From Verrucomicrobiota bacterium (lineage in GTDB: Bacteria; Verrucomicrobiota; Verrucomicrobiia; Opitutales; Opitutaceae): a stretch of DNA of 64,000 bases. The stretch lies in the NCBI GenBank assembly GCA_026398135.1, contig JAPLTN010000107.1, positions 1 to 64,000 of the forward strand, read 5' to 3'. The stretch's first letter is position 1. The number at the start of each line of letters is the position of its first letter. Of the stretch, positions 1-64,000 are shown piece after piece. The notes beneath the pieces are model-generated. The model was given only the letters and a program-made list of their open reading frames with translations, had not been told where the DNA came from and ran no database searches. The position numbers and the translations under genes are program-made.

Positions 1-30
1 CCCAAGCGCTCCTCAACGGGGTGTTCGGCA

Positions 31-1434
31 CTACATGCCTCCAGAAACTCGTCTTCCCTCGTAGCCGCCCGCCGCCAAAAATCCGCTCTCCTCTGAAACT
101 TTTTTAGCCGACCGCGCCAACTGCGGAACTCGGGTTAACGGGAATAAAAACTGCCCGGCGTGCGCGATCCGATACACTTGGTCGCCGACCCGCACCTTCA
201 CCGCCACTGGAAATGCCGCGACCATGCCTTGCTCGGCGCGCGCCACCGGTGTCGCAGGGTCGCCGACGCGCAGCTCCGTGACCGGCAGGCGCAGCGCTCC
301 GGTGGTCTCTCCCAGAACCCAGATTTCCTCTCCGGCCGAGAGCGGCTCGGCGTTGATCAAGACCTCCGCCACGCCGCTGCGGGCGTAGTATTTGGTGATT
401 TTGCCTACGAAGGCTTTTTTCTCCGTACCGGCGGGTTGGGAGGAGGCGGTCCACTCGCCCAGCGGTTTGCCGAGGTAGTAACCGCCCTGCCAGAAGCCCC
501 GGTTAAAAACCGAATCCAGCTCCGTCATCCATTTCCCGGTGTCGCGGCGGGCGGCGAAAGTGCCGTCCTGCCAGGCCGCCGCCGCCTCGCGGTAAACCCG
601 CACCACGGTGGCGACGTAGTCGGCGGCGCGCCCGCGTCCCTCCAGCTTCAGCACACTCACGCCGGCTCCCAGGATCTGGTCCAGAAAGGGCAGGGTGCAG
701 AGATCCTTGGGGGACATCACCTGGTGGCCGTCGAGCACGAGTTCGGTGCCGGTTTCGGTGTCGGTTACCCGGTAGTTGCGCCGGCAGGGTTGGAAACACG
801 AGCCGCGACTGGCCGAGGCCTTGGGGCCGTAAACCGAGAGGCTCATCTGGCACTTGCCGGAAAACGCCACGCACAACGCGCCATGGGCGAAAATCTCGAT
901 CCGGACCAACTGCCCCGAGGGTCCGGTGATGCCCCGTTCCCGAATCCCGCTTATGATGCCGCGAATCTGTTCGAGGCTCAGCTCGCGGGCCAGGACCACC
1001 ACATCGGCGTATCCGGCGTAGAACTGCACCGCCGCCAGATTGGTGACATTGGCCTGCACCGAGAGATGGACGGGCAGGTCCTCGGCGCGGGCGATTTGGA
1101 GAACCGCCGGATCGGCTGCGATCACGGCGTCCACCCCGGCGGCCTTGGCTAGGCGGCAAACGGTTTGCGCCTCCGCCAGCTCCTCGTCGAAGAGGATGGT
1201 GTTGAGCGTGAGGTAGGCGCGGGCCCCGAAGGCGTGGCACTTGGCGGCGATTTCCCGCAAGTCGCCCTGCTCAAAGTTATTGGCGGCGCGGGCCCGCATG
1301 TTGATTTTTCCGACTCCGAAATAGACCGAATGGGCTCCAGCCTTGAGCGCGGCGGCGAGGGCGGCCCAAGAGCCCGCCGGGGCCATGACTTCAACGTGAG
1401 CCTGGGGATCGGAGCGGGACATGGTGCGTGGCAC
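31..1434 (-). CDS. U32-family protein, TrhP/YegQ-like tRNA hydroxylation protein
   Basis: A 467-residue protein carrying the U32 signature EIFAHGALCVAFSGKCQMS at residues 180-198, with further cysteines just after it (SCFQPC). This is the Cys-rich set seen in TrhP/RlhA-type proteins. In the family, TrhP makes 5-hydroxyuridine at tRNA position 34 using prephenate, and RlhA hydroxylates 23S rRNA. The length is close to E. coli TrhP. An N-terminal TIM-barrel-like part (residues 15-300) is followed by a beta-rich C-terminal domain. Old annotations call it collagenase or peptidase; that is probably wrong. The start could also be Met5. It stands alone, and I see no operon partner. Confidence 0.85.
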   Translation of the reverse strand: MPRTMSRSDPQAHVEVMAPAGSWAALAAALKAGAHSVYFGVGKINMRARAANNFEQGDLREIAAKCHAFGARAYLTLNTILFDEELAEAQTVCRLAKAAGVDAVIAADPAVLQIARAEDLPVHLSVQANVTNLAAVQFYAGYADVVVLARELSLEQIRGIISGIRERGITGPSGQLVRIEIFAHGALCVAFSGKCQMSLSVYGPKASASRGSCFQPCRRNYRVTDTETGTELVLDGHQVMSPKDLCTLPFLDQILGAGVSVLKLEGRGRAADYVATVVRVYREAAAAWQDGTFAARRDTGKWMTELDSVFNRGFWQGGYYLGKPLGEWTASSQPAGTEKKAFVGKITKYYARSGVAEVLINAEPLSAGEEIWVLGETTGALRLPVTELRVGDPATPVARAEQGMVAAFPVAVKVRVGDQVYRIAHAGQFLFPLTRVPQLARSAKKVSEESGFLAAGGYEGRRVSGGM

Positions 1435-1484
1435 CGGTAAGTCTGCGGCTGCCGCCCGGCGCGACGTAAACTTTACGCCCAGGC

Positions 1485-1766
1485 TCAGGCAACCTTCAGG
1501 CTGCGCACGTAAAACTCGCGCATTTCGCTCTTCAAGTGCAGGGAGTGAATCTCGTTAAGTAGCTTATGGCAGTGATGGATAAGCTCTTGCATTTCTTCCT
1601 GGCTCAAGCCTGTTTGACCCAGCCGGACTTCGATTTCCTCGATGCGGGCCAGTCGGGTCATGAAGGCTTTACCCTGTTTGATGTTCGAGGAGGAGTATTT
1701 CTCTAACAAGGCCGCTACCCGTGAAGACGGAGATGCCGAAACCGAAGGAGAAGCAGGGGTGGACAT
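1485..1766 (-). CDS. Small helical protein, unknown
   Basis: A 93-residue protein with a Ser/Pro/Ala-rich head (residues 1-15) and then a charged, predicted-helical body with regularly spaced leucines, perhaps a short coiled-coil hairpin. I do not recognise a family. It lies 50 bp from the U32 gene on the same strand, so the two may be co-transcribed. Two tandem 19-bp repeats lie directly upstream of its start. Codon use fits the neighbours, which favours a real gene. Confidence 0.5.
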   Translation of the reverse strand: MSTPASPSVSASPSSRVAALLEKYSSSNIKQGKAFMTRLARIEEIEVRLGQTGLSQEEMQELIHHCHKLLNEIHSLHLKSEMREFYVRSLKVA

Positions 1767-1804
1767 AAACTAAGGGGGTAAGGACAAACTAAGGGGGTAA
1801 GGAC
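1767..1804. repeat. Two tandem 19-bp repeats
   Basis: The unit aaactaagggggtaaggac occurs twice head to tail, at 1767-1785 and 1786-1804. It directly abuts the start codon of the 93-residue gene on the minus strand, so it forms that gene's 5' leader. It could be an operator pair or a simple duplication; nothing distinguishes these. Confidence 0.8.
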
Positions 1805-1987
1805 AAGACCAAGCTGCGGGAGAATATCTCAGCGTAAATCAATTTTTTGGCAAAAACTCGCAAATTGGCGGTCGTTTACGGGCGTATTATTACGCATCCT
1901 TGGCGGGTTTGGTCCTTCTGGTGGGTTACGCGAATTCAGGCTCGGGAAATCCCCGATTATCTATTCATCGATAGGCCATCCCACCGC

Positions 1988-2746
1988 ATGAAACCCAAAC
2001 TGGATATTCTTCCTTTCCGCGCGGACTCGGCCGCCGCCAACATGGCGGGCGACTTCCTCCTGCTCCGGCGTTATTCGGAGGCCGGGCGCGGGCGGGCGCG
2101 GTTTCGTGCTTATGGCTGGCACCGGCCGGCCTTCACTTTTGGTTACAGCCAGAAAATCGCCTGGGTGCGCGGGCAGTTGCCCGCCGACGCACCCGAAGGC
2201 GCGGAGTTGGTCCGCCGTCCCACCGGTGGCGGTTTGGTGGACCATCGCGAGGACTGGACCTACGCGCTGGTGATTCCGCGTGGTCACGCCCTGGAGGCGG
2301 CGCGGGCGGTGGAGAGCTACCGCGCGGTGCACGCCGCCCTGGTCGAAGCCTTGGGCGCGTGCGGACAGGCGGCGGTGCTCAAGGTCCGCTGCGAAACGCC
2401 GGAGTCAGGTGAGGGCGAAGCGGCCGACTGCGCGGCGGCCAAGGGGCCGACGGTGTGTTTTGCCCGCCCCGAACTTTACGACGTGTTGCATCCCGACTCG
2501 GGGGCGAAAATCGCCGGTGCCGCCCAGAAACGCACCAAAGAGGGCCTGCTTTTCCAAGGCTCGATCTGGCGGCCGGCTGCTCCGGCGGTGCGCGACTGGG
2601 CGGAGTTTCAAGCCGCGTTCACCGGCGCTCTGGCCGAAGCGCTCGGGGCGGAGGCGGCGGATGAGCCCTGGCCTGAATTCGCCGAGGGCGAAGTCGAGGC
2701 GCTCACCGAACAGTATGCCGCCAGTGAGTGGACCGAGGCGCGTTGA
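1988..2746 (+). CDS. Lipoate-protein ligase A family (biotin/lipoate ligase fold)
   Basis: A protein of 252 residues from the ATG at 1988; the frame is open further upstream but that part looks non-coding. The fold markers are RRPTGGGLVDH (the lipoyl/octanoyl-AMP binding loop) and SGAKIAGAAQKRTKEG, whose first lysine matches the catalytic lysine of LplA/LipM proteins. The family transfers lipoate or octanoate to E2 and GcvH lipoyl domains. It could be LplA-like or a LipM/LipL-like amidotransferase; the sequence alone does not decide. A lipoyl domain that could be a client occurs in this window at 29183-30787. Confidence 0.8.
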   Translation: MKPKLDILPFRADSAAANMAGDFLLLRRYSEAGRGRARFRAYGWHRPAFTFGYSQKIAWVRGQLPADAPEGAELVRRPTGGGLVDHREDWTYALVIPRGHALEAARAVESYRAVHAALVEALGACGQAAVLKVRCETPESGEGEAADCAAAKGPTVCFARPELYDVLHPDSGAKIAGAAQKRTKEGLLFQGSIWRPAAPAVRDWAEFQAAFTGALAEALGAEAADEPWPEFAEGEVEALTEQYAASEWTEAR

Positions 2747-2915
2747 GCCGAATTACTCGCCGGGGATTGGCACCGGATGACGGTATAACCCGGATGCCGC
2801 TATTATACCGGTTGAGTTTCGCGTAAGCGGTTGAGTCGGCCGGCTGACGGCCAACAGGTTCCTCGCCAATCGGGCTAAAGCCACGCTCACTTCTACCTCC
2901 CGCGCCTTTTTTCCT
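2747..2915. other. Short intergenic region
   Basis: I see no gene, convincing promoter or terminator between the ligase and the M20 peptidase gene. Confidence 0.5.
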
Positions 2916-4205
2916 ATGACTCCCTCCGCCTACATCGACGCCCATGCCGAGGATCTCATCGCACTTCTGCAACGCCTCGTCCGCCTGCCCACCGTTAATC
3001 CGCCCGGAGACTTTTACGACGCGATGACCCGGCTGCTCACCACCGAACTACGCGCCGCAGGTCTGATCGTGCGCCGCCCCCGCATCCCCACCGCACTCCT
3101 CCGCCGCCACCTCCCGCCTGCCCAATGGTCGCATCCCCGCTGGAATGTTCTTGGCCGGTTCCCCGCTTCCGGCCCGCGTCCGCCTGCCGGAGCCGCCACT
3201 TTGCATTTCAACGCCCATTACGACGTCGTGCCCGTTTCCGGCGTCTGGAAGCACGGCGACCCTTTTTCCGGCCGGGTGCACGACGGCTGGATCTACGGAC
3301 GCGGCACCGCCGATATGAAGGGCTCCATCGCCAGCCTCCTGCTCGCCTTGCGCTCCCTGCGCGCCACCAAATCCACCTTGGCCAACAACATTGAAGTCTC
3401 CTTCACCGCCGACGAAGAAACCGATTCCGCCCTCGGGGCCGGCTGGCTGGTCGAGCACGGCGGTATTCGCCCCGATTACGCCCTCGTGCTCGAAGGCGGC
3501 GAAGGCACCCGCATCGGCTGCGGACACAACGGCGTAGTCTGGCTGGAAGTCGCCGTCCACGGCCGCGCCGCCCACGGCAGCACCCCCGAAAAAGGCATCA
3601 ACGCCTTCGAGCACGCCGCCCGGCTGGCGCTCGCCCTGCAAGACCACGCCACCCAGCTCGCCACCCGCACCTTCACTGCGCCCGATGGCCGCGTGCGCCG
3701 TCCGACGCTCAATGTCGGCGGCATCTTCGCCAGCGGCGAAGGCGGCAAGATCAACACCGTGCCCGCCTTTGCCCGTTTCAGTATCGACCGCCGGGTGATA
3801 CCCACCGAGACCGCCGCCGCCGCCGAGCGCGAACTGCGAGCCTTTCTCGCCGCTGCGGCCCGGGCCATCCCGCGTTGCCGGATCACCGTGACCAAGGTCT
3901 CGGAAAACCACCCCTGTTTCGTCCCGCCCGATCACGCCCTGGCCCATGCCCTCGCTTCGCACGTGGGTCGCGAACGCCGCTGCCGGCCGGTTTTTGGCTG
4001 CTCCAGCGGGTTCAACGACATGCACTTCTTTGCCCACCACCTCAAAATCCCCACCCTCGGCTACGGCCCCGGCGGCGAAGCCTGCCACGCGGTGGACGAA
4101 CGCGCCCCGGTGCGCGAACTCCTGGCCAGCGCCCGCATCTATGCCGCGCTTATGACCCGGCCCCTGAGTATTCCAGATGTTGATCCGTTTGAAGCCGGTA
4201 CTTGA
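2916..4205 (+). CDS. M20 family metallopeptidase (ArgE/DapE/carboxypeptidase G2-like)
   Basis: A protein of 429 residues. The di-zinc ligands are visible: NAHYDVVP (His101, Asp103), GRGTADMKG (Asp133 region) and TADEE (Glu167-168, the second being the usual ligand after the catalytic Glu). GCGHNGVVWLEVAVHGRAAH marks the dimerisation domain insert, and GEACHAVDE gives the last His ligand. Substrates in the family are N-acyl amino acids or small peptides; the true substrate is unknown. The last dozen residues (after MTRPL) differ from the end of a duplicated copy of its 3' part at 8555-8794, which stops after MTQPL. The annotated C-terminus is therefore probably a junction product of the island that follows. 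Confidence 0.9.
   Translation: MTPSAYIDAHAEDLIALLQRLVRLPTVNPPGDFYDAMTRLLTTELRAAGLIVRRPRIPTALLRRHLPPAQWSHPRWNVLGRFPASGPRPPAGAATLHFNAHYDVVPVSGVWKHGDPFSGRVHDGWIYGRGTADMKGSIASLLLALRSLRATKSTLANNIEVSFTADEETDSALGAGWLVEHGGIRPDYALVLEGGEGTRIGCGHNGVVWLEVAVHGRAAHGSTPEKGINAFEHAARLALALQDHATQLATRTFTAPDGRVRRPTLNVGGIFASGEGGKINTVPAFARFSIDRRVIPTETAAAAERELRAFLAAAARAIPRCRITVTKVSENHPCFVPPDHALAHALASHVGRERRCRPVFGCSSGFNDMHFFAHHLKIPTLGYGPGGEACHAVDERAPVRELLASARIYAALMTRPLSIPDVDPFEAGT
3930..4165 (+). repeat. 236-bp direct repeat, left copy (3' part of M20 gene)
   Basis: Bases 3930-4165 match 8555-8790 over 236 bp without gaps and with about five mismatches by eye. The left copy lies inside the M20 gene. The right copy is an isolated gene fragment. 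Between them lies a lower-GC island with the rhamnosidase, the isomerase remnant and an AraC gene. Confidence 0.95.
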
Positions 4206-4235
4206 TAAGGGATGGGTTTCGCACGGGTTATGAAT

Positions 4236-6953
4236 TCATTTCGATTGGAAGTGGTAGGAGCCGGAGCTCACTTCGAAGATCGCATATCCCGCTTCCATTC
4301 CCACAAACCTGACGCCTTTGGCTTTTGCAGCGGGTTTCCCGCTTTCCGTGATTTTTACGACATCAGATCCCGGCACATGCACGGTCGCCTGCGAGTTGGC
4401 AGGGATGGTTACTTTCAAATCCAGCGAGTTTCCTTTCCTTTCCCAGCGACTGGTAATGGTTCCGTAGAGTGATTCGCTGGTGCCTTCGGCGAAGGTCAGA
4501 TCGCCGCCGATGATCGGTTTGATGATAATGGACTTGTAGCCTGGCTTCTCAGGGTCGGGGCGGATGCCCGCCACACTTTTAATGAACCATCCAGAGATCC
4601 CGGTGTAACACGTATGAATTTTGCTCGCGACATTGACCGACCAATATTCCGGCCAGGTGGATTCACCCATCTTGAGAAAATGGCCGTAGCTGGGCATCTC
4701 CGTGCTGGAAGCGAGTGGATACACTTGTCTTCCCGTTTCAGCGTTCTCGGTCACGAATTTCAAAAGCATCGGCAAGCCGGAGCTACCCATGTCAAAATAA
4801 GGTTTTGCGGTGAATTCCTTCTTGAGGCTTTGGATCACGGCAGGTCGAAGTGCCTCGGGAACCACGCCGGTAAGAAGGGCAAAAGCGAGTTGGACTTGGG
4901 TGCCTTTGCTGTAGGAGTTTTTCGTGGCGTCAAAATAGGTGGCGTGGATGTTTTTCCGCAGCTCTTGCAAACGCGTATTATAAAATGAGGCGTCCTCCGG
5001 TTTGCCCAGGGCTTTGGCCATGCCGATCACCTCCTCCAAGTTGAAGGCATAGACGCAGTTGTTGAAGAATTTGGCCTCCGGAGTGTCGCCTTGCTCTTTC
5101 CTGCCGCCAGGCGCGGCCCAATCCCCGAGAAACTTCTGCGGCTTTTTGTCGGTAGGCTGCAGGAGGCCGTCAGCGGTGTGGAAGTGAAGAAACTCGAGCC
5201 ATTTTTTTGCCGGTTCATACATGGCTTCAAGCACGCGTGTATCCCCGGTATTGAGATGAAATTCCCAGGCCAAGTTCAATCCACCACTACTCCACAAAGG
5301 ACCACCGGCGGTACCAAAAGTATGCGGCGCGATGAAAGGAAAAAAGCCATCGTCGCGCTGCACATCCATCCAGTCACGCACGAGTTTGGCATGATACGCA
5401 CCGGTTTCATAAAACGGAAACGCAATCCCCCAGCCGCAGGCCAGAGCTACTTCTCCGTAACCCAGGCGCTCCCGGTGCGGACAATCCATGGTATACCCCT
5501 CGACGAAATTTGCCCGCCATGTCCACAAGTCCACGGCATGGATACGGTTGAATAATTCACTGGAGGAGGAAAATCCTCCCGTTTTCGAAACGTCCGTGCT
5601 GAGTGCGTATCCTTGGATGTCAGCAGGCGCGGGCGCCTTTTTGAGCCCTTGAAGATTCAGATATCGCCCGGCCTGGTAGTTGAAACGGTTGCGGAACGTC
5701 TCCAATTTATCCCCGCGTGCGATATACTCGCTCCTCTGGGTCCAGTCCTGCAAAGTCTTATCGTCATCAGAAGCTTGTACGATGATCAGATCGCCGGCTG
5801 CGAGATCATGTAACTTGATCTCGACCCAACCGGTAAAGTTTTCCCCCAAATCCACCCGGTAGCCGTTTTCACTCTTGGTGATCTCTTTGACCGGAAGTGT
5901 CTTAATAACTCTGGTGGGTTCGATCATCTGGGCTGACATGGTTACCTTGAGGGGAACCTCTTTTGCCATCAGCCATGATGAATCGTCGAATTTTACCTCC
6001 GCCCATTCCGTCAGGAATTGGCGGGCGTCAATACGTTCTCCTCCCATGTCCTTGTAGGTGATTCCCCCAATGGTTTCGCTTGAACTGATTTGGCAGCGCC
6101 ACGTTGAGTCCGAGGACAAGGAAATGGGGTTTCCGTCCTTGGTCAGACCTTGTAATTGCATCCGCAGTGCGGGCGGGCTTCTGAAAAGCCTGGACCAGCC
6201 CGGTCCCTGCCAAACGGCGATGGTATTGGTCCCTGGTTTAAGCAGATGACCGATGTCATACGTTACGTAGAGCACACGTTTGTCGAGACGCGATGCGGCG
6301 GGCGCCAGCACGCGGTCATCCACCTTTGTGCCATTCAGATAGAGTTCATGGTATCCGAGACTGGCGACGTGAACAAAGGCGGATTTAACCTCCTGCTTCA
6401 ATGGAAACGATTTCCTGAACCAGATGTGCTGAACTGGCAGAGCCTCCGGGTGTTTGATCCATGGGCCTTTCCAGTCTTCCTCGCTTAACAATCCCATGGC
6501 AAACCGCGCGGGTTTGCTCCAGCTGCTTGCCGCTTTCCTCTCATCGTGGATTTTAACTTTCCAATGGCATTCCGTATTCGAGAGTAGTTTTTTGCCACCG
6601 TAAGGAACGAGTACCGATTGGCCGGATTCGATTTCACCACTGTCCCACAAATCGCCTTCGTTACGCTCAAGGATGGCGCGATCACTGGCCACGAGAATGC
6701 GATATGCAGTCTGCTTGTGTCCCCGCACTCCCTCCGGGGTCTGGAGTTTCCAGGAAAAACGTGGAGCCTCGGATTCAACCCCGAGAGGCTCCGGCAGGTA
6801 TTCGCAGCGAAGCGCGTAAGGAGCGGAGGACTCACCCACTAAACCCACGGTGGCAGGGATTTCCTTCGGTGACTTCCGGGCAAGAGCCATCGGGGTAAGG
6901 GCGCACGCAAGCGATATCCAAAGCAGCAGGTGAGGGAGTTTTGATGAATACAT
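4236..6953 (-). CDS. Secreted alpha-L-rhamnosidase (GH78)
   Basis: A protein of 905 residues. It has an N-terminal signal peptide (residues 1 to about 25, hydrophobic LLLWISLACAL core) and then an Ig-like and jelly-roll GH78 N-terminal region. LGYHELYLNGTKV is typical of the rhamnosidase N-terminal carbohydrate-binding fold. The (alpha/alpha)6 catalytic domain holds DCPHRERLGYGE, the place where the family keeps its acidic catalytic residues. A C-terminal beta domain starts near SVAGIRPD. It should release terminal L-rhamnose from plant or microbial glycans outside the cytoplasm. The base composition is clearly lower in GC than the flanks, which suggests transfer. It is transcribed in the same direction as the isomerase remnant and lies near an AraC gene, as expected for a sugar-use locus. 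Confidence 0.92.
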   Translation of the reverse strand: MYSSKLPHLLLWISLACALTPMALARKSPKEIPATVGLVGESSAPYALRCEYLPEPLGVESEAPRFSWKLQTPEGVRGHKQTAYRILVASDRAILERNEGDLWDSGEIESGQSVLVPYGGKKLLSNTECHWKVKIHDERKAASSWSKPARFAMGLLSEEDWKGPWIKHPEALPVQHIWFRKSFPLKQEVKSAFVHVASLGYHELYLNGTKVDDRVLAPAASRLDKRVLYVTYDIGHLLKPGTNTIAVWQGPGWSRLFRSPPALRMQLQGLTKDGNPISLSSDSTWRCQISSSETIGGITYKDMGGERIDARQFLTEWAEVKFDDSSWLMAKEVPLKVTMSAQMIEPTRVIKTLPVKEITKSENGYRVDLGENFTGWVEIKLHDLAAGDLIIVQASDDDKTLQDWTQRSEYIARGDKLETFRNRFNYQAGRYLNLQGLKKAPAPADIQGYALSTDVSKTGGFSSSSELFNRIHAVDLWTWRANFVEGYTMDCPHRERLGYGEVALACGWGIAFPFYETGAYHAKLVRDWMDVQRDDGFFPFIAPHTFGTAGGPLWSSGGLNLAWEFHLNTGDTRVLEAMYEPAKKWLEFLHFHTADGLLQPTDKKPQKFLGDWAAPGGRKEQGDTPEAKFFNNCVYAFNLEEVIGMAKALGKPEDASFYNTRLQELRKNIHATYFDATKNSYSKGTQVQLAFALLTGVVPEALRPAVIQSLKKEFTAKPYFDMGSSGLPMLLKFVTENAETGRQVYPLASSTEMPSYGHFLKMGESTWPEYWSVNVASKIHTCYTGISGWFIKSVAGIRPDPEKPGYKSIIIKPIIGGDLTFAEGTSESLYGTITSRWERKGNSLDLKVTIPANSQATVHVPGSDVVKITESGKPAAKAKGVRFVGMEAGYAIFEVSSGSYHFQSK

Positions 6954-7022
6954 GTGAACGAGGTGTATTTCCGGGGGTATGGTTTTTTCTATTGGTTAAC
7001 AAAAATGAGTAGCTATCGGACT

Positions 7023-7424
7023 CTACAGATTATCGGTCGTCGCGATGGTTGTTTTAGTTCGGCACACGCGGCGGCGTTCCATTCCGAGTAGCGCGGCAAG
7101 TTTCTCCAACTTCGGCACGATATGGCCGCCCCATTCCGTGTAGAGATGCGCCGGAGCGTCGCTGTTCCAATCGTTAACGAATCGCTGCGCGCCGATGGGG
7201 AAACGGTGGTGGATGGGGGTATTCCCTGTTTCCAAGATGTATCCCGCCGCCTGGGCCTTCTCGGGATTGTCGATCGGCCCGAGCTTGATGATCTCAGCGC
7301 CGGGCCGCGCCAGGCTTCCGGCGACCGTCTCGACATAGCTGCGTAACCGCGCTTCCAGACCGGCGAACTGCGGCCAATACGTGTCCAAACCTATGGCAAA
7401 AAGACCTATTTTAACAGAACTCAA
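7023..7424 (-). pseudogene. Internally deleted sugar isomerase remnant (L-arabinose/L-fucose isomerase-like)
   Basis: An open frame of 133 codons. The first ~66 residues match the start of the sugar-isomerase-like gene at 63632 (shared KIGLF.IGLDTYWPQFAGL). Residues from about 68 (GNTPIHHRFPIGAQRF...) look like the extreme C-terminus of the same family (RF.IGA.RFV..WN...PAH). The middle, around 350 residues in a normal ~470-500-residue enzyme, is gone, but the frame is kept. The active-site metal ligands, which lie in the missing part, are absent, so it should have no isomerase activity. It lies divergent from the AraC gene at 7597, the same arrangement as at 62.7-64 kb. Confidence 0.75.
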
Positions 7425-7596
7425 AGATAAGGAGGGATGGGACGATTACTTTATCACCGCTGGCATGCGATGGCCATGGCTGAAGTGACACCTTGCATAC
7501 ATAAAACAACACCCCTATGCCCGTGCTTGATCTAGGGCGCGATCACAGCCGAATCGACGCCACACGAGCGCCCTCAAAGTCACCCCTGGAAACCTC

Positions 7597-8496
7597 ATGG
7601 AAAACTACTTTCGTTACTTCCCTGTTTCGGTGCGCGCCCGCATCTGGGGTTGCGAGGTCAGTGCCATCGGCCACACACGTATTTCGCCCGGGGCATCCTA
7701 CCCGCCCATGCGGCATCCCGATGATCATCACTTCAAATGGGAACGCGGGAGGGTGCTCCAAAGCCTGCAAATAGTGTTTGTTTCACGAGGAGGTGGCGTG
7801 CTCGAAAGCGCCCGCCCCGGCGACTCGCACAAGATCGCAGCGGGCTCAGTTTTTCTATTATTTCCGGGCGTGTGGCACCGCTACGCCCCAAATCCGACTC
7901 AAGGCTGGACGGAACACTGGGTGGAGAGTTCCGGCCCCTCCGTCACCGCGGCCCTTTCATCAAGCGCGCTCACGCCGCAAAGCCCGGTAGTCACGCCGCA
8001 AGACCCCGCCGAGATTCTGCATATCTTCCTGCGCCTGCACGCCCTGACCGCCCGTACTCCGGGCTGCGGACGTGACGCGGCGGACACCCTGGCGCTGCAC
8101 TTGCTCAGTCGGTTGGGTGAGCTGGCAGAACAACCCGGCGGCCGCTCCGCCAGTCTCCACGAGCGGCTGGAACGCGCACGCCGCCTGCTCACCGAGGACT
8201 GCGACCAGCCTTTCGACGCGCCAGCAGTCGCGGCGGCGGCGGGCCTTGGTGCTTCGCACTTCCGCCAGGCTTTCCGCCGTGAATGCGGAGTCTCGCCCCG
8301 CACCTTTCACGCGGAAGCTCGCCTGCGCCGGGCCGCCGACCTGTTGGCCAATACGGAACTTTCGATTAAAGAAATCGCCGACATTTTGGGTTTTTCGTCT
8401 GCATTTCATTTTTCCAACGCTTTCAAACGCGGGCGAAGTTTCTCACCAAACCATTGGCGAGAACGTCAATGCGTCGGCAACCCGCCTGCCGATTGA
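7597..8496 (+). CDS. AraC-family transcriptional regulator
   Basis: A protein of 299 residues. An N-terminal cupin-like sugar-sensing domain (HFKWERGRVLQSLQIVFVSRG..., AGSVFLLFPGVWHRY) is followed by a C-terminal double HTH (residues ~200-290) with the typical second-helix block IKEIADILGFSSAFHFSNAFKR. It resembles the AraC protein at 62664-63575 in layout and motifs (WHRY.P...GW.E.WVE). It is divergent from the isomerase remnant and probably controlled it and the rhamnosidase gene in response to a sugar; that role is inferred from position. The gene ends 59 bp before the duplicated M20 fragment. Confidence 0.88.
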   Translation: MENYFRYFPVSVRARIWGCEVSAIGHTRISPGASYPPMRHPDDHHFKWERGRVLQSLQIVFVSRGGGVLESARPGDSHKIAAGSVFLLFPGVWHRYAPNPTQGWTEHWVESSGPSVTAALSSSALTPQSPVVTPQDPAEILHIFLRLHALTARTPGCGRDAADTLALHLLSRLGELAEQPGGRSASLHERLERARRLLTEDCDQPFDAPAVAAAAGLGASHFRQAFRRECGVSPRTFHAEARLRRAADLLANTELSIKEIADILGFSSAFHFSNAFKRGRSFSPNHWRERQCVGNPPAD

Positions 8497-8554
8497 TTTT
8501 AAACTGACATTTAGGCGGGGCGACGGAGACGGGGGCTGGCCCGAATGGCGCTTC

Positions 8555-8794
8555 GATCATGCCCTGGCCCATGCCCTCGCTTCGCACGCGGGTCGCGAAC
8601 GCCGCTGCCGGCCGGTTTTTGGCTGCTCCAGCGGGTTCAACGACATGCACTTCTTTGCCCGCCACCTCAAAATCCCCACCCTCGGCTACGGCCCCGGCGG
8701 CGAAGCCTGCCACGCGGTGGACGAACGCGCCCCGGTGCGCGAACTCCTGGCCAGCGCCCGCATCTATGCCGCGCTCATGACCCAGCCCCTCTGA
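8555..8794 (+). pseudogene. Orphan 3' fragment of the M20 peptidase gene (right repeat copy)
   Basis: The frame encodes DHALAHALASHAGRERRC... and ends ...ARIYAALMTQPL followed by a stop at 8792-8794. It is nearly identical to the C-terminal part of the M20 protein at 2916-4205. There is no start codon or N-terminal domain, so it cannot make an enzyme. It marks the right edge of the 4.4-kb sugar island and probably preserves the native C-terminus of the M20 gene. Confidence 0.93.
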
Positions 8795-8893
8795 AACGAG
8801 GCGGGAATCTGGAGATAATTATTCCAGTAGTAATTTGTTAAGCCTTGGTGAGGAGTTCCCACCGCACGTGTGCTTTACCGTTTTTTTGGCCGT

Positions 8894-8919
8894 CCTCGGT
8901 CAATTTCCGAGGGTTTTTG
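8894..8919 (+). terminator. Terminator-like hairpin
   Basis: A 6-bp stem CCTCGG/CCGAGG with loop tcaattt is followed by gtttttgt. It follows the M20 fragment and may be the original terminator of the M20 gene. The stem is short. Confidence 0.5.
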
Positions 8920-8933
8920 TATCACTTCTACGG

Positions 8934-9034
8934 GTGAGAGGGAAACCCAGCTGGGCCGGCGTTGACCTCGGCGTTATGGCCCGCTGGGCCACCTCCGCCT
9001 CGGTCGCCATGGCCGGGCATGGTTTCCCTCTCAC
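8934..9034. repeat. 14-bp perfect inverted repeat around 73 bp
   Basis: GTGAGAGGGAAACC at 8934-8947 is exactly complementary to GGTTTCCCTCTCAC at 9021-9034. The interior is GC-rich with more short inverted pieces (gggcc/ggccc). It lies between the M20 fragment and the 3' end of the BrkB gene. It could be a small mobile palindromic element (MITE or REP type) or a structured RNA. Confidence 0.7.
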
Positions 9035-9063
9035 GAAGCATCGGTTTATTATGAAGACGGCGC

Positions 9064-10557
9064 CTATTCCCCGGGTTTGGCGGGCATGGGGTGGGCTTCG
9101 ATCAGCTCGTCGAGGGTGCGTTGGAAGAAGGTCTGGTTTTGCACGCGGTTCAGTTCGCGGTCGTAGGCGAGCACGATGGGGTCGATGTCGGTGAGGGTGG
9201 GGCCGGTGGGGTCGCCGCCGTGGTCGTCGTCCATGCGTTTGAAGTCGGCGAGGGAGGTGCGGTTGAGGGGGCGGGCGGGTTGGTAGCGGAGGTCGTTTTC
9301 CTGGTCGTGCGGCTCGGGAGGAATGGGGGAGAGCAGGCGCATGTGGACGAGGCGGTTCATGCACTCGTTGAGGATTTGGGTGGGCACGCCGAGCTCGGCG
9401 CCGAGCTGGCTGGCGGAGCAGGGGGGCTCGCAGTCGCGGAAGCGGCGGCTGATACGCAGCAGCACGGTGAGAGTGAGGCGTTCACGCATGGACTCGGCGA
9501 GGGTGTTCCAGGCGGCCTGGCTGTTGCGGAAGTGCACGTTTTGCACGGCGTAGCTGACCTGGCCGCCGACGAGGAGGAAGAACCAGAAGATGTAGAGCCC
9601 GAACATCAGGATGGGGAGGATGCCGAGGGAGCCGAAGAGGCTGCGTTGCTGGACGACTTTGGAGAGGTAGAGGAATGCGAGGTAGTTGTTGGCCACGACG
9701 AGGCCGCCGACGAGGATGGCGCCGGCGCCGGCGCTGAGCCAGAGCACGCGGGTGTTGGGGATGAATTTATAAAAGAGGGCGAGGACGAGGATGAGCAGGA
9801 GGATGGAGAGGGAGGGGAGCAGCCAGCGGAGGAAGCCGACGATGGCCGGGCCGAGCCCGAAGGGGACTTTTTGCTCGAAGAGGTTGAGGTAGGCGCCGGC
9901 GGAGAGGGTGGTGACGACGGCGAAGAAGAGGACGGCGCCGAGGGTGAGCACGGTCCAGTAGAAGACGATGCGCATGACCCAGGAGCGGCCCTGGCGGACG
10001 CCCCAGATTTCGTTGAAGGCGTTTTCGACCGAGGTGAAGAGCTGGAGGACGATGACGATGAGGGTGACGACCCCGACGAGGCCGGCGGTGCTGGAGCGGG
10101 AGCCGGCGATGAAGCCGTCGATGAGTTCGACGAGTTCGGCGTTGGCTGGGGTGGCGGGGGCGCTGGCGGAGGCGGGGGCGCCGGGGTCGGAGGCGGGGGC
10201 GAGGGTTTGGCGGGCTTCGAGCTGTTCGTATTGGCCGATCTGGGGGGCGACGTATTTGATGATGCGGTTGAGGGTGTTTACCGCGAGATCGGGGTCCTGG
10301 CGGTCGAGCACGAAGCCGGCGACGAGCACGGCGATGGCCATGAGGGGGCCGAGGCCGAGGAGGGTGGAGAAGCTGAGGGCGGCGGCGCGGCTGGGGGACT
10401 TGGTCTCGATGATGCCGGTGATGGTGATGGAGACGATGCGCAGGAGGGCGTAGAAGCGGCCGCGCAGGGAGCGGTCCTCAAGGTAGCGGTTGCTCCAGAT
10501 GTCGGAGGTGTAGAGCCGGTGGAGGCGGCGCGCCAAGGTGGGGGCGGGGGCGGACAT
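9064..10557 (-). CDS. YihY/BrkB family inner-membrane protein
   Basis: A protein of 497 residues from the ATG at 10557; in-frame upstream codons overlap the neighbouring gene and look non-coding. The family core is clear: SPSRAAALSFSTLLGLGPLMAIAV near the start, then about six membrane segments (FYWTVLTLGAVLFFAVVTTL, LSILLLILVLALFYKFIPNT, GGLVVANNYLAFLYLS, LPILMFGLYIFWFFLLVGGQ). A soluble C-terminal tail of ~120 residues includes a winged-helix-like part (LTLTVLLRISRRF). The family was once called RNase BN by mistake; its real role is unsettled. It follows the GYF-domain gene by 19 bp, so they are probably co-transcribed. Confidence 0.88.
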   Translation of the reverse strand: MSAPAPTLARRLHRLYTSDIWSNRYLEDRSLRGRFYALLRIVSITITGIIETKSPSRAAALSFSTLLGLGPLMAIAVLVAGFVLDRQDPDLAVNTLNRIIKYVAPQIGQYEQLEARQTLAPASDPGAPASASAPATPANAELVELIDGFIAGSRSSTAGLVGVVTLIVIVLQLFTSVENAFNEIWGVRQGRSWVMRIVFYWTVLTLGAVLFFAVVTTLSAGAYLNLFEQKVPFGLGPAIVGFLRWLLPSLSILLLILVLALFYKFIPNTRVLWLSAGAGAILVGGLVVANNYLAFLYLSKVVQQRSLFGSLGILPILMFGLYIFWFFLLVGGQVSYAVQNVHFRNSQAAWNTLAESMRERLTLTVLLRISRRFRDCEPPCSASQLGAELGVPTQILNECMNRLVHMRLLSPIPPEPHDQENDLRYQPARPLNRTSLADFKRMDDDHGGDPTGPTLTDIDPIVLAYDRELNRVQNQTFFQRTLDELIEAHPMPAKPGE

Positions 10558-10576
10558 GGCGCGGGTGGGCGGCGGT

Positions 10577-11338
10577 TTAGGTGGTGAAGAAGTGGTGGGC
10601 CAGACCGATGGCGCCGAGCACACCGAGAAGGGCGAAGAAGATGACGCCGGCGATGTTGAGCAGGATGGTGCAGAGGTAGAGGCCGAGGGCGGCGGCGGCG
10701 GAGAAGGCGAGGGGTAGGGTGTCGCCGTTGAAGTAAAAGAGGGTGCCGGCGAAGCCGAGGCCGAGCATGGCGGCGAAGCGGATGAAGGGGTAGGAGGAGA
10801 CGGCGCCGAGGCCGATGCAGACGGCGAGGAGGAGGTTGATGACGCCGAGGATAATCAGGGGGGCTTGCAGGATGGCGGGCAGATCGAGGGTGGTGACGAT
10901 GTCGATGTGCGGGAGGAGGTAGGCGGCGGCGGTGACGAGGAGGATGGTGAGGGAGGCGTAGGAGCCGATGTTGGCGGCCTGGCCGCGGGCGATGGCGGGG
11001 TCGGCTTTGTCGCGGGTGTCCTCGGTGCGGCCTTCGGCGGCGAGGAGCATGTCGTTCACGGTGATGGGGCGGTCGTTTTCGGAGACGGTGTTGAGGGTCT
11101 TCATCTCGTTCGCGGCCTTGGCGCGGACGCGCAGGACTTTTTTCGTTGGAAACAGCGTCTGCATGAGCTCGGCGTTGCCGTTGATGGGGGCCCAGGCTTC
11201 GGTGGCGGCGTCGTAGTAGTAGGTCTCGGCATCGACCTGGCCGTTTTCGGAGAGGGAGCTGAGTTGTTCGAGGGTGAAGGGGCCGCGGGCGTCGGTCTCG
11301 GAGGCTTTGCGGATGTAGTATTCCTGCGTGGTGGACAT
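10577..11338 (-). CDS. GYF_2 (DUF4339)-domain membrane protein
   Basis: A protein of 253 residues. The N-terminal ~55 residues (EYYIRKASETDARGPFTLEQL...YYYDAATEAWAPI) are a GYF_2/DUF4339 domain: a Tyr near the start, GPF..EQL, then a W-x-P-I end. A charged linker (70-120) leads to about five or six hydrophobic helices. GYF-like domains bind proline-rich peptides in eukaryotes; the bacterial version is thought to be a binding module on membrane proteins. The partner here is unknown. It lies immediately upstream of the BrkB gene on the same strand. Confidence 0.75.
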   Translation of the reverse strand: MSTTQEYYIRKASETDARGPFTLEQLSSLSENGQVDAETYYYDAATEAWAPINGNAELMQTLFPTKKVLRVRAKAANEMKTLNTVSENDRPITVNDMLLAAEGRTEDTRDKADPAIARGQAANIGSYASLTILLVTAAAYLLPHIDIVTTLDLPAILQAPLIILGVINLLLAVCIGLGAVSSYPFIRFAAMLGLGFAGTLFYFNGDTLPLAFSAAAALGLYLCTILLNIAGVIFFALLGVLGAIGLAHHFFTT

Positions 11339-11401
11339 CGTGGGTGGAGGCTAGGGGAGGAGGCGGGGGAATGTCGAACGGCGAAAAGCCAGGGCCGGGG
11401 C

Positions 11402-13192
11402 TTACATGCGGCTGAGGGTGCGGAGGCCGAGGAGGCCGAGGCCGGTTTCGAGGATGAGCAGGGTGCGGGCGCAGAGGCGGAGGCGGCGGGCGCGGATGGC
11501 GGGGTCCTCGACGGCGACTTTTTCGGCGGCGTAGAAGGCGGAGAAGGTGCCGGCCAGTTCGTAGAGGTAGAGGCAGAGGACGTGGGGGCGGAGGGTGGCG
11601 ACGGCCTGGGCCTGGGCGTCGGAGAACTGGACGAGTTTGCGGGCGAGGGCGAGTTCGGCGGCGGTTTCCAGCGGGGAGGCGGGGGCTTCGGTGGCGGGGT
11701 CGCCGGGGCGGGCGTCGAGTTTGCGGAAGATGGAGTGGACGCGGGAGACGGCGTAGAGGAGGTAGGCGGCGGTGTTGCCCTCGAGGGAGATCATTTTTTC
11801 CCAGGAGAAGGTGTAGTCGCTGGAGCGGTTTTGGGAGAGGTCGGCGTATTGCACGGAGCCTACACCGACGATGGCGGCGATGGCGGCGCGCTCGGCTTCG
11901 GGGAGCTCGCCGGATTTCTCGTCCACGAGTTTGCGGGCGCGGTCGGTGGCCTCCTGGAGGAGGTCCTTGAGTTTGATGTTTTCGCCGCTGCGGGTTTTGA
12001 GGGGGCGGCCGTCTTCGCCGAGCACGGTGCCGAAGCCGAGGTGTTCCAGCCGCATGAGGGGGCGGTGGGTCCTGGCGAACCACTTTTGGGCGGTGAGGAA
12101 GAGCTGTTCGAAGTGGTCGGCCTGGCGTTTGTCCACGACGTAGAGGGCGGTGTCGGCGCGGAAGTGGGTGGCGCGGTAGAGAATGGTGGCGAGGTCGGTG
12201 GAGGCGTAGTTGGCGGCGCCGTCGGCCTTGCGAATGATGAAGGGATTGGGGCGTTCGGCGGTGCGGGAGTAACGCGGGTTTTCTTCGTGAAAAACGACCA
12301 GGGCGCCCTGGCTTTCCTCGGCGACGCCGCAGGCGAGCAGTTCGGAGTAAACGGCGGGCACCTGGTCGTTGTAAAAGCTTTCGCCCAGGGTCTCGTCGAA
12401 GCGGATGCCGAGCAGGTCGTAGATTTTCTGGAAGGCGGCGACGGAGACCTCGCCGATGTGACGCCAGATGGCGGTGTTTTCGGGGTCGCCGGTCTGGAGT
12501 TTTACCAGTTCGGCGCGGGAGGCCTCGAGGACGGCGGGGTCGGCGTCGGCGGCGGTGTTGCCGACCTTGTAGAGGCGTTCGAATTCTTCGAGCGGGGTGG
12601 TGGCGAGGGCGGCGTCGAGGGCGGGGCGGTCGGTGGCGAGGGCTTGTTTGTAAGCCCAGATGATTTTGCCAAAGGAAGTGCCCCAGTCGCCGATGTGGTT
12701 GTCGCGAATGACGCGCGCGCCGCCGAAGGCCGCGATGCGGGCGACGGCTTCGCCGATGACGGCGGAGCGGAGGTGGCCGACGTGCATCTGTTTGGCGGTG
12801 TTGGGCGAGGAGTAGTCCACCACCCAGGTCTGGCCTGCGAGGGTGCCGGAGGCGGCGGCGCGCAGAGAATCGGGCGTCGCGAAGGCGGCCAGCCAGGTTT
12901 CGAGGGCGGCGGGCTTGAGGGTGAAGTTCAGGAAACCGGGGCCGGCGATGGCGACCTCGGCTAGGGCGGTGACTTCGGCGGGGAGGGCGGCGACGAGGGC
13001 TTGGGCGGCGGCGCGGGGGTTTTGTTTGGTTTGTTTGGCGTAGGCGAGGGTGCCGTTGGCCTGGAAGTCGCCGTGCAGGGGGGCGGCCACGCGCACGTCG
13101 GGGGCGAAGAGGGCGAGGTCAAAGCCGGCGGCGGCGGCGGCGGTTTTGAGACCGGAATCGAGGGCGGCGGCGAGGTGAAACAGGGCGGACAT
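11402..13192 (-). CDS. argS: Arginyl-tRNA synthetase
   Basis: A protein of 596 residues from the ATG at 13192. It has the Arg_tRNA_synt N domain (residues 1-85, GDFQANGTLAYAKQ), the class I HIGH-type motif as HVGHLRS within SSPNTAKQMHVGHLRS, the ArgRS block ALYVVDKRQADHFEQLF, the KMSKS-equivalent KTRSGENIKLKDLL, and a C-terminal anticodon-binding DALR domain ending in RTLSRM. The family charges tRNA-Arg and needs the tRNA itself for activation. Length is normal for bacteria. The in-frame upstream Met adds 12 basic residues with no family counterpart, so I chose the inner start. Confidence 0.95.
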   Translation of the reverse strand: MSALFHLAAALDSGLKTAAAAAGFDLALFAPDVRVAAPLHGDFQANGTLAYAKQTKQNPRAAAQALVAALPAEVTALAEVAIAGPGFLNFTLKPAALETWLAAFATPDSLRAAASGTLAGQTWVVDYSSPNTAKQMHVGHLRSAVIGEAVARIAAFGGARVIRDNHIGDWGTSFGKIIWAYKQALATDRPALDAALATTPLEEFERLYKVGNTAADADPAVLEASRAELVKLQTGDPENTAIWRHIGEVSVAAFQKIYDLLGIRFDETLGESFYNDQVPAVYSELLACGVAEESQGALVVFHEENPRYSRTAERPNPFIIRKADGAANYASTDLATILYRATHFRADTALYVVDKRQADHFEQLFLTAQKWFARTHRPLMRLEHLGFGTVLGEDGRPLKTRSGENIKLKDLLQEATDRARKLVDEKSGELPEAERAAIAAIVGVGSVQYADLSQNRSSDYTFSWEKMISLEGNTAAYLLYAVSRVHSIFRKLDARPGDPATEAPASPLETAAELALARKLVQFSDAQAQAVATLRPHVLCLYLYELAGTFSAFYAAEKVAVEDPAIRARRLRLCARTLLILETGLGLLGLRTLSRM

Positions 13193-13319
13193 CCTGGTAA
13201 TCAACTTCCGGCGACTCCGGTCGCGCAAGCCCCGTTATAGCTCGACTTTTGCACGATATATGCTTGGCTGCGCCGCTTCCGGCCAGACGGCCCCCTCTCC
13301 CGATCCTTTTCCTACACAC

Positions 13320-14663
13320 ATGTCGAAACGCAACATTCCTCAACGCCGATTCATCAAGCCCTCGTTCACTTCGTTGATCGAGAAGAAGCGCGATGGACAA
13401 GAATTTACTCAAGAAGAAATCCGCTATATCATTGATAGCACCTTGGATGGGGAAATGCCCCAGCCGCAGTTGGCGGCGCTCCTGATGGCGATTTACTTCC
13501 AGCAGATGTCCGCCCAGGAGACCGCGATCCTGACCGAGGAGATGATGCTTTCCGGCGAGGTGATCGACCTTTCGCACATCGCCAAGCCGAAGATCGACAA
13601 ATACTCGACCGGTGGCGTGGGCGACAAGACCTCTCTGGTTTTGGTCCCGCTGGCCATGGCGAGCGGCGTGGTAGTGCCGATGATGTGCGGTCCTGAGCAC
13701 GATTATGTGATCGGAACGCTGGAAAAGCTCTCGGCCGTCCCCGGTTTGAAGACGAATCTGACGGTGGAGCAGTTCTCCAACCAGTTGGCCAAGATCAATG
13801 GTGCGATCTGTGCGCAGACGCCCGACCTCGCTCCGGCCGACGCGAAGTTCCTCGAATTGCGCAAGGAGACGGGAACCATCCCGAGCTTGCCGCTGATCAC
13901 GGGCAGCGTGCTTTCCAAAAAACTCGCCGAAGGCAGCGAAGGCTTGGTCATCGACGTGAAGTGGGGCAACGGCTCCTTCATCAAGGACTTGGAGCAGGCC
14001 AAGCAGCTTGCCCGCGCGATGACCCGCGTCGGTCGCTCGTTGAAGCGCCGCTGTGTGGCGCTCGTTACCGACATGAACCAGCCCTTGGGCGATACGGTCG
14101 GCACCGGGCTGGAGTTGAAGGAGGCCATTACCCTTCTTAAGGGCGGCGGTCCCGAAGACATGAAGGAGCTCGTGCTTAAGTTGGGCATGGAGATCGTGCG
14201 TCTGGCGGGGGTGGCGGGGTCCACCCTTTCGGCCAAGCAGACGGTGGAGCGTCATTTGACCGACGGCACCGCGCTGGAAAAGCTCAAGGAGCTGGTCAAG
14301 GCGCAGGGCGGCGATCCCTCCTACATCGATGATCCGGAGAAATTCCCCAAGGCGAAATACATCCGCAAGCTGCCCGCGCCCAAGCGTGGTTATGTGCATA
14401 CCATCAACGCGGCGATGATCGCACGCGGGGTGCATTTGCTCGGGGCCGGCAAGGAAAAGCCGACCGACAAGATCGATTACGCGGTGGGGGTTTCGGAGAT
14501 CAAAAAAGTCGGCACCCAAGTAAAGCAGGGCGAGCCGCTGATGATGATCCACTACAACGACGAGGCGAAGCTGGAGCAGGCCTTGAACTACTTTAAGGAC
14601 GCCTACCGTCTGGCCCCCAAGCGCCCGACTCCTCCGCCTCTGGTGGTGGAGCGGGTGGCCTGA
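13320..14663 (+). CDS. Thymidine/pyrimidine-nucleoside phosphorylase-like enzyme
   Basis: A protein of 447 residues from the ATG at 13320. It has the glycosyltransferase family 3 helical N-domain, the phosphate loop KYSTGGVGDKTS (94-105), SLPLITGSVLSKKLAEG (nucleoside site) and DMNQPLGDTVG. The C-terminal PYNP domain includes INAAMIARGVHLLGAG. The family cleaves thymidine or uridine with phosphate to the base and (deoxy)ribose-1-phosphate. Oddly, the normally near-invariant SGRGLGHTGGT block reads CGPEHDYVIGT here (123-133): the phosphate-contacting Ser is Cys, and the following Arg and His are replaced. Substrate or activity may have shifted, so I leave the symbol blank. A strong terminator follows. 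Confidence 0.85.
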   Translation: MSKRNIPQRRFIKPSFTSLIEKKRDGQEFTQEEIRYIIDSTLDGEMPQPQLAALLMAIYFQQMSAQETAILTEEMMLSGEVIDLSHIAKPKIDKYSTGGVGDKTSLVLVPLAMASGVVVPMMCGPEHDYVIGTLEKLSAVPGLKTNLTVEQFSNQLAKINGAICAQTPDLAPADAKFLELRKETGTIPSLPLITGSVLSKKLAEGSEGLVIDVKWGNGSFIKDLEQAKQLARAMTRVGRSLKRRCVALVTDMNQPLGDTVGTGLELKEAITLLKGGGPEDMKELVLKLGMEIVRLAGVAGSTLSAKQTVERHLTDGTALEKLKELVKAQGGDPSYIDDPEKFPKAKYIRKLPAPKRGYVHTINAAMIARGVHLLGAGKEKPTDKIDYAVGVSEIKKVGTQVKQGEPLMMIHYNDEAKLEQALNYFKDAYRLAPKRPTPPPLVVERVA

Positions 14664-14686
14664 GTTTGCCGCGTCTTTTAGATTCA

Positions 14687-14715
14687 AAGCCCCGGCGTTT
14701 TGCCGGGGCTTTTTG
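14687..14715 (+). terminator. Intrinsic terminator
   Basis: Stem AAGCCCCGGC / GCCGGGGCTT (10 bp) with loop gtttt at 14697-14701, then a T run. It lies 23 bp after the phosphorylase stop and can serve as its terminator; on the other strand it lies just after the TPR gene. Confidence 0.92.
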
Positions 14716-14723
14716 TTTATGGC

Positions 14724-15086
14724 TTATTTGAGGCCGCCTTGGTGGGCGGCGGGGTTTTGGAGTTGGTCTTTCCAGCCGAGGATTTTGGCTTGGGCGCCGA
14801 ATTTTTCGGCCATGGGTTTGTCGCCTTTTTCCATCCAGACGCGGGAGAGGGTGGTGTTGATAAAGAGGTCGTCGGGGCGGAGGGCGTGGGCGTGTTGCGC
14901 GGCGTCGAGCGCGGGGTCGAGTTCGCGGGCGGAGAAACGCACTTCGGCCAGGGCGTGCCAGGCTTCGAAGGAAGTCGGCACGGCGGCGGCGGCGCGTTCC
15001 AGTTTGGCGGCGGCGGCGGCGGTGTCGCCCATGGCGTGGTCAAAGGTGGCGTCTTCGATAAGGGTTTGCAGTTCTTCGTCGGTCAT
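14724..15086 (-). CDS. Small TPR-like protein
   Basis: A protein of 120 residues from the ATG at 15086. Helical repeats with the TPR consensus are visible: GDTAAAAAKLERAAAAVPTSFEAWHALAEV, then ARELDPALDAAQHAHALRP, then MEKGDKPMAEKFGAQAKILG, giving about three units. No signal peptide is seen. It is probably a protein-protein interaction module in the cytoplasm; the partner is unknown. The upstream YceI gene has its own terminator, so this gene is likely transcribed alone. Confidence 0.75.
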   Translation of the reverse strand: MTDEELQTLIEDATFDHAMGDTAAAAAKLERAAAAVPTSFEAWHALAEVRFSARELDPALDAAQHAHALRPDDLFINTTLSRVWMEKGDKPMAEKFGAQAKILGWKDQLQNPAAHQGGLK

Positions 15087-15125
15087 GGGCGGGGTGTGGC
15101 GGGTGAGAAGGTGACGGAAGCGAGG

Positions 15126-15159
15126 GAAAAGAAAAGCCGCGTCCGGTGAAGGACGCGGC
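15126..15159 (-). terminator. Intrinsic terminator of the YceI gene
   Basis: Stem GCCGCGTCC / GGACGCGGC (15136-15144 and 15151-15159), loop of 6. Reading the minus strand, the stem is followed by TTTTCTTTTCCC. It lies 30 bp after the YceI stop codon. Confidence 0.88.
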
Positions 15160-15189
15160 CAAAGGGGAGACGCGATGTGATGCGGGTGC

Positions 15190-15810
15190 TTAGGCCTTGG
15201 GAGCACTGCCGACCAAGCCGAAGGTCAACTGGATGACGGGGGAAACCTTGTCTTCGTTTTCGCCGGGCTGGATGCCGAAGTCGCCGCGCTGCACGGAGAA
15301 TTCACCACGCACGACGAGCAGGTCGCCCTTGTTGCCGGGGCGGGTGCGTTTTTCGAGGGCGTCGGCGAGGTAGCTGAGTTTGACCGGGACGGTCACGTCC
15401 TTGGTGACGCCCTTGAGGGTGAATTTGCCGGTGGCAGTGGCCGACCATTGGTTGGCGCCGACCGACTTCACGTCGGAGAGTTTTTCGAATTCAAAACTGA
15501 TTTCAGGGTTCTTGGCGGCATCGATCCACTTCGCACCGGCGATGTGCTCGGTCATGGTGGCGTTGGGGGTTTTGAGCGAGCTGGTGGCGACGACGATTTT
15601 GCCTTTGGTAGCGGCGACGTCGGCGGTGTCGAAGCTGACGGTGCCGGCGACATCCGACGCGCTGCCGGCGATGGGCTCGAGCAGGGAGTCGAGGGAGAAC
15701 TGGATGGCGTTAACGCCCTTCGGATCCTTGAAGTCGAAGGCGCGGGGAGCGGCGATGGCGGTGATGACAGTGAAGCCGGCGAAGGCGATGGAGCGGAGCG
15801 TATGTTTCAT
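15190..15810 (-). CDS. YceI-family periplasmic lipocalin-like protein
   Basis: A protein of 206 residues with a Sec signal peptide (residues 1-21, cleavage probably after AIAAPRA). It has the YceI core: VSFDTADVAATKGKIVVATSSL, then HIAGAKWIDAAKNPEISFEFEKL (the NP.ISF block), then GKFTLKGVTKDVTVPV. The family forms an eight-stranded barrel that binds polyisoprenoid or other lipids in the periplasm. A role in envelope stress is likely but not shown. Own terminator downstream. Confidence 0.88.
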   Translation of the reverse strand: MKHTLRSIAFAGFTVITAIAAPRAFDFKDPKGVNAIQFSLDSLLEPIAGSASDVAGTVSFDTADVAATKGKIVVATSSLKTPNATMTEHIAGAKWIDAAKNPEISFEFEKLSDVKSVGANQWSATATGKFTLKGVTKDVTVPVKLSYLADALEKRTRPGNKGDLLVVRGEFSVQRGDFGIQPGENEDKVSPVIQLTFGLVGSAPKA

Positions 15811-15847
15811 GGTTAGCTTGAGGTGGATGTGAGCAAAAAGTGCGGTG

Positions 15848-16171
15848 TTAGGCCGAGCCTGATGGGTGACTCCGGCGGTGGAAAAAAGTTACGGAAAAAA
15901 TGGCCAAACCGGCGAAAATACCGCCGCCAAGGAACTCGATTCCGGGCACGAAGCGTTTTTCGTAGGTCACGTAGGCCAGTTCGGTGATGGGATCGACCTG
16001 TTTAACCGGGACTTCGTTCTGGCTCCAGCCGCGGTGGTAGCCCTTCGCGGCCCAAAAACAAATCACGAAGAGGGCCAGGATGATGCCTGCACCGCGCAGC
16101 AGCACGCGCCACGCGTCTATGCTGGGCGGGGGCGACGGGGCGGTGGTCGGGGTGTCTGGCGCAGAACTCAT
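15848..16171 (-). CDS. Small two-helix membrane protein, unknown
   Basis: A protein of 107 residues from the ATG at 16171. A Pro/Thr/Ser-rich head is followed by hydrophobic helix 1 (GAGIILALFVICFWAAKGY), a ~35-residue loop with acidic and aromatic residues, hydrophobic helix 2 (GGGIFAGLAIFSVTFF) and a short basic tail. I know no family for it. It sits between queA and the YceI gene on the same strand, 68 bp after queA. Confidence 0.6.
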   Translation of the reverse strand: MSSAPDTPTTAPSPPPSIDAWRVLLRGAGIILALFVICFWAAKGYHRGWSQNEVPVKQVDPITELAYVTYEKRFVPGIEFLGGGIFAGLAIFSVTFFHRRSHPSGSA

Positions 16172-16239
16172 CTGCGGAGCAGGCAAGCAAGTCGCGTGCG
16201 CAGCGCAAGTGACGCGCGGTAATTTTTTCGTAACGGTCT

Positions 16240-17337
16240 TTATAGAATCAACATGGCGTCGCCGTAGCTGAAGAAACGGTATTCGCGGGCGACGGCTTCG
16301 GCGTAGATCTCGCGCAGCCAGGCGATGCCGTCGGTCGAGCCGGGAGTGAGGAAGCCGCTCACCAAGCAGAGCAGGGTGGAGCGGGGTTGGTGGAAATTCG
16401 TGATGAGAGCGTCTATCGCCGCGAAGGGGGTGGGCGGGTAGAGGTAGATCGCGGCCTCGCTTAGGAATGGCGCGGAGGAGGCGGGCGCGCCGACGGGGTG
16501 CTTGCGGAAAAAATCCTCCAAGGTGCGCACGCTGGTGGTGCCGACGGCGATGCGGCGCGTGCCGGGCGCGGGGCGGAGTGCGGCGGCTTGGGTGGGGGAG
16601 GGGATTTCGTAGATTTCGCGGTGGATGGCGTGGGCCTCGATGGTGTCGGTGGCGATGGGCTTGAAGGTGCCGAGGCCGACGTGGAGGGTGAGGTCGGCGG
16701 TGTGGACGCCGGAGGCGCGGAGTTTTTCGAGCAACTCGGGGGTGAAATGCAGGCCGGCGGTGGGGGCGGCGGCGGCGACTTGTTTGGCGCGGTCGGCGTA
16801 AACGGTCTGGTAACGTTCGAGGTCGGCGGCGCGTTCCTCGGCGGTGTGCTGGCGTTCGATGTAGGGCGGAAGCGGGACTTCGCCGAGGCGGTTGGCGACT
16901 TCGACGATGGTGGTCCCGCAGGTGGGGGAGCAGCGGAAGGCGACGCGGGCCGCGCCCTCGGCGTCTTTTTCCAGGACTTCGCCTTCGTAAGTACCGGCCA
17001 CGCCGAAGGTGGCGCCGGGCGGGAGTTTTTTCCCGGGGCGGAGCAGGCACCACCAAGTCTGGCCATCCACGGCGGGGCGCAGGAGCAGGCATTCGACCGC
17101 GCCTCCAGTGGGGCGGTGGGCTAGGAGGCGGGCGGGCAGGACGGCGGCGTTGTTGCGGAAGAGCGTATCGCCGGGGCGGAGGTATTCGCCGAGGTCGGTG
17201 AAGTGGCGGTGTTCGATTCGGCGTTCGGCGCGATGCACCACGAGCAGGCGGGAGGCATCGCGGCGGGCGGCGGGGGTTTGCGCGATCAGATGAGCCGGTA
17301 GGGTGTAGTCGAAGAGATCGGTGGAGAGCGGCGGCAT
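16240..17337 (-). CDS. queA: tRNA preQ1(34) S-adenosylmethionine ribosyltransferase-isomerase
   Basis: A protein of 365 residues, normal length. Family blocks: LFDYTLPAHLIAQTPAARRDASRLLVV, GDTLFRNNAAVLPARL, PYIER, AAAPTAGLHFTPELL, HVGLGTFKPI and ITNFHQPRSTLLCLVSGF. It transfers the ribosyl part of SAM to 7-aminomethyl-7-deazaguanine in tRNA to make epoxyqueuosine. It lies 18 bp upstream of the pckG end, possibly in the same transcript, though the functions are unrelated. Confidence 0.95.
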   Translation of the reverse strand: MPPLSTDLFDYTLPAHLIAQTPAARRDASRLLVVHRAERRIEHRHFTDLGEYLRPGDTLFRNNAAVLPARLLAHRPTGGAVECLLLRPAVDGQTWWCLLRPGKKLPPGATFGVAGTYEGEVLEKDAEGAARVAFRCSPTCGTTIVEVANRLGEVPLPPYIERQHTAEERAADLERYQTVYADRAKQVAAAAPTAGLHFTPELLEKLRASGVHTADLTLHVGLGTFKPIATDTIEAHAIHREIYEIPSPTQAAALRPAPGTRRIAVGTTSVRTLEDFFRKHPVGAPASSAPFLSEAAIYLYPPTPFAAIDALITNFHQPRSTLLCLVSGFLTPGSTDGIAWLREIYAEAVAREYRFFSYGDAMLIL

Positions 17338-17355
17338 CGGCGCGGTTTAGGAAAA

Positions 17356-19188
17356 TCAGAGACGGCAGATCAGGAGTTCGCGCTCGAAAATCATTTCCTT
17401 GGGCAGGTGGGAGTGCAGGTCGATGAAGAGCTCCTCGTGGCCGATGAGTTCCGAGCGCCAGGCCTTGGGATCAAGGGCGGTGAGTTGCTCGAAGCGTTCG
17501 CGGGGGAAATCGAGGCCGGTCCAGTCGAGGTCGTCGTAGCGGGGCATCCAGCCGAGGGCGGTTTCACGCGCGCGGCAACGGCCCTGGCAGCGGCCGACGA
17601 TCCAGCGGAGGATGCGCAGGTTTTCGCCGAAGCCGGGCCAGAGGAATTTGCCGTCCTCGCCCTTGCGGAACCAGTTGACGTGAAAGATTCGCGGCACCTC
17701 GGCGAGGCCGCGTTGCATTTTGATCCAATGGCGGAAGTAGTCGCCCATGTGGTAGCCGCAGAAGGGCAGCATCGCCATGGGGTCGCGGCGGACCTGGCCG
17801 AGGGTGCCGGCGGCGGCGGCGGTCATTTCGGAGCCCATGGTGGCGCCGGCATAGACGCCGCCGGACCAGTTGAAGGTTTGGTAAACCAGGGGCGTGGTGG
17901 TGGCGCGGCGGCCGCCGAAGATGATGGCGGAGACGGGCACGCCGGTGGGGTTTTCCCAATCCGGGTCGATGGTGGGGCACTGGGAGGCAGGCGCGGTGAA
18001 ACGAGAGTTGGGGTGGGCGGCCTTGGCCCCGGTGACCTTGGCGATCTCGGGGGTCCAGATTTTGCCCTGCCAGTCGGTGCACATGGCGGGCGGGGTGTCG
18101 GTCATGCCTTCCCACCAGACGCCGCCCTCGGGGGTGAGGGCGCAGTTGGTGAAGATGGCGTTTTTGGACAACGCGGCCATGGCGTTGGGGTTGGTCTTGA
18201 GCGAGGTGCCGGGGGCGACGCCGAAGAAGCCGGCCTCGGGGTTGATGGCGCGCAGGCGTCCGTTGGCGTCTGGGCGGAGCCAGGCGATGTCGTCGCCCAC
18301 GGTGGTGACCTTCCAGCCCTGCGCGGCGAGGGCGGCGGGGGGCACGAGCATGGCGAAGTTGGTCTTGCCGCAGGCGGAGGGGAAGGCGGCGGCGACGTAG
18401 GCTTTTTCGCCGTCGGGATTTTGCAGGCCGAGGATGAGCATGTGCTCGGCCATCCAGCCCTCGTCGCGTGCCATGGCGGAGGCGATGCGCAGGGCGAAGC
18501 ACTTTTTACCGAGCAGGGCGTTGCCGCCGTATCCGGAACCGTAGGACCAGATTTCGCGGGTCTCGGGGAAGTGGACGATGTATTTGTCGGGGTTGCAGGG
18601 CCAGGGAACGTCCTTGGCACCGGGGGCGAGGGGGCGGCCGACCGAGTGCATGCAGGGCACGACGCGTTTTTCGTCTTTATCGATCTCGGCGAAGACGGGC
18701 GCGCCGATGCGGGCCATGATGCGCATGTTGACCACCACGTAGGGCGAGTCGGTGAGCTGCACGCCGATCTGGGAGAGTGGGGAGCCGACCGGTCCCATGG
18801 AGAAGGGCAGGACGTAGAGGGTGCGTCCGCGCATGCAGCCGGCGAAGAGGCCCTTGAGTTTTTTGCGCATCTCGTAGGGTTCGACCCAGTTGTTGGTCGG
18901 GCCGGCGGCGTCCTTGGACAGGGAGCAGATGAAGGTGCGATCCTCGACGCGGGCGACGTCGGAAGGATCGGAGCGGGCGAGGAAACAGCCCGGCCAGGTC
19001 TGCTCGTTTAACTTGGTAAAGGTGCCGGCGGCTACGAGACCGGCGCAGAGGGAATCGTATTCCTCGGCCGAGCCGTCCACCCAGTGAATGGCGGCGGGCT
19101 GGGTGAGCGCGGCCATCTTCTCGACCCAGCGCAGGAGATGTTTGTTGGTGGCGAGAGGGGTGGAGACGTCGCGAGTGGGCGTGGGCAT
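17356..19188 (-). CDS. pckG: Phosphoenolpyruvate carboxykinase (GTP)
   Basis: A protein of 610 residues, as expected for the GTP-dependent type. Motifs: [13 protein letters not shown] (kinase-1a P-loop with the reactive Cys), [11 protein letters not shown] (metal-binding kinase-2), [26 protein letters not shown] and a GTP-site region [25 protein letters not shown]. It converts oxaloacetate to phosphoenolpyruvate in gluconeogenesis. The N-terminal block [20 protein letters not shown] is family-typical and supports the annotated start. With the NAD malic enzyme at 55235-56911 it forms part of the C4/C3 node. Confidence 0.96.
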
Positions 19189-19255
19189 GGGATGAGGCGT
19201 CCAGCCTGTGGGGTAGCGAGGCAGGGTAAACGGTTAATCTTGGCTGGGCGACCGC

Positions 19256-20548
19256 TCAGGCCCGGACCTGGCCGGTGCCGTCGAGCAGGTATTTGTAGGA
19301 GCAGAGTTCTTTCAGGCCCATGGGGCCGCGGGCGTGGAGGCGGTCGGTGCTGATGCCGATCTCGGCGCCGAAACCGAATTCGAATCCGTCGTTGAAACGG
19401 GTGCTGGCGTTCCAAGGCACCACGGCGCTGTCCACTGCGGCTTGGAAGCGCCGGGCGGCGGTTTCGTCGGCGGTGATGATGGCGTCGGTGTGGCCGGAGC
19501 TATCGCGGTTGATGGTCGCAATGGCGGTTTCGAGGTCGGGCACGATGCGCACGGCGATGACGAGATCGAGGAACTCGGCGGTGAAGTCGGCGGAAGAAGC
19601 GGGGAGGAGGGAGCTGGGAGCGGGGAGCCCGGAGCTGGGAGTGGAGAGGAGGGCGAGGGAGGCGGGGTCGCAGCGGAGTTGCACGCCCTTCGCGGCGAGA
19701 GCGGCGGCGAGGCGGGGGAGGATGGCGGGCGCGGCGGCGGCGTGGACGAGGAGTTGTTCGGCGGCGTTGCAGACGCCGGGGCGCTGGGTTTTGGCGTTGA
19801 GCAGGATGGCCTCGGCCATGGCGGGGTCGGCGGACTGGTCCACGTAAACGAAGCAGACGCCGGTGTAGTGTTTGATGACCGGGATGGTGGAGTTTTGCGC
19901 CACGAAGCGGATGAGGCTCTCGCCGCCGCGCGGGATGATGCAGTGGATGAGCGTATCCAGTTTCAGGAGGTGGGTGAGGGCGGCGCGGTCGGTGGTGGGG
20001 ATGAGCTGGACGGCGTCGGCGGGCAGGCCGGCCTCGGCGAGGGCGCGCTGGATGAGGGCGGCGAAGGCGGTGTTGGTGTGGAAGATTTCCTTGCCGCCGC
20101 GCAGGATGGAAGCGTTGCCGGATTTGAGGCAGAGAATGGCGCAGTCGATGGTGACGTTGGGGCGGGCCTCGTAGATGATGCCGATGACGCCGATGGGCAC
20201 GCGGACCTGGCGGAAACGCAGGCCGTTGGGGCGGGTCCAGGCATCGAGTTCCTGGCCGACGGGGTCGGGCAGGGTGGCGACTTGGGAAACGGACTCGGCG
20301 AGGTGGGCGAGTTTGGCGGGGGAGAGGCTGAGGCGCTCGATCTGGTGTTTGGCGAGGCCGTTGGCCTCGGCGGCGGCGAGATCGAGGACGTTGGCGGCGA
20401 GCAGTTCGGCTTCGGCGGCGGGCAGGAGGCGGGCGAGGGCGCGCAGGGCGGCGTCCTTCTGCGCGGTGGGCGCGGTGGCGAGGACGAGGGAGGCGGCGCG
20501 GGCGCGCTGGGCGATGGCGAGGACGAGGGCGGCGAGATCGGCGGACAT
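19256..20548 (-). CDS. proA: Gamma-glutamyl phosphate reductase
   Basis: A protein of 430 residues from the ATG at 20548. It has ALDH-fold blocks [19 protein letters not shown] (nucleotide-binding), [14 protein letters not shown] and [17 protein letters not shown] with the catalytic Cys, and [19 protein letters not shown] near the end. It reduces gamma-glutamyl phosphate to the semialdehyde in proline synthesis. Oddly, an Ala/Pro/Ser-rich stretch ([20 protein letters not shown]) lies between LRCDPASLA and [15 protein letters not shown], where the family normally has a shorter loop. It is encoded by the GGGAGC-type repeat at 19599-19655. No proB is seen here. Confidence 0.94.
19599..19655. repeat. 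GGGAGC-type purine-rich repeat inside proA
   Basis: A tract of repeated gggagc/gagctgggagc units. It shares the exact 18-mer ggagctgggagcggggag (19610-19627) with the tract at 25518-25535. Here it lies in frame inside proA and encodes Pro/Ser/Ala/Leu-rich residues. Confidence 0.85.
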
Positions 20549-20619
20549 GGGAAAGGCTATTGCACGCCGGGCGAGGCGCGGAAGGCAAGCCGAGGGGCGG
20601 CGGTGACGGGATGGACGGG

Positions 20620-20880
20620 TTAACCCTCGTCGGTGCGTTCCAATGCCACCACGCGGATTTCTCGCGCGGCGTGGTCGGTCCAAGTTGTCAGCAACCATTC
20701 GCCCAAAAGATGCACCTCATGGATTCGTCCGTCTTCACCCATTTGCCGCAAATCGCCCGGCGAGTGCGCTAGACCGCGCAAGCTATCCAGCGCCACCGCT
20801 GCCTGTCGCTGCCGAGTTTTTGGTAAGGCTGCGAAAGACTCGGCAGCGGCGCGGCTGAAAACCAGTTCGTAGGATACCAC
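20620..20880 (-). CDS. RelE/ParE-like toxin
   Basis: An 86-residue protein with the small ParE/RelE fold pattern: [17 protein letters not shown] (beta1-alpha1), a middle helix, [36 protein letters not shown] (three terminal strands). Toxins of this superfamily cleave mRNA at the ribosome or poison gyrase; which applies here is not clear. The start lies 3 bp after the stop of the upstream 65-residue gene, the usual antitoxin-first order. Confidence 0.75.
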
Positions 20881-20882
20881 GC

Positions 20883-21080
20883 TTAGGACAAGCCTAGATC
20901 GCGTTTCAGGTCGGTCCAGCGGACTTTTTGCCCTGCGTCCATCTCTGCATTCCGCCGCGCAAGTTCCGCCTGATACTCGGGATTGTTCGCCCGCACCAGA
21001 TGCTTAAGAAAAGCCAAGGCTTTTAAGCGCTCCTCGGGGTCGAGTTGCTCGATCTGAGGCTTAATTTCGGCGAAAATCAT
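20883..21080 (-). CDS. Putative antitoxin of the adjacent RelE/ParE-like toxin
   Basis: A 65-residue charged protein: LDPEERLKALAFLKHLVRANNPEYQAELARRNAEMDAGQKV. It resembles the helical RelB/addiction-module component family with the C-terminal W-x-x-x-K-x-x-L end (WTDLKRDLGLS). No obvious DNA-binding domain is visible, so autoregulation cannot be claimed. It is called by its position directly before the toxin. Confidence 0.65.
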   Translation of the reverse strand: MIFAEIKPQIEQLDPEERLKALAFLKHLVRANNPEYQAELARRNAEMDAGQKVRWTDLKRDLGLS

Positions 21081-21495
21081 GGGGATAAGCTGGAAGCGCT
21101 TTTACCCGGCGGCAAGCCCGACGTCACAGTCTTGGCGGCGGTGTCGAATATAACGGCGAGCTTGCCATGCGGGGGCGGTGCGGGGCACGGTGCGGGCCTT
21201 GTTGAAACTCTCTTTTTTCGACCCACTGAACCGACCCCTAAACACTTAAAAATCAATTTCGCGTAGCTTCGGCTGCTGTCCGCATCGAAACGTAGGAAAT
21301 TTCGAGGACTTACAAAAAAGCCGCGCTCGAGGTGCGCCCCAACTGGGGCGCATCGAAAGCGTCCTTTTTTGTGGGCTCTCCTACGTGCCCGATGCGGGGA
21401 CGCAAGTAAGTGCGTCCCTCTTTTATGGGCACATGGGATGAGTCCGCAGAAGGACATCCGCAGACACTGGCAGAAGACTCACGCAAGTCCTGCCT
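21081..21495. other. Intergenic region with two strong hairpins
   Basis: About 415 bp between the toxin-antitoxin pair and the methyltransferase. It holds a hairpin TGCGCCCC-aact-GGGGCGCA (21333-21352) and a terminator-like hairpin at 21397-21426, plus AT-rich patches. No convincing gene is seen. It looks like repetitive intergenic DNA at the edge of the restriction-modification insert. Confidence 0.55.
21397..21426 (+). terminator. Terminator-like hairpin upstream of the methyltransferase gene
   Basis: Stem GGGACGCA / TGCGTCCC with loop agtaag, followed by tctttt. It lies about 70 bp before the methyltransferase start, so it would either insulate the gene from upstream transcription or act as a leader hairpin. 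Confidence 0.6.
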
Positions 21496-22614
21496 ATGCT
21501 GCGCTCTCCTCAAACCGGGACGACGGTCACCGACGCGTCTACCCAATTAGAAAAACCTCCCTGTCTCACTGATGCGGCACTGCACGGTGAACTTAGATTT
21601 ATAGACTTATTTTGTGGAATAGGTGGATTCAGATTCGCCATCGAATCAGCTGCCAATGCCGGCGGACTGAAAACGCGCTGCGTGTTTTCAAGCGACATAG
21701 ATAAAAGCTGCCAAAAGGCTTATGGAGTAAATTTCGGAGAGGCACCGGTCGGTGACATCACCAAGATATCGGCCCCCGAAATCCCCGATCATGATTTACT
21801 ATTGGCGGGGTTTCCGTGTCAGCCGTTTAGCATCCTTGGGATGAGAAAGGGATTCGAAGATACCCGTGGCACGCTCTTCTTCGACATCGCACGCATACTG
21901 GAAGCCAAAAAACCGAAAGCATTTGTTCTGGAGAACGTGAAACTACTGGCCGGGCATGACTCGGGCAGAACTTTGTCGCGCATCTTGGAAACCCTTCGAG
22001 AACTCGGCTACAAGGTGGATTATAAAATCCTTAACGCCCTGGATTTTGGGCTGCCGCAAAAGCGTGAGCGTATTTGGATAGTGGGGCACAGGTGTATAGA
22101 CGGTAAAATCCACTGGCCGACAGGTGCGGTAAAACGAAAGCCCCTTTCGTCTGTTTTGGAAAAGGATGTGCCGAGGAAATTTTTTGCGTCGGATCACATC
22201 CGGAATCGCCGCCACGCAGTGATGCAGCCCGGACCGCAGCCGATGATTTGGCATGAGAACAAAGCGGGGCACATCAGCGCGTATCCTTATTCATGCGCCC
22301 TGCGTGCGGGTGCGTCTTACAACTATTTATTGGTGGATGGAATTCGGCGGCTGACACCCAGAGAAATGCTAAGGTTACAGGGGTTTCCAGAGTCGTTTAT
22401 GGTGGTCTGCTCGGATTCGGAAACGCGCAAACAGGCTGGGAATAGTCTTCCGGTCAACGTGGCTTCGGCCGTTATCGCAGGGCTGCTTTCCGGGCTTGGT
22501 TGGGGAAGAAATCAAACTGCGTATCCGGTAAATGAAAACAGTTCCGCGCTTCAGCTCTCGTTGATGGAGAAAACAAAGAAATACGATGCAAAGCCCAAGA
22601 CTAAGAAGCGTTGA
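21496..22614 (+). CDS. DNA (cytosine-5) methyltransferase, type II
   Basis: A protein of 372 residues with the ordered C5-methyltransferase motifs. Motif I FIDLFCGIGGFRFAIE (35-50), motif IV GFPCQPFS with catalytic Cys108, motif VI ENVKLL (146-151), motif VIII QKRERIWIVG (188-197) and motif X QAGNSLPVNVASAVI near the end. The target-recognition region between VIII and IX (residues ~200-290) gives the specificity, which I cannot read. GC is markedly lower than in neighbours. The stop overlaps the next gene by 29 bp, the usual layout of a modification-restriction pair. The start could be a few codons further in. Confidence 0.93.
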   Translation: MLRSPQTGTTVTDASTQLEKPPCLTDAALHGELRFIDLFCGIGGFRFAIESAANAGGLKTRCVFSSDIDKSCQKAYGVNFGEAPVGDITKISAPEIPDHDLLLAGFPCQPFSILGMRKGFEDTRGTLFFDIARILEAKKPKAFVLENVKLLAGHDSGRTLSRILETLRELGYKVDYKILNALDFGLPQKRERIWIVGHRCIDGKIHWPTGAVKRKPLSSVLEKDVPRKFFASDHIRNRRHAVMQPGPQPMIWHENKAGHISAYPYSCALRAGASYNYLLVDGIRRLTPREMLRLQGFPESFMVVCSDSETRKQAGNSLPVNVASAVIAGLLSGLGWGRNQTAYPVNENSSALQLSLMEKTKKYDAKPKTKKR

Positions 22615-23317
22615 TAAATACTCCGCACCCTACCCATTGGGCGTTTTCCCTTCCGATTTCCCGGTGCGGCTCGGTCGCGAAATAGTTTATTTGCTGGCAA
22701 CACGCAAAACTCCCCGGTTGGAGGGCAATGATTGGGAGGAGATTTTTGCTGCGGTGGTGGGTGCGGATTGGAAGCCCTCAAACGTGGGACTTGATGATGT
22801 GGTGCTTGAGCAAACCGCGTGGGGTGCCAAGACGGTGAAAAATCGCCGCCCTTCGTCGGTCCAACGTGTGCGCTTAATATCCGGTCGGAACTCTCCCGTG
22901 TATTCTTATGGCGATAGTGAAATTACGCATTGTGAACCAAATGAACTGGGGCGGAAAATCTTAGAAATCTGGAACGAACGAGTTACTTCGATAAGAAAGC
23001 TCTACCGTCATGTGAGAACCGTGGTTTTGGTGAAATCGGATGACCTCCAGGAATTGGCGATTTTTGAGACGGAAACGATTTTGTATCCCGTAAACAACTT
23101 CGTGTGGCAGTGGAATGATAACGAAAATCTCGAAGGTCTGGATTTAGGGACTCACGCGCACAAGTTCACCTGGCAGCCGCACGGATCCCAGTTCACGCTC
23201 ATTGAAGACGTTCCGCCTACACGATTGGCGATACGCATCAAAGCACCGCCAAAGCTTTCTAAGGACGATGTGATTGATACGGTGAATTTTGACCCGTCTT
23301 GGGTGCAGATATTGTGA
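22586..23317 (+). CDS. Probable cognate type II restriction endonuclease
   Basis: A 243-residue protein that overlaps the methyltransferase gene by 29 bp and shares its low GC. I do not recognise a named family. A possible PD-(D/E)xK-like core is NVGLDDVVLEQTAWGAKTVK (Asp at the first acidic pair, Lys in WGAKT), preceded by a helix DWEEIFAAVVGADW with a Glu, as in many such enzymes. The function is inferred mainly from the gene pairing. It could instead be a specificity or control protein, but it is long for a C protein. Confidence 0.6.
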   Translation: MQSPRLRSVDKYSAPYPLGVFPSDFPVRLGREIVYLLATRKTPRLEGNDWEEIFAAVVGADWKPSNVGLDDVVLEQTAWGAKTVKNRRPSSVQRVRLISGRNSPVYSYGDSEITHCEPNELGRKILEIWNERVTSIRKLYRHVRTVVLVKSDDLQELAIFETETILYPVNNFVWQWNDNENLEGLDLGTHAHKFTWQPHGSQFTLIEDVPPTRLAIRIKAPPKLSKDDVIDTVNFDPSWVQIL

Positions 23318-23641
23318 GGAAAATAAAAGTATATAAGAGTTATTTTAAGCTTAATTTTCAACGGCTTAGGTGCTTTTACGTCTATATAAAATGGAATACA
23401 GTAATGCTCGTAACCACCCGAGAGCACATCGTCTAAAAAATCGCCCCCCAACTCGCCGCCGCCAAGCTGGAGATCGAGTCGATGATCCTCGGCTAAGGTC
23501 TTAAATTGCATGGTATTTCCAGGATTTACTCAGCTGCCAAATTCTGCCCATTCTTCCAAAAATGACTTGCAGGGCCGAAATAATCCGTAAGCTTTTCTAC
23601 ATCCAATTTCTACCGTTACGCCCGTAGGCGGGCAAAATTCA
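23318..23641. other. AT-rich intergenic region downstream of the restriction gene
   Basis: The first ~100 bp are AT-rich (aaataaaagtatataagag), then GC rises. A short stretch reading PQLAAAKLEIESMILG in one frame (~23435-23490) may be gene debris; I cannot name it. No full gene is seen. Confidence 0.4.
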
Positions 23642-23678
23642 AACCCGTGTTCCCGCAATGGAACACGGGTTCACTTTT
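23642..23678 (+). terminator. 12-bp perfect hairpin with T tail, abutting the NYN gene start
   Basis: Stem AACCCGTGTTCC / GGAACACGGGTT (23642-23653 and 23660-23671), loop cgcaat, then cacttttta. The ATG of the NYN gene begins at 23680, within the end of this tail. It looks like a terminator for upstream transcription, but its position would also hide the initiation region of the following gene. Confidence 0.85.
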
Positions 23679-23679
23679 T

Positions 23680-24399
23680 ATGAAAAAGAAGGTCGCGATC
23701 CTCGTAGATGCCGAGTGGTTCCGGAAAATGCTCAAAGGTGCATTTGCTCCCCGGGCAGTTCCTTCATCCGCAGCCCCGGTCACGCCGCCTGCACCCTCGG
23801 CACCGACGGCTCCCGCAACTCCAGTCGTCGCCATCACCGCCGACCTTTTTTACCGCAACGCCTGCGCCGCACTCGATCCGCTGGAGGAGGACTTGTTTCG
23901 TTTCTTCTGCTACGATTGCGAACCGTTCGACAAGCAGCAGCGCAATCCCGTCGATCAGAGCTGGGTGAAGTTCGGCAAGGGTAACCCGGTTTACGAAGAT
24001 CGCATGAAGTTTTTCCGGGAGATCGGCGCTCTGCCCTACGTCGCCCTCCGCCGTGGCGTGGTAAAGGGCCGCGGATGGGAAATCAAAGAGTCGTTCACCA
24101 GCCAGTTGCTCTCCGCCCCCCACGGCACGGTCACCCTGGCCGCCGGCGACATCCGCTACGGCATGGAACAGAAGGGCGTCGATATGCGCATCGGCATGGA
24201 CTTCGCCACCCTCAGCCTAAAGCGGCTGGTTGACCGCATCATCTTGATCAGTGGCGACACCGACATGGTTCCGGCCATCAAGCTCGCCCGCCGGGAAGGA
24301 ATCCAAGTGTGCATGGTGCAAGTCGGCACCCAGGGTCGCCTCGCACCCACTCTCATCGAAGACGCCGATTTGGTCCGCACTATTACACCCACGGCTTAA
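23680..24399 (+). CDS. NYN-domain (LabA/PIN-like) putative RNase
   Basis: A protein of 239 residues from ATG 23680. KKVAILVDAEWFRKML gives the first catalytic Asp of the NYN fold, VDMRIGMDFATLSL holds the middle acidic residue, and ILISGDTDMVPAIKLARREG is the hallmark SGD-x-D block. A proline/alanine linker (residues ~23-48) interrupts strand 1 and helix 1. NYN/LabA proteins are PIN-like nucleases or RNA-binding proteins. No Shine-Dalgarno sequence is visible; the stretch before the ATG is the hairpin tail. An alternative GTG start at 23647 lies inside the hairpin. It stands alone after the restriction-modification pair. Confidence 0.8.
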   Translation: MKKKVAILVDAEWFRKMLKGAFAPRAVPSSAAPVTPPAPSAPTAPATPVVAITADLFYRNACAALDPLEEDLFRFFCYDCEPFDKQQRNPVDQSWVKFGKGNPVYEDRMKFFREIGALPYVALRRGVVKGRGWEIKESFTSQLLSAPHGTVTLAAGDIRYGMEQKGVDMRIGMDFATLSLKRLVDRIILISGDTDMVPAIKLARREGIQVCMVQVGTQGRLAPTLIEDADLVRTITPTA

Positions 24400-24413
24400 T
24401 GTGGAACCAGTCG

Positions 24414-24473
24414 GCCCGTAAATCGGGCTTTGGCGCTACGCCTGCAGCCTAGGCGATTGGGTTCCTCGCCTAG
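24414..24473. terminator. Two hairpins between convergent genes
   Basis: GCCCG-taaat-CGGGC followed by tt (24414-24430), and CTAGGCGA / TCGCCTAG with a 9-nt loop (24449-24473). They lie between the NYN gene (plus) and the kinase gene (minus). T runs are short, so termination strength is uncertain. Confidence 0.45.
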
Positions 24474-24491
24474 CGTTTGCGAGACGTGAAT

Positions 24492-25517
24492 TCAGGTCGC
24501 GCTTGCGAGCTGGGCGGCGTGGGCGTGGAGGACGGGCCAGCGGTCGGGGGGGATGGCGGGGCCGCTGTGGCGCACGCATTCGCTGCCGACGGCGGCGGCG
24601 AGGGATCCGCAGGCGGATAACGACCAGCCGTGCAGGTAACCGTAAAGGAAGCCGCCGGCGAAGTTGTCGCCCGCGCCGTTGGTGTCGATCACGCGGTCGG
24701 CGGGCACGGGGGCGATGCGGTGGAGTTCTTCACCCCGGGCGATCCAGGCGCCGTCTTTGCCGACTTTTACCACGGCGATCAGGCCGGGGGACTCGGCGGC
24801 GAGGCGGCGGGCGAGGGCGGGGTAGTCGTCGCCTGCTTCCGGATACAGGGCGCGGATTTCGTCTTCGTTGGCGAAGACGATGTGCAGGCCGCCGGCGCGG
24901 AGCTGGGCGAAGAGCCAGGCGCGGGTGGCGTTGATCACTTCGAAGGAGGCGAAGTCGAGCGAGACGGTGGCGCCGGAGACGCGCGCGCCGGCGAGCACGG
25001 CGTCGGCCAGGGCTTGGTTGAAGACGAGGTACCCTTCGATGTGGGCGTGGCGCACGCCGGCGAAATCGGCGGGGGAGAGTTCGGCGGGGGAGAGGGTCAT
25101 CGCGGCGCCGAGGTCGGTGCGCATGGTGCGGGCGGCGTCGGGGGTGATGAGGGCGAGGCAGCGGGCGTTGGGCAGGCCGTGGCCGGTTTTGTACCGGGAG
25201 AGGTCGATGCCGGCGGCGGCGGCCTGGGCGCGGTAGGCGGCGGCGGTGGGGTCGGAGCCGAGTTTGCCGAGGAAGGTGGTGCGCAGGCCGAGGCGGGCGG
25301 CGGCGCGAGTGACGTTGGCGGCGCTGCCGCCGTTTTCGAGGGCGGGGGTGGCGGGGAGGCGGGATACGAGGGCGTCCATCTCGGCGGCGTCCACCAAGAC
25401 CATGCCGCCTTTGTCGCCGCGCACGGAGGCGAGGTGAGCTTCGGGGATGGGCGCGGTCAGGTCCATGATGGGGGAACCGATGCCGAGGAGGTCGAAGGAG
25501 GAGGGAGCGGGGAGCAT
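24492..25517 (-). CDS. PfkB-family carbohydrate/nucleoside kinase (adenosine kinase-like)
   Basis: A protein of 341 residues. FDLLGIGSPIMDL (strand 1), GGSAANVTRAAARLGLRTTFLGKLGSD (PfkB signature 1 region) and DTNGAGDNFAGGFLYGYLHG (signature 2 with the catalytic Asp and anion hole GAGD). The NGGSAANV block and overall length resemble the adenosine kinase/sugar kinase group. The substrate is unknown. The annotated start (MLPAPSS) falls within the GGGAGC repeat at 25496-25580, so the repeat seems to supply the start codon and first residues. Confidence 0.85.
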   Translation of the reverse strand: MLPAPSSFDLLGIGSPIMDLTAPIPEAHLASVRGDKGGMVLVDAAEMDALVSRLPATPALENGGSAANVTRAAARLGLRTTFLGKLGSDPTAAAYRAQAAAAGIDLSRYKTGHGLPNARCLALITPDAARTMRTDLGAAMTLSPAELSPADFAGVRHAHIEGYLVFNQALADAVLAGARVSGATVSLDFASFEVINATRAWLFAQLRAGGLHIVFANEDEIRALYPEAGDDYPALARRLAAESPGLIAVVKVGKDGAWIARGEELHRIAPVPADRVIDTNGAGDNFAGGFLYGYLHGWSLSACGSLAAAVGSECVRHSGPAIPPDRWPVLHAHAAQLASAT

Positions 25518-25580
25518 GGAGCTGGGAGCGGGGAGTGAGGGAGGAGGGAGCGTGGAGCTGGGAGGAGGGAGCGAGGAAGG
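25496..25580. repeat. GGGAGC-type purine-rich repeat upstream of and into the kinase gene
   Basis: A tract built from gggagc, ggagctgggagc and ggaggagggagc units. It shares an exact 18-mer (25518-25535) with the tract inside proA (19610-19627). On the minus strand it is pyrimidine-rich and would read as Pro/Ser/Leu repeats. Confidence 0.85.
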
Positions 25581-25655
25581 AAAATGAAAGCGCCGCGCCT
25601 AGTGGGGCGCGGCGCGGAGGGGAGCGGAGTTTTTATGCGCTCCTTTGCTGTCGGC

Positions 25656-26039
25656 TTAGTTGGCGACGGTGAGGCTGGTGGCGAGGAGGAGCTCGTCGTT
25701 GACCTCGATGGTGATGGCATAGTCGCCGGGGGCGGGGAAGGCGAGGTTGCGCACGTCGTTGATGAGGTTGATGCGCTGGAGGGGGCCTTGGGATTGGAAG
25801 GCGCGGTCGAGCAGCACGCTCATGGACTCGGGGCTGAGGCCGAGGGAGATTTTGATCTTATGTTCGCCTTCAGCCACATTGGTCAGGGTGAGGAACCAGA
25901 TCATGAAGGGGTGGGTGAGCGGGAATTGGCGGCCGCGGATGGCGGAGAAGACACCGAGGATGGTGTGTTTGCCGGTGGCGGGGTCGATGTGGACGCCGTC
26001 GCAGAGGAGCCAGGAGAGGACTTGAGGTTTGGTGTTCAT
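25656..26039 (-). CDS. DUF6941-like small cytosolic protein
   Basis: A protein of 127 residues from ATG 26039. The N-terminus (VLSWLLCDGVHIDPATGKHTILGVFSAIRGRQFP) and the beta-sandwich-like rest (GEHKIKISL...GDYAITIEVNDELLLATSL) match my memory of the DUF6941 family: a CDG..D..tgK..l.G.F start and LPL...F..P..FPG..Y.v.l.vdg at the end. No function is known. Single gene. Confidence 0.6.
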   Translation of the reverse strand: MNTKPQVLSWLLCDGVHIDPATGKHTILGVFSAIRGRQFPLTHPFMIWFLTLTNVAEGEHKIKISLGLSPESMSVLLDRAFQSQGPLQRINLINDVRNLAFPAPGDYAITIEVNDELLLATSLTVAN

Positions 26040-26133
26040 AGGTGGAAAAGGGCGCAGCGTGGTGAGTCGGTGAGCGCAGGGGAAGGCGGAAGTGCTTGGC
26101 GGGCGTGACATCGTGGTCAAAGTCGCGGCCAAC

Positions 26134-26343
26134 ATGTCGGCGGAAACCGAAATCGTGCGCGCTTTTGGGTGGTTGGAGCCGCTGCGGGCTTATCCGCGCT
26201 GGCTGGTGCTGGTGTGCGTGGCGATCGTGGCCGGGGGGCTGCTGGCCTTGGTGGCCAAGCCGCTCAAGTGGGGGCTTTACGCGGCGCTGGCGGGTTTGCT
26301 GGCGGTTTTTATGGCGGGTTTCGCCGTTTGGCTGGAGCAGTAG
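26134..26343 (+). CDS. Small two-helix membrane protein
   Basis: A protein of 69 residues from ATG 26134. A short soluble head (MSAETEIVRAFGWLEPLRAYP) leads to helix 1 (WLVLVCVAIVAGGLLALVA), the loop KPLKWG, and helix 2 (LYAALAGLLAVFMAGFAVWL). No family is recognised. It lies 81 bp upstream of pyrG on the same strand. The start was chosen to exclude an upstream stretch that overlaps the DUF6941 promoter. Confidence 0.5.
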   Translation: MSAETEIVRAFGWLEPLRAYPRWLVLVCVAIVAGGLLALVAKPLKWGLYAALAGLLAVFMAGFAVWLEQ

Positions 26344-26424
26344 GGTGGCGATTGGCGGCGGCGTGAGTGAAGATCGCGGGAGTTTTTCTTGTCAGAGTTT
26401 TCATCCGCTTCATATCCGGTTCCG

Positions 26425-28131
26425 ATGAAGTATATTTTTGTTACGGGTGGTGTCGTTTCCTCGTTGGGCAAAGGTCTGACGGCGGCTGCGCTGGGCGCGT
26501 TGCTGGAAATGCGCGGGCTGACCGTGCGCATCCAGAAGTTCGACCCGTATCTCAACGTCGATCCGGGCACGATGAGCCCTTACCAACACGGCGAGGTGTA
26601 TGTGCTCGAAGATGGTGCGGAGACGGACCTCGACCTCGGCCATTACGAGCGTTTCACCAGCGGCAAACTGTCGCGGCTGAACAACCTCACTTCCGGTCAA
26701 GTTTACGAGAGCGTGATTCAGAAGGAACGTCGCGGCGCTTACCTGGGCAAAACCGTGCAGGTGATCCCGCACGTGACCAACGAGATCAAGGAGCGCATCA
26801 CCATGGCGGCGAAGGACGTCGATATCCTCATCACCGAGATCGGCGGCACGACGGGTGACATCGAGGGATTGCCCTTTCTGGAGGCGTTGCGTCAATTCGC
26901 CCTCGAGCAGGGACCGCGCGACGTGATTTTCCTGCATGTTACCTTGGTGCCGTATCTGGCGGCGGCGGGCGAATTAAAGACCAAGCCCACCCAGCAATCG
27001 GTGGCGAAGCTGCGCGAGATCGGCATCCAGCCGCACATTTTGGTTTGCCGTAGCGAGCAGCCGATCGACGCCAGCGTGCGCGACAAGTTGTCCATGTTCT
27101 GCAACGTGCCGGTGAAGGCCGTCGTTCAGTGCCAGGACGTATCGTCCATTTACGAGCTGCCCATCGCTTTGCAAGAGGAGGGGCTCGATCAGCTGGTGGT
27201 GGATATGTTCGGGCTCAACAAGCCCCAGCCCGAGCGCAATGTCTGGGCCGAGCTTTCCCGCCGTATCCGCAATCCCCTGCACAAGGTGAAGATCGGCGTG
27301 GTCGGCAAATACATCGAGCTACAGGACGCCTACAAATCGGTTTACGAATCCATCACCCACGCCGGCATCGCCAACAACGCGGTGGTCGAGGTGGTGCGGG
27401 TGGACGCCGAGGATCTGGAAAAACGCGGCGGCATTTCCCTGCTCAAGGGCCTCGACGGCATTCTCGTCCCCGGTGGCTTCGGCGACCGCGGCACCGAGGG
27501 AAAAATCATCGCCGCCCGCTATGCCCGCGAGAACGGCGTGCCCTACTACGGGCTTTGCCTCGGCTTGCAGATCGCGGTGATCGAGTTCGCCCGCAACGTG
27601 CTCAAGCTGAAGGGGGCCAACTCCACCGAGTTCGACCCCGCCTCGCCCCATCCGATCATCAACATCATGGAGGAGCAGAAAAAAGTGATCGATAAAGGCG
27701 CGACCATGCGGCTCGGCAGCTACGAATGCGCCCTCACCCCCGGCTCCAAAGCAGCCAAGGCTTACAAGGCCGAGAGCATCCGCGAACGCCACCGCCACCG
27801 CTACGAGGTGAACAACGCCTACGTCGGCCAGCTCCAGCGCGGCGGACTCGTGGTTTCGGGCATCAATCCCCGGCGCAACTTGGTCGAAATCGTCGAGCTC
27901 AAGGATCACCCGTTCTATCTCGCGGTGCAGTTCCACCCCGAGTTCCAGTCCAAGCCGCTCCAGGCGCATCCGCTGTTCGCAGCTTTTATCGCCGCCGCGC
28001 TTAAACAGCGTAAACCCGCTTCAGCCAAATTGAAGAGCGCCCCCAAGTCTGCCGCAAAAAAACCGTCCGCCGCCAAGGCCAAGAAGCCCGCGAAAAAGCC
28101 TGATTATAATGCGAGTTCACGTTCGGCTTAA
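26425..28131 (+). CDS. pyrG: CTP synthase
   Basis: A protein of 568 residues from ATG 26425. The synthase domain starts [18 protein letters not shown], contains [21 protein letters not shown] and [11 protein letters not shown]. The C-terminal class I glutamine amidotransferase domain has [22 protein letters not shown] (Cys nucleophile) and [10 protein letters not shown] (His-x-Glu). It makes CTP from UTP, ATP and glutamine. Odd: after the normal end ([10 protein letters not shown]) there is a tail of about 40 residues rich in Lys, Ala, Pro and Ser, making it longer than usual for bacteria. Confidence 0.97.
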
Positions 28132-28249
28132 CGGGTCCGGAGAGCGTCTGCGTCTCGCAGGCTGTTTTCGGCGTCTCGCCGGAAACTTTCAGACAGCAGG
28201 GCGGGACGCCTTGCCAAGCATCCGGGACGGGTGCGCTCCCCGGACCGTT
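28130..28249. repeat. 120-bp imperfect palindromic element after pyrG
   Basis: The ends aacgggtccgg (28130-28140) and ccggaccgtt (28240-28249) are inverted, and the inner agcg/cgct extends the pairing. Inside are two mini-hairpins sharing a tctc loop (TGCG-tctc-CGCA-like and CGGCG-tctc-GCCGG). It begins at the pyrG stop codon. It is a candidate structured RNA, complex terminator or small palindromic repeat element; there is no clear T run. Confidence 0.6.
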
Positions 28250-28340
28250 CAAGCCTCGGAATTAGTCTAAATTAAACACCCATTCGACCAATCGATCCCA
28301 TCCTCGTCCGCAGTCCGATGTCATTGGTCATTTCCCCCTC

Positions 28341-29138
28341 ATGCCACTCTTCGACCCGAAAAAACTTCTCGTTCTCGCCGGCCCCTGTTCGTTGGAAAAC
28401 GAGACCGTGGTGCGTGCCGTCGCCGAAAAGCTCGTCGCCCTGCGCGCCAAATACCCCGAGCTGAACCTCGTTTTCAAAGGCTCCTTCGACAAAGCCAACC
28501 GCACCTCCATAGTCGGCGGGCGCGGCACCGGACTCGAAGCCGGGCTCGCTTTGCACGCCTTGGTTAAAAAAGACTACGGACTGCCCTGCGTGACCGACGT
28601 GCATGAGAGCGACCAATGTGCGCCCGTGGCCGCCGTGTGCGATGTGCTCCAGATTCCGGCCTACCTCTGCCGCCAGACCGATCTCCTGCTCGCCGCCGCC
28701 GCCACCGGAAAAACCGTGAACGTGAAAAAGGGCCAGTTCCTCGCCCCCACCGACATGGTGCATGTGGTCGGCAAACTCAAACACGGCGGCGCGGCCGAGA
28801 TCTGGCAGTGCGAGCGCGGTACCACCTTCGGCTACGGCAACCTGGTGGTGGACATGCGCGGCTTCCCCATCATGGCCCGCAACGGTTACCCGACCATCCT
28901 CGACGCCACCCACAGCGTGCAGCTGCCCGGCGCGGCCGGCGGCAAAAGCGGCGGCCAACGCGAATTCGTGCCGCCGCTGTGTTTCGCCGCGCTGGCGGCG
29001 GGCGCGGATGGGCTCTTCCTCGAAACCCATCCCGATCCGGCCAACGCGCTCTCCGACGGACCCAACATGGTGCCACTCGAAGAACTCGAAGCCCTGCTCG
29101 TAAAGTGCCTCGCCTTCTGGCGTTGCGCGCGCAGTTGA
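28341..29138 (+). CDS. kdsA: 3-deoxy-8-phosphooctulonate synthase (KDO-8-P synthase)
   Basis: A protein of 265 residues. Class I DAHP-synthase fold blocks: [80 protein letters not shown] and [17 protein letters not shown]. It condenses arabinose-5-phosphate with phosphoenolpyruvate to give KDO-8-P for lipopolysaccharide inner core. An asparagine in NVKKGQF and the absence of a Cys near VLAGPCS must be read against metal-type classes before calling it metal-dependent. It lies 44 bp before the KAS III fusion gene, same strand. Confidence 0.96.
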
Positions 29139-29182
29139 CCGAGCCCCGGCGGGCGTCACCTTAGCCCTTTATTCCAACCAGC

Positions 29183-30787
29183 ATGGCCACCTTCCTCATC
29201 GACATTCCCGTGCCCAGCATGGGAGCGACCGTAAACGAGCTGACCGTGATCGACCTCAAAGTGAAGGTCGGCGATCCGGTTAAAAAAGGCGGCATCGCGG
29301 CCGAGCTGGAGAGCGACAAATCCGTCTTCGAGTGGGAAGCGCCTTGCGACGGCACGGTGCGCGGCGTGCATTGCCGCGCCGGAGATATCATCCGCTCGGG
29401 CGACCGCTTCATCAGCATCGAGACCGACGACGAATCGTTGCGGCACCTGATCGCGCCCGTCGACACCGCCAGCGGTGAAAACCCCAAACTCCAAGGGGCA
29501 AATTCCCAAGCCCCAGCCCCAGCCCCAGAGGCTGTATCTGCTTCGGTCACGCCTCCGGTCGCGGCCCCGCAGGCGTCCGTTCAGCCGGCCGTTTTCGCGG
29601 CCAACTGGACGCCCCGCGCCCGCAAGCTCGCAGTCGAGGCCGGGCTCGATCCGGCGACGCTCACCGGCCTTAGCGGCACCGGCCCGGGCGGAGCGATTTC
29701 GGGCGACGACGTCGCCGCCTACTTGGCGGCGACGCGCCAAGCCGCGACGGTTACAGCCCCGGCGTCAGCACCGATCCCGGCTGCCGTTTCACCCGCCGCC
29801 GACGATACCGTGTGCATCGCGGGCGTGGGCTACGCGGTGCCGAAAAACATCCGCCCGACCAGCGAAATTCTCAAAGCTTTCCCCGGTCGCACCGAGGCCG
29901 AGATGCACAAGCTCACCGGTATTCACGAACGCCGCTACGCCGACGCCGACGAATCCGCCACCTCGCTCGCCGCCACCGCCGCCCAGCACGCGCTGGCCCA
30001 GGCCGGGCTCACCGCCGCCCAGATCGACGGCATCGTGCTCGCCACGATCATCCCCGACCAACCGGTGCCCTCGATGGCGAGCGCGCTGGCCCAGTTGCTC
30101 GGTTGCCCGAAGGCGCTGGCCTTCGACGTCAACGCCGCTTGCTCCGGCTGGCTCTACGCGTTGGAAGTGGGCCGCGCCTTCATTCGCGGCGGCACGGCGA
30201 GAAACATCCTCGTGGTCACGGCGGAGCTGCTCTCGCGCATCACCAACCCCAACGATCACGAGACGGCGTTTCTCTTCGGCGATGGAGCCGGCGCGGCCGT
30301 GTTGACCGCTGCTTCCGGCGGACACCGCTTGCACCGCATGGCGCTTTCCGGCGATGCCGATCTTTTTAAGGCGATCCAGCGTCCGGGTGGCGGTGCGCGC
30401 CGGCCCGTGCCCTGCGCGGATGGTAGCGACCGCGACGATTTTTACCTTCAGATGGATGGCGGCGCGGTGTTTAAGAATGCCGTTATCGCCTTCGCCAATC
30501 AGATCGAGCAGGCCATCTCCCGGCATGGACTCAAGCCGGAGGACATCGCGTGGATCGTGCCGCACCAGGCCAACGAACGCATTCTGCGCGCGGTCGGCAA
30601 ACGCGTGGGCATTCCCTTTGAGCGCTTTGTGGTGACCATCGCCAAGTACGGCAACACCTCGGGCGCGTCGGTTTCGATGGCGCTGGGCTGGGCGGCTGCG
30701 GAGGGTATTTTCAAGCCGCGCGACCGCATCATTTTCTGCTCGGTGGGCGCAGGCCTGACTTACGCCGGCGGTTTGCTGGTCTGGTAA
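29183..30787 (+). CDS. Fusion: lipoyl domain + E3/E1-binding domain + KAS III (FabH-like)
   Basis: A 534-residue protein with three domains. Residues 1-82 are a lipoyl domain with the lipoylated-type lysine in LESDKSVFEWEAP (Lys46). A Pro/Ala linker follows (100-140). Residues 142-183 form a peripheral-subunit-binding domain (TPRARKLAVEAGLDPATL...GTGPGGAISGDDV), the part that in E2 proteins binds E1 or E3. After a second linker (184-206), residues 208-534 are a KAS III domain with catalytic Cys320 (DVNAACSGWL), His461 (VPHQANERI) and Asn491 (KYGNTSGAS). The usual E2 acyltransferase domain is missing; KAS III takes its place. I infer that acyl groups made on the lipoyl arm by an E1 could be condensed directly with malonyl-ACP. 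No E1 or E3 gene is seen in this window. Confidence 0.9.
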   Translation: MATFLIDIPVPSMGATVNELTVIDLKVKVGDPVKKGGIAAELESDKSVFEWEAPCDGTVRGVHCRAGDIIRSGDRFISIETDDESLRHLIAPVDTASGENPKLQGANSQAPAPAPEAVSASVTPPVAAPQASVQPAVFAANWTPRARKLAVEAGLDPATLTGLSGTGPGGAISGDDVAAYLAATRQAATVTAPASAPIPAAVSPAADDTVCIAGVGYAVPKNIRPTSEILKAFPGRTEAEMHKLTGIHERRYADADESATSLAATAAQHALAQAGLTAAQIDGIVLATIIPDQPVPSMASALAQLLGCPKALAFDVNAACSGWLYALEVGRAFIRGGTARNILVVTAELLSRITNPNDHETAFLFGDGAGAAVLTAASGGHRLHRMALSGDADLFKAIQRPGGGARRPVPCADGSDRDDFYLQMDGGAVFKNAVIAFANQIEQAISRHGLKPEDIAWIVPHQANERILRAVGKRVGIPFERFVVTIAKYGNTSGASVSMALGWAAAEGIFKPRDRIIFCSVGAGLTYAGGLLVW

Positions 30788-30815
30788 ACCGCCCCGCAGT
30801 CGGGGCGGTTGGTTG
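30787..30815 (+). terminator. Terminator of the KAS III fusion gene
   Basis: Stem AACCGCCCCG / CGGGGCGGTT (30787-30796, 30801-30810) with tetraloop cagt, overlapping the stop codon. The T tail is weak (ggttgcgggg). Confidence 0.65.
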
Positions 30816-30828
30816 CGGGGTTTGTGTA

Positions 30829-30891
30829 GCACCGGTCTGTGACCGGTGCGGCTTGGCGAATCGGATACGGAGGAACCGGTCATCGACCGGT
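30829..30891. repeat. Pair of ACCGGTC-type palindromic hairpins
   Basis: GCACCGGTC-tgt-GACCGGTGC (30829-30849) and ACCGGTC-atc-GACCGGT (30875-30891) share the same core. The second lies about 25 bp after the first. They resemble REP-like elements or paired protein-binding palindromes in a convergent intergenic gap. Confidence 0.75.
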
Positions 30892-30895
30892 GCTG

Positions 30896-30927
30896 CATTT
30901 AAAAAGGCGGGGTGAGGAGACCCCGCC
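30896..30927 (-). terminator. Terminator of the MBL-fold RNase gene
   Basis: Stem GGCGGGGT / ACCCCGCC (30906-30913, 30920-30927), loop of 6. On the minus strand it is followed by TTTTTAAA. It lies 18 bp beyond the stop codon of the metallo-beta-lactamase-fold gene. Confidence 0.88.
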
Positions 30928-30944
30928 CTGCATTGAGGAAAAAC

Positions 30945-32303
30945 CTAGACCTCGTAAACCTGGCCGGGGACGGGATCGATGATCTTGCTGTTGGGCAAGC
31001 GGGCTTCGAGCTCGCGCTGGAACCAGGCGCGGGCGGCGGGTTCGCCGTGGGCCAGCACGATGCTGCGGGCCTGGGTCTGCACCGCGAACTGGAGCAGCTC
31101 TTCGCGGTCGGCGTGACCGGAGAGCTCGAAGCGTTCCACCTTGGCCGCTATCTTGGTCTGGATGTGCAGGGTCTCGAAGACGAAGGTGTCGCCGTGTTTG
31201 GACTGCTGGAGTTTTCCGCCGGGGGTCTCGGGATCGCAGTAGCCGACGAAGGCCACGGTGTTGCGGGCATGCCCGAGCAGACCGGAGGCGAGGGTGTAGC
31301 TGGGGGTGTTTTCCACCAACATGCCGGAGCTCACCAGGTAGATGGCTCGTTGCATGGGGTCCACGCCGGGCTCGAGGCGGCGGGGAATGGGCTTGGAGCG
31401 CAGATCCTTGAGGATGCTGCGGCTGAACTGCACGTGTTTGGTTTTGCGCGAGATTTCGTCGAAGTAGTCGCACAGATCCAGACCGAGGCCGGAGGTGAAA
31501 ATCGGGCAATCCACGAGTTTGCCGAAGCGGCGGGCATCGTGGAAAATCGCCAGCAATTCCTGCATGCGGCCAAGGGCGAAAACGGGAATGAGGCACGAGC
31601 CGCCGTTTTGGATGGTGTCGTTGATGCAGTTGATCAGGCGGGCGACCTCGTTGATGCGCTCCTTGCCTTCGGGACGCTCGGTGGTGCCGCGGGTGGTTTC
31701 GGTGATGAGGGTGTCGAAATGACCGGCCGGGAAACGGGCGCCCTTGAGCACGCGCTGGTCCTCGAACAGCACGTCGCCGGTCACGAAGATGTGGCGGTGT
31801 TTGTGACGAATCTCGACCGCAGCAGCCCCGGCGACGTGGCCGGCGGGGTGGAGCGTGATTTCGACTTCGTCGTTACCTTTGGTGAAACGCTTCGGGTGAT
31901 TAAAGGCGAGGCCGGTGAGGCGGGGCGCGATCTGGTCCACGTCTTCGTGGGTGAAATGCGGCTCGTCCTTGGTCTGGCCCTCGGCGGCCTGGCGGCGCAT
32001 GACGTTGGCGGAGTTGTGCATCATGCGCTCGACGATCATGCGGCTGGAGAGCGACATGAGACAGGGCGCGGCCGGGCTGTGGCGCATCGCGACCGGCAGA
32101 CTGCCCAAATGATCCAGATGGCAGTGGGTCAGCACGTAAAGGTCGATGGAGATACTCGCGAGTTTGGCAAACTCCGGCAAGGCCTCCCGGCCGGATAGCT
32201 TCGGATGCAAGCCACTGTCTATGAGTATATTAAATTCGCCGATTTGGAGGAGGGTGCAGCTGCACCCGATGCCTCCCTCACGGTTGAGGTCGATTAGTTT
32301 CAT
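30945..32303 (-). CDS. Metallo-beta-lactamase/beta-CASP family RNase-like protein
   Basis: A 452-residue protein. Motif 2 THCHLDHLG (His60, His62, Asp64, His65), GHVAGAAAVEI (motif 3 His), FVTGDVLFEDQRVL (motif 4), the beta-CASP region (ETTRGTTERP, IPVFALGRMQELL) and motifs B/C with FELSGHADREELLQF and VLAHGEPAARAWF. This is the layout of the CPSF73/YSH1-type exonucleases and endonucleases of bacteria and archaea, acting on RNA. The N-terminal GGIGCSCTLLQIG pattern is also typical. The in vivo substrate is unknown. Confidence 0.88.
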   Translation of the reverse strand: MKLIDLNREGGIGCSCTLLQIGEFNILIDSGLHPKLSGREALPEFAKLASISIDLYVLTHCHLDHLGSLPVAMRHSPAAPCLMSLSSRMIVERMMHNSANVMRRQAAEGQTKDEPHFTHEDVDQIAPRLTGLAFNHPKRFTKGNDEVEITLHPAGHVAGAAAVEIRHKHRHIFVTGDVLFEDQRVLKGARFPAGHFDTLITETTRGTTERPEGKERINEVARLINCINDTIQNGGSCLIPVFALGRMQELLAIFHDARRFGKLVDCPIFTSGLGLDLCDYFDEISRKTKHVQFSRSILKDLRSKPIPRRLEPGVDPMQRAIYLVSSGMLVENTPSYTLASGLLGHARNTVAFVGYCDPETPGGKLQQSKHGDTFVFETLHIQTKIAAKVERFELSGHADREELLQFAVQTQARSIVLAHGEPAARAWFQRELEARLPNSKIIDPVPGQVYEV

Positions 32304-32401
32304 TCTTGGAATCGGTCAGGCGATACGCTGCGGAGGGCGAGCGCAAGCGTAACCTCAGGCCCGCACGGAAAGTCCGGGCGGAAGGAGATGGGCGCGGGGG
32401 C

Positions 32402-32791
32402 TCAAGACGTGGCGGCGGGCACGCGCAGTGCGAAGGCGGGCAGCACCACGTGGATGGCGCGCTTGGCCTCGTCCACGCCGTGAAAGCTGCCCTGGGCAAC
32501 GCAATCGCCGCCCGCCACGTGATAGCTGTTGTAGGAAAAACTTTCGCCGGGGGCGAGGACCGGGCGTTCGCCGACGATGCCGTCGCCCTCGATGACCTGG
32601 CGGGTGCCGTCCTCGCGGGCGATCACCCACTTGCGGCCGAGCAGGGTGAGGGTGTGCTCGGAGGCGTTGTGGATGGTGATAAAGTAAACAAAGGCGTGGG
32701 GCTGGTCGGGGGGCAGGCATTTGCCGCCGTGGTGATAAACGAGTTTATCCAGACGGGCAGTGAGGCCGGGAAGCGCGAGCGAGGCGGACAT
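32402..32791 (-). CDS. apaG: ApaG-domain protein
   Basis: A protein of 129 residues from ATG 32791. The ApaG immunoglobulin-like fold is clear: FVYFITIHNASEHTLTLLGRKWVI, EGDGIVGERPVLAPGESFSYNSY, GSFHGVD. E. coli ApaG has been linked to cobalt resistance and Mg efflux, and a GTP or pyrophosphate-binding role has been suggested; none is shown here. Single gene. Its start region lies about 140 bp from that of the divergent SafE-like gene. Confidence 0.9.
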   Translation of the reverse strand: MSASLALPGLTARLDKLVYHHGGKCLPPDQPHAFVYFITIHNASEHTLTLLGRKWVIAREDGTRQVIEGDGIVGERPVLAPGESFSYNSYHVAGGDCVAQGSFHGVDEAKRAIHVVLPAFALRVPAATS

Positions 32792-32930
32792 AGAGTGGTC
32801 GGTGCGGTGCGGGAAGCGGCCGTAACAAAGATGGCTTTTGCGACTTGGCAAGGCGGGCAACGCGAGAAGCCGGGCAGAGAAGCCGAGCTCCCGCTTGCGT
32901 GTGAGCGGAACCTAAGGCCAGCGTGCGGGC

Positions 32931-33662
32931 ATGAATTGGTCCGACTATGGTGCGGTGGCATTGATGGGGCTGCTCGGCGGCGCCCATTGCGCGGGCATGT
33001 GCGCGCCGTTCGCCCTGGCGGTCTCGGCCGGGGCGCAGGGTCGGCCGGGGCTGCTGCTGGCCCGGCACGTGGCTTACCAGTTGGGCAAGGCCACGGCCTA
33101 TGTGTTCCTCGGCGTGCTCCTCCTGCTGGCGGCGGGTTGGGTGGACATCGTGGTGCCGCTCGGGCGTCTGCAAAACTGGCTGGCCTGGGCGGCGGGTGGC
33201 TCGATGGTGGTGATCGGCCTCGGCTACGCGTTCGGCTGGCGCTGGTCGGCGGCCTGGGCGAGCGGCGGCGGTTGGACCGCGCGGGCCTGCGGCGGGGCGC
33301 TGCGCCTGCTCTGGACCGCACCCTCGCTCTGGCGCTGCGTGTTGACGGGGTGGGTGAATGGCTTTCTGCCCTGCGGCCTCTCGCTGGCGGCCCTGTTTTA
33401 TCTGGTAAGCCGCGACTCGCTCGAAGGCGTGGTGGCCGGGGCCTATGTTTTTGGTTTTGGCACCCTGCCCGCGCTTTTGCTCACCGGCTGGCTGGGGGGC
33501 CAGGCCTCGGCGCGGGTGCGCGGACGCGGCTTGCGGGTGGCGGGGGCCTTGCTGGCGATTTTCGGCGTGCTCACGGTTTTTCGCGGCACGGACGCGGTGC
33601 ATCACTGGTTCCATCAGCATACGCTGCCAGCGGAAAAATCTGTAAACCACGAGCATCACTGA
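32931..33662 (+). CDS. TauE/SafE-type (COG2836) integral membrane protein with His-rich tail
   Basis: A 243-residue protein with about six membrane helices. [17 protein letters not shown] near the start and [17 protein letters not shown] in the second half are the paired Cys-containing motifs (HC.GMC, PCG) of the COG2836 group. The C-terminus ends in a His-rich segment (HHWFHQH...NHEHH). Members often occur next to cytochrome-oxidase assembly genes and are thought to handle copper or thiol substrates; such neighbours are absent here. The His-rich end supports metal handling, but that remains inference. Confidence 0.8.
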
Positions 33663-33723
33663 GCGCGCGGACAAGCGGCTTGCCAGAGCGGAAGGGGAAG
33701 CGCACATCTTCGCGTTTTCCACT

Positions 33724-35271
33724 ATGCAAAAGCTCGCCCTGCTCTCGGTCAGCGACAAACGCGGTCTGGTCGAATTCGCGACCGCCTTGGTTAAAACCCA
33801 CGGCTACACGCTGCTCTCCACCGGAGGCACGGCCAAGCTCCTGGCCGAAAAAGGCCTGCCCGTCACCGAGGTCAGCCAGCACACCGGCTTCCCCGAGATG
33901 ATGGAAGGCCGGGTCAAGACCCTGCACCCCAAGATCCACGGCGGCCTGCTTTGCCGCCGCGACAAGGCCGACCACCTCGCCGCCGCCCGCGAGCACGGCA
34001 TCGCGCTCATCGACCTCGTGGTGGTGAACCTGTATCCGTTCGAGCAGACGGTGGCCAAGAAGGACGTTCACTTCGAGGAAGCGATCGAGAACATCGACAT
34101 CGGCGGCCCCTCCATGCTGCGCAGCGCGGCCAAGAACCACGAGGCAGTGGCCGTGGTGTGCGACCCCGACGATTACTCCGCCGTGCTGGCCGCCTACGCT
34201 GAGCCCTCCCAGTTGCCCGCCCTGCGCCGCAAGCTCGCGCTCAAAGTCTTTCAACGCACCGCCAGCTACGATGCCGCCATCGCCCGCTACTTGGAGACCC
34301 AGGCTGACGAGCCCGATCTGGAGGCGCTCAGCGGTTACCCGAAACAATTCAGCCTGTCCTTCCCCAAGGCGCAGAGCCTGCGCTATGGCGAAAACCCGCA
34401 CCAGAAAGCGGCGCTCTACGGCTCCTTCCACGAGCATTTCAGCCAGCTCCAGGGCAAGGAGCTTTCGTATAACAACATCCTCGATATCACGTCGGCCACC
34501 TACCTGATCGGCGAGTTCGAGAAACCCACCGTCTGCATTCTTAAGCACACCAATCCGTGTGGCGTGGCCTCGGCCGACACGCTGGAAGCGGCGTGGGAAA
34601 AAGCCTTTGCGACCGACCGCCAGGCGCCTTTCGGCGGCATCATCATTGTTAACCGCACCCTGGAAGGCGCGCTGGCCAAGACCATCGCGGAAATTTTCAC
34701 CGAAGTGATCATCGCCCCGCGTTTTAGCGACGAGGCGCTGGCGATTTTCGCCAAGAAGAAAAACCTCCGCCTGATGATCGCCAAGGAAGGCGTGGGCGCG
34801 GCGTCGTTGTTCGACGTTCACTCGGTGATCGGCGGCGTGCTGGTGCAGGATCGCAACAAGGTGTTGGGCAATCCGGCCGACTTCAAGGTGGTGACCAAGC
34901 GCCAGCCCACGGCGGAGGAGTGGGCGGCGATGATGTTTGGCTGGCGGGTGTGCAAACACGTCAAGTCCAACGCCATCGTTTACTGTCGCGGCGAGCAGAC
35001 CCTGGGCGTCGGCGCGGGCCAGATGGCGCGGGTGGACAGCTCGCGCATCGCGGTGTGGAAGGCGGGAGAGGCGAAGCTCGATCTCAAGGGCTGTGTGGTG
35101 GTTTCCGAGGCGCTGTTCCCCTTTGCCGACGGCCTGATCGCGGCGGCGGAGGCGGGGGCGACGGCGGCGATCCAGCCGGGCGGCTCGGTGCGGGACGACG
35201 AAGTGATCGCAGCGGCCGACGCGCGCGGCATGGCGATGGTCTTCACCGGCATCCGCCACTTCCGGCATTGA
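33724..35271 (+). CDS. purH: Bifunctional AICAR formyltransferase/IMP cyclohydrolase
   Basis: A 515-residue protein. N-terminal IMP cyclohydrolase (MGS-like) domain: [52 protein letters not shown]-terminal formyltransferase: [33 protein letters not shown] (with the catalytic Lys-His), [19 protein letters not shown] and the end TGIRHFRH. It performs the last two steps of IMP synthesis. Length and ends are normal. It precedes the radical SAM operon by 36 bp, but termination between them is not visible, so read-through is possible. Confidence 0.97.
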
Positions 35272-35306
35272 GCCGGGCGGTGCGCGGGGCTTGTTATGGG
35301 TGAATC

Positions 35307-36707
35307 GTGAACCGCCCCTCGCTCAAAATTGTTCTGATCTCGCCGAAGGGGCCGCTTTACCGGCATCGCGGCGGGATTTGGAAAAAGTCCCTGCGTTACC
35401 AGCCGCTCACGTTGACCACACTGGCGGCGCTGATTCCGGCGGATTTACCGCACACGGTGGAGCTGATCGACGAGGGCATCGCCGATGTGCCGATGGATTT
35501 GGAGGCTGACTTGGTCGGGCTGACGGTAATCACAGGCACGGCGAAGCGGGCTTATATGCTGGCGGATCATTTTCGGTCGCGCGGCATCACGGTGGTGCTG
35601 GGCGGGCCGCATGTGACGCTTATTCCGGACGACGCGCAGCCGCATGCGGATGCGGTGGCATGCGGTTACTCGGAGGATACTTGGCCGCAGTTGTTGCAAG
35701 ACTTCGCGGCGGGCGAATTGAAGACGCGCTACACGCAGGCGCCGGGGCTGGAGATAGGCGGGCGGCCGTTTCCAAAGCGCGAGCTGCTGCCGAGTCGAAA
35801 TTACCTCACGAACAACGTGTTCGAGGCGACTCGCGGGTGCGTGCATGCGTGCGACTTTTGCGTGGTGCCGACGGCGTGGGGGCGGAAGCCGTTTCAGAAG
35901 CCGGTGGCGGAGGTGCTGGCCGACATCCGGCAGCACGGGGCGCGGAAGCTGATTTTCATCGATCTAAACCTGATCGCACATCGCGGCTACGCGAAGGAGC
36001 TGTTTACGGCGCTGATCCCGCTGCGGCTGCAATGGTATGGGTTGGCGACGGTGCTGCTGGCAGACGATCCGGAGCTGCTGGAGTTGGCCGGCCGCAGTGG
36101 GTGCAAGGGCTTGCTGATGGGGATGGAGTCGATCTCGCCGGCCAATCTGAAGGCGAATCACAAGGGCTTTAATTCGCCCGAGCACTATGCGCGCGTGGTT
36201 GCGCGACTGCACGCGCACGGCATCGCGTTACAGGGGTGTTTCGTGTTCGGGCTGGATGAGGACCGACCGGATGTGTTTTTGAAGACGGCGGAGTTCGCGG
36301 TGCAGGCGAAGATCGACCTGCCGCGCTTCGCGGTGGTAACGCCGTTTCCGAACACGCCGCTTTACCTGAGGTTGGAGGCGGAGGGGCGAATTTTGACCAA
36401 GGATTGGGAACTCTACGACGCGCAGCACGTGGTGTTTCAGCCGAAGCACATGAGCGTGCGCGAGCTTCAGGAAGGCATCGAAACGGCCTGGAAACACGCC
36501 TACTCGTGGGACTCAATCTGGCGGCGCTTGCGGCACTCGCCCGCGCCGTGGCCGGTGCGCATCGGGACAAATCTTGGCTATCGGTTTTACGCGAATAACC
36601 TGAGCCGGTTCTATAACTGCGACTGGATCATCGGGAGAGTGCCGCGCAACGCGCCGTTTGTGCAGCCGGTATCGGCGGCGGGGGAAGTTCGGGAGGATGT
36701 GGCGTAA
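35307..36707 (+). CDS. B12-binding-domain radical SAM protein 1
   Basis: A 466-residue protein. Residues ~8-140 look like a cobalamin-binding Rossmann domain (KIVLISPKG..., [38 protein letters not shown]). Residues ~165-400 are a radical SAM barrel with [13 protein letters not shown] (CxxxCxxC cluster motif), then [16 protein letters not shown] and [18 protein letters not shown] helical C-terminal extension follows. Such class B enzymes methylate or rearrange unreactive carbons (hopanoid and fosfomycin methylases, GDGT ring synthases are known relatives). Substrate unknown. First gene of a tightly coupled six-gene operon; the last base of its stop is shared with the next ATG. Confidence 0.88.
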
Positions 36708-38065
36708 TGCGTGTCACCTTAATTCATCCCTGCATCGGTCGCCATGCAGGGGACCGGAGCTACATTCGGACCTGGCAAATGGAGCCCTTGCCGGCCGCGA
36801 CCTTGGCGGGGCTGACGCCGAAGGACGTGGATCTGCGGTTTTACGATGATCGCATGGAGGTGATTCCATTCGATGAGGCGACGGATCTGGTCGCGATCAG
36901 CGTGGAGACGTACACGGCGAAGCGCGCCTATCAGATCGCGAGCGAGTATCGGCGGCGCGGTGTGCCGGTGGTGATGGGTGGGTTTCACGCCAGCCTGTGT
37001 CCGGACGAGGTGGCGCTTTACGCCGAGGCGGTGGTGGTGGGCGAGGCGGAGGCGCTCTGGCCGCTGGTCTTGGACGACGCGCGGTATGGGACGCTGAAGA
37101 AGTTTTATCGCGCGGAAGGACGCACGGCGCTCGGGGGACTGCGTCCGGATCGGTCGATCTTTCGCGGGAAGCGTTACCTGAAAGTTGGCTTGGTGGAGGC
37201 GGGGCGGGGGTGCCACTTCAAGTGCGAGTTTTGCGCGGTGCAGACGGTGTTTAGCTCCACCCAGACGCGGCGGCCGGCGGACGATATTTTGGCGGAGCTG
37301 CGACTGATTAAGAATGAGCGGAAGCTGATCTTTTTCGTGGACGATAACATCACGTCGAATCTGGCGCAGGCGAAGGAGTTTTTTCGTGCGTTGATCCCGC
37401 TGAAAATCCGTTGGGTGAGCCAGTCGAGTATCAATGCGGCGCACGACGACGAGTTTCTCGACCTGCTGGTGCGCAGCGGATGCATGGGCGTGCTGATCGG
37501 CTTCGAGAGCCTGAACCCGGCGAACCTCGCGGCGATGAACAAGACCTTTAACACGGCGCGCGGCGGTTTCGAGACGGCGCTGGCGAACCTGCGGCGGCAC
37601 CGTATCCGCGTTTATGGCACGTTTGTGTTCGGCTACGACGGCGACACGCCGGAGAGTTTTGGGCTGACGGTGGAGTTCGCGCAGCGGCACGGTTTCTACA
37701 TTGCGGCGTTTAATCACCTGACGCCGTTCCCCGGCACGCCGCTCTATACGCGGCTGAAGGCGGAGGGGCGGCTGCTATATGAGGCGTGGTGGCTGGACGA
37801 GCGCTACGGGTATAACCGGATTCCGTTTCAACCGAAGGGCATGTCGCCGGAGGCGCTGCGGGAATCGTGTCTGGCGGCGCGGCGGGCGTTTTATTCGTGG
37901 CCGAGTATTTTGAAACGCGGGTTCGATCCTGTGAACCGGGCGGACGGCTTTATGTGGCGGAATTTTTATCTGATCAACGCGCTGCATCGGAACGACGTGG
38001 CGCTGCGTGATCATTATCCATTGGGGGACGAAGCATGGCAGGGGCCGCTGTTGCCGGCGAATTGA
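36707..38065 (+). CDS. B12-binding-domain radical SAM protein 2
   Basis: A 452-residue protein, about as long as its upstream neighbour and similar in plan: cobalamin-type domain (LVAISVETYTAKRAYQIASEYRRRG, VVMGGFHASLCPDE), then EAGRGCHFKCEFC (cluster Cys), FFVDDNITSNLAQAKEFFRAL, GFESLNPANLAAMNKTF, FVFGYDGDTPESF. Together with gene 1 it probably makes two sequential or one heteromeric modification of the same scaffold. TAATG overlap at the start, and the next gene starts 31 bp inside its 3' end. Confidence 0.88.
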   Translation: MRVTLIHPCIGRHAGDRSYIRTWQMEPLPAATLAGLTPKDVDLRFYDDRMEVIPFDEATDLVAISVETYTAKRAYQIASEYRRRGVPVVMGGFHASLCPDEVALYAEAVVVGEAEALWPLVLDDARYGTLKKFYRAEGRTALGGLRPDRSIFRGKRYLKVGLVEAGRGCHFKCEFCAVQTVFSSTQTRRPADDILAELRLIKNERKLIFFVDDNITSNLAQAKEFFRALIPLKIRWVSQSSINAAHDDEFLDLLVRSGCMGVLIGFESLNPANLAAMNKTFNTARGGFETALANLRRHRIRVYGTFVFGYDGDTPESFGLTVEFAQRHGFYIAAFNHLTPFPGTPLYTRLKAEGRLLYEAWWLDERYGYNRIPFQPKGMSPEALRESCLAARRAFYSWPSILKRGFDPVNRADGFMWRNFYLINALHRNDVALRDHYPLGDEAWQGPLLPAN

Positions 38066-39189
38066 GCGGGCGGGCGAAGGTTGCAGGCGCGGAGTTCGCG
38101 GTCGCGACGCGGGCGGACGAGGCGGAGTTGCGGGCGCTGTTGCGCGCGACGCCGACGCGGGGCGGGCCGGTGAGCCTCGGGTTCCAGCGGGAGCCGGATT
38201 ATTTCGCGGGCGAAGGGGTGGCGGGCGCGACGGACACGACGATCGTGGCGCGGCGGGAAGAACGCGTTGTGTGCATGGGGAGGTGTTCGCGGCGCGCGGT
38301 GTATGTAGGCGGGGAGAGGCGTGAGGCGGGATATTTGAGTGAATTGCGGTTGGCACCGGGCACGCGGGGCGGGCTGGCGGTGTTGCGGGCGGGATATGCG
38401 TTTTTCGCCCGAGATGAGGCGACGCGGGCGGATGGGGTGGCGGATTTTTATTTTACCAGCGTGGCGGCGGATAATGCGCGGGCGCGGGCGGTTTTGGAAG
38501 GCGGACGAAAGATCGGGCTGCCGGAGTATGCGGCGCTGGCGGAGTTGGCGACGGTGGCGTGGCCGGTGCGTAGAGCGGCGCGCCAAAGTGCGGGGGTGAT
38601 GGAGGCGGGGGTGACGACGGACGAGTTGATGGCGTTTCTGGATACGGAGGCTAGGAGGTATGCGTTGACGATGCCGTGGGGAGCGGAGACGTGGGCGGCG
38701 TTGCGGCAACACGGTCTGGGTGAGGAGGATTTTTGCGTGGTGCGGCGGGCGGGGCGGATCGTGGCGGCGGGTGGCGTGTGGGATCAGGCGGCGTGGCGGC
38801 AGACGGTGGTGGCGGGATACGCGGGCGCGTTGCGCTGTGGGCGTGGGCTGGTGAACGCGGCGGCTTGGTTGGCGGGGCGACCGGGCCTGCCGGAGGCCGG
38901 TGAGCGATTGCGGCAGGCCTGTGTGCATCCGCTCGCGGTGGCGGCGGATGCGACTGAGTCGGAGGTGGAGGAGCTGCGAGTGAAGATGGAGTGGGTAGCG
39001 GCCGAGCGGGGAGTGGAGTGGTTGGTGGCCAGCGTGGCGGCGGAAGACGGGTTGCGCGCGATCTTGAAGCGTCGAGTGGGGGCGCGGGAGTATGCGACGC
39101 GGCTGTATGCGGTGCGACTGCCTGGAGCGGGCGGAGCCACTTTGGATTTGCGCGGGCAGGCGGTGCGGCCGGAGGCGGGGCTGTTATGA
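38035..39189 (+). CDS. Tandem GNAT-like acyltransferase
   Basis: A 384-residue protein. The N-terminal half (15-165) has the GNAT acetyl-CoA loop LSELRLAPGTRGGLAVLRAG (V/L-x-P-x-x-R-x-x-G type). The C-terminal half (~200-370) repeats the fold more weakly (FCVVRRAGRIVAAGGVWD, VEELRVKMEWVAAERGVEWLV). Double-GNAT proteins often have one active and one degenerate site. In this operon it may N- or O-acylate the product. The start could be downstream of Met1, since the first ~18 residues have no clear fold. Confidence 0.7.
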   Translation: MAGAAVAGELSGRAKVAGAEFAVATRADEAELRALLRATPTRGGPVSLGFQREPDYFAGEGVAGATDTTIVARREERVVCMGRCSRRAVYVGGERREAGYLSELRLAPGTRGGLAVLRAGYAFFARDEATRADGVADFYFTSVAADNARARAVLEGGRKIGLPEYAALAELATVAWPVRRAARQSAGVMEAGVTTDELMAFLDTEARRYALTMPWGAETWAALRQHGLGEEDFCVVRRAGRIVAAGGVWDQAAWRQTVVAGYAGALRCGRGLVNAAAWLAGRPGLPEAGERLRQACVHPLAVAADATESEVEELRVKMEWVAAERGVEWLVASVAAEDGLRAILKRRVGAREYATRLYAVRLPGAGGATLDLRGQAVRPEAGLL

Positions 39190-39911
39190 GCGCGGTGATC
39201 TCAATGGCGACGCGGGAGACGAGGCGGGATGATCTTTCGGTGACGGAGCGGGCTGAGATGCGCGGACTGCTGGACACCTATTTCGAGGGCGTGACGGAGG
39301 CGCAGTTTGCGCGTGATTTGGACGAGAAGGACTGGGTGCTGCGGGTTTTCGCGGAGGGGCGGCTGGTGGGGTTTTCGACGCTGGCGATTGAGGTGGTGAT
39401 ACTGAGCGACGGGCGGGAGGTGAACGTGGTGTATTCAGGCGATACGATCATGGCACCGGAGGCGTGGGGATCGCCGGTGTTGGCGCGCGGTTGGATACGG
39501 CTGGTGCGGCGGGCGTGCGCTGAGCGGGGCGAGCGACCGGGGTATTGGCTGCTCTTGTCGTCGGGGTTTCGGACCTATCGGTTTTTGCCGGTGTTCTGGC
39601 GGGATTTCTGGCCAAGGGCGGGTGCGGCGATTTCGGAGGCGGGGCGGGCGCTGCGGGATGAGTTGGCGGGGCGGCGCTTTGGTGCGGCGTATGATGCGGC
39701 GGCGGGCGTGGTGCGTTTCGCGGTGCCGCAGCGGCTGCGGGAGCGGTTGGCGGAGGTGCCGACGGGGCGGGATCGGGATGCGCAGGTGGCGTTTTTTCTG
39801 ACAGCGAATCCGGGGTATAGCGCGGGCGACGAGTTGGTGTGTTTGACGGAGTTGAGCGACGATAACCTGACGGCGGCGGGGCGGCGGGTGGTGAGGGAGG
39901 CGGGCGCATGA
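39186..39911 (+). CDS. GNAT-like protein, unknown substrate
   Basis: A protein of 241 residues from ATG 39186 (ATGA overlap with the previous stop). Predicted alternating strands and helices fit a GNAT-like fold: FARDLDEKDWVLRVFAEGRLVGFSTLAIEVV, VNVVYSGDTIMAPEAWGS, ARGWIRLVRRACAERG, then YWLLLSSGFRTYRFLPVFW. The canonical R-x-x-G-x-G/A loop is not obvious, so acyl-CoA binding is uncertain. It may be the acceptor-side partner of the upstream protein or of the GH3 enzyme downstream. Low certainty on function; the gene is real by overlap and codon use. Confidence 0.6.
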   Translation: MSAVISMATRETRRDDLSVTERAEMRGLLDTYFEGVTEAQFARDLDEKDWVLRVFAEGRLVGFSTLAIEVVILSDGREVNVVYSGDTIMAPEAWGSPVLARGWIRLVRRACAERGERPGYWLLLSSGFRTYRFLPVFWRDFWPRAGAAISEAGRALRDELAGRRFGAAYDAAAGVVRFAVPQRLRERLAEVPTGRDRDAQVAFFLTANPGYSAGDELVCLTELSDDNLTAAGRRVVREAGA

Positions 39912-41422
39912 GCGCGGGGGCGTGGCTGGCGAATGTGGCTTGGGCGGCGGGAAATCGTGGCGCGGCGCGGCGGTTTACGGAGGCGTTGCGCGAGCCGGCG
40001 GCGGCGCAGGCGGCGTGGCTGCGGGCGCGGTTGGCGCGAGATGCGGAGTCGGCGTTTGGGCGCGAGCATAGGTTTGGCTCGATGGCCGGGTATGCAGAGT
40101 TTGCTCGGCGGGTGCCGCTGCGCGGCTGGGAGGAGTTTGCGCCGTGGGTGGAGCGGGTGCGGCGAGGCGATTCTGGGGTGCTCGGAGTGGAGCGCGTCAC
40201 TCATCTGGCGCCGACGAGCGGTTCGAGCGGGGCGCGGAAACTGATTCCGTTTACGGCGGGCTTGCAGACGGGGTTTGCGGAGGCGGTGGGAGCGTGGATG
40301 ACGGATTTGGTTCGGCAGCGGCCGGGACTTCTGGGCGGGCCGGCATATTGGTCGGTGTCGCCGGTGGCGGAGGGCGACGAGGAAGCATCGGGCGCGGTGC
40401 GGGTGGGCTATGCGGACGACGCGGAGTATCTGGGCGGGGTGCGGGCGTGGCTGGTGCGGCGGGCGTTGGCGGTGCCTTCGGAGGTGAGACACGAGCGGGC
40501 AATGGATGAGTTTTGGCGGAAGACACTGGTCGGCGTGCTGGGGCGGCGCGATTTGCGGCTGATCTCGGTGTGGCATCCGTCGTTTCTTGAATTGTTGCTG
40601 GAGACGGCGGAGCGACGGTGGGGCGAGGTTTGTGAGGGGATTTTGGATGCGCGGCGGGCGGCGGAGTTGCGCGCGCTGGGGCCGAGGGCGTGGGCGCGGT
40701 GGTGGCCGGACTTGCAGGTGGTGAGCTGTTGGGGCGAGCAGGCGGCGGAGCCGGGCTGGCGGGAGTTACAGAGGAAGTTTCCCGGCGTGCGGGTGCAGGC
40801 GAAGGGTTTGCTGGCAACGGAGGCGGCGGTGACGATTCCCTTGCGCGGGCAGTATCCGTTGGCGGTGACGTCGCATTTTTTCGAGTTCATCGACGAGACC
40901 GGAGGCGTGCGCTTGGCGCATGAACTGGAGCGCGGGCGGAGTTATGAAGTGGTGGTGACGAATGGCGGCGGCTTATGGCGTTACCGGCTCTGCGACGTGG
41001 TGGAGTGCACGGGGCGGATGGCGGCGACGCCGACGCTGCGGTTTCTCGGGCGGGCGGGGAACGTGAGCGATCTGCGTGGGGAGAAGCTGAGCGAGGCCTT
41101 CGTGGCGGAGGTGTTGCGCGGTCTGTGGCCGGACGGGTCTCGGCCGGAGTGGGCGGTGTTGCGGGCGTGCGAGGAGCGGCCGGGCTACGAGCTGGAAATC
41201 GCGGGGGTCGGCGGCGACGAGGCGATTTTGGCGGAGCGACTGGAAACGGCGCTGGCAGCGAATCCGCACTATGCGTGGGCGCGGAAGCTGGGGCAGCTTG
41301 AGTCGGTTCGTGTGGTGGCGATGCGGGTAGACGTGGCGCGGGAGAGGTTGCGCTCGCACGAGGGAAGAATCGGCGATGTGAAGCCGGTGCTGTTGGTGGG
41401 CCGAAAGCGAGTCGGGCGATGA
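39908..41422 (+). CDS. GH3-family acyl-adenylating (acid-amido synthetase) enzyme
   Basis: A 504-residue protein of the plant GH3 (auxin-responsive promoter) family, which also occurs in bacteria. ATP/AMP motif I LAPTSGSSGARKLIPF, motif II around VVSCWGEQAAEPGW, motif III TNGGGLWRYRLCDVVECTG, and a C-terminal mobile domain (GEKLSEAFVAEVLRG). GH3 proteins activate a carboxylic acid as acyl-AMP and transfer it to an amine. In this operon it should couple an acid scaffold to an amino compound. ATGA overlaps on both sides. Confidence 0.85.
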   Translation: MSAGAWLANVAWAAGNRGAARRFTEALREPAAAQAAWLRARLARDAESAFGREHRFGSMAGYAEFARRVPLRGWEEFAPWVERVRRGDSGVLGVERVTHLAPTSGSSGARKLIPFTAGLQTGFAEAVGAWMTDLVRQRPGLLGGPAYWSVSPVAEGDEEASGAVRVGYADDAEYLGGVRAWLVRRALAVPSEVRHERAMDEFWRKTLVGVLGRRDLRLISVWHPSFLELLLETAERRWGEVCEGILDARRAAELRALGPRAWARWWPDLQVVSCWGEQAAEPGWRELQRKFPGVRVQAKGLLATEAAVTIPLRGQYPLAVTSHFFEFIDETGGVRLAHELERGRSYEVVVTNGGGLWRYRLCDVVECTGRMAATPTLRFLGRAGNVSDLRGEKLSEAFVAEVLRGLWPDGSRPEWAVLRACEERPGYELEIAGVGGDEAILAERLETALAANPHYAWARKLGQLESVRVVAMRVDVARERLRSHEGRIGDVKPVLLVGRKRVGR

Positions 41423-42198
41423 TAGGCGGAGCGCAGTCGTGGGCGGGGCCGGTCTTGGTGGGCTTGGGTGGAGCGGGGTTGGTCCTGGGTGCGCTGGTGC
41501 ACGGGGTGGCCCTAAAACCGATCTTGTGGACGTCGCGAGGTGGAGTGGATTCGGATAGGCCTTCGGTCTGGGAAAGGCTTTCGGTGCATCTGTTTGCGGG
41601 GGGCGCGTGGTCGCTGTTTTTCGGGTGCTTCGTGTGGCGCGGGCCAGCGAAGGCAGGCTGGGACGTGCGGCTGCCGGGTGAGGCGGCGTGGCCGGTGTGG
41701 GCGGGCGCGGAGTGGGTGTATGTATGCGGTTATCTCACGCCCTTGGTGATCGCGTGGGTGGCGCCCACGCGCGGGGCGCTGCGGCGGTATTGTGCGCGGT
41801 TGGCGGTGCTGTCGGTCGTGAGCGGGCTGTGCTTTTGGCTGTTGCCGGTGGTGTCGCCGGCGCGGGCGTTCGAGCCGGGGGTTGGCGGCTGGGCGGGGCG
41901 TTTGCTGGCGATGGAGCTGGGGCGGGCGGACTTTGGCGCGGTGTCGCTGCCGTCGTTCCACGTGTTTTGGGCGCTGCTGATCGCGAGCGTGGTGGCGGAG
42001 CGGGGCGGACGGTGGGCGCGAGTGGCCTGGATCTGGCCGGTGGCGATGTCGGCCGCGTGCGTGTTCAATGGCGCCCACGCGGTGGCGGACGTGGCGGCGT
42101 CTTGGGTGGTGTGGCCGCTGGTCGACTGGGCGGTGTGCTCCTTCCCCCCCCACTCGAGAGCCGTAGGACTGCTTACGGTGCCCGACCCTAGGATCTGA
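41419..42198 (+). CDS. PAP2-like (type 2 phosphatidic acid phosphatase) membrane protein
   Basis: A 259-residue protein with about six hydrophobic segments. The PAP2 residues are partly visible: SLPSFHVFWALL (PS-x-H) and GAHAVADVAASW (H-x-x-x-D). The first K-x-x-x-x-x-x-R-P motif is not clear. The group includes lipid phosphatases and Aur1-type phosphoinositol transferases, so it may act on a lipid head group at the membrane. The last ~15 residues follow a run of eight C (42144-42151) and look unlike the rest. The C-terminus may have been altered by the adjacent insertion. Last gene of the operon (ATGA overlap). Confidence 0.65.
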   Translation: MIGGAQSWAGPVLVGLGGAGLVLGALVHGVALKPILWTSRGGVDSDRPSVWERLSVHLFAGGAWSLFFGCFVWRGPAKAGWDVRLPGEAAWPVWAGAEWVYVCGYLTPLVIAWVAPTRGALRRYCARLAVLSVVSGLCFWLLPVVSPARAFEPGVGGWAGRLLAMELGRADFGAVSLPSFHVFWALLIASVVAERGGRWARVAWIWPVAMSAACVFNGAHAVADVAASWVVWPLVDWAVCSFPPHSRAVGLLTVPDPRI

Positions 42199-42282
42199 CC
42201 GATATGCATCTTCTCACAGAGAATCGAACAGAGGTTCGGATTGCCAATTTACGGCTGCACCCTGTGCGCTTGTGGTAGCCGG

Positions 42283-43356
42283 CTAGGTTTTGCAAGTGGC
42301 TGATTGCGTGGTGCATTTCGAGGGACAAAGGTTCATCTCGGGGAAAAGGGGACAGCCAGAAAGGCAATGGCCTGGTGTCGTGCAGTCCGCGCAGCCCTTA
42401 GCGGCATGCTTTGTCCGAATGCCCTGAAAACTGGGATGATTCTGCCAGATTTCCCGAAGCGAACTACCTTTCAATGGAATGCCCTTGTAGCCAGCCTCCA
42501 CCATGAACGAGCAGGGATAAACCTCCATTTTTTCGGAGACGAACAAGGAAAAGCGGCCAGCGTCACAGCCTTCCAATGAAACATCCGACGCGCTGCCCAG
42601 TCGGACAAGTCCGGTGATAGTGCACGTATCGAACCCAATGCGGAATGATTGCTTTCCCGCTGTCGCAAGCCGGAAGAACTCCGCCACCCGCGGGCTGCGG
42701 TTAAGTAGTAATTTCGGATCGCTGAAGCGGCCGACGGGTTTGTAGTTGAGGAAGACGATCGCGTTCGCGCGCTTGAGGAAGGGTGGCGGATTGTGCAACC
42801 ATTCGATCGCAGTTTCGACCGACCGGCTGGTCAGTATGAAATGGAGATTGGTCGACACACCTGCGGCCCTCAGCCGGTCCACCGCTTCGGCCGTCTCCTC
42901 GTAGGGGGCGTAGGCACTGACGGCTACAGCGCCGCAGTGTTTCGCTGTTGTCGCGAGGACTTGGTCGGTCAATCCACGCCCGTTCGTCGTGTAGTTAGGC
43001 ACAATCCCGAAATCTTCGCGTGTCAGTCGGAGAATTTCCGGGAAATCAGGGTGCTGGTTAGGATTACCGCCGCCGAGGGCGACTTGGAATACGTGCATGT
43101 CGCGCGCCTGCCGCATGACTTCGATGTAATCCTCGACCGAAATATGATCACCCTCCTGATCTGATTTCCGGTAGCAAAAGTGACACCCCTTGTCGCACCA
43201 ATTGGTGATAGAGACATCGAGTAGTTCTGGGCCGTGCTGCGCCCAGAATGGTTCAGGGGCGCCCGCGTCTTCAATTCGTGCGAAAACCCCCGAATTCGGG
43301 TTGAAGACCGCACTGTATCGGTCCTGTGGGAAGCGTTTGACGACAAAGCCGCTCAT
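42283..43356 (-). CDS. Radical SAM protein with SPASM-like Cys-rich C-terminus
   Basis: A protein of 357 residues from ATG 43356. The cluster motif is TNWCDKGCHFCYRKS (Cys54, Cys58, Cys61), followed by QVALGGGNPNQHPDF (GGE-like, here GGGNP) and NYTTNGRGL. The C-terminus has a dense Cys set: LEGCDAG, VYPCSF, KGCADC, GHCLSGCP, NLCPSKC, typical of SPASM or twitch auxiliary clusters. Proteins of this kind often modify ribosomal peptides or act in maturation. It is the last gene of a four-gene operon; its ATG overlaps the previous stop by one base. Lower GC than the genes outside the operon. Confidence 0.85.
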   Translation of the reverse strand: MSGFVVKRFPQDRYSAVFNPNSGVFARIEDAGAPEPFWAQHGPELLDVSITNWCDKGCHFCYRKSDQEGDHISVEDYIEVMRQARDMHVFQVALGGGNPNQHPDFPEILRLTREDFGIVPNYTTNGRGLTDQVLATTAKHCGAVAVSAYAPYEETAEAVDRLRAAGVSTNLHFILTSRSVETAIEWLHNPPPFLKRANAIVFLNYKPVGRFSDPKLLLNRSPRVAEFFRLATAGKQSFRIGFDTCTITGLVRLGSASDVSLEGCDAGRFSLFVSEKMEVYPCSFMVEAGYKGIPLKGSSLREIWQNHPSFQGIRTKHAAKGCADCTTPGHCLSGCPLFPEMNLCPSKCTTQSATCKT

Positions 43357-43769
43357 TACCAAGCGCACTCCAGTGCATTGAGGTAAAACTTTTCATTTTC
43401 AGCCTCGAACGAGTCGCAGCAGAAAAAGGTTTCGGTCTGGCTCGATTCGCTATCCAAGTGGCCATAATATACTTTTAGCCCCCGTTTTTTCGCGTCCTGC
43501 AATTTCTCCACCATCCGCGGTGAAATCTCCCCCCTGAACCCATCCAGCCACTCGGTGACCGGGATCGACTCGTCGATATCGCGTAGATCCACGGGGGACT
43601 CGGCACCATCGATCAGCGCCTCGTGCAGTTCCCTGAATATACCGGCGAGCGGTGATTTTGGGCTCACCCCCATCAGCTGGAAGAAGTTTTCCCTCGTGAG
43701 ATCGTCGGCGGCCAAGATCAGGAACGAGGTCGAGGAACTGTTGGAGACAAAACCAGCGCGGATTTTCAT
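43356..43769 (-). CDS. Small protein with N-terminal GFVSNSSSTSF motif
   Basis: A 137-residue protein starting MKIRAGFVSNSSSTSFLIL. I recall a recurring MKIR.GFVSNSSSSSF opening in many small uncharacterised bacterial and phage proteins, but I cannot verify it here. The rest is acidic (RELHEALIDGAESPVDLRDIDESIP) with a late Cys pair (FFCCDSFEAENEKFY) and ends LECAW. It directly precedes the radical SAM gene, with a one-base overlap, so it could be that enzyme's substrate or a partner. Its ATG overlaps the upstream stop by four bases. Function unknown. Confidence 0.75.
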   Translation of the reverse strand: MKIRAGFVSNSSSTSFLILAADDLTRENFFQLMGVSPKSPLAGIFRELHEALIDGAESPVDLRDIDESIPVTEWLDGFRGEISPRMVEKLQDAKKRGLKVYYGHLDSESSQTETFFCCDSFEAENEKFYLNALECAW

Positions 43770-44140
43770 TTGGAGAGCTTCGTTCTGAGGAGACGGCCGA
43801 GAGTTTCGGCGCCCGCATCCTCTTCGAGGTAACTAGGAACGCAGACATGGATGATGAGTTCGTAGAGCTGAAAATAGCGATCAATTTTGGGCATCACTGA
43901 GTCAGGCACGCTGGAGAAGGTGTCTGCAAATTCGGAGAATTTAGGGTATTCGATCTTGTAGTATTTCAGGTATTCCTCGCGCAGGTTTTTCGAATGGACG
44001 AAAATATCGTCGTAAAGGTTGAGCACTAGCTCCGCCGCGTAGGTGTTCTGGCGGACCCCGGCGCGACGCAAGAACTGCTCCCGTGTCGGTTGCGATTTCA
44101 GGAAGACAAGAGCGGCGTTGGAGGCGGTGGGGTAGATCAT
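43766..44140 (-). CDS. Small helical protein of the NACHT-like operon, unknown
   Basis: A 124-residue, mostly helical protein: AGVRQNTYAAELVLNLYDDIF, NLREEYLKYYKIEYPKFSEFA, PKIDRYFQLYELIIHVCVPSYLEED. No family is recognised. ATGA overlaps on both sides link it firmly to the NTPase upstream and the GFVSNSSSTSF protein downstream. It could be an adaptor or regulator of the NTPase. Confidence 0.65.
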   Translation of the reverse strand: MIYPTASNAALVFLKSQPTREQFLRRAGVRQNTYAAELVLNLYDDIFVHSKNLREEYLKYYKIEYPKFSEFADTFSSVPDSVMPKIDRYFQLYELIIHVCVPSYLEEDAGAETLGRLLRTKLSK

Positions 44141-47013
44141 GGGCGGGATGCTGCGGACTTGAGGAGGAACCGGCGGATTTCGGTGGCGGTTTCGGCTGAC
44201 GCGGACGCCAACTCCCCTTCTGCCACGGTCCTGAGGTTGGCTATCATACCGGCCTCGAGGTTCTGCTCGGCTAGCAGGCGCCAGACATAAGGGCGGTGAG
44301 TGGTAAATTTGAACTCAAGAGCGCGGCTAAGAACTTTGTGTGCAAGGGCGGGGAAATTGGCCGCGATTCTCCGAAATAAGCGCACCACTGGGCTCTCCAG
44401 GTCACTTTCGCGCTCCAGAGGAAATAGGATCGTCATCAACTGCACGTAGGGTTCGTGCCGCGTGGAATTAAAACATGGGATAAGATATTTTTCGAATGTC
44501 TTGACCCACTCCTGCGCGGGTTGGCTTCTTTCCTGAAATTGGTAGTAGGAAAGGAAGTTGTTGCGAATCAGGGCGGCATGCAGGTCGTCGTCACCGTCCG
44601 CGAGCGTATCGATCAACAGGTCGAGATTCAGGAACGGGAAACGTTCCCGCGGCCCGCGCCAGAGTAGGAACTCCGCGACGCGGGTAGAGTTGTGGTTAGC
44701 CTTCTCGAGCACCGTGCGGACCCGGACCGCGTCATCCGTATTGTGGTGTTCCTCGGCGACGAAGAATATCTCCGGGACAAAAACCTCATCGTAGGCGGGC
44801 TGTTGGGAATAGTATTTCCAGAATTCCAACTTGTCGGGCAGCCGAGAGGTATAAAATAGAAACCGCTTGATACCCTCGCTGATCTGAGTCGTGCCTTCCT
44901 CGCTGGCGGCGACAAACGTAGCGAAACCGCTTGGCGTCATCGGGTCGAAATTCTCAACGAGGTATTTGGCAATCAGGAAATCCCGGAATTCATCGTAGAC
45001 GAAATTCAACACATCGGCCGGTGCGGCCAAGCTGATGTTGCCGCTGGGCGCCGGGTCGCGCCGCAGGAGAATTTCCTCCCCCAAAAGAAACCAAAGGTCG
45101 GAGTGCATTGCCGTGGGGACCTCCGAAAAGGGAACATCTGAAAATTGGCGTTTGATCACCATGTAACTGGTCACCCAGCGGATCACGGCGAGTAACTCTT
45201 TCTTGCTCCCGACCGGTGAGAGTTGTTGCACAGTGCGGTTCTTGGTATCCGCAGCGTCATCAAGCTTTTTGTTGAGGTAGAGATCGAAGATTTGCGCCCG
45301 ATAAATGTGGGGAATGTCCGGCATCTGGTAATTGGCCGGCCGTCCCCGTTTACCGTAGGCTACGCAAAAGAACCGTAGCAGCAGTGTGTCGTCCTGAAGA
45401 AAGCGCTGGGCCTGCTCGTCGACCCTATTCGGATCGACCTCGAAATATCTGAAGTAGCCGTCGAGCAGCTGATCACGGGCGAAGTCACCCAGATATTGCT
45501 GCCGGGGTTCAACGAGGAGAATGTCGTTTTTGAAGGTACTTTTAAGCAGGTTGCCGAAGCGCTGGATGAAATATTCCGAGCGGCAGGTGAAATAGAATCG
45601 GACATTAGGGAACTTGAGCGCAGCGCTCACGAGTTCCTCCAGCTCCCCGGCAAATTGTGAAATTCGGCTGTGCTCGTTGAGCCCCTCGAAGACGAAGACG
45701 AATGGCTGCTGCTTCTCGGCGGCATAGTTGGAAAGCACTCTGGCCGCGGCCTGAAACGTGGGCGTCTTGCCTTGGAGGAGGGTGCGCTGGATGTGTTCAC
45801 CCAAGTCGCCACTGATGCGGCCGAGCTGCAAGCCGGTGAAATAGGCACACGGCACCTCGTGCGGCACGCCGAATCGTTCGACAAAGTCGCAGACAAGATT
45901 GGTCTTACCCTGGCCCGCCTTTCCGGTCAGGATGAAAACACGACGCTGGACGGCGTGTAGTTTCTGAATCTGGTCCTCAGTCCATTCCTGCACGACCCGC
46001 GCGGTATCGCGCACGCGCCATGCGTTTTGATCATGAAAATCGCGCTTTCCGGGTGCGATGGGACAAGGCGGCAGATCGCCGTGATTCAATCCGTCAAAGA
46101 GCTTGGCCGCAGCTGCCAGTTGCAGGAGTTCCTGTTCGATTTGCTGCGCGGCGCTGGCAAGTTCCTCCGGTCTCGCCGTCGACCGGAATTTCTCCGCGTT
46201 GATCACCGGCAGAAGCGGCAATCCGCACTTGGCGAGAAACTTGTTCCAAATTGGCAAGCGGCAGCGTGTAACACTGTCGAGGATTTCCCCAAAAAACAGG
46301 TGCGGATGCCAGAATACGCGCGAGAGCGCCTTGGTGGATGTCGTCTCAACGAATATGTCTGGGATATATTTACCCGTCTCCTTCTCACGATTCACCTGCG
46401 TGATCGCTTGACCTACCAGCAGCGTCCTAACGTCGATCCACTCCTCGCCGACCACGCTCTGGGCCAGCAGGTCGCGAATTTCGCGAATCTTCGGCCCGCT
46501 CAGATTGCTGATATCGCGGTATAAATCGGTGAATTCGACGATGTCATCCGCTTGCTTGAACTTGAACTTCCCTCTACAGATTCTGGTCCACTTTTTCCGG
46601 CTGACAGCACTGAAGGCGACGGGCTTAGGCGCGAAGATGAAAAACTGCAGCTTCGAATATTTCTGGAAAGTCTTGCTAGCGACAAAACCAGTGAGGGTAT
46701 CGGTGATCTTGGAGGCGTGACGTTCGGTGGTGATTTGAAATGCGAACTTCTTCAGGTCATCCACGAGGTCGACGTAAGGCTCATTAGCGCCTTTCGCGTT
46801 TGCGTTGCGTAGATGCGGTAGGTCGTAGGTCTTGGCCAGCACCGGTAGCAGAATGTTTTCGAGGATCTTGTTCTTAGAAAAATAGCCAGCCGCGTTCTCT
46901 AGGCTGATTTGGTGCTGTAGGCGGCCGAGGGTGCTACTGATATCGTCGAGCGCCTTACTAGTGGTCATGATGGGATTTATGTGAATGAAGCGGATAAGCT
47001 CTTTTTCGGCCAT
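44137..47013 (-). CDS. NACHT/STAND-like NTPase with SMEK-like N-terminal domain
   Basis: A 958-residue protein (alternative start Met16 at 46968). Residues ~38-130 resemble the SMEK domain (AAGYFSKNKILENILLPVL, YVDLVDDLKKFAFQITTERHASKI), found at the N-terminus of NACHT proteins in bacteria. A linker domain leads to the NTPase: Walker A LTGKAGQGKTNLV (~363-374), Walker B PFVFVFEGLNEHSRI (~437-450), a sensor-like FYFTCRSEYF. A C-terminal ~400-residue helical region follows. Such STAND NTPases act as phage sensors (bacterial NLR-like, Avs). The effector could be the SMEK domain or an operon partner. GC is lower than in the flanks. Confidence 0.8.
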   Translation of the reverse strand: MAEKELIRFIHINPIMTTSKALDDISSTLGRLQHQISLENAAGYFSKNKILENILLPVLAKTYDLPHLRNANAKGANEPYVDLVDDLKKFAFQITTERHASKITDTLTGFVASKTFQKYSKLQFFIFAPKPVAFSAVSRKKWTRICRGKFKFKQADDIVEFTDLYRDISNLSGPKIREIRDLLAQSVVGEEWIDVRTLLVGQAITQVNREKETGKYIPDIFVETTSTKALSRVFWHPHLFFGEILDSVTRCRLPIWNKFLAKCGLPLLPVINAEKFRSTARPEELASAAQQIEQELLQLAAAAKLFDGLNHGDLPPCPIAPGKRDFHDQNAWRVRDTARVVQEWTEDQIQKLHAVQRRVFILTGKAGQGKTNLVCDFVERFGVPHEVPCAYFTGLQLGRISGDLGEHIQRTLLQGKTPTFQAAARVLSNYAAEKQQPFVFVFEGLNEHSRISQFAGELEELVSAALKFPNVRFYFTCRSEYFIQRFGNLLKSTFKNDILLVEPRQQYLGDFARDQLLDGYFRYFEVDPNRVDEQAQRFLQDDTLLLRFFCVAYGKRGRPANYQMPDIPHIYRAQIFDLYLNKKLDDAADTKNRTVQQLSPVGSKKELLAVIRWVTSYMVIKRQFSDVPFSEVPTAMHSDLWFLLGEEILLRRDPAPSGNISLAAPADVLNFVYDEFRDFLIAKYLVENFDPMTPSGFATFVAASEEGTTQISEGIKRFLFYTSRLPDKLEFWKYYSQQPAYDEVFVPEIFFVAEEHHNTDDAVRVRTVLEKANHNSTRVAEFLLWRGPRERFPFLNLDLLIDTLADGDDDLHAALIRNNFLSYYQFQERSQPAQEWVKTFEKYLIPCFNSTRHEPYVQLMTILFPLERESDLESPVVRLFRRIAANFPALAHKVLSRALEFKFTTHRPYVWRLLAEQNLEAGMIANLRTVAEGELASASAETATEIRRFLLKSAASRP

Positions 47014-47273
47014 GAAATCTAGCAGAGGGTATATCCGATGTTTATGGATGGACTAGCGTGGCGTTCGAATGCGGGCAGATGAGGCGTTCGCCGTGGAAGT
47101 GGATCAGATGATCAGAAGCATCGGCAATCTACACCTCTAAGAGACTTGCGCGGATAAGAAACTAGGCCGGTTCTGAATAGTTCGATAAGCGGTAAAATGT
47201 TGTCACTCAATTTTGGCATAAAAGTGAGGGTAAGCGCGACATAGAATGGCCTCTACTTGCCTAGTGAACGGAT
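47014..47273. other. Intergenic region, probable promoter of the NACHT operon
   Basis: 260 bp, less GC-rich than its right flank. It should hold the NACHT operon promoter on the minus strand (for instance near 47040-47130) but I see no clear -35/-10 pair. It also marks the right edge of the low-GC insert; the next gene returns to high GC. Confidence 0.45.
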
Positions 47274-47867
47274 TCAGATGGCTGGCGTGCGGCGCCGGAG
47301 AGCTAGGCCTAGGAGGAGGCCGAGGGCTACGCCAGCGGCTAGGGCGGTGAGGACATAAGTGAGCACGGCTTTCTTTTGGAGGAAGGCCACGATGCTGTTG
47401 CGGAAGGGGTCCATCGTCACTTGCGAGCGGACGAGTTTCCAACCGGCGTCGGTGCGGCGGAGAACCGCTGTCCAAGTGCTCGTGTAGGTAAACTCGCCGG
47501 CGGCGGTTTTCACGAACTCCTCGGCGGTGCCGTGGGCGACGGCGAGGTCGCCGGAGAGCAGGCTGGGCTCGGCGGCGAGTTTGATGCGGTAAACCACGCC
47601 CGGAAAATCGGCGTGGAAGCGGTCGTAGATGGCCTGGAGTTCGGCGAAGGTGCGGAAGGATTGGTTGTCCACGGTGACGCCGCTGCTACCTGCATCGAAC
47701 AGCGGGGCGAGGGGCGCGAGGTCGCCGCTGGCGATGGCGGTTTCGTAGGTGGTCTTGAGGGCGCGGAGTTCTTCGTGAAGGACGTCGGCCGGGGGCGTGG
47801 CGGCTTGGATGGAGGCGAGGCCGAGGAAGGTGGCGGCGAGGGCGAGCAGGTGGCGGAGGCGTTTCAT
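47274..47867 (-). CDS. Exported SnoaL/DUF4440-like protein with C-terminal anchor
   Basis: A protein of 197 residues from ATG 47867. N-terminal signal (LRHLLALAATFLGLASIQAA), then an NTF2-like alpha+beta body (LKTTYETAIASGDLAPLAPLFDAG, FRTFAELQAIYDRFHADFPG, YTSTWTAVLRRTDAGWKLVRSQVTMDPF) and a C-terminal membrane helix (VLTYVLTALAAGVALGLLLGLAL) with basic end. NTF2-like folds can be enzymes (cyclases, isomerases) or binding proteins. Its ATG overlaps the stop of the LbH-like gene. Last gene of the desaturase/di-iron operon. Confidence 0.72.
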   Translation of the reverse strand: MKRLRHLLALAATFLGLASIQAATPPADVLHEELRALKTTYETAIASGDLAPLAPLFDAGSSGVTVDNQSFRTFAELQAIYDRFHADFPGVVYRIKLAAEPSLLSGDLAVAHGTAEEFVKTAAGEFTYTSTWTAVLRRTDAGWKLVRSQVTMDPFRNSIVAFLQKKAVLTYVLTALAAGVALGLLLGLALRRRTPAI

Positions 47868-48610
47868 AGGGTGCTGGAGTCGGTGGTGGTTGGTTGAGTG
47901 GAGGAAAGTCGTTGGCCTTGGCGCCAGCGGGTGAAGGGGGGGCCGAGGAAGAGGACTTCGGTGGCCTGGTCGGCTTCGAGGTGGAGGCCGGGGGCGAGCA
48001 GGGCGCCGGCGCCTAGGGTGCAGCGGTCTCCGAGGGTGACAGAGCCGAGGGTGAGGGTGGCGCGGCCGGAGGAATCGAGTCCGCCGAAGTGGCCGACGAT
48101 GCGGGCGTCGAGGCCGAGCACGACGTCGTCGCCGAGGCGGAGGAGGGGGCGGTCGTAGAGGCGCACGCCGGGCGACCAGAGGGTGAGGCGGCCGATGTGC
48201 GCGCCCCAGAGGCGGAGCCAGGCGGAGTAGGCCCCGGGGACGAGGCGGAGGAGTTCTTCGATCCAGGCGAGGCGGTTGAAAATCATCTGGAGCTGCCAAG
48301 TCGTCCACCAATTGAAAAAGGCGGTGGAGGGGATAGCGATGTCGCCGGCTGGCAGCGGGGCGCGGAGGAGCACGAGGCGGGCCAGCAGCGGCGGGAGCAG
48401 GAGCAGGCACACGGCGGCGGCAGCGAAGCGGACGAGCGGGCCCGCAGGAGGGAGGAACGCGAGCGATAAGGTGATGACGGCGTGCAGGAGGGGCCAGGCG
48501 TTGAGCGCGAGCAGGCGGAGTTTTTGGGCCGGGGTGAAACGGGCGGCCTCGACGATGACGCGCACGCGCGGGGCGCGGCGGAGTCCGTCAGCGGATGGGT
48601 TTGCCGGCAT
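47864..48610 (-). CDS. Membrane-associated left-handed beta-helix (hexapeptide) acyltransferase-like protein
   Basis: A 248-residue protein. Two hydrophobic stretches in the first half (LLHAVITLSLAFLPPAGPLV, AAAAVCLLLLPPLLARLVLL), then FFNWWTTWQLQMIFNRLAWIEELLRLVPG, then a C-terminal hexapeptide-repeat-like segment (GDDVVLGLDARIVGHFGG..., LGSVTLGDRCTLGAGALLAPGLHL). Hexapeptide proteins are often acyl or acetyl transferases. Its start overlaps the desaturase stop by 23 bp. Substrate unknown. Confidence 0.68.
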   Translation of the reverse strand: MPANPSADGLRRAPRVRVIVEAARFTPAQKLRLLALNAWPLLHAVITLSLAFLPPAGPLVRFAAAAVCLLLLPPLLARLVLLRAPLPAGDIAIPSTAFFNWWTTWQLQMIFNRLAWIEELLRLVPGAYSAWLRLWGAHIGRLTLWSPGVRLYDRPLLRLGDDVVLGLDARIVGHFGGLDSSGRATLTLGSVTLGDRCTLGAGALLAPGLHLEADQATEVLFLGPPFTRWRQGQRLSSTQPTTTDSSTL

Positions 48611-49532
48611 GGGAGTTGGGGACGGTGCGTTGGGCGGGAGTGGGGCCGCGCCATTGGCGGAGCCAGGCCTGGAACATGGATTCGCGGGGGGCGGCGGGGC
48701 CCTCGCCGAGGCGGGGGAGCTGGGTCCAGGGAATGTGCGGGTGCTCGTGGTGGCGCTGGTGCCAGTTGTGGTTGAGCCAGAGAGTGTCGAGCCAGCGGAA
48801 GGTGCGGAGGTTGCGCGCGCCTTTGTGAATGTCGCGCTCGGTGTGGTAGTGATGCATGTATTGCATGGATGACCAGCTGACGCCGAAGGCTCCGACCAAG
48901 GTGATCCAGACGGTCCACGGTACGAGGCCGGAGGCGATCAGGCCGCAGTGGAGGAGGAGCAGGGCGGCGGCTTCGATACGGATGAGGCGGTCGTAGCGGG
49001 GATTGAGCGATTCGAGAAGGGCTTCGGTGGGGCGGTCGAAGCTGGCGAGGGAGGCGGTCCAGAGGCGGGGACGGAAGGGGAGGACTAAGTTGCTCACTGC
49101 GATGCAGAGCCAAAAGCCGCCGGTGAGGATGTTGTAGAAGGCCCAGTGTTTCCAGAGGCGGCTGTCGCCCTCGAAGTAGTGGTCGAAGGCCTCGTCGTCG
49201 GTGCGGTTGCGCACGTGGTGGCCGAGGTGGCCCTGGCGGAGGAGGTGGAAGGGGGCGGGAAAAAAGAGGGCGAGGACGGTGCCGACGGCGTCGTTGAGGT
49301 GGCGGTTCGGGTGGAGCAGGCCGTGCTCGGCCTCGTGGAGCAGGAGGTATGCGGAGTTCATCGCGAGGGCGTAGCCGACGGCGAAGAGCGGAGCCCAAGG
49401 CCAGAAGGGGAGGCGGCCGGCGCCGAGCAGGAGCGCGACAAGGGCGGCGAGTTGCGCGGCGGCGATGAGGAGGTTGAGCCGCGCGGGGAGGGGTTGGGCG
49501 GCCGGGGGTGTGGGGTCAGGCGGTGTGTTCAT
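48588..49532 (-). CDS. Membrane fatty-acid desaturase-like di-iron enzyme 2
   Basis: A 314-residue protein from ATG 49532. The three His boxes are HEAEHGLLH (HxxxH type), GHLGHHVRN (HxxHH) and HNWHQRHHEHP (HxxHH), with four hydrophobic helices around them. The HYHTER region near the third box adds another His pair. Such enzymes desaturate, hydroxylate or epoxidise acyl chains, or act on other lipids. Overlaps both neighbours. The enzyme at 51299-52267 is the other desaturase of the operon. Confidence 0.85.
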   Translation of the reverse strand: MNTPPDPTPPAAQPLPARLNLLIAAAQLAALVALLLGAGRLPFWPWAPLFAVGYALAMNSAYLLLHEAEHGLLHPNRHLNDAVGTVLALFFPAPFHLLRQGHLGHHVRNRTDDEAFDHYFEGDSRLWKHWAFYNILTGGFWLCIAVSNLVLPFRPRLWTASLASFDRPTEALLESLNPRYDRLIRIEAAALLLLHCGLIASGLVPWTVWITLVGAFGVSWSSMQYMHHYHTERDIHKGARNLRTFRWLDTLWLNHNWHQRHHEHPHIPWTQLPRLGEGPAAPRESMFQAWLRQWRGPTPAQRTVPNSHAGKPIR

Positions 49533-50397
49533 GGGCGAGCCAGCGGGCGACGAAGGGGGCGAGGTCGGGTGAGGAAGAGGCGTGTTTGTGGGTCCGGGGC
49601 ACGGCGTCGCGGCCGAAGACGGCGGCGCGGAAATCCTCGCGGGCAGCAAGGGCGCGGAGCTGGGCCTTGAGCGTGGCGGGCGGGACGGAGAGGTCGGGCA
49701 GGTCGGCGGCGAGGGCGTCGATCACGCGCACGGCGGCGCGGCGGGGTACGGCAATGAATTCGCCGACCATCCAGTCGAGCAGGCGGACGTTGAGGCGGCG
49801 AAGCCAGGCGGGAGTGGCGGGCCAGAGCTGGTTGAGCAGGGCGATGTCCCACTGCACGTGGTCGGCCTCGTCGATCAGGTGCTGGCGCTGGGCGGCTACG
49901 ATGGCGGCGGGAAACGCGTCGGGCTCGGCGAGATAGAGCCGGCTGGCGAACATGGTGCGCTCTTCTAGGAGTTGCACGAGCCAGATAAGAAAGGGGAACT
50001 GGCGCGGGTGGCGGAGGAGGCCGGCGAGGACGGCGTCGCCGACGAGACCGACGCGTACGAAGTGGCGCCAGGTGTCGGTATACCACTCCGGGCGTAGCTC
50101 GCGGAGGAGGGCGTGAAAGGCAGCGGAGTGGGTGTTTTCCTCGGCCTGAAAGGTGTGGAGCGATTCGCGTAGAGACGGATCAGATACGAGCGGGCGGGCG
50201 GCGCGTAGCATGGGCACGATGATGGCCTGCTCGAAGTAGATGATTTGTTCATGGAAATAGAGACCGTGGAGCTGATTGTAGCGCAGGCGCTCGGCAGGGC
50301 GGAGGTCGGCCCAGGCAGGGACGAGGCGGAGCGGGGTGAGGCGCTCGGGGATGAAGGGGCGCGTCCAGGCGGCGGAAGGCGAGGGGCGCGCGTTCAT
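49516..50397 (-). CDS. AurF-like di-iron oxygenase 2
   Basis: A 293-residue helical protein. Iron ligand patterns of the AurF/p-aminobenzoate N-oxygenase type are visible: YFHEQIIYFE, FQAEENTHSAAFHALL (E..H), LEERTMFASRLY, and DEADHVQWDI (DE..H). AurF and relatives are soluble di-iron enzymes that oxidise aryl amines; other members hydroxylate acyl or amino groups. It resembles the next protein (50394-51302), so they are tandem paralogues. ATGA overlap with that gene. Confidence 0.8.
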   Translation of the reverse strand: MNARPSPSAAWTRPFIPERLTPLRLVPAWADLRPAERLRYNQLHGLYFHEQIIYFEQAIIVPMLRAARPLVSDPSLRESLHTFQAEENTHSAAFHALLRELRPEWYTDTWRHFVRVGLVGDAVLAGLLRHPRQFPFLIWLVQLLEERTMFASRLYLAEPDAFPAAIVAAQRQHLIDEADHVQWDIALLNQLWPATPAWLRRLNVRLLDWMVGEFIAVPRRAAVRVIDALAADLPDLSVPPATLKAQLRALAAREDFRAAVFGRDAVPRTHKHASSSPDLAPFVARWLAHEHTA

Positions 50398-51302
50398 AAG
50401 GTGTGGCCGGCGGGCGCGGGCAGGAGATCTTGTTCGAGGCGGCGGAGTTCGCGGAAGCGATCGGCGAGGGCGAAAGTGCGTGGCTCGCGGGCTCGGCTGT
50501 AGAGGGTGCCGAGGTAGTCGGCGCGGGAGCCGAGGGCATTGATCTCGCGGCGCAGGCGGGGGAGCAGCGGGGTGATTTCGGGGTGTTCGCGGGCGAGCTG
50601 GAGGACAACGGCCCAGCCGGCGCGTTTGGGTGCTTGGAAAAATTCGCGGAGGAGGGTGACGAAGAGCCAGCGGTTGAGCAGACGTCCGGCGGGGGAGAGG
50701 GCTGGCCACAGGCGGCGGATGAGCTCGGCGTCGCAGCTCACGTGGCCGGCCTCGTCGGCGGCGTGGAGGCGGTGAAGGGCGACGTAGTGGGGTTCTAGGG
50801 AGTCGGCTTCGCGGATGATTTCGCGGGAGGCGGGGAGGGTGCGCTCCTCAATGATCATGGCGAGCCAGAGGACGAAGGGGAAGGCGGCGGGGCGGCGCGC
50901 GCACCCGTCGAAGATGCGTTGGGCGAGGCGCGGGGAGGAGACGAAGACGTGGCGGTTGTCGGCGTAAAGTGCGGGCTCGCTGGCGCGGTGGAGGAGGTGA
51001 AACCAGTGGGAATGGATGCGCTCCTCGGCTTGGAAAATGCGCAAACGCTCGGCCAGCGGGTCGCCTGCGTAGTGACGCATGAGGGCGGGCAAGATAGGGC
51101 CGGCGAGCATGCTTTCTAGGTAGATGAACTGCTCGTGGTAGGCGCTGGCGAAAAGCTGGTTGTAGCGCAGGCGCACGGCCGGCGAGAGCACGGCGTAGAC
51201 GGAGGTGTGGGCGAGCGGGGTGAGCGACTCGGGTAGGAAGCGGCGGGATTTGTCCACGACGCCGAGGCGGAAGCGGGCGGGATCGAGCGTCGTCGGGTTC
51301 AT
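50394..51302 (-). CDS. AurF-like di-iron oxygenase 1
   Basis: A 302-residue protein with the same plan as its downstream paralogue: YHEQFIYLESM, FQAEERIHSHWFHLL, IIEERTLPASREI, DEAGHVSCDAELI. The matching ExxH and DExxH helices support a four-helix di-iron site. Two copies in a row suggest either a heterodimer or two steps on one substrate. ATGA overlaps join it to the desaturase upstream (51299) and to paralogue 2 downstream. Confidence 0.8.
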   Translation of the reverse strand: MNPTTLDPARFRLGVVDKSRRFLPESLTPLAHTSVYAVLSPAVRLRYNQLFASAYHEQFIYLESMLAGPILPALMRHYAGDPLAERLRIFQAEERIHSHWFHLLHRASEPALYADNRHVFVSSPRLAQRIFDGCARRPAAFPFVLWLAMIIEERTLPASREIIREADSLEPHYVALHRLHAADEAGHVSCDAELIRRLWPALSPAGRLLNRWLFVTLLREFFQAPKRAGWAVVLQLAREHPEITPLLPRLRREINALGSRADYLGTLYSRAREPRTFALADRFRELRRLEQDLLPAPAGHTL

Positions 51303-52267
51303 GCGGAGGGACGCGCGGGCGCGACGGCGGGAGCAGCAGGGCAGGGCGACGGATGACTGCGTTGCGTGAACCAATCCCGGTAGAAGGCCCAGAGGTGGGG
51401 CGAGACGAGGCGGGGGTCGATGCGCGGGGCGATCTCGCGGGCGTGGTAGGCGGGCAGCTCGCTCCAGTGCAGGGTGGGCCGGAGGTGGTGGGCGGTGTGG
51501 AAGCCGACGTTGAAGAAGAAAAAATTGAACCAGCGGCCCGTGATGTTGCGGCTGTTGTGCCACGGATCGTCGGGGGCGAGGGCCTGGTGTTGAAGCAGGT
51601 TGAAGGTGACGAGCCACCACTGGCCATGGAGCCAAGGGAGGGCGACGCACAATAGGGCGACGCGCCAGTCGATGAAGAGGAGAGTTGTGAAGATGCCCCA
51701 GAGGCTGGCCTGTTCGGCGAGGGCGCGCCAAAAGAGCGGACGGTTGGTGCGCCACCAAAGGCGGAAATCGAGGGGCTTGCGGATGTAGAGTTCCCAGGCG
51801 GCGCTGGGGAAAAAGCAGAGCACGTTGAGGAGCTGGGAGCGGAAGCCGACGAGGTCGGCGCGCACGAAATCGTGCTCGGTGTTACTGTGGCCGTGGTGGC
51901 GGAGGTTGTGCTCGGTGAGGATGGAGGTGGCGGTGGTGCCGGTGAGCCAGCCGAGCCAGTGGTCGAGGGCGAGGTTGGGCCAGCGAGCGCGAAAGGTGCG
52001 CCGGTGCATGTGATTGTGCTTCACGTTGGCCGACATGACGGCGAGCCAGCCCGCCGGATAAAGTCCGAGCCAGAGTGGAATGCGGTCCAGAAAAAGACCG
52101 GCCATCAAGCCGGTTTGGAAGGTGAGAACGGCGAGCGCCCATGCGTCGGAGGAATGACGTAGCCCGGGATAGAAGAAGTCGCGACGCCTTTTTATGGGGA
52201 CGGATTTTTCACGAAAGCTCAGGTCCTGCGCCAGCATACGGCGCAGGCTGAGCAAGCTTGGATACAA
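51299..52267 (-). CDS. Membrane fatty-acid desaturase-like di-iron enzyme 1
   Basis: A 322-residue protein. His boxes: KHNHMHR (HxxxH-like with N), EHNLRHHGHSN (HxxHH) and GFHTAHHLRP (HxxHH), plus helices LALDHWLGWL, LVTFNLLQHQAL. First gene of the six-gene minus-strand operon, so the promoter lies between 52267 and about 52340. Function should be desaturation, hydroxylation or similar oxidation of a lipid; the substrate is unknown. The start could be Met11. Confidence 0.85.
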   Translation of the reverse strand: MYPSLLSLRRMLAQDLSFREKSVPIKRRRDFFYPGLRHSSDAWALAVLTFQTGLMAGLFLDRIPLWLGLYPAGWLAVMSANVKHNHMHRRTFRARWPNLALDHWLGWLTGTTATSILTEHNLRHHGHSNTEHDFVRADLVGFRSQLLNVLCFFPSAAWELYIRKPLDFRLWWRTNRPLFWRALAEQASLWGIFTTLLFIDWRVALLCVALPWLHGQWWLVTFNLLQHQALAPDDPWHNSRNITGRWFNFFFFNVGFHTAHHLRPTLHWSELPAYHAREIAPRIDPRLVSPHLWAFYRDWFTQRSHPSPCPAAPAVAPARPSA

Positions 52268-52299
52268 GCAAAGTCTTTTCCTGTGAGCTTATACTTAAT

Positions 52300-52332
52300 C
52301 GCGGTAAACGGCTTCGAAGCGGCGGGCGATGA
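52300..52332 (-). repeat. Copy of the 3' end of the malic enzyme gene (33 bp)
   Basis: 52300-52332 matches 55246-55278 in the same orientation, 32 of 33 bases. The second copy is the end of the NAD malic enzyme gene. The first lies outside any gene. The repeat brackets the 3-kb region with DUF4143, the hsd remnants and the toxin pair, like an insertion scar. Confidence 0.85.
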
Positions 52333-52339
52333 CGTTTCA

Positions 52340-52551
52340 GCGGTGCGGCGCGTGGCGATGTTTGGGCTGAATGATCGACGAGTGCTGGAGTGGATGCTGA
52401 GCGTGATGATCTGCTGGCGTTGGAACTGCTCGCGGCGGTGGCGTGGGCGCAGGTGGATCAGGTGCGGTTCATGGCGGCTTTACCGGTGGATAAACGGCAC
52501 AATGCAAAGATTGATTATCCGGAGCTGGGTAGGCTTCTGAGGCGGAGTTAA
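52340..52551 (+). pseudogene. C-terminal remnant of an AMP-dependent ligase (OleC/acyl-CoA synthetase-like)
   Basis: From 52396 the frame reads AERDDLLALELLAAVAWAQ, then ...ALPVDKRHNAKIDYPELGRLL and stops at 52551. The PVD.RHNAKI block is the typical end of AMP-dependent ligases of the OleC/acyl-CoA synthetase type. Upstream, SAVRRVAMFGLNDRRVLEW (~52356-52395) is in a different frame, consistent with a frameshift. No N-terminal adenylation domain is present nearby, so it is a dead fragment. Confidence 0.7.
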
Positions 52552-52609
52552 ACACGTGGTCGCCGCAGCCGGAGTTTTCGGAGCGGCAAGCGGTAACCTG
52601 ACGAGTGGC

Positions 52610-53782
52610 TCAGGCGTGCAGGACGGTGCCGCTCTTTAGCGTGGTGACGAGAGCGGGGATTTCTCGGGCGGGCACGACGGTGATCTTGTCGGCCAGGTTG
52701 TAGCGTTTTTCGCCGGGATAGACGACCCAGAGGTGGGCGAGGCCGAGATCGGCAAGCGCGGTGTGCATGGACTTGGTGGTGCCGGGGGCGTCGGCGTATT
52801 TCACCTCGAAGCCGTGGCGTTTGCCGGCCCACACGGTCATAAAGTCGAGCTCGGCACCGTTATGAGTGCCCCAGTAGTAGGTGTCGCGGGTGTCGAGCAG
52901 GGTGATGAGTTGCTCGATGACGAAGCCTTCCCACGAGGCACCGAGCTTGGGGTGGCCTTGCAGTTCCTCAAACGAGCCGAGTCCGAGCAGGGCGTGGAGC
53001 AGTCCGGTATCGCGCACGTAGAGCTTGGGGGCTTTGACCTGGCGTTTGCCGAGGTTTTCGAACCACGGCGGAAGCACGCGCACCATGAAAGCACCGGCGA
53101 GGATATCGAGGTAGCGGCGGGCGGTCTTTTCGTCGGCTCCGAGGGAGCGGGAAAACTCGGCGGCGTTCCACGTCTGCCCGTGATAGTGGGCGATCATGGT
53201 CCAGAAGCGACGGAGGGTGGCGGCGGGCACGGTGATGCCGAGTTGCGGGAGGTCGCGCTCCAGAAAGGTGCGCACGAAATCGAGCCGCCACGCGAGCGAG
53301 GCACGGTCGTTGGCCGCGAGGAAGGAGCGGGGAAAACCGCCTCGCGACCAGAGCGGGATCAGCGAGTCGGGGCCGGTCTCGGCGAGATCGAAGCCGGCGA
53401 GGTCGATGATGCCGATGCGACCGGCCAGCGATTCGGAGAGACCGCGCACGAGTTCGGGCGAGGCGCTGCCGGTGAGGAGGAAGCGTGCGGGGACGTCGGG
53501 CCGGTCGAGCAAGACGCGCAACACCGGGAAGAGTTCGGGCACGCGCTGGGCCTCGTCGATGACGACCAAGCCGCGCAGGGGGCGGAGGGTTTGCTCGGGG
53601 CTGGCCAGTTTTTGGAGGTCGGCGGGACTCTCCAGATCGAAGAAAGTGACCTCGGGGGCGTCGGCGGCGAGAGTGCGGGCGAGGGTGGTCTTGCCGCACT
53701 GGCGCGGACCCTCGATGGCCACGGCAGGGTGGACTTCGTAAGACTCGCGGATGCGGGCCAGCGCTTGGGGGCGATCAATCAC
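52610..53782 (-). CDS. DUF4143-type AAA ATPase
   Basis: A 390-residue protein. Walker A GPRQCGKTTLART (~24-36), Walker B RGLVVIDEAQRVPELF, sensor LTGSASPELVRG, then the C-terminal DUF4143 domain (ARRYLDILAGAFMVRVLPPW, ASWEGFVIEQLI, YYWGTHNGAELDFMTVWAGKRHGFEVKY), whose E-x-D-F...E-x-K residues look nuclease-like. The function is not known, though the DUF4143 end suggests a defunct or active nuclease. It is common in mobile, variable regions, as here. Confidence 0.85.
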   Translation of the reverse strand: MIDRPQALARIRESYEVHPAVAIEGPRQCGKTTLARTLAADAPEVTFFDLESPADLQKLASPEQTLRPLRGLVVIDEAQRVPELFPVLRVLLDRPDVPARFLLTGSASPELVRGLSESLAGRIGIIDLAGFDLAETGPDSLIPLWSRGGFPRSFLAANDRASLAWRLDFVRTFLERDLPQLGITVPAATLRRFWTMIAHYHGQTWNAAEFSRSLGADEKTARRYLDILAGAFMVRVLPPWFENLGKRQVKAPKLYVRDTGLLHALLGLGSFEELQGHPKLGASWEGFVIEQLITLLDTRDTYYWGTHNGAELDFMTVWAGKRHGFEVKYADAPGTTKSMHTALADLGLAHLWVVYPGEKRYNLADKITVVPAREIPALVTTLKSGTVLHA

Positions 53783-53794
53783 GGGAAATCAATG

Positions 53795-54028
53795 ATCCAT
53801 GAAAATCGGGACTTCAACTCCAGATTTTCATGGATGTGTGTTTTACCGAGATACTGTCGCTGATGTTGAATAAGTTACGTATCCTATAATCCAGTCAATT
53901 TCACGCTTGGATCGTGTAAGTCGCGTAAAGTCGTCCGCAAGCGGGTCAATGGGCGGGGGCGGCCGCCATGCTGGGCGGGAAGGCGATGGGGAGGGCCTCG
54001 ACCGGGAGTTTGCCCGAGATCAGGCGGG
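53795..54028 (-). repeat. Imperfect ~234-bp repeat R1 (hsdS tail plus hairpin)
   Basis: 53795-54028 and 54974-55208 align along their whole length with many mismatches. Both contain a hairpin of the form CATGAAAATC...GATTTTCATG, the block taagtcgcgtaaagtc, and the hsdS-tail code. It seems that two hsdS genes with the same 3' flank existed, or that a segment was duplicated, with the VapC module between. Confidence 0.75.
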
Positions 54029-54107
54029 GGAGGAGGAGGTCGCGGGTGCGGGTGTCGGCGGCACGCCAGAGGTCGGCTTCGAGTTCCTTGAGCTGGGCTT
54101 TGGTCAT
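53946..54107 (-). pseudogene. Composite remnant: hsdM head fused to hsdS tail
   Basis: A 53-codon frame. Residues 1-18 (MTKAQLKELEADLWRAAD) match the N-terminus of type I HsdM methylases. Residues ~21-38 (TRDLLLPRLISGKLPVEA) match the C-terminal end of HsdS specificity subunits. The break lies near residue 19. A single large deletion from early hsdM to late hsdS (about 2.5 kb in a normal operon) would give this. It is a strong sign of a lost type I restriction-modification locus. Confidence 0.75.
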
Positions 54108-54195
54108 GCGGAGCGCGCAGTCGTGGGGGAGGGTGGCGGGCAGGGCAAGACTTGGGGAACTATGCGCAGGACGATGGACGCAGGTCTTCGTTGGG

Positions 54196-54651
54196 TTACC
54201 CGGAGGGCGTGACGACTTTCAATCCTGCGGCGAGGGCGAGCTGGCTTTGGCGGGTGTCGAAGGTGACGAAGCGTTTCAGGCCCAGCTCGAGGGCGCTGGC
54301 GACGTGGAGCACGTCGAGCGAGCGGGTGCCGAGGGCGGGTGTGTGCGCGCGGGAGAGGTCGGCGGCACGCTTGAGTACGGCGCGCCAGAGGAGATCGGCT
54401 GGGGCGTAGCGGCCTTGCTCGAAATCGTCTTCCAGCGCGGCGAGGGCGGCTTGGAAGGCGGCGGCGGGGAGAAAGCCGTGATGGGCGGCGAGGGCGATGC
54501 CGTTGATCAACTCGACGCGGCCGTGGTGGGTGACCGCCAGCGGTCCGGTGATTTTGGCTCGCCACATCGCCATGGCCCGCGACTCCGGCTCATGCAGATA
54601 GAGTTTCAGGAGGGCGCTCGGATCGATGTAGAATTGTTGTGCCGAACTCAT
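54196..54651 (-). CDS. VapC-type PIN-domain toxin
   Basis: A 151-residue protein. PIN-fold acidic residues: YIDPSALLKLY (first Asp), HHGRVELINGIAL (Glu), SLDVLHVASALELG (D-x-x-H-x-x-A) and FVTFDTRQSQLALAAGLKVV (late Asp). VapC toxins cleave tRNA or rRNA. It follows the antitoxin-like gene by 9 bp on the minus strand. The fit is typical. Confidence 0.85.
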   Translation of the reverse strand: MSSAQQFYIDPSALLKLYLHEPESRAMAMWRAKITGPLAVTHHGRVELINGIALAAHHGFLPAAAFQAALAALEDDFEQGRYAPADLLWRAVLKRAADLSRAHTPALGTRSLDVLHVASALELGLKRFVTFDTRQSQLALAAGLKVVTPSG

Positions 54652-54660
54652 GGGTTCAGC

Positions 54661-54912
54661 TTAACGGTCGCCACGGTTGTCGTCGTGCAGGGACCGGGCT
54701 TGCGCGGCGGTAAGCGGCGCGGGTTGGTGGGCAGTGAGGCGGGCCCAGTAGTCCACGGGCGGCGCAGGCTGGGCGGGCGGCTCGGTGTGGAGTACGAGGC
54801 GGTACTTGGTGTGGCCGCTTTCGGAGAGGAGTACCTCGCCCTCGGTTTCGACCAGCTTGCGGATCTTGGGGAAGTGATTGCGAAGATCGCGGACGGTAGC
54901 GGTGGCGGACAT
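54661..54912 (-). CDS. Phd/YefM-like antitoxin of the VapC toxin
   Basis: A protein of 83 residues from ATG 54912. The N-terminus (MSATATVRDLRNHFPKIRKLVETEGEVLLSESGHTKYRLVL) matches the Phd/YefM/VapB antitoxin pattern (VRELR..F..il..v..GE.v.IT..G....L). It precedes the vapC gene by 9 bp. In such systems it neutralises the toxin and represses its own promoter. The toxin-binding C-terminus is Pro/Ala-rich. Confidence 0.75.
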   Translation of the reverse strand: MSATATVRDLRNHFPKIRKLVETEGEVLLSESGHTKYRLVLHTEPPAQPAPPVDYWARLTAHQPAPLTAAQARSLHDDNRGDR

Positions 54913-54973
54913 TGTGATACAAAGGTGTATCACAATTGGGCAGGGTCAAGTCTCGGTTCATGAGTTTGCCTAC

Positions 54974-55208
54974 ATCCATGAAAATCCAAAGTTGAACTTA
55001 AGATTTTCATGAATGTGCGTTTTTTGGGATAACAATATTGAAGTGGAATAATTTACGAAAGAGAAAATCCAGAACGGATCATCGGATTTGTGTCATAAGT
55101 CGCGTAAAGTCATTCGCCAACGGATTGGCGGGTTGAGGTGTCCTCCCTGCTGGGTGGGAAGGCGGTGGGCGGATCCTCAACCGGGAGTTTGGTCGAGATC
55201 AGGCGGGG
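54974..55208 (-). repeat. Imperfect ~235-bp repeat R2 (hsdS tail plus hairpin)
   Basis: Partner of 53795-54028 in the same orientation. Hairpin arms ATCCATGAAAATC and GATTTTCATGAAT flank an AT-rich centre. It abuts the 3' end of the malic enzyme gene. Confidence 0.75.
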
Positions 55209-55212
55209 CCTG
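55110..55212 (-). pseudogene. Second hsdS C-terminal fragment
   Basis: One frame reads RLISTKLPVEDPPTAFPPS, then a stop at 55110-55112. It is the type I HsdS tail (LLPRLISG.L.V), lightly changed from the copy at 53946-54107. There is no N-terminal part, so it is dead. Confidence 0.65.
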
Positions 55213-55234
55213 CGAAGCTGGAACGAATTTGGGC

Positions 55235-56911
55235 CTACACGTAGTCGTGGTAAACGGCTTCGAAGCGGCGGGCGATGAGTTCTTCGCGCGGGTCGGCGGG
55301 GAGTTCGATGGTGGCCAGGCCGGAGCGTTTGGCCTCGGCCACGACGGCGATGGCCAGTTCGAGCGAGACTTCGCGGATGCGGGTAAGCGAAGGGTAAATA
55401 CGCCCCAAGGCCAGATCCTCGGGTGTGACCAGTTCGGCAAGGCGGCGGGCGGCGGCGAGGAACATCGCGTCGGTTATCTCGCGCGCGCCGCAGGCCAGGG
55501 CGCCGTAGCCCACGCCGGGGAAGATATAAACGTTGTTGCCCTGGCCCGGGGTATAGGTACGGCCGCCGAAGGTGACGGGCGGGAAGGGGCTGCCGCTGGC
55601 GAAGAGCACGCGGCCTTCGGTCTCGCGGTAGGCTTGCTCGGCGGTGCACTCGGCCTGGCTGGTGGGGTTGGACAGGGCGAAGATGACCGGGCGCGGGTTG
55701 AGCTCGGCCATGCGGCGGAGGATGGGCGCGGTGAAGGTGGCGGGCTGGCCGGAGACGCCGATGAGCACGGTGGGGCGCAGGGCCTCGACCGCCTCGGCGA
55801 GGGTGCGCAGGGGGGCGTGAGCGTGGGCGTAGGGGAGCTTGTGGTGGGCGAGCGGACGGCCGGGGCGGTTTTGCACCACGAGGCCTTCGGAATCGACGAA
55901 CCAGCAGCGGGCGCGGGCATCGGCTTCGGAGAGCCCGGCCGAGGTGGCGGCGGCGACATAGAGGTCGGCGATGCCGGTGCCGGCTTCGCCGGCGCCGAGG
56001 AAGAGCAGGCGTTGCTCGACGAGTTTGCCCCCGGTCTCTTTCAGGCTGGCGAGCAGGCCGGCGACGGCGACGGCGGCGGTGCCCTGGATGTCGTCATTGA
56101 AACTGCATACGTGGGCGCGGTTTTGCTGGAGCAGGCGGAAGGCGTTGGTGTTGCCGAAGTCCTCCCATTGCAGGAGCACGCGGGGGAACACGGAGCGCAC
56201 GGCGGCGACAAATTCGGCGACGAACTCGTCGTAGGCGGCGCCGCGCACGCGAGGCTGGGAGAGGCCGAGGTAGTGAGGGTCGGCGCGGAGCGCGGCGTTA
56301 TCGGTGCCGACATCGAGGGTGATGGGCAGGCCGTAGGCGGGGTGCAGGCCGGCGCAGGCGGTGTAGAGGGAGAGCTTGCCTACGGGGATGCCCATGCCGA
56401 GGGCTCCGAGGTCGCCGAGGCCGAGGATGCGTTCGCCGTCGGTCACGACGATGATGCGCACGTCGTGGATCGGCCAGTGGCGGAGGATCTCGGCGACGCG
56501 GCCGCGCTCGCGGATGCTGATGTAGAGACCGCGGGGGCGGCGGAAGATGGCACCGTATTCGAGACAGGCCTGACCCACAGTCGGGGTGTAGATGAGGGGC
56601 AGCATCTCCTCGGTGTGGTCCTGCATGACGCGGTAAAAGAGCGTCTCGTTGCGATTTTGCAGGGTGGTGAGGAAAATGTATTTCTCCAGAGGTGACTCTT
56701 TGCGGCGGAGGTTGCCGAGCACGCGTTCGACCTGTTCTTCGAGGGTAAAGACGCGGGGCGGGAGCAGGCCGCGCAGCCCTAGGGCGTCGCGTTCGCGTTC
56801 GGTAAAGGCGGTGCCTTTGTTCAGCAACGAGTTGGTGAGCAGGGCGGTGCCGCGCGGGCAGGTGGAGCCTCCTAAGGGGGAGAGGCCGGAGTCGAAGGGT
56901 AGGAAAGACAT
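55235..56911 (-). CDS. NAD-dependent malic enzyme
   Basis: A 558-residue protein of the large bacterial malic enzyme type (SfcA/MaeA-like). N-terminal RGTALLTNSLLNKGTAFTERERDALGLRGLLPP; PTVGQACLEYG; VTDGERILGLGDLGALGMGIPVGKLSLY (malate/metal site); QWEDFGNTNAFRLL; FNDDIQGTAAVAVAG; the Rossmann LFLGAGEAGTGIADL; and ALSNPTSQAECTAEQAY. It converts malate to pyruvate and CO2 with NAD. Length and ends are normal; the 3' 33 bases are duplicated at 52300-52332. Confidence 0.95.
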   Translation of the reverse strand: MSFLPFDSGLSPLGGSTCPRGTALLTNSLLNKGTAFTERERDALGLRGLLPPRVFTLEEQVERVLGNLRRKESPLEKYIFLTTLQNRNETLFYRVMQDHTEEMLPLIYTPTVGQACLEYGAIFRRPRGLYISIRERGRVAEILRHWPIHDVRIIVVTDGERILGLGDLGALGMGIPVGKLSLYTACAGLHPAYGLPITLDVGTDNAALRADPHYLGLSQPRVRGAAYDEFVAEFVAAVRSVFPRVLLQWEDFGNTNAFRLLQQNRAHVCSFNDDIQGTAAVAVAGLLASLKETGGKLVEQRLLFLGAGEAGTGIADLYVAAATSAGLSEADARARCWFVDSEGLVVQNRPGRPLAHHKLPYAHAHAPLRTLAEAVEALRPTVLIGVSGQPATFTAPILRRMAELNPRPVIFALSNPTSQAECTAEQAYRETEGRVLFASGSPFPPVTFGGRTYTPGQGNNVYIFPGVGYGALACGAREITDAMFLAAARRLAELVTPEDLALGRIYPSLTRIREVSLELAIAVVAEAKRSGLATIELPADPREELIARRFEAVYHDYV

Positions 56912-57056
56912 AGGTCCACGCAGGTTATCGCAAAGGAGCGATTCTGGCTGCGCGGAGTTTGGCCAAGGCTGCGCGGTGGGCGCATGGCTTGGCGGTTAAT
57001 GGCCAATGACCAATGACGAATGACGGAAGGCCGAGAGGCTGCCTGGACGTGGACGC

Positions 57057-57704
57057 CTAGCTGGCGAGTTCTGCCACGGCGGCGCGGTAGGCGGCGTCGG
57101 CTTCGGCGACGGAGGCGGCGGTCATGTGCAGATCACGCAGGAGACCGTCTTTGAGGCCGTAGATCCAGCCGTGCACGGTGAGTTCCTGGCCGCGTTCCCA
57201 GGCGTCGCACACAATGGTGGTCTGGCAGACGTTGGAGACTTGTTCGATGACGTTGAGTTCGCAGAGGCGGTTGCTGCGGGTGTCGAAGCCGTTGAGGGAC
57301 TGGATGCAGGCTTCGTGGCGGCTTTTGACGTCCTGGACGTGGCGCAGCCAGTTGTCGGCGAGGCCCACGCGGTCGCAGCGCAGGGCGGCGCGCACGCCGC
57401 CGCAGCCGTAGTGGCCCACGACCATGACGTGTTTCACTTTTAACACATCGACAGCGTATTGGAGGACGGAGAGGCAGTTGAGGTCGGTGTGGACGACGAC
57501 ATTGGCGATGTTGCGATGGACGAAGACTTCGCCGGGGAGCAGTCCGATGATTTCGTTCGCGGGCACGCGGCTATCGGAGCAGCCAATCCAGAGGTATTCG
57601 GGGTTTTGCTGGCGGGAGAGTTTTACGAAAAACTCGGGGTCGCGTTCGGTGATGGTGGCAGCCCAGCGCTGGTTTTGAGAAAAAAGGTTGGCTAGGGATT
57701 CCAT
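57057..57704 (-). CDS. can: Beta-carbonic anhydrase
   Basis: A protein of 215 residues from ATG 57704. Zinc and catalytic residues: IGCSDSRVPANEI (Cys, Asp, Arg), VFVHRNIANVVVHTDLN, VVGHYGCGGVRAAL (His, Cys). It interconverts CO2 and bicarbonate, here supplying carboxylations in the cytoplasm. Lengths and motifs fit type II Can of E. coli. It lies 145 bp upstream (in minus-strand terms, downstream) of the malic enzyme start, so co-transcription is possible. Confidence 0.94.
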   Translation of the reverse strand: MESLANLFSQNQRWAATITERDPEFFVKLSRQQNPEYLWIGCSDSRVPANEIIGLLPGEVFVHRNIANVVVHTDLNCLSVLQYAVDVLKVKHVMVVGHYGCGGVRAALRCDRVGLADNWLRHVQDVKSRHEACIQSLNGFDTRSNRLCELNVIEQVSNVCQTTIVCDAWERGQELTVHGWIYGLKDGLLRDLHMTAASVAEADAAYRAAVAELAS

Positions 57705-57876
57705 GATGTTGGCGGTCAAGTTGAGCGGCGGGTCGGCGCGGGCCAAGGCAAGGTTTTCATACGGGACTCGAGTCCTCGTGTTCTACATGGCGTCCTTATT
57801 CTCGTAAGGCGTCCCTGCTCTGAGCTTCGAAGCCCTTCATTTCTTAGCTTCCCGTTTCGTAACTACACTCAAACAA

Positions 57877-59523
57877 ATGATGAAACCATTACTAAAACGT
57901 CTGCCCGGCCTGATCGTCTTTCTGATGCTTACGACTTTGTCCTGTGCTGGGCGAGACCTCCCATCCGGTGTGGGCGTCGTCACGTCGCAATCTGAGGGAC
58001 TTGCGGGCTACATCAGTTTTGGCCACGAGCCTTTGCCGGCTGCGGGCGGCTACAATGCGGGTATGGGCTTCTATGCCGCGGTCTGGCCGTTGGTCGATGA
58101 GCCGTTGGCCGATTTCCAAATCGGCCTGCCCGGCTCGTGGATTCAACCGGACAACTCCGACAACGAAGACAAACCGCTCGCGCCGAAAGGCACGGAGGCG
58201 CGCAAATGGAAAGAGCGGGGCCCCACGTGGAGCAGCGTTTTCCAAACCATCGAAGGGGGACTCGGCTACTGGGCCGGAAACCATTTCCGCTATGGGCTGC
58301 CAAAGTTTAGCATGAACGCCACGCCACAATGCTATGACTACGAAGTCGGCTCGCCCGGTTGGTCTTTCTTCTACAGCAACGAAGCATTGCCGGATGATCG
58401 GCTCGGCATCGCGCAATTGAGCAACCGCCTGCTCATTCCTCCCGACGGATTGCCGTTCCAAGGCAAACCCAACGGAGAGTTTCTCGGTTACACTTGGATG
58501 GCCCTGCCGTTCACCGGTCCCACATCCGGCGACCCGCCTACGGGAGACCAAAGCTGGACGTGTTTTCTCAGCGCCGCCAATTTCAAAGGCCCCATCGCCT
58601 ACTACATCCCTGAGACGTGGAGTAAAATCGGCAAGCTGTTCAACTATCCCTTCGTTTACGGTCGTGGTCTTGACGCGCGTCCAGGCGTCATGGGAGGAGG
58701 CGCGATGGAGATTAATACGGTGCCGCGCTTCGACACCAAGGACGCTAAGGGTAGGACTTACACGAAGCTGCCGAAGCTGCAGTGGCCGGTGGACGCTCAA
58801 GGCCGTGCTTTCTTGGTCCAGGACGTTACCTACTACTCGAAGTCGGCCCTCTACAACGCCTTCAAAGCTTGGCGCGATGGAGGCCCGGCCTGTTCCGGGC
58901 GGATAGAGAGAAAGGGCGCATTTAAACCCAAGTTGTATGCCGAGTCGACGGACTACTCCCAAGCGGGTAAGAAAATCACCGGAGTTGATGGCGTATTCGA
59001 AACTCGAGTATTCAAGGGCAACGTGTGGGGCTTGCAATGGTCCAAAAACCCCCTCGTCGCAAAAGGCCTGTTTCCGCAATACTACAAGGAGGTCGGCGAG
59101 AAGCGCATGGCCGTGTCCGCCGCGGCTGTGCCTGCGGAAACCAAACTGCTCGATCTGGAATTCAAACGCGCCGAGAAAGGAGCGCCCTACACCTCGCCCA
59201 ACGGGGGCGCATGGGCAAAGCCCGGTCCGAAAATGGGACCGTTCACTGCGCGGCTGGTGGATGGTTCGGTGGTGACCTACTCGTGGTATCGCTTCGTAGA
59301 CCAACCATCTTTTCAGCAATACCACTGGAGCTCGGAAAAGAAGGCGAAGCTGCAAGCCTTGGTGGAGAAATTGCATGCAAGCTGGGCATCGGATCGCGAT
59401 TACATGGCCCCGCCCACACGGGGGAAATTGGTGTCTCTCGATCCTGCTCTTCTGGTGACCCCGCCAACTGGCCTGAAGGTCGGTTACGTTCCCATCGTTA
59501 CGAGGCAGGCGATGGACCAATAA
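57877..59523 (+). CDS. Exported protein, unknown family (possible lipoprotein)
   Basis: A 548-residue protein. The first 25 residues are a signal sequence (LIVFLMLTTLSCAG); a Cys lies where a lipobox would end, though LSC is not an ideal match. The mature part is aromatic- and Gly-rich with alternating loops (FYAAVWPLVDEPLADFQIGLPGSWIQP, GGLGYWAGNHFRYGLPKF, EFLGYTWMALPFTGP), suggesting an extracellular beta protein, perhaps glycan-binding. GC is visibly lower than in neighbours. I do not recognise the family. No neighbour gives a clue. Confidence 0.7.
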   Translation: MMKPLLKRLPGLIVFLMLTTLSCAGRDLPSGVGVVTSQSEGLAGYISFGHEPLPAAGGYNAGMGFYAAVWPLVDEPLADFQIGLPGSWIQPDNSDNEDKPLAPKGTEARKWKERGPTWSSVFQTIEGGLGYWAGNHFRYGLPKFSMNATPQCYDYEVGSPGWSFFYSNEALPDDRLGIAQLSNRLLIPPDGLPFQGKPNGEFLGYTWMALPFTGPTSGDPPTGDQSWTCFLSAANFKGPIAYYIPETWSKIGKLFNYPFVYGRGLDARPGVMGGGAMEINTVPRFDTKDAKGRTYTKLPKLQWPVDAQGRAFLVQDVTYYSKSALYNAFKAWRDGGPACSGRIERKGAFKPKLYAESTDYSQAGKKITGVDGVFETRVFKGNVWGLQWSKNPLVAKGLFPQYYKEVGEKRMAVSAAAVPAETKLLDLEFKRAEKGAPYTSPNGGAWAKPGPKMGPFTARLVDGSVVTYSWYRFVDQPSFQQYHWSSEKKAKLQALVEKLHASWASDRDYMAPPTRGKLVSLDPALLVTPPTGLKVGYVPIVTRQAMDQ

Positions 59524-59969
59524 CGGCATACGCTTAGCCGGCATGTGCAGCTGGATACCTCCTTCCGCCCGTAACCCGAAGTTAAGCGGTCACATCATTG
59601 CGAAATCGCTCGTGGTTTTTCGGGTCAGTAAAGATACAGGAATGGATTAACCTCGCGGCGGTCGAAGGCTGGTCAAAGTCGAAATCAAGCGTCTGCTTCG
59701 GTTCTTTCATCGTTGAGTTTTTCTTTAGTGGCTCAACTCGCGTCCGTCGATTCGGGGCAAGCTCACTTTATCCCTGCCTCAAATGCTTCGCATTTTTTGG
59801 TTTCACCAAACGCCATGGGCAAAGGCCATGGGCAAAGCCACTGGCGGAGAGGGAGGAATTGATTCGCTTCGCTCAGGGTCTTACCCCGGCGCGGCTGCGC
59901 CGTCCATATCCCCGCATCGAATGCTGTGCATTCACTTCGACTGCGTCGAAGCGCCATTCGCCGAGCGAA
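59524..59969. other. Intergenic region with hairpins and a duplicate of the tRNA 3' end
   Basis: About 450 bp without a gene. The 15-mer tggcggagagggagg at 59842-59856 repeats the 3' end of tRNA-Ser (59970-59984). A hairpin GCCATTCG-ccgag-CGAATGGC (59952-59972) abuts the tRNA end. These may be remains of past site-specific integration at the tRNA 3' end. No integrase gene is seen. Confidence 0.6.
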
Positions 59970-60057
59970 TGGCGGAGAGGGAGGGATTCGAACCCCCGGA
60001 ACCTTTCGGTTCACCGCATTTCGAGTGCGGCGCGATCGACCACTCTGCCACCTCTCC
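59970..60057 (-). tRNA. tRNA-Ser (anticodon CGA)
   Basis: A class II tRNA of 88 nt including an encoded CCA. The acceptor stem is ggagagg / cctctcc, the anticodon loop reads CTCGAAA in the stem ccgca/tgcgg, and a long variable arm and T-arm (ggttcgaatcc) are present. It reads UCG codons. Confidence 0.95.
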
Positions 60058-60155
60058 GGCTGCGTGGGGGCGTGAACTTACGATGCGAACGTGTGAACGG
60101 AAGCCGAAAGTTCGGTTAACGCTCGGCCAGCCGCAGGGCAGGTCCGAAACTCGGC

Positions 60156-60563
60156 TCAGGTATTGAAGTCTTCGCTCGCTTCCACGGCGCGTTGGTTGGC
60201 GGGCAAATGCTGGGGCAGGACCAGGTAGTAGTTCATCAACCACCAGCTGCGCGATGAACGGTAAAAAAAGATGGGAAACCCGACGGCGCCGAGGCCGGCG
60301 AGGATTGCCGCCGTCAGGCCGGATAACCAGCCGAGCAGATACGCGACCAAAACCGGGACCAAAAACAGGCAGATCGTCATGCCGTAGTTGAGGGACATGG
60401 CTCCGAGGAAGCTGCCTTCTTCGCGTTCCAGTTTGAGTCCGCAGGCGGTGCAGGTGGGGGCGATTTTGAAGGGGGCTCCGGGTACGAACAGCGTGCGCGC
60501 TCCGCAGTTGGGACAGCAGTTGGTCAAGCCGCGGGCGGCGATCTGGACTCGGGTGACTTTCAT
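60156..60563 (-). CDS. DUF983-family zinc-ribbon membrane protein
   Basis: A 135-residue protein. The N-terminal zinc-ribbon is CPNCGARTLF...CTACGLKL (two CxxC), followed by LEREEGSFLGAMSLNYG and two hydrophobic helices (MTICLFLVPVLVAYLLGW, LTAAILAGLGAVGFPIFFY). Typical DUF983 layout: C..CG...lf......C..CG......dG...... The role in the membrane is unknown. Confidence 0.85.
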   Translation of the reverse strand: MKVTRVQIAARGLTNCCPNCGARTLFVPGAPFKIAPTCTACGLKLEREEGSFLGAMSLNYGMTICLFLVPVLVAYLLGWLSGLTAAILAGLGAVGFPIFFYRSSRSWWLMNYYLVLPQHLPANQRAVEASEDFNT

Positions 60564-60654
60564 GTGGTGGCGCAGTCAGACAGGATTACGCCGTGTGTGC
60601 ATCAGGAAAAAGCAGGGGACCGACGCGCTCGCGGGCTTGTTCGGTTGGCCGAGG

Positions 60655-60688
60655 CGAAAAAAAAGCGCTCCCGAAAAGGGAGCGCTTT
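60655..60688 (-). terminator. Intrinsic terminator of tsf
   Basis: Stem AAAGCGCTCCC / GGGAGCGCTTT (60662-60672, 60678-60688), loop gaaaa, on the minus strand followed by a run of T (complement of aaaaaaa). It lies 27 bp after the tsf stop codon. Confidence 0.92.
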
Positions 60689-60714
60689 GAAACGACTGGA
60701 AAGTCGGCTGCCGC

Positions 60715-61311
<597 letters not shown>

Positions 61312-61345
61312 GCTTGGTAGTGGTTAATTACGGGAAGCCGCGAGA

Positions 61346-62203
61346 TCAGGCCTTGGGGGCGGCGATCTTTTTGCGGGTGGCGGGCTTCTTGGTTTCGACG
61401 GCGGGGACGGTCTCGCCTTCGGGGGCGGGAGCATCGGTCGAGGTGTCGATGCCGGCCGCGGCGGCGACGGCGGCGGAGGCGGCTTTGAGGTCGGCCTGGC
61501 CGCGCTGGTTGCGGCGGCTGTCACGCTGGGCGAGGCCGGACTGCACGGCGGCGATGATGGTATCGACGATGATGCGGATGGACTTCACGGCGTCGTCGTT
61601 GCCCGGAATGGGGTGCGAGAGCTGGGTGGGGTCGGAGTTGGTGTCCACGAGGCCGACGCAGGGAATGTTGGAGCGCTTGGCCTCGGCAACGGCGATTTCT
61701 TCGTGGTTGGCGTCCACCACGAACATGATGGTGGGGAGCTCGGGCATTTCCATGATGCCGGAGAAATTCTTGGTCATGCGCACCATCTCGCGTTTGATGG
61801 AGGCTTCTTCCTTGGAGGAGAGCTTGGCGAGTTCGCCCGAGGCTTCCTGCTGCTGGTATTTTTTGAACTTCGCGATGGATTTCTTGACCGTGGCGAAGTT
61901 GGTCAGGGTGCCGCCGAGCCAGCGGTCCACGCAGTATGGCATGCCGGTCGTGGTGGCGGCCTCGCGAACGATTTCGCGGGCCTGTTCCTTGGTGCCGACG
62001 AAGAGCACGTTGCCGCCGGAAGCGACTTTATCTTCGATGAAGGAGTAGGCCTTGGTGAGGAGATCGTGGGTCTTGCCCAGATCAATGATGGTGATGCCCT
62101 GGCGATGATCGAAGACGTAGGGCTTGGAGCGTGGGTTCCAGCGTTTGGTTTGGTGGCCGAAGTGAACGCCGGCGTCGAGGAGGTCTTTAGCGGAGACTTG
62201 CAT
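61346..62203 (-). CDS. rpsB: 30S ribosomal protein S2
   Basis: A 285-residue protein. Family blocks: LLDAGVHFGHQTKRWNPRSKPYVF, GGNVLFVGTKEQAREIV, RWLGGTLTNFATVKKSI, ELPTIMFVVDANHEEIAVAEAKR, PCVGLVDTNSDPTQLSHPIPGNDDAVKSI. The C-terminus carries an Ala/Thr/Pro-rich tail of about 50 residues (after GQADLKAASA), a common lineage feature. Part of the small ribosomal subunit; operon with tsf. Confidence 0.97.
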   Translation of the reverse strand: MQVSAKDLLDAGVHFGHQTKRWNPRSKPYVFDHRQGITIIDLGKTHDLLTKAYSFIEDKVASGGNVLFVGTKEQAREIVREAATTTGMPYCVDRWLGGTLTNFATVKKSIAKFKKYQQQEASGELAKLSSKEEASIKREMVRMTKNFSGIMEMPELPTIMFVVDANHEEIAVAEAKRSNIPCVGLVDTNSDPTQLSHPIPGNDDAVKSIRIIVDTIIAAVQSGLAQRDSRRNQRGQADLKAASAAVAAAAGIDTSTDAPAPEGETVPAVETKKPATRKKIAAPKA

Positions 62204-62416
62204 GGGATCTATGTATCAATCGGAAACACAGGTCGGCCTGAGGGCCGCCTTGCGATCGTAGGATATGGGTTGTTGTTGATGGTTGGTTGTTCCCTTTTCG
62301 AAGGAAAAGAGGGTCGAGCACACCCTGCGAAAAATCCTGAGGCAAGCGTGATTTCGGGATTTTTGGAAAAGTTCATTGACAGACCCAAACGCGGGCGCAC
62401 GGTCTCGCCCCTCACC

Positions 62417-62496
<80 letters not shown>

Positions 62497-62500
62497 ATTA

Positions 62501-62537
62501 AAACCCCCTCAACCAAGCGGTTGCGGGGGTTTTTGTT
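62501..62537 (+). terminator. Intrinsic terminator of tRNA-fMet
   Basis: AAACCCCC...GGGGGTTTTT with an inner caacc/ggttg stem and short loop (62501-62532), then tttgtttta. It lies 5 bp after the CCA end. Confidence 0.88.
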
Positions 62538-62663
62538 TTATGCCGCGCAGACTTTGGAATCGGCTCATACGCGCAGCAAAAGGGTTGAAATGGACTTCAG
62601 ATGGACTCCCGTCTCTTGCCGTTAATCAAATCTTGTGACGACACTCTCCAGGAGCCCTACCCC

Positions 62664-63575
62664 TTATCGAGCAGTCGTGCGGGCAAGGTTTTTGCGCCAC
62701 GGATCGGGTGCCTGTCCGAAGGCCCGCTTAAAGGCGTGGGAAAGCTGAAATCCGGAGGTGAAGCCCACCGCCTGCGCGACGGATTCCAGTTTGGAATCGC
62801 CGCCAGCCAGCAAACGTCGCGCCCGCCCCAGGCGCAGGTGCAGCACGTAGTTCCAGGGCGAGAAACCGGTGCGGGCCTTGAATTCCCGCCGGAAATACGA
62901 ATAGGCCACCCCGAGTTCGCGGGCCAGTTGCTCAAGGTTGACCGGCTCGTGGAAACGGGCCGCCAGGATGCGTTCGCCCCGGGCGATTTTTTGCGCGATG
63001 GCTGAATCCCCCGGATCGTTTTTTTCCGCCGATCGGGCCGCCGCGGCCAGGACGCGCAAGCAGAGCGCAGCCAGTTCTGGATCGGTCGCGGCCATGTCCT
63101 GCCGCAGGGCGAGGTGAAGTGCTTCCATCGCTTCGCCGAGTCCCGAGCTTTGCGCCCTGCGCAAAATCGGTGATGCAGCGGGAAAAACTCCGCTTTGAAG
63201 CAGCGCGCGCACGGTTGGTCCCGTTAACTCCACCCAGCTTTCCACCCAGCCTTGCCGGCGGTCCGGCTGGTAGCGATGCCACTCGCCGGGGTGCAGCAAA
63301 AACGCCATGCCTGAGGCGATGCGGGTCCGTCCGTGTGCGGCGGTTTCCAATCTTCCCGAACCATTCGGGATATAAACCACCTGCAAGGCCTCCAGAGTGC
63401 GGCCGGTCTCCCAATCGAACCTATGGTCAAGCGGATGCCGGCTGGCGGGAGGATAAACGGTGCCGGGGGCGATGGTGCTGCAGCCTCCGGCCGTCACCGC
63501 CACCCCCCAGGGATGCTGCCGGGAGGGCTGAGGCAGATAACGGATGTAGGTGTTATCCGGGATCATTTTTGACAT
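62664..63575 (-). CDS. AraC-family transcriptional regulator (paralogue of 7597-8496)
   Basis: A protein of 303 residues from ATG 63575 (a longer start at 63596 is possible). Cupin-like N-terminal domain: DHRFDWETGRTLEALQVVYIPNGSGRLE, SGMAFLLHPGEWHRYQP, QGWVESWVELTG. C-terminal HTH domain: LARELGVAYSYFRREFKARTGFSPWNY and ESVAQAVGFTSGFQLSHAFKRAFG. Similar in layout and key blocks to the regulator at 7597. It is divergent from the isomerase-like gene at 63632, so it likely controls that gene in response to a sugar. Position-based inference. Confidence 0.88.
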   Translation of the reverse strand: MSKMIPDNTYIRYLPQPSRQHPWGVAVTAGGCSTIAPGTVYPPASRHPLDHRFDWETGRTLEALQVVYIPNGSGRLETAAHGRTRIASGMAFLLHPGEWHRYQPDRRQGWVESWVELTGPTVRALLQSGVFPAASPILRRAQSSGLGEAMEALHLALRQDMAATDPELAALCLRVLAAAARSAEKNDPGDSAIAQKIARGERILAARFHEPVNLEQLARELGVAYSYFRREFKARTGFSPWNYVLHLRLGRARRLLAGGDSKLESVAQAVGFTSGFQLSHAFKRAFGQAPDPWRKNLARTTAR

Positions 63576-63631
63576 GGAAAAGGTCATAACGGCCATTCCC
63601 GAAAACGAGGCCAGCAGATAAGGTGGATGGC

Positions 63632-64000
63632 ATGCAAAACCCCGCCCCCGTCCGCATCGGTTTGTTCGGTATCGGCCTGGATACTTACTGGCCCCAATTC
63701 GCCGGATTGCGCGAGCGGCTGGAAGGTTACCTGGCGCGGGTCGAATCGCGTATGGCCCGGACCGGCGTCGAGATCGTGAACCTCGGACTGGTGGACAACC
63801 CGGTGCGGGCTTATGCGGCGGGTCATGAGTTTCGACGGGCGGATGTGGATATTATCTTTCTACACGTCACCACCTACGCGCTTTCCTCGACGGTCCTGCC
63901 GGTGTTGCGCCGGGCCAAGGTTCCGGTGGTGGTGCTGAATCTCGCGCCGTCCCCGGCCATCGACTACGCGGCGTTCAACGCCCTCGGGGATCGCACCCGC
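63632..64000 (+). CDS. Sugar isomerase (L-arabinose/L-fucose isomerase-like), partial at window edge
   Basis: The frame is open from ATG 63632 to the end of the window (123 codons shown). It begins with VRIGLFGIGLDTYWPQFAGLRERLEG; the following blocks (DIIFLHVTTYALSSTVLPVLRRAKVPVVVLNLAPSPAIDY) are the N-terminal Rossmann part of the family. The enzyme would isomerise an aldose such as L-rhamnose, L-fucose or L-arabinose. The C-terminus lies outside the window. Its first ~68 residues match the remnant at 7023-7424. Confidence 0.85.
   Translation, partial: MQNPAPVRIGLFGIGLDTYWPQFAGLRERLEGYLARVESRMARTGVEIVNLGLVDNPVRAYAAGHEFRRADVDIIFLHVTTYALSSTVLPVLRRAKVPVVVLNLAPSPAIDYAAFNALGDRTR

Follow-up and report, generated by a model that had tools for sequence, protein, structure and literature searches.

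The E2 components of pyruvate and branched-chain 2-oxoacid dehydrogenases carry a lipoyl domain with a DK motif, a linker and an E1/E3-binding domain, in this order, together with a CoA acyltransferase domain (2-oxoacid_dh, PF00198). The initiation of acyl chains by β-ketoacyl-ACP synthase III (KAS III, FabH) is taught as starting from acyl-CoA (or acyl-ACP). In E. coli FabH, the CoA adenine lies between Trp32 and Arg151, and Arg36 makes a bond to the phosphopantetheine, as described in an excerpt of PMC4606726; an excerpt of PMC10054515 contains no account of this clamp.

The window, which is the whole stretch of 64,000 nucleotides analysed here, encodes a protein related to both systems. It shows the lipoyl domain, linker and E1/E3-binding domain of an E2 in the same order, but it lacks the 2-oxoacid_dh domain and carries KAS III in that place. 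It resembles E. coli FabH (PDB code 1hn9) in its sequence family, its Cys-His-Asn triad and the ACP-side Arg249, and differs from it in that the places of Trp32, Arg151 and Arg36 are taken by other residues and that a lipoyl arm is attached. No description of a lipoyl-KAS III enzyme was found among the top-ranked matches of an open-access literature search, in which lower-ranked descriptions could be missed.

Domains, residues and distribution of the fusion protein

The open reading frame of the fusion protein begins with ATG. Its features and those of the genes upstream are the following.

26389..28131, + strand: pyrG (CTP synthase), upstream of kdsA (gene neighbourhood)
28341..29138, + strand: kdsA (KDO-8-P synthase), 44 bp upstream of the fusion; this neighbour is conserved in part of the family
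29183..30787, + strand: lipoyl domain–subunit-binding domain–KAS III fusion protein, 534 amino acids (ORF, Pfam, NCBIfam, conservation)
29201..29410, + strand: lipoyl domain, residues 7–76 (Pfam PF00364)
29318..29320, + strand: Lys46, predicted lipoylation site in the motif ESDKS (invariant in 26/26)
29411..29608, + strand: Ala/Pro-rich linker, residues 77–142 (pLDDT <50 at 94–139)
29609..29713, + strand: E1/E3 (peripheral subunit) binding domain, residues 143–177 (Pfam PF02817)
29714..29806, + strand: second linker, residues 178–208, roughly the place at which the gene falls into two in the split clade (pLDDT <50 at 188–208)
29807..30784, + strand: KAS III domain, residues 209–534 (Pfam, NCBIfam, PDB search)
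29900..29902, + strand: Glu240, at the place of FabH Trp32, CoA adenine clamp (alignment)
30140..30142, + strand: Cys320, active-site nucleophile (alignment)
30257..30259, + strand: His359, at the place of FabH Arg151, CoA adenine clamp (alignment)
30563..30565, + strand: His461, catalytic (alignment)
30653..30655, + strand: Asn491, catalytic (alignment)

Above the Pfam gathering cut-offs, Biotin_lipoyl (PF00364) matches residues 7–76 (E 2.1e-13, 50.3 bits), ACP_syn_III residues 314–388 (E 4.6e-26) and ACP_syn_III_C residues 446–534 (E 5.2e-29), while E3_binding (PF02817) matches residues 143–177 with 33.7 bits against a cut-off of 23.7 (E 4.2e-8). Lys46, Cys320, His461 and Asn491 are invariant in all 26 full-length sequences, a set made of the fusion protein itself and relatives with 57–92% identity to it. 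The original prediction had read from the DNA a lipoyl domain with Lys46, a subunit-binding domain and a complete KAS III with Cys320, His461 and Asn491, and both Pfam and this conservation confirm it.

The PF00198 acyltransferase domain is absent from the protein in the Pfam scan. The NCBIfam model NF006829, “beta-ketoacyl-ACP synthase 3”, is passed with 310 bits (cut-off 249), and the stricter fabH model TIGR00747 is narrowly missed (281.8 bits versus 292.1). By membership the protein is thus neither an E2, having no acyltransferase, nor a standard FabH, having lost the clamp and missed the fabH cut-off; plausibly it works like the front of an E2 combined with the catalytic end of a KAS III. 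The 26-row alignment gave a structure model of mediocre quality (mean pLDDT 67, pTM 0.41), and a PDB search recovers KAS III for the fusion, with 2ebd and 4ryb as the nearest structures by sequence, which adds little to the sequence comparison. The scan for promoters and terminators at the locus gave nothing clear.

The whole fusion occurs in a single stop-free frame in 26 of the 57 genomes searched, its own included, and the remaining carriers have the gene in two pieces or at contig ends. An assembly error, foreseen in the original prediction as an alternative, is not supported, and chance or an assembly artefact can be dismissed because the continuous frame recurs in so many genomes. The carriers in this search extend across many genera of the family. 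Among the best 80 loci of a scan of one genome per species, which overlaps partly with the 57 genomes, 48 hold the fused gene, 28 have the two halves in neighbouring open frames and 4 are cut or partial; the titles of the 80 are mostly Opitutaceae, Opitutales, Opitutae, Opitutia or Verrucomicrobia. The gap between the split frames is −4 to +45 bases in 20 of the 28 loci and −407 to +276 in the other 8, where it probably reflects other possible start codons, frame overlaps or errors in the sequence.

In a quick tree of KAS III sequences, whose root was not inferred and which comprises 22 of the 59 fused rows, 16 of the 35 split rows, 16 one-chain rows (see below) and 24 FabH, 15 of the 16 split rows form a single supported clade nested among the fused ones. 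Because of this nesting, the split form fits fission of a fused ancestor. The odd split row outside the clade, L159, begins at a contig end.

Candidate partners and the proposed route

A domain search of the genome locates the subunit-binding domain at three places, in two E2s and in the fusion protein. The PF00198 acyltransferase has only two places, and the fusion protein is not among them: the PDH E2, which adjoins PDH E1-beta and E1-alpha, and the OGDH E2, which adjoins SucA and Lpd. Four of the five matches to E1_dh are listed, and these are PDH, OGDH, a fused E1alpha-beta of 680 amino acids encoded by a separate gene on contig C38, and a partial copy on contig C39, which is 69% identical to the first half of the C38 protein and is cut by the contig end. 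The PF00198 search found no acyltransferase place on contig C38, and the E1alpha-beta is an orphan. As the two acyltransferases each have their own E1, one E1 is left without an E2 and one lipoyl protein without an E1; the C38 E1alpha-beta is likely the missing partner of the lipoyl-KAS III. The search for E1 and E3 genes elsewhere in the genome, which the original prediction had called for, thus yielded this orphan and Lpd (dihydrolipoyl dehydrogenase, E3) on contig C95.

The E1alpha-beta gene lies on another contig and does not adjoin the fusion gene; downstream of it are kdsC, lptC and lptA. The solved structures nearest to this E1 are of both the PDH type and the branched-chain type. Elsewhere the genome also has a plsX-like gene followed by the gene of a normal FabH, in which both clamp residues are present.

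Taken together, with a probability of about 70% the fusion protein would act as the E2-like part of a 2-oxoacid dehydrogenase complex, a chain-initiating KAS III having taken over the position of the CoA acyltransferase core. The C38 E1alpha-beta, a TPP enzyme, would dock on the subunit-binding domain, decarboxylate a 2-oxoacid and reductively acylate the lipoyl group on Lys46. The arm, moving on its flexible linkers, would then bring the acyl thioester to KAS III, where Cys320 would accept the acyl group directly, and KAS III would condense it with malonyl-ACP to yield 3-oxoacyl-ACP and CO2. Lpd would finally reoxidise the lipoyl arm. The net reaction would be 2-oxoacid + malonyl-ACP + NAD+ → 3-oxoacyl-ACP + 2 CO2 + NADH, and would involve no free acyl-CoA.

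A route from a 2-oxoacid decarboxylase over the lipoyl arm and the KAS III cysteine to malonyl-ACP had been suggested at the outset, and it gains support from the co-occurring orphan E1alpha-beta, from the one-chain form, from the loss of the FabH CoA-adenine residues and from the two acyltransferases in the genome as against three kinds of E1. From the computed domains, residues, partner genes and co-occurrence we infer the docking, the lipoylation, the direct transfer with its independence of CoA, the substrate and the product.

The most likely use of such a complex is to start branched (iso/anteiso) fatty acids from the keto acids of valine, leucine and isoleucine. Branched starters are favoured because the pocket at position 87 (E. 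coli FabH numbering) appears roomier and because branched acids are reported for strains of the family. Position 87, which presumably contributes to the KAS III pocket, is Val in 57 of 59 fused sequences, Thr in 16/16 one-chain sequences and Phe or Met in 21 of 24 FabH, which suggests more room in the lipoyl-linked enzymes. The strains with the branched acids in question we take to be Opitutaceae. Anteiso-C15:0, iso-C15:0 or iso-C14:0 are among their major acids in an excerpt of PMC12193912. Branched fatty acids were also considered as a marker of the system and rejected, because Coraliomargarita has them as well (iso-C14:0 and anteiso-C15:0, in excerpts of PMC10288369 and PMC3035286).

Instead of bulk membrane fatty acid, the product could be a specialised one started in the same manner, such as a polyketide, a pigment or the acyl chain of lipid A. 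This is compatible with the E2-like reading and is possible, if rather unlikely. The E1alpha-beta is followed by the LPS-related kdsC, mostly together with lptC and lptA, in 18 of 21 loci (of the three others, L086 and L100 end at the contig edge and L102 does not), the fusion follows the LPS-related kdsA, and an E1 accompanies a lipoyl-bearing megasynthase on a Streptomyces plasmid. On the other hand, no biosynthetic gene cluster was seen by eye around the fusion or the E1alpha-beta among the neighbours listed, and the system is present across many genera of the family. The shared neighbours may also mean little, as kdsC was not found near kdsA in 20/20 kdsA loci, 3 of which carry the system; an ancestral single operon that joined the fusion and the E1alpha-beta via the KDO/LPS genes was rejected on the same count.

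The CoA-binding site and the one-chain relatives

The residues of the CoA-binding site were compared in an alignment numbered by E. coli FabH (sequence from NC_000913), in which the 24 FabH are 23 from relatives plus that of E. coli. Identical sequences were counted once and hits of fewer than about 270 residues were excluded, so that 16 one-chain sequences remain from 20 loci; some of the rows counted as split, L159, L166, L174 and L178 among them, simply stop at the end of a contig, and the unsorted row L061, with DEW at this place, was left out of the clamp counts. Cys112, His244, Asn274 and Arg249 are kept in every aligned row, and Arg249 is accompanied by a basic residue at 256 in 94/94 fused and split rows. 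Trp32 and Arg151 are both kept in 24/24 FabH and in none of the 59 fused, 35 split or cut and 16 one-chain sequences; indeed, neither of the two is kept in any of these 110 lipoyl-linked rows. Arg36 is kept in 24/24 FabH, 0/59 fused, 0/35 split and 11/16 one-chain sequences. A PDB search also met two entries for FabH mutants, whose titles name W42A/R161A and R46A/R161A of mtFabH; W42, R46 and R161 of mtFabH are presumably the equivalents of the CoA-site residues of E. coli FabH.

The argument from the CoA site is weaker than it appears, because Trp32 and Arg36 are missing from two OleA-like KAS III paralogues as well, and one of these paralogues lacks Arg151 too, in a poorly aligned region. 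OleA uses acyl-CoA. The paralogues thus indicate that the loss of Trp32 and Arg36 alone is compatible with CoA use, and the fusion passes the curated cut-off for beta-ketoacyl-ACP synthase 3 with its catalytic triad intact. The KAS III might then be a conventional acyl-CoA-using enzyme, which the lipoyl and binding domains merely tether to a dehydrogenase complex, so that the acyl group is channelled via CoA. This is improbable in view of the contrast between 110/110 lipoyl-linked rows and 24/24 FabH, and in view of the one-chain proteins, in which no acyltransferase domain that could make the acyl-CoA was found in those scanned by Pfam.

These one-chain proteins place the decarboxylase, the lipoyl domain and KAS III on the same polypeptide. 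That of genome G055, with 1128 amino acids, contains E1_dh, Transket_pyr, Transketolase_C, lipoyl and KAS III domains, and the domain order of two further proteins of about 1,100 amino acids was verified by Pfam. The fusion protein of the window does not belong to this type, as its E1 is not on the same polypeptide. The one-chain protein matches 36 of 387 genomes of the phylum at E≤1e-120, 34 of them nearly end to end and two (G304 and G251) partially; an equally sized draw from the phylum, searched with the fusion type, gave 20 matching genomes, none of which is among the 36. Of 20 aligned rows, 19 have the lipoyl lysine, and the 20th (L252) is in a wrong frame. None of 1113 matching plasmid records contains 80% of the one-chain protein at a single place. 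Such a fusion of the decarboxylase to lipoyl and KAS III domains suggests that keto-acid breakdown can start fat synthesis without free CoA. Genome G043 was considered as a natural case without acyltransferase and dropped: its completeness is 96%, and in its sister G123 an acyltransferase is truncated by the end of a contig.

An E1 tree made by a quick method with a midpoint root contains 21 one-chain rows (one chain twice) and 17 C38-type E1s. The neighbours of the one-chain KAS III type are 11 E1-lipoyl-acyltransferase chains and one Streptomyces E1; the acyltransferase was located in ten of the 11 by the PF00198 search and in L232 and L293 by Pfam. As these neighbours end in an acyltransferase, KAS III appears to have replaced it. 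L302, which was grouped with the 11 by length, lies outside their tree group and has no acyltransferase place. The 17 C38-type E1s form a separate, fully supported group that is not nearest to the one-chain E1, and the two systems therefore appear to pair lipoyl-KAS III with different E1 lineages. As to a possible independent origin of the KAS III in the two groups, the fused, split and one-chain KAS III form one clade (SH-aLRT 95) when two OleA-like outgroups are used, and long branches meet there.

Co-occurrence in the order and comparison with known systems

Searched against 177 genomes of the order, the profile of lipoyl-KAS III matches 23 and the C38 E1alpha-beta 28, both at E≤1e-100. Both are present in 22 genomes, only the KAS III in 1, only the E1 in 6 and neither in 148. 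The Fisher value of 1.3e-21, uncorrected for kinship, overstates the independence of these genomes, because the carriers cluster in three families (f1, f8 and f24).

The lipoyl arm might also be loaded by the ordinary PDH E1, with straight chains made from pyruvate (acetyl-lipoyl to acetoacetyl-ACP) and acetyl-CoA bypassed. A PDH E1 is present in the genome, and peripheral subunit-binding domains can be promiscuous. Against this, the lipoyl-KAS III goes together with the orphan E1alpha-beta, which 22 of the 23 carriers have (the sole exception, G143, is 75% complete), while E1 domains as such occur in 55 of 57 relatives, and the Val or Thr that position 87 has instead of Phe suggests a roomier pocket; such loading is quite improbable.

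Among the six genomes with the E1 only, four (G029, G114, G173 and G183; three genera, each genome at least 98% complete) keep a separate gene for the lipoyl and binding domains, located after pyrG-kdsA and with the ESDK lysine present; Pfam confirmed its domains in two of the four. The orthologous KAS III was not found in these four genomes at E≤1e-100, nor in 8 further genomes from their genera. As the E1 and the lipoyl gene are kept there and the KAS III is absent, the arm needs another acceptor in those genera; possible candidates are the ordinary FabH and, in genomes that have one, such as G183 and G029, the acyltransferase of a one-chain dehydrogenase. In G129 and G132 the E1 is present and no lipoyl gene was found (92% and 88% complete). 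In G013, of the same genus and 95% complete, the E1alpha-beta is present (74% identical), and neither the KAS III nor the lipoyl gene was found; G004 (85% complete) may resemble it. G013 calls for yet another explanation, or its assembly has a gap. Together with the genera that have the E1 and the lipoyl gene without the KAS III, it is the strongest point against an obligatory link from lipoyl arm to KAS III.

That the lipoyl part is a vestige of a degenerate fusion, in which KAS III works alone, is very improbable: the existence of the split clade means that KAS III can be produced by itself, but the lysine motif is invariant, the binding domain is well kept, and the four genomes without this KAS III retain the lipoyl half with its lysine.

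On balance, the Verrucomicrobiota probably hold a multienzyme of a new class, namely a 2-oxoacid dehydrogenase with a ketosynthase as its last part, which would start fatty acids from keto acids without acyl-CoA. It would have been assembled at least two times from different E1 lineages, as the one-chain form and, in Opitutaceae and two sister families, as the E1alpha-beta with lipoyl-KAS III; in these families it would sometimes have been split again into E1, lipoyl protein and KAS III. Should the acyl group indeed come from the lipoyl arm, one complex would couple the oxidation of keto acids to lipid synthesis without an acyl-CoA pool, and the view of how branched-chain lipid supply is regulated would change. 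A small modular unit of this kind could serve to make branched fatty acids in E. coli with no need for a pool of branched-chain CoA, and the genes offer a genomic marker and an unusual enzyme set for a poorly understood phylum.

The single-chain E1alpha-E1beta-lipoyl-acyltransferase dehydrogenases (L232, 2775–5927; L293, 1772–4909) have the same E1 and lipoyl parts as the one-chain KAS III form, but they end in the CoA acyltransferase, whereas the latter ends in KAS III. On the Streptomyces xanthii plasmid NZ_CP061282.1, an E1alpha-beta gene adjoins that of a megasynthase with a lipoyl domain at its start; we take this pair, as an E1alpha-beta with a lipoyl loading module of PKS/NRPS, to resemble NapB/NapD of naphthyridinomycin. 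The likeness to the lipoyl-KAS III system is that keto-acid-derived units are fed to carrier-protein chemistry, while the megasynthase differs in that its lipoyl domain is followed by an acyltransferase-like domain and that its ketosynthases are of type I and not KAS III.

Genomic setting of the proposed partners

LPS genes adjoin both proposed partners: kdsA lies upstream of the gene for the lipoyl-KAS III protein, and kdsC is found directly downstream of the orphan fused 2-oxoacid decarboxylase E1 (E1alpha-beta) in L085 and at 17 other E1alpha-beta loci, usually followed by lptC and lptA. A second copy of the orphan E1alpha-beta, 69% identical over its first half, is truncated by the contig end.

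L085 6674-9285: orphan E1alpha-beta, directly upstream of kdsC
L086 5752-6894: second copy, at the end of contig C39 of the window's own genome (G000)

Stand-alone lipoyl-binding-domain proteins are encoded downstream of pyrG-kdsA in four genomes, where E1alpha-beta is present and an orthologous KAS III is absent.

L226 4297-4770 (-)
L221 6825-7385 (-)
L222 1936-2553 (-)
L223 6519-7100 (-)

Two full-length lipoyl-KAS III genes occur in one genome, G459 (C34:20494-22080 and C66:12446-13978). The Opitutaceae-type gene is also present in MAGs whose records are titled Akkermansia muciniphila or Candidatus Sumerlaeota (L105, L111, L166 and L123); mislabelled records or mixed bins are the probable cause.

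OleA-like KAS III genes, and genes of the window

Two further KAS III genes, from the window's genome and one relative, are named only 3-oxoacyl-ACP synthase III by the protein scan, and 'OleA-like' is our own judgement. Judged by eye, genes resembling fabI and fabZ and one for an alpha/beta hydrolase lie beside them.

L055 1734-2765 (-): OleA-like KAS III
L063 8550-9581 (+): OleA-like KAS III

Several genes of the window itself were likewise assigned by eye, and acyltransferase-like genes and a GH3-like protein (39908-41422) follow the tandem pair.

21496-22614: DNA cytosine methyltransferase-like gene
22586-23317: its possible restriction partner
35307-38065: two tandem proteins resembling B12-binding radical SAM enzymes

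Single-chain dehydrogenases and a megasynthase

Single-chain E1alpha-E1beta-lipoyl-acyltransferase dehydrogenases, about 1,000-1,130 aa long, are found in several of the families that make up the window's taxonomic order.

L232 2775-5927
L293 1772-4909
L295-L301

On the Streptomyces xanthii plasmid NZ_CP061282.1, an E1alpha-beta gene adjoins one for a megasynthase whose first domain is a lipoyl domain and whose next is acyltransferase-like, and the arrangement looks like a keto-acid loading module.

L253 8929-10941: E1alpha-beta
L253 10963-20196: megasynthase
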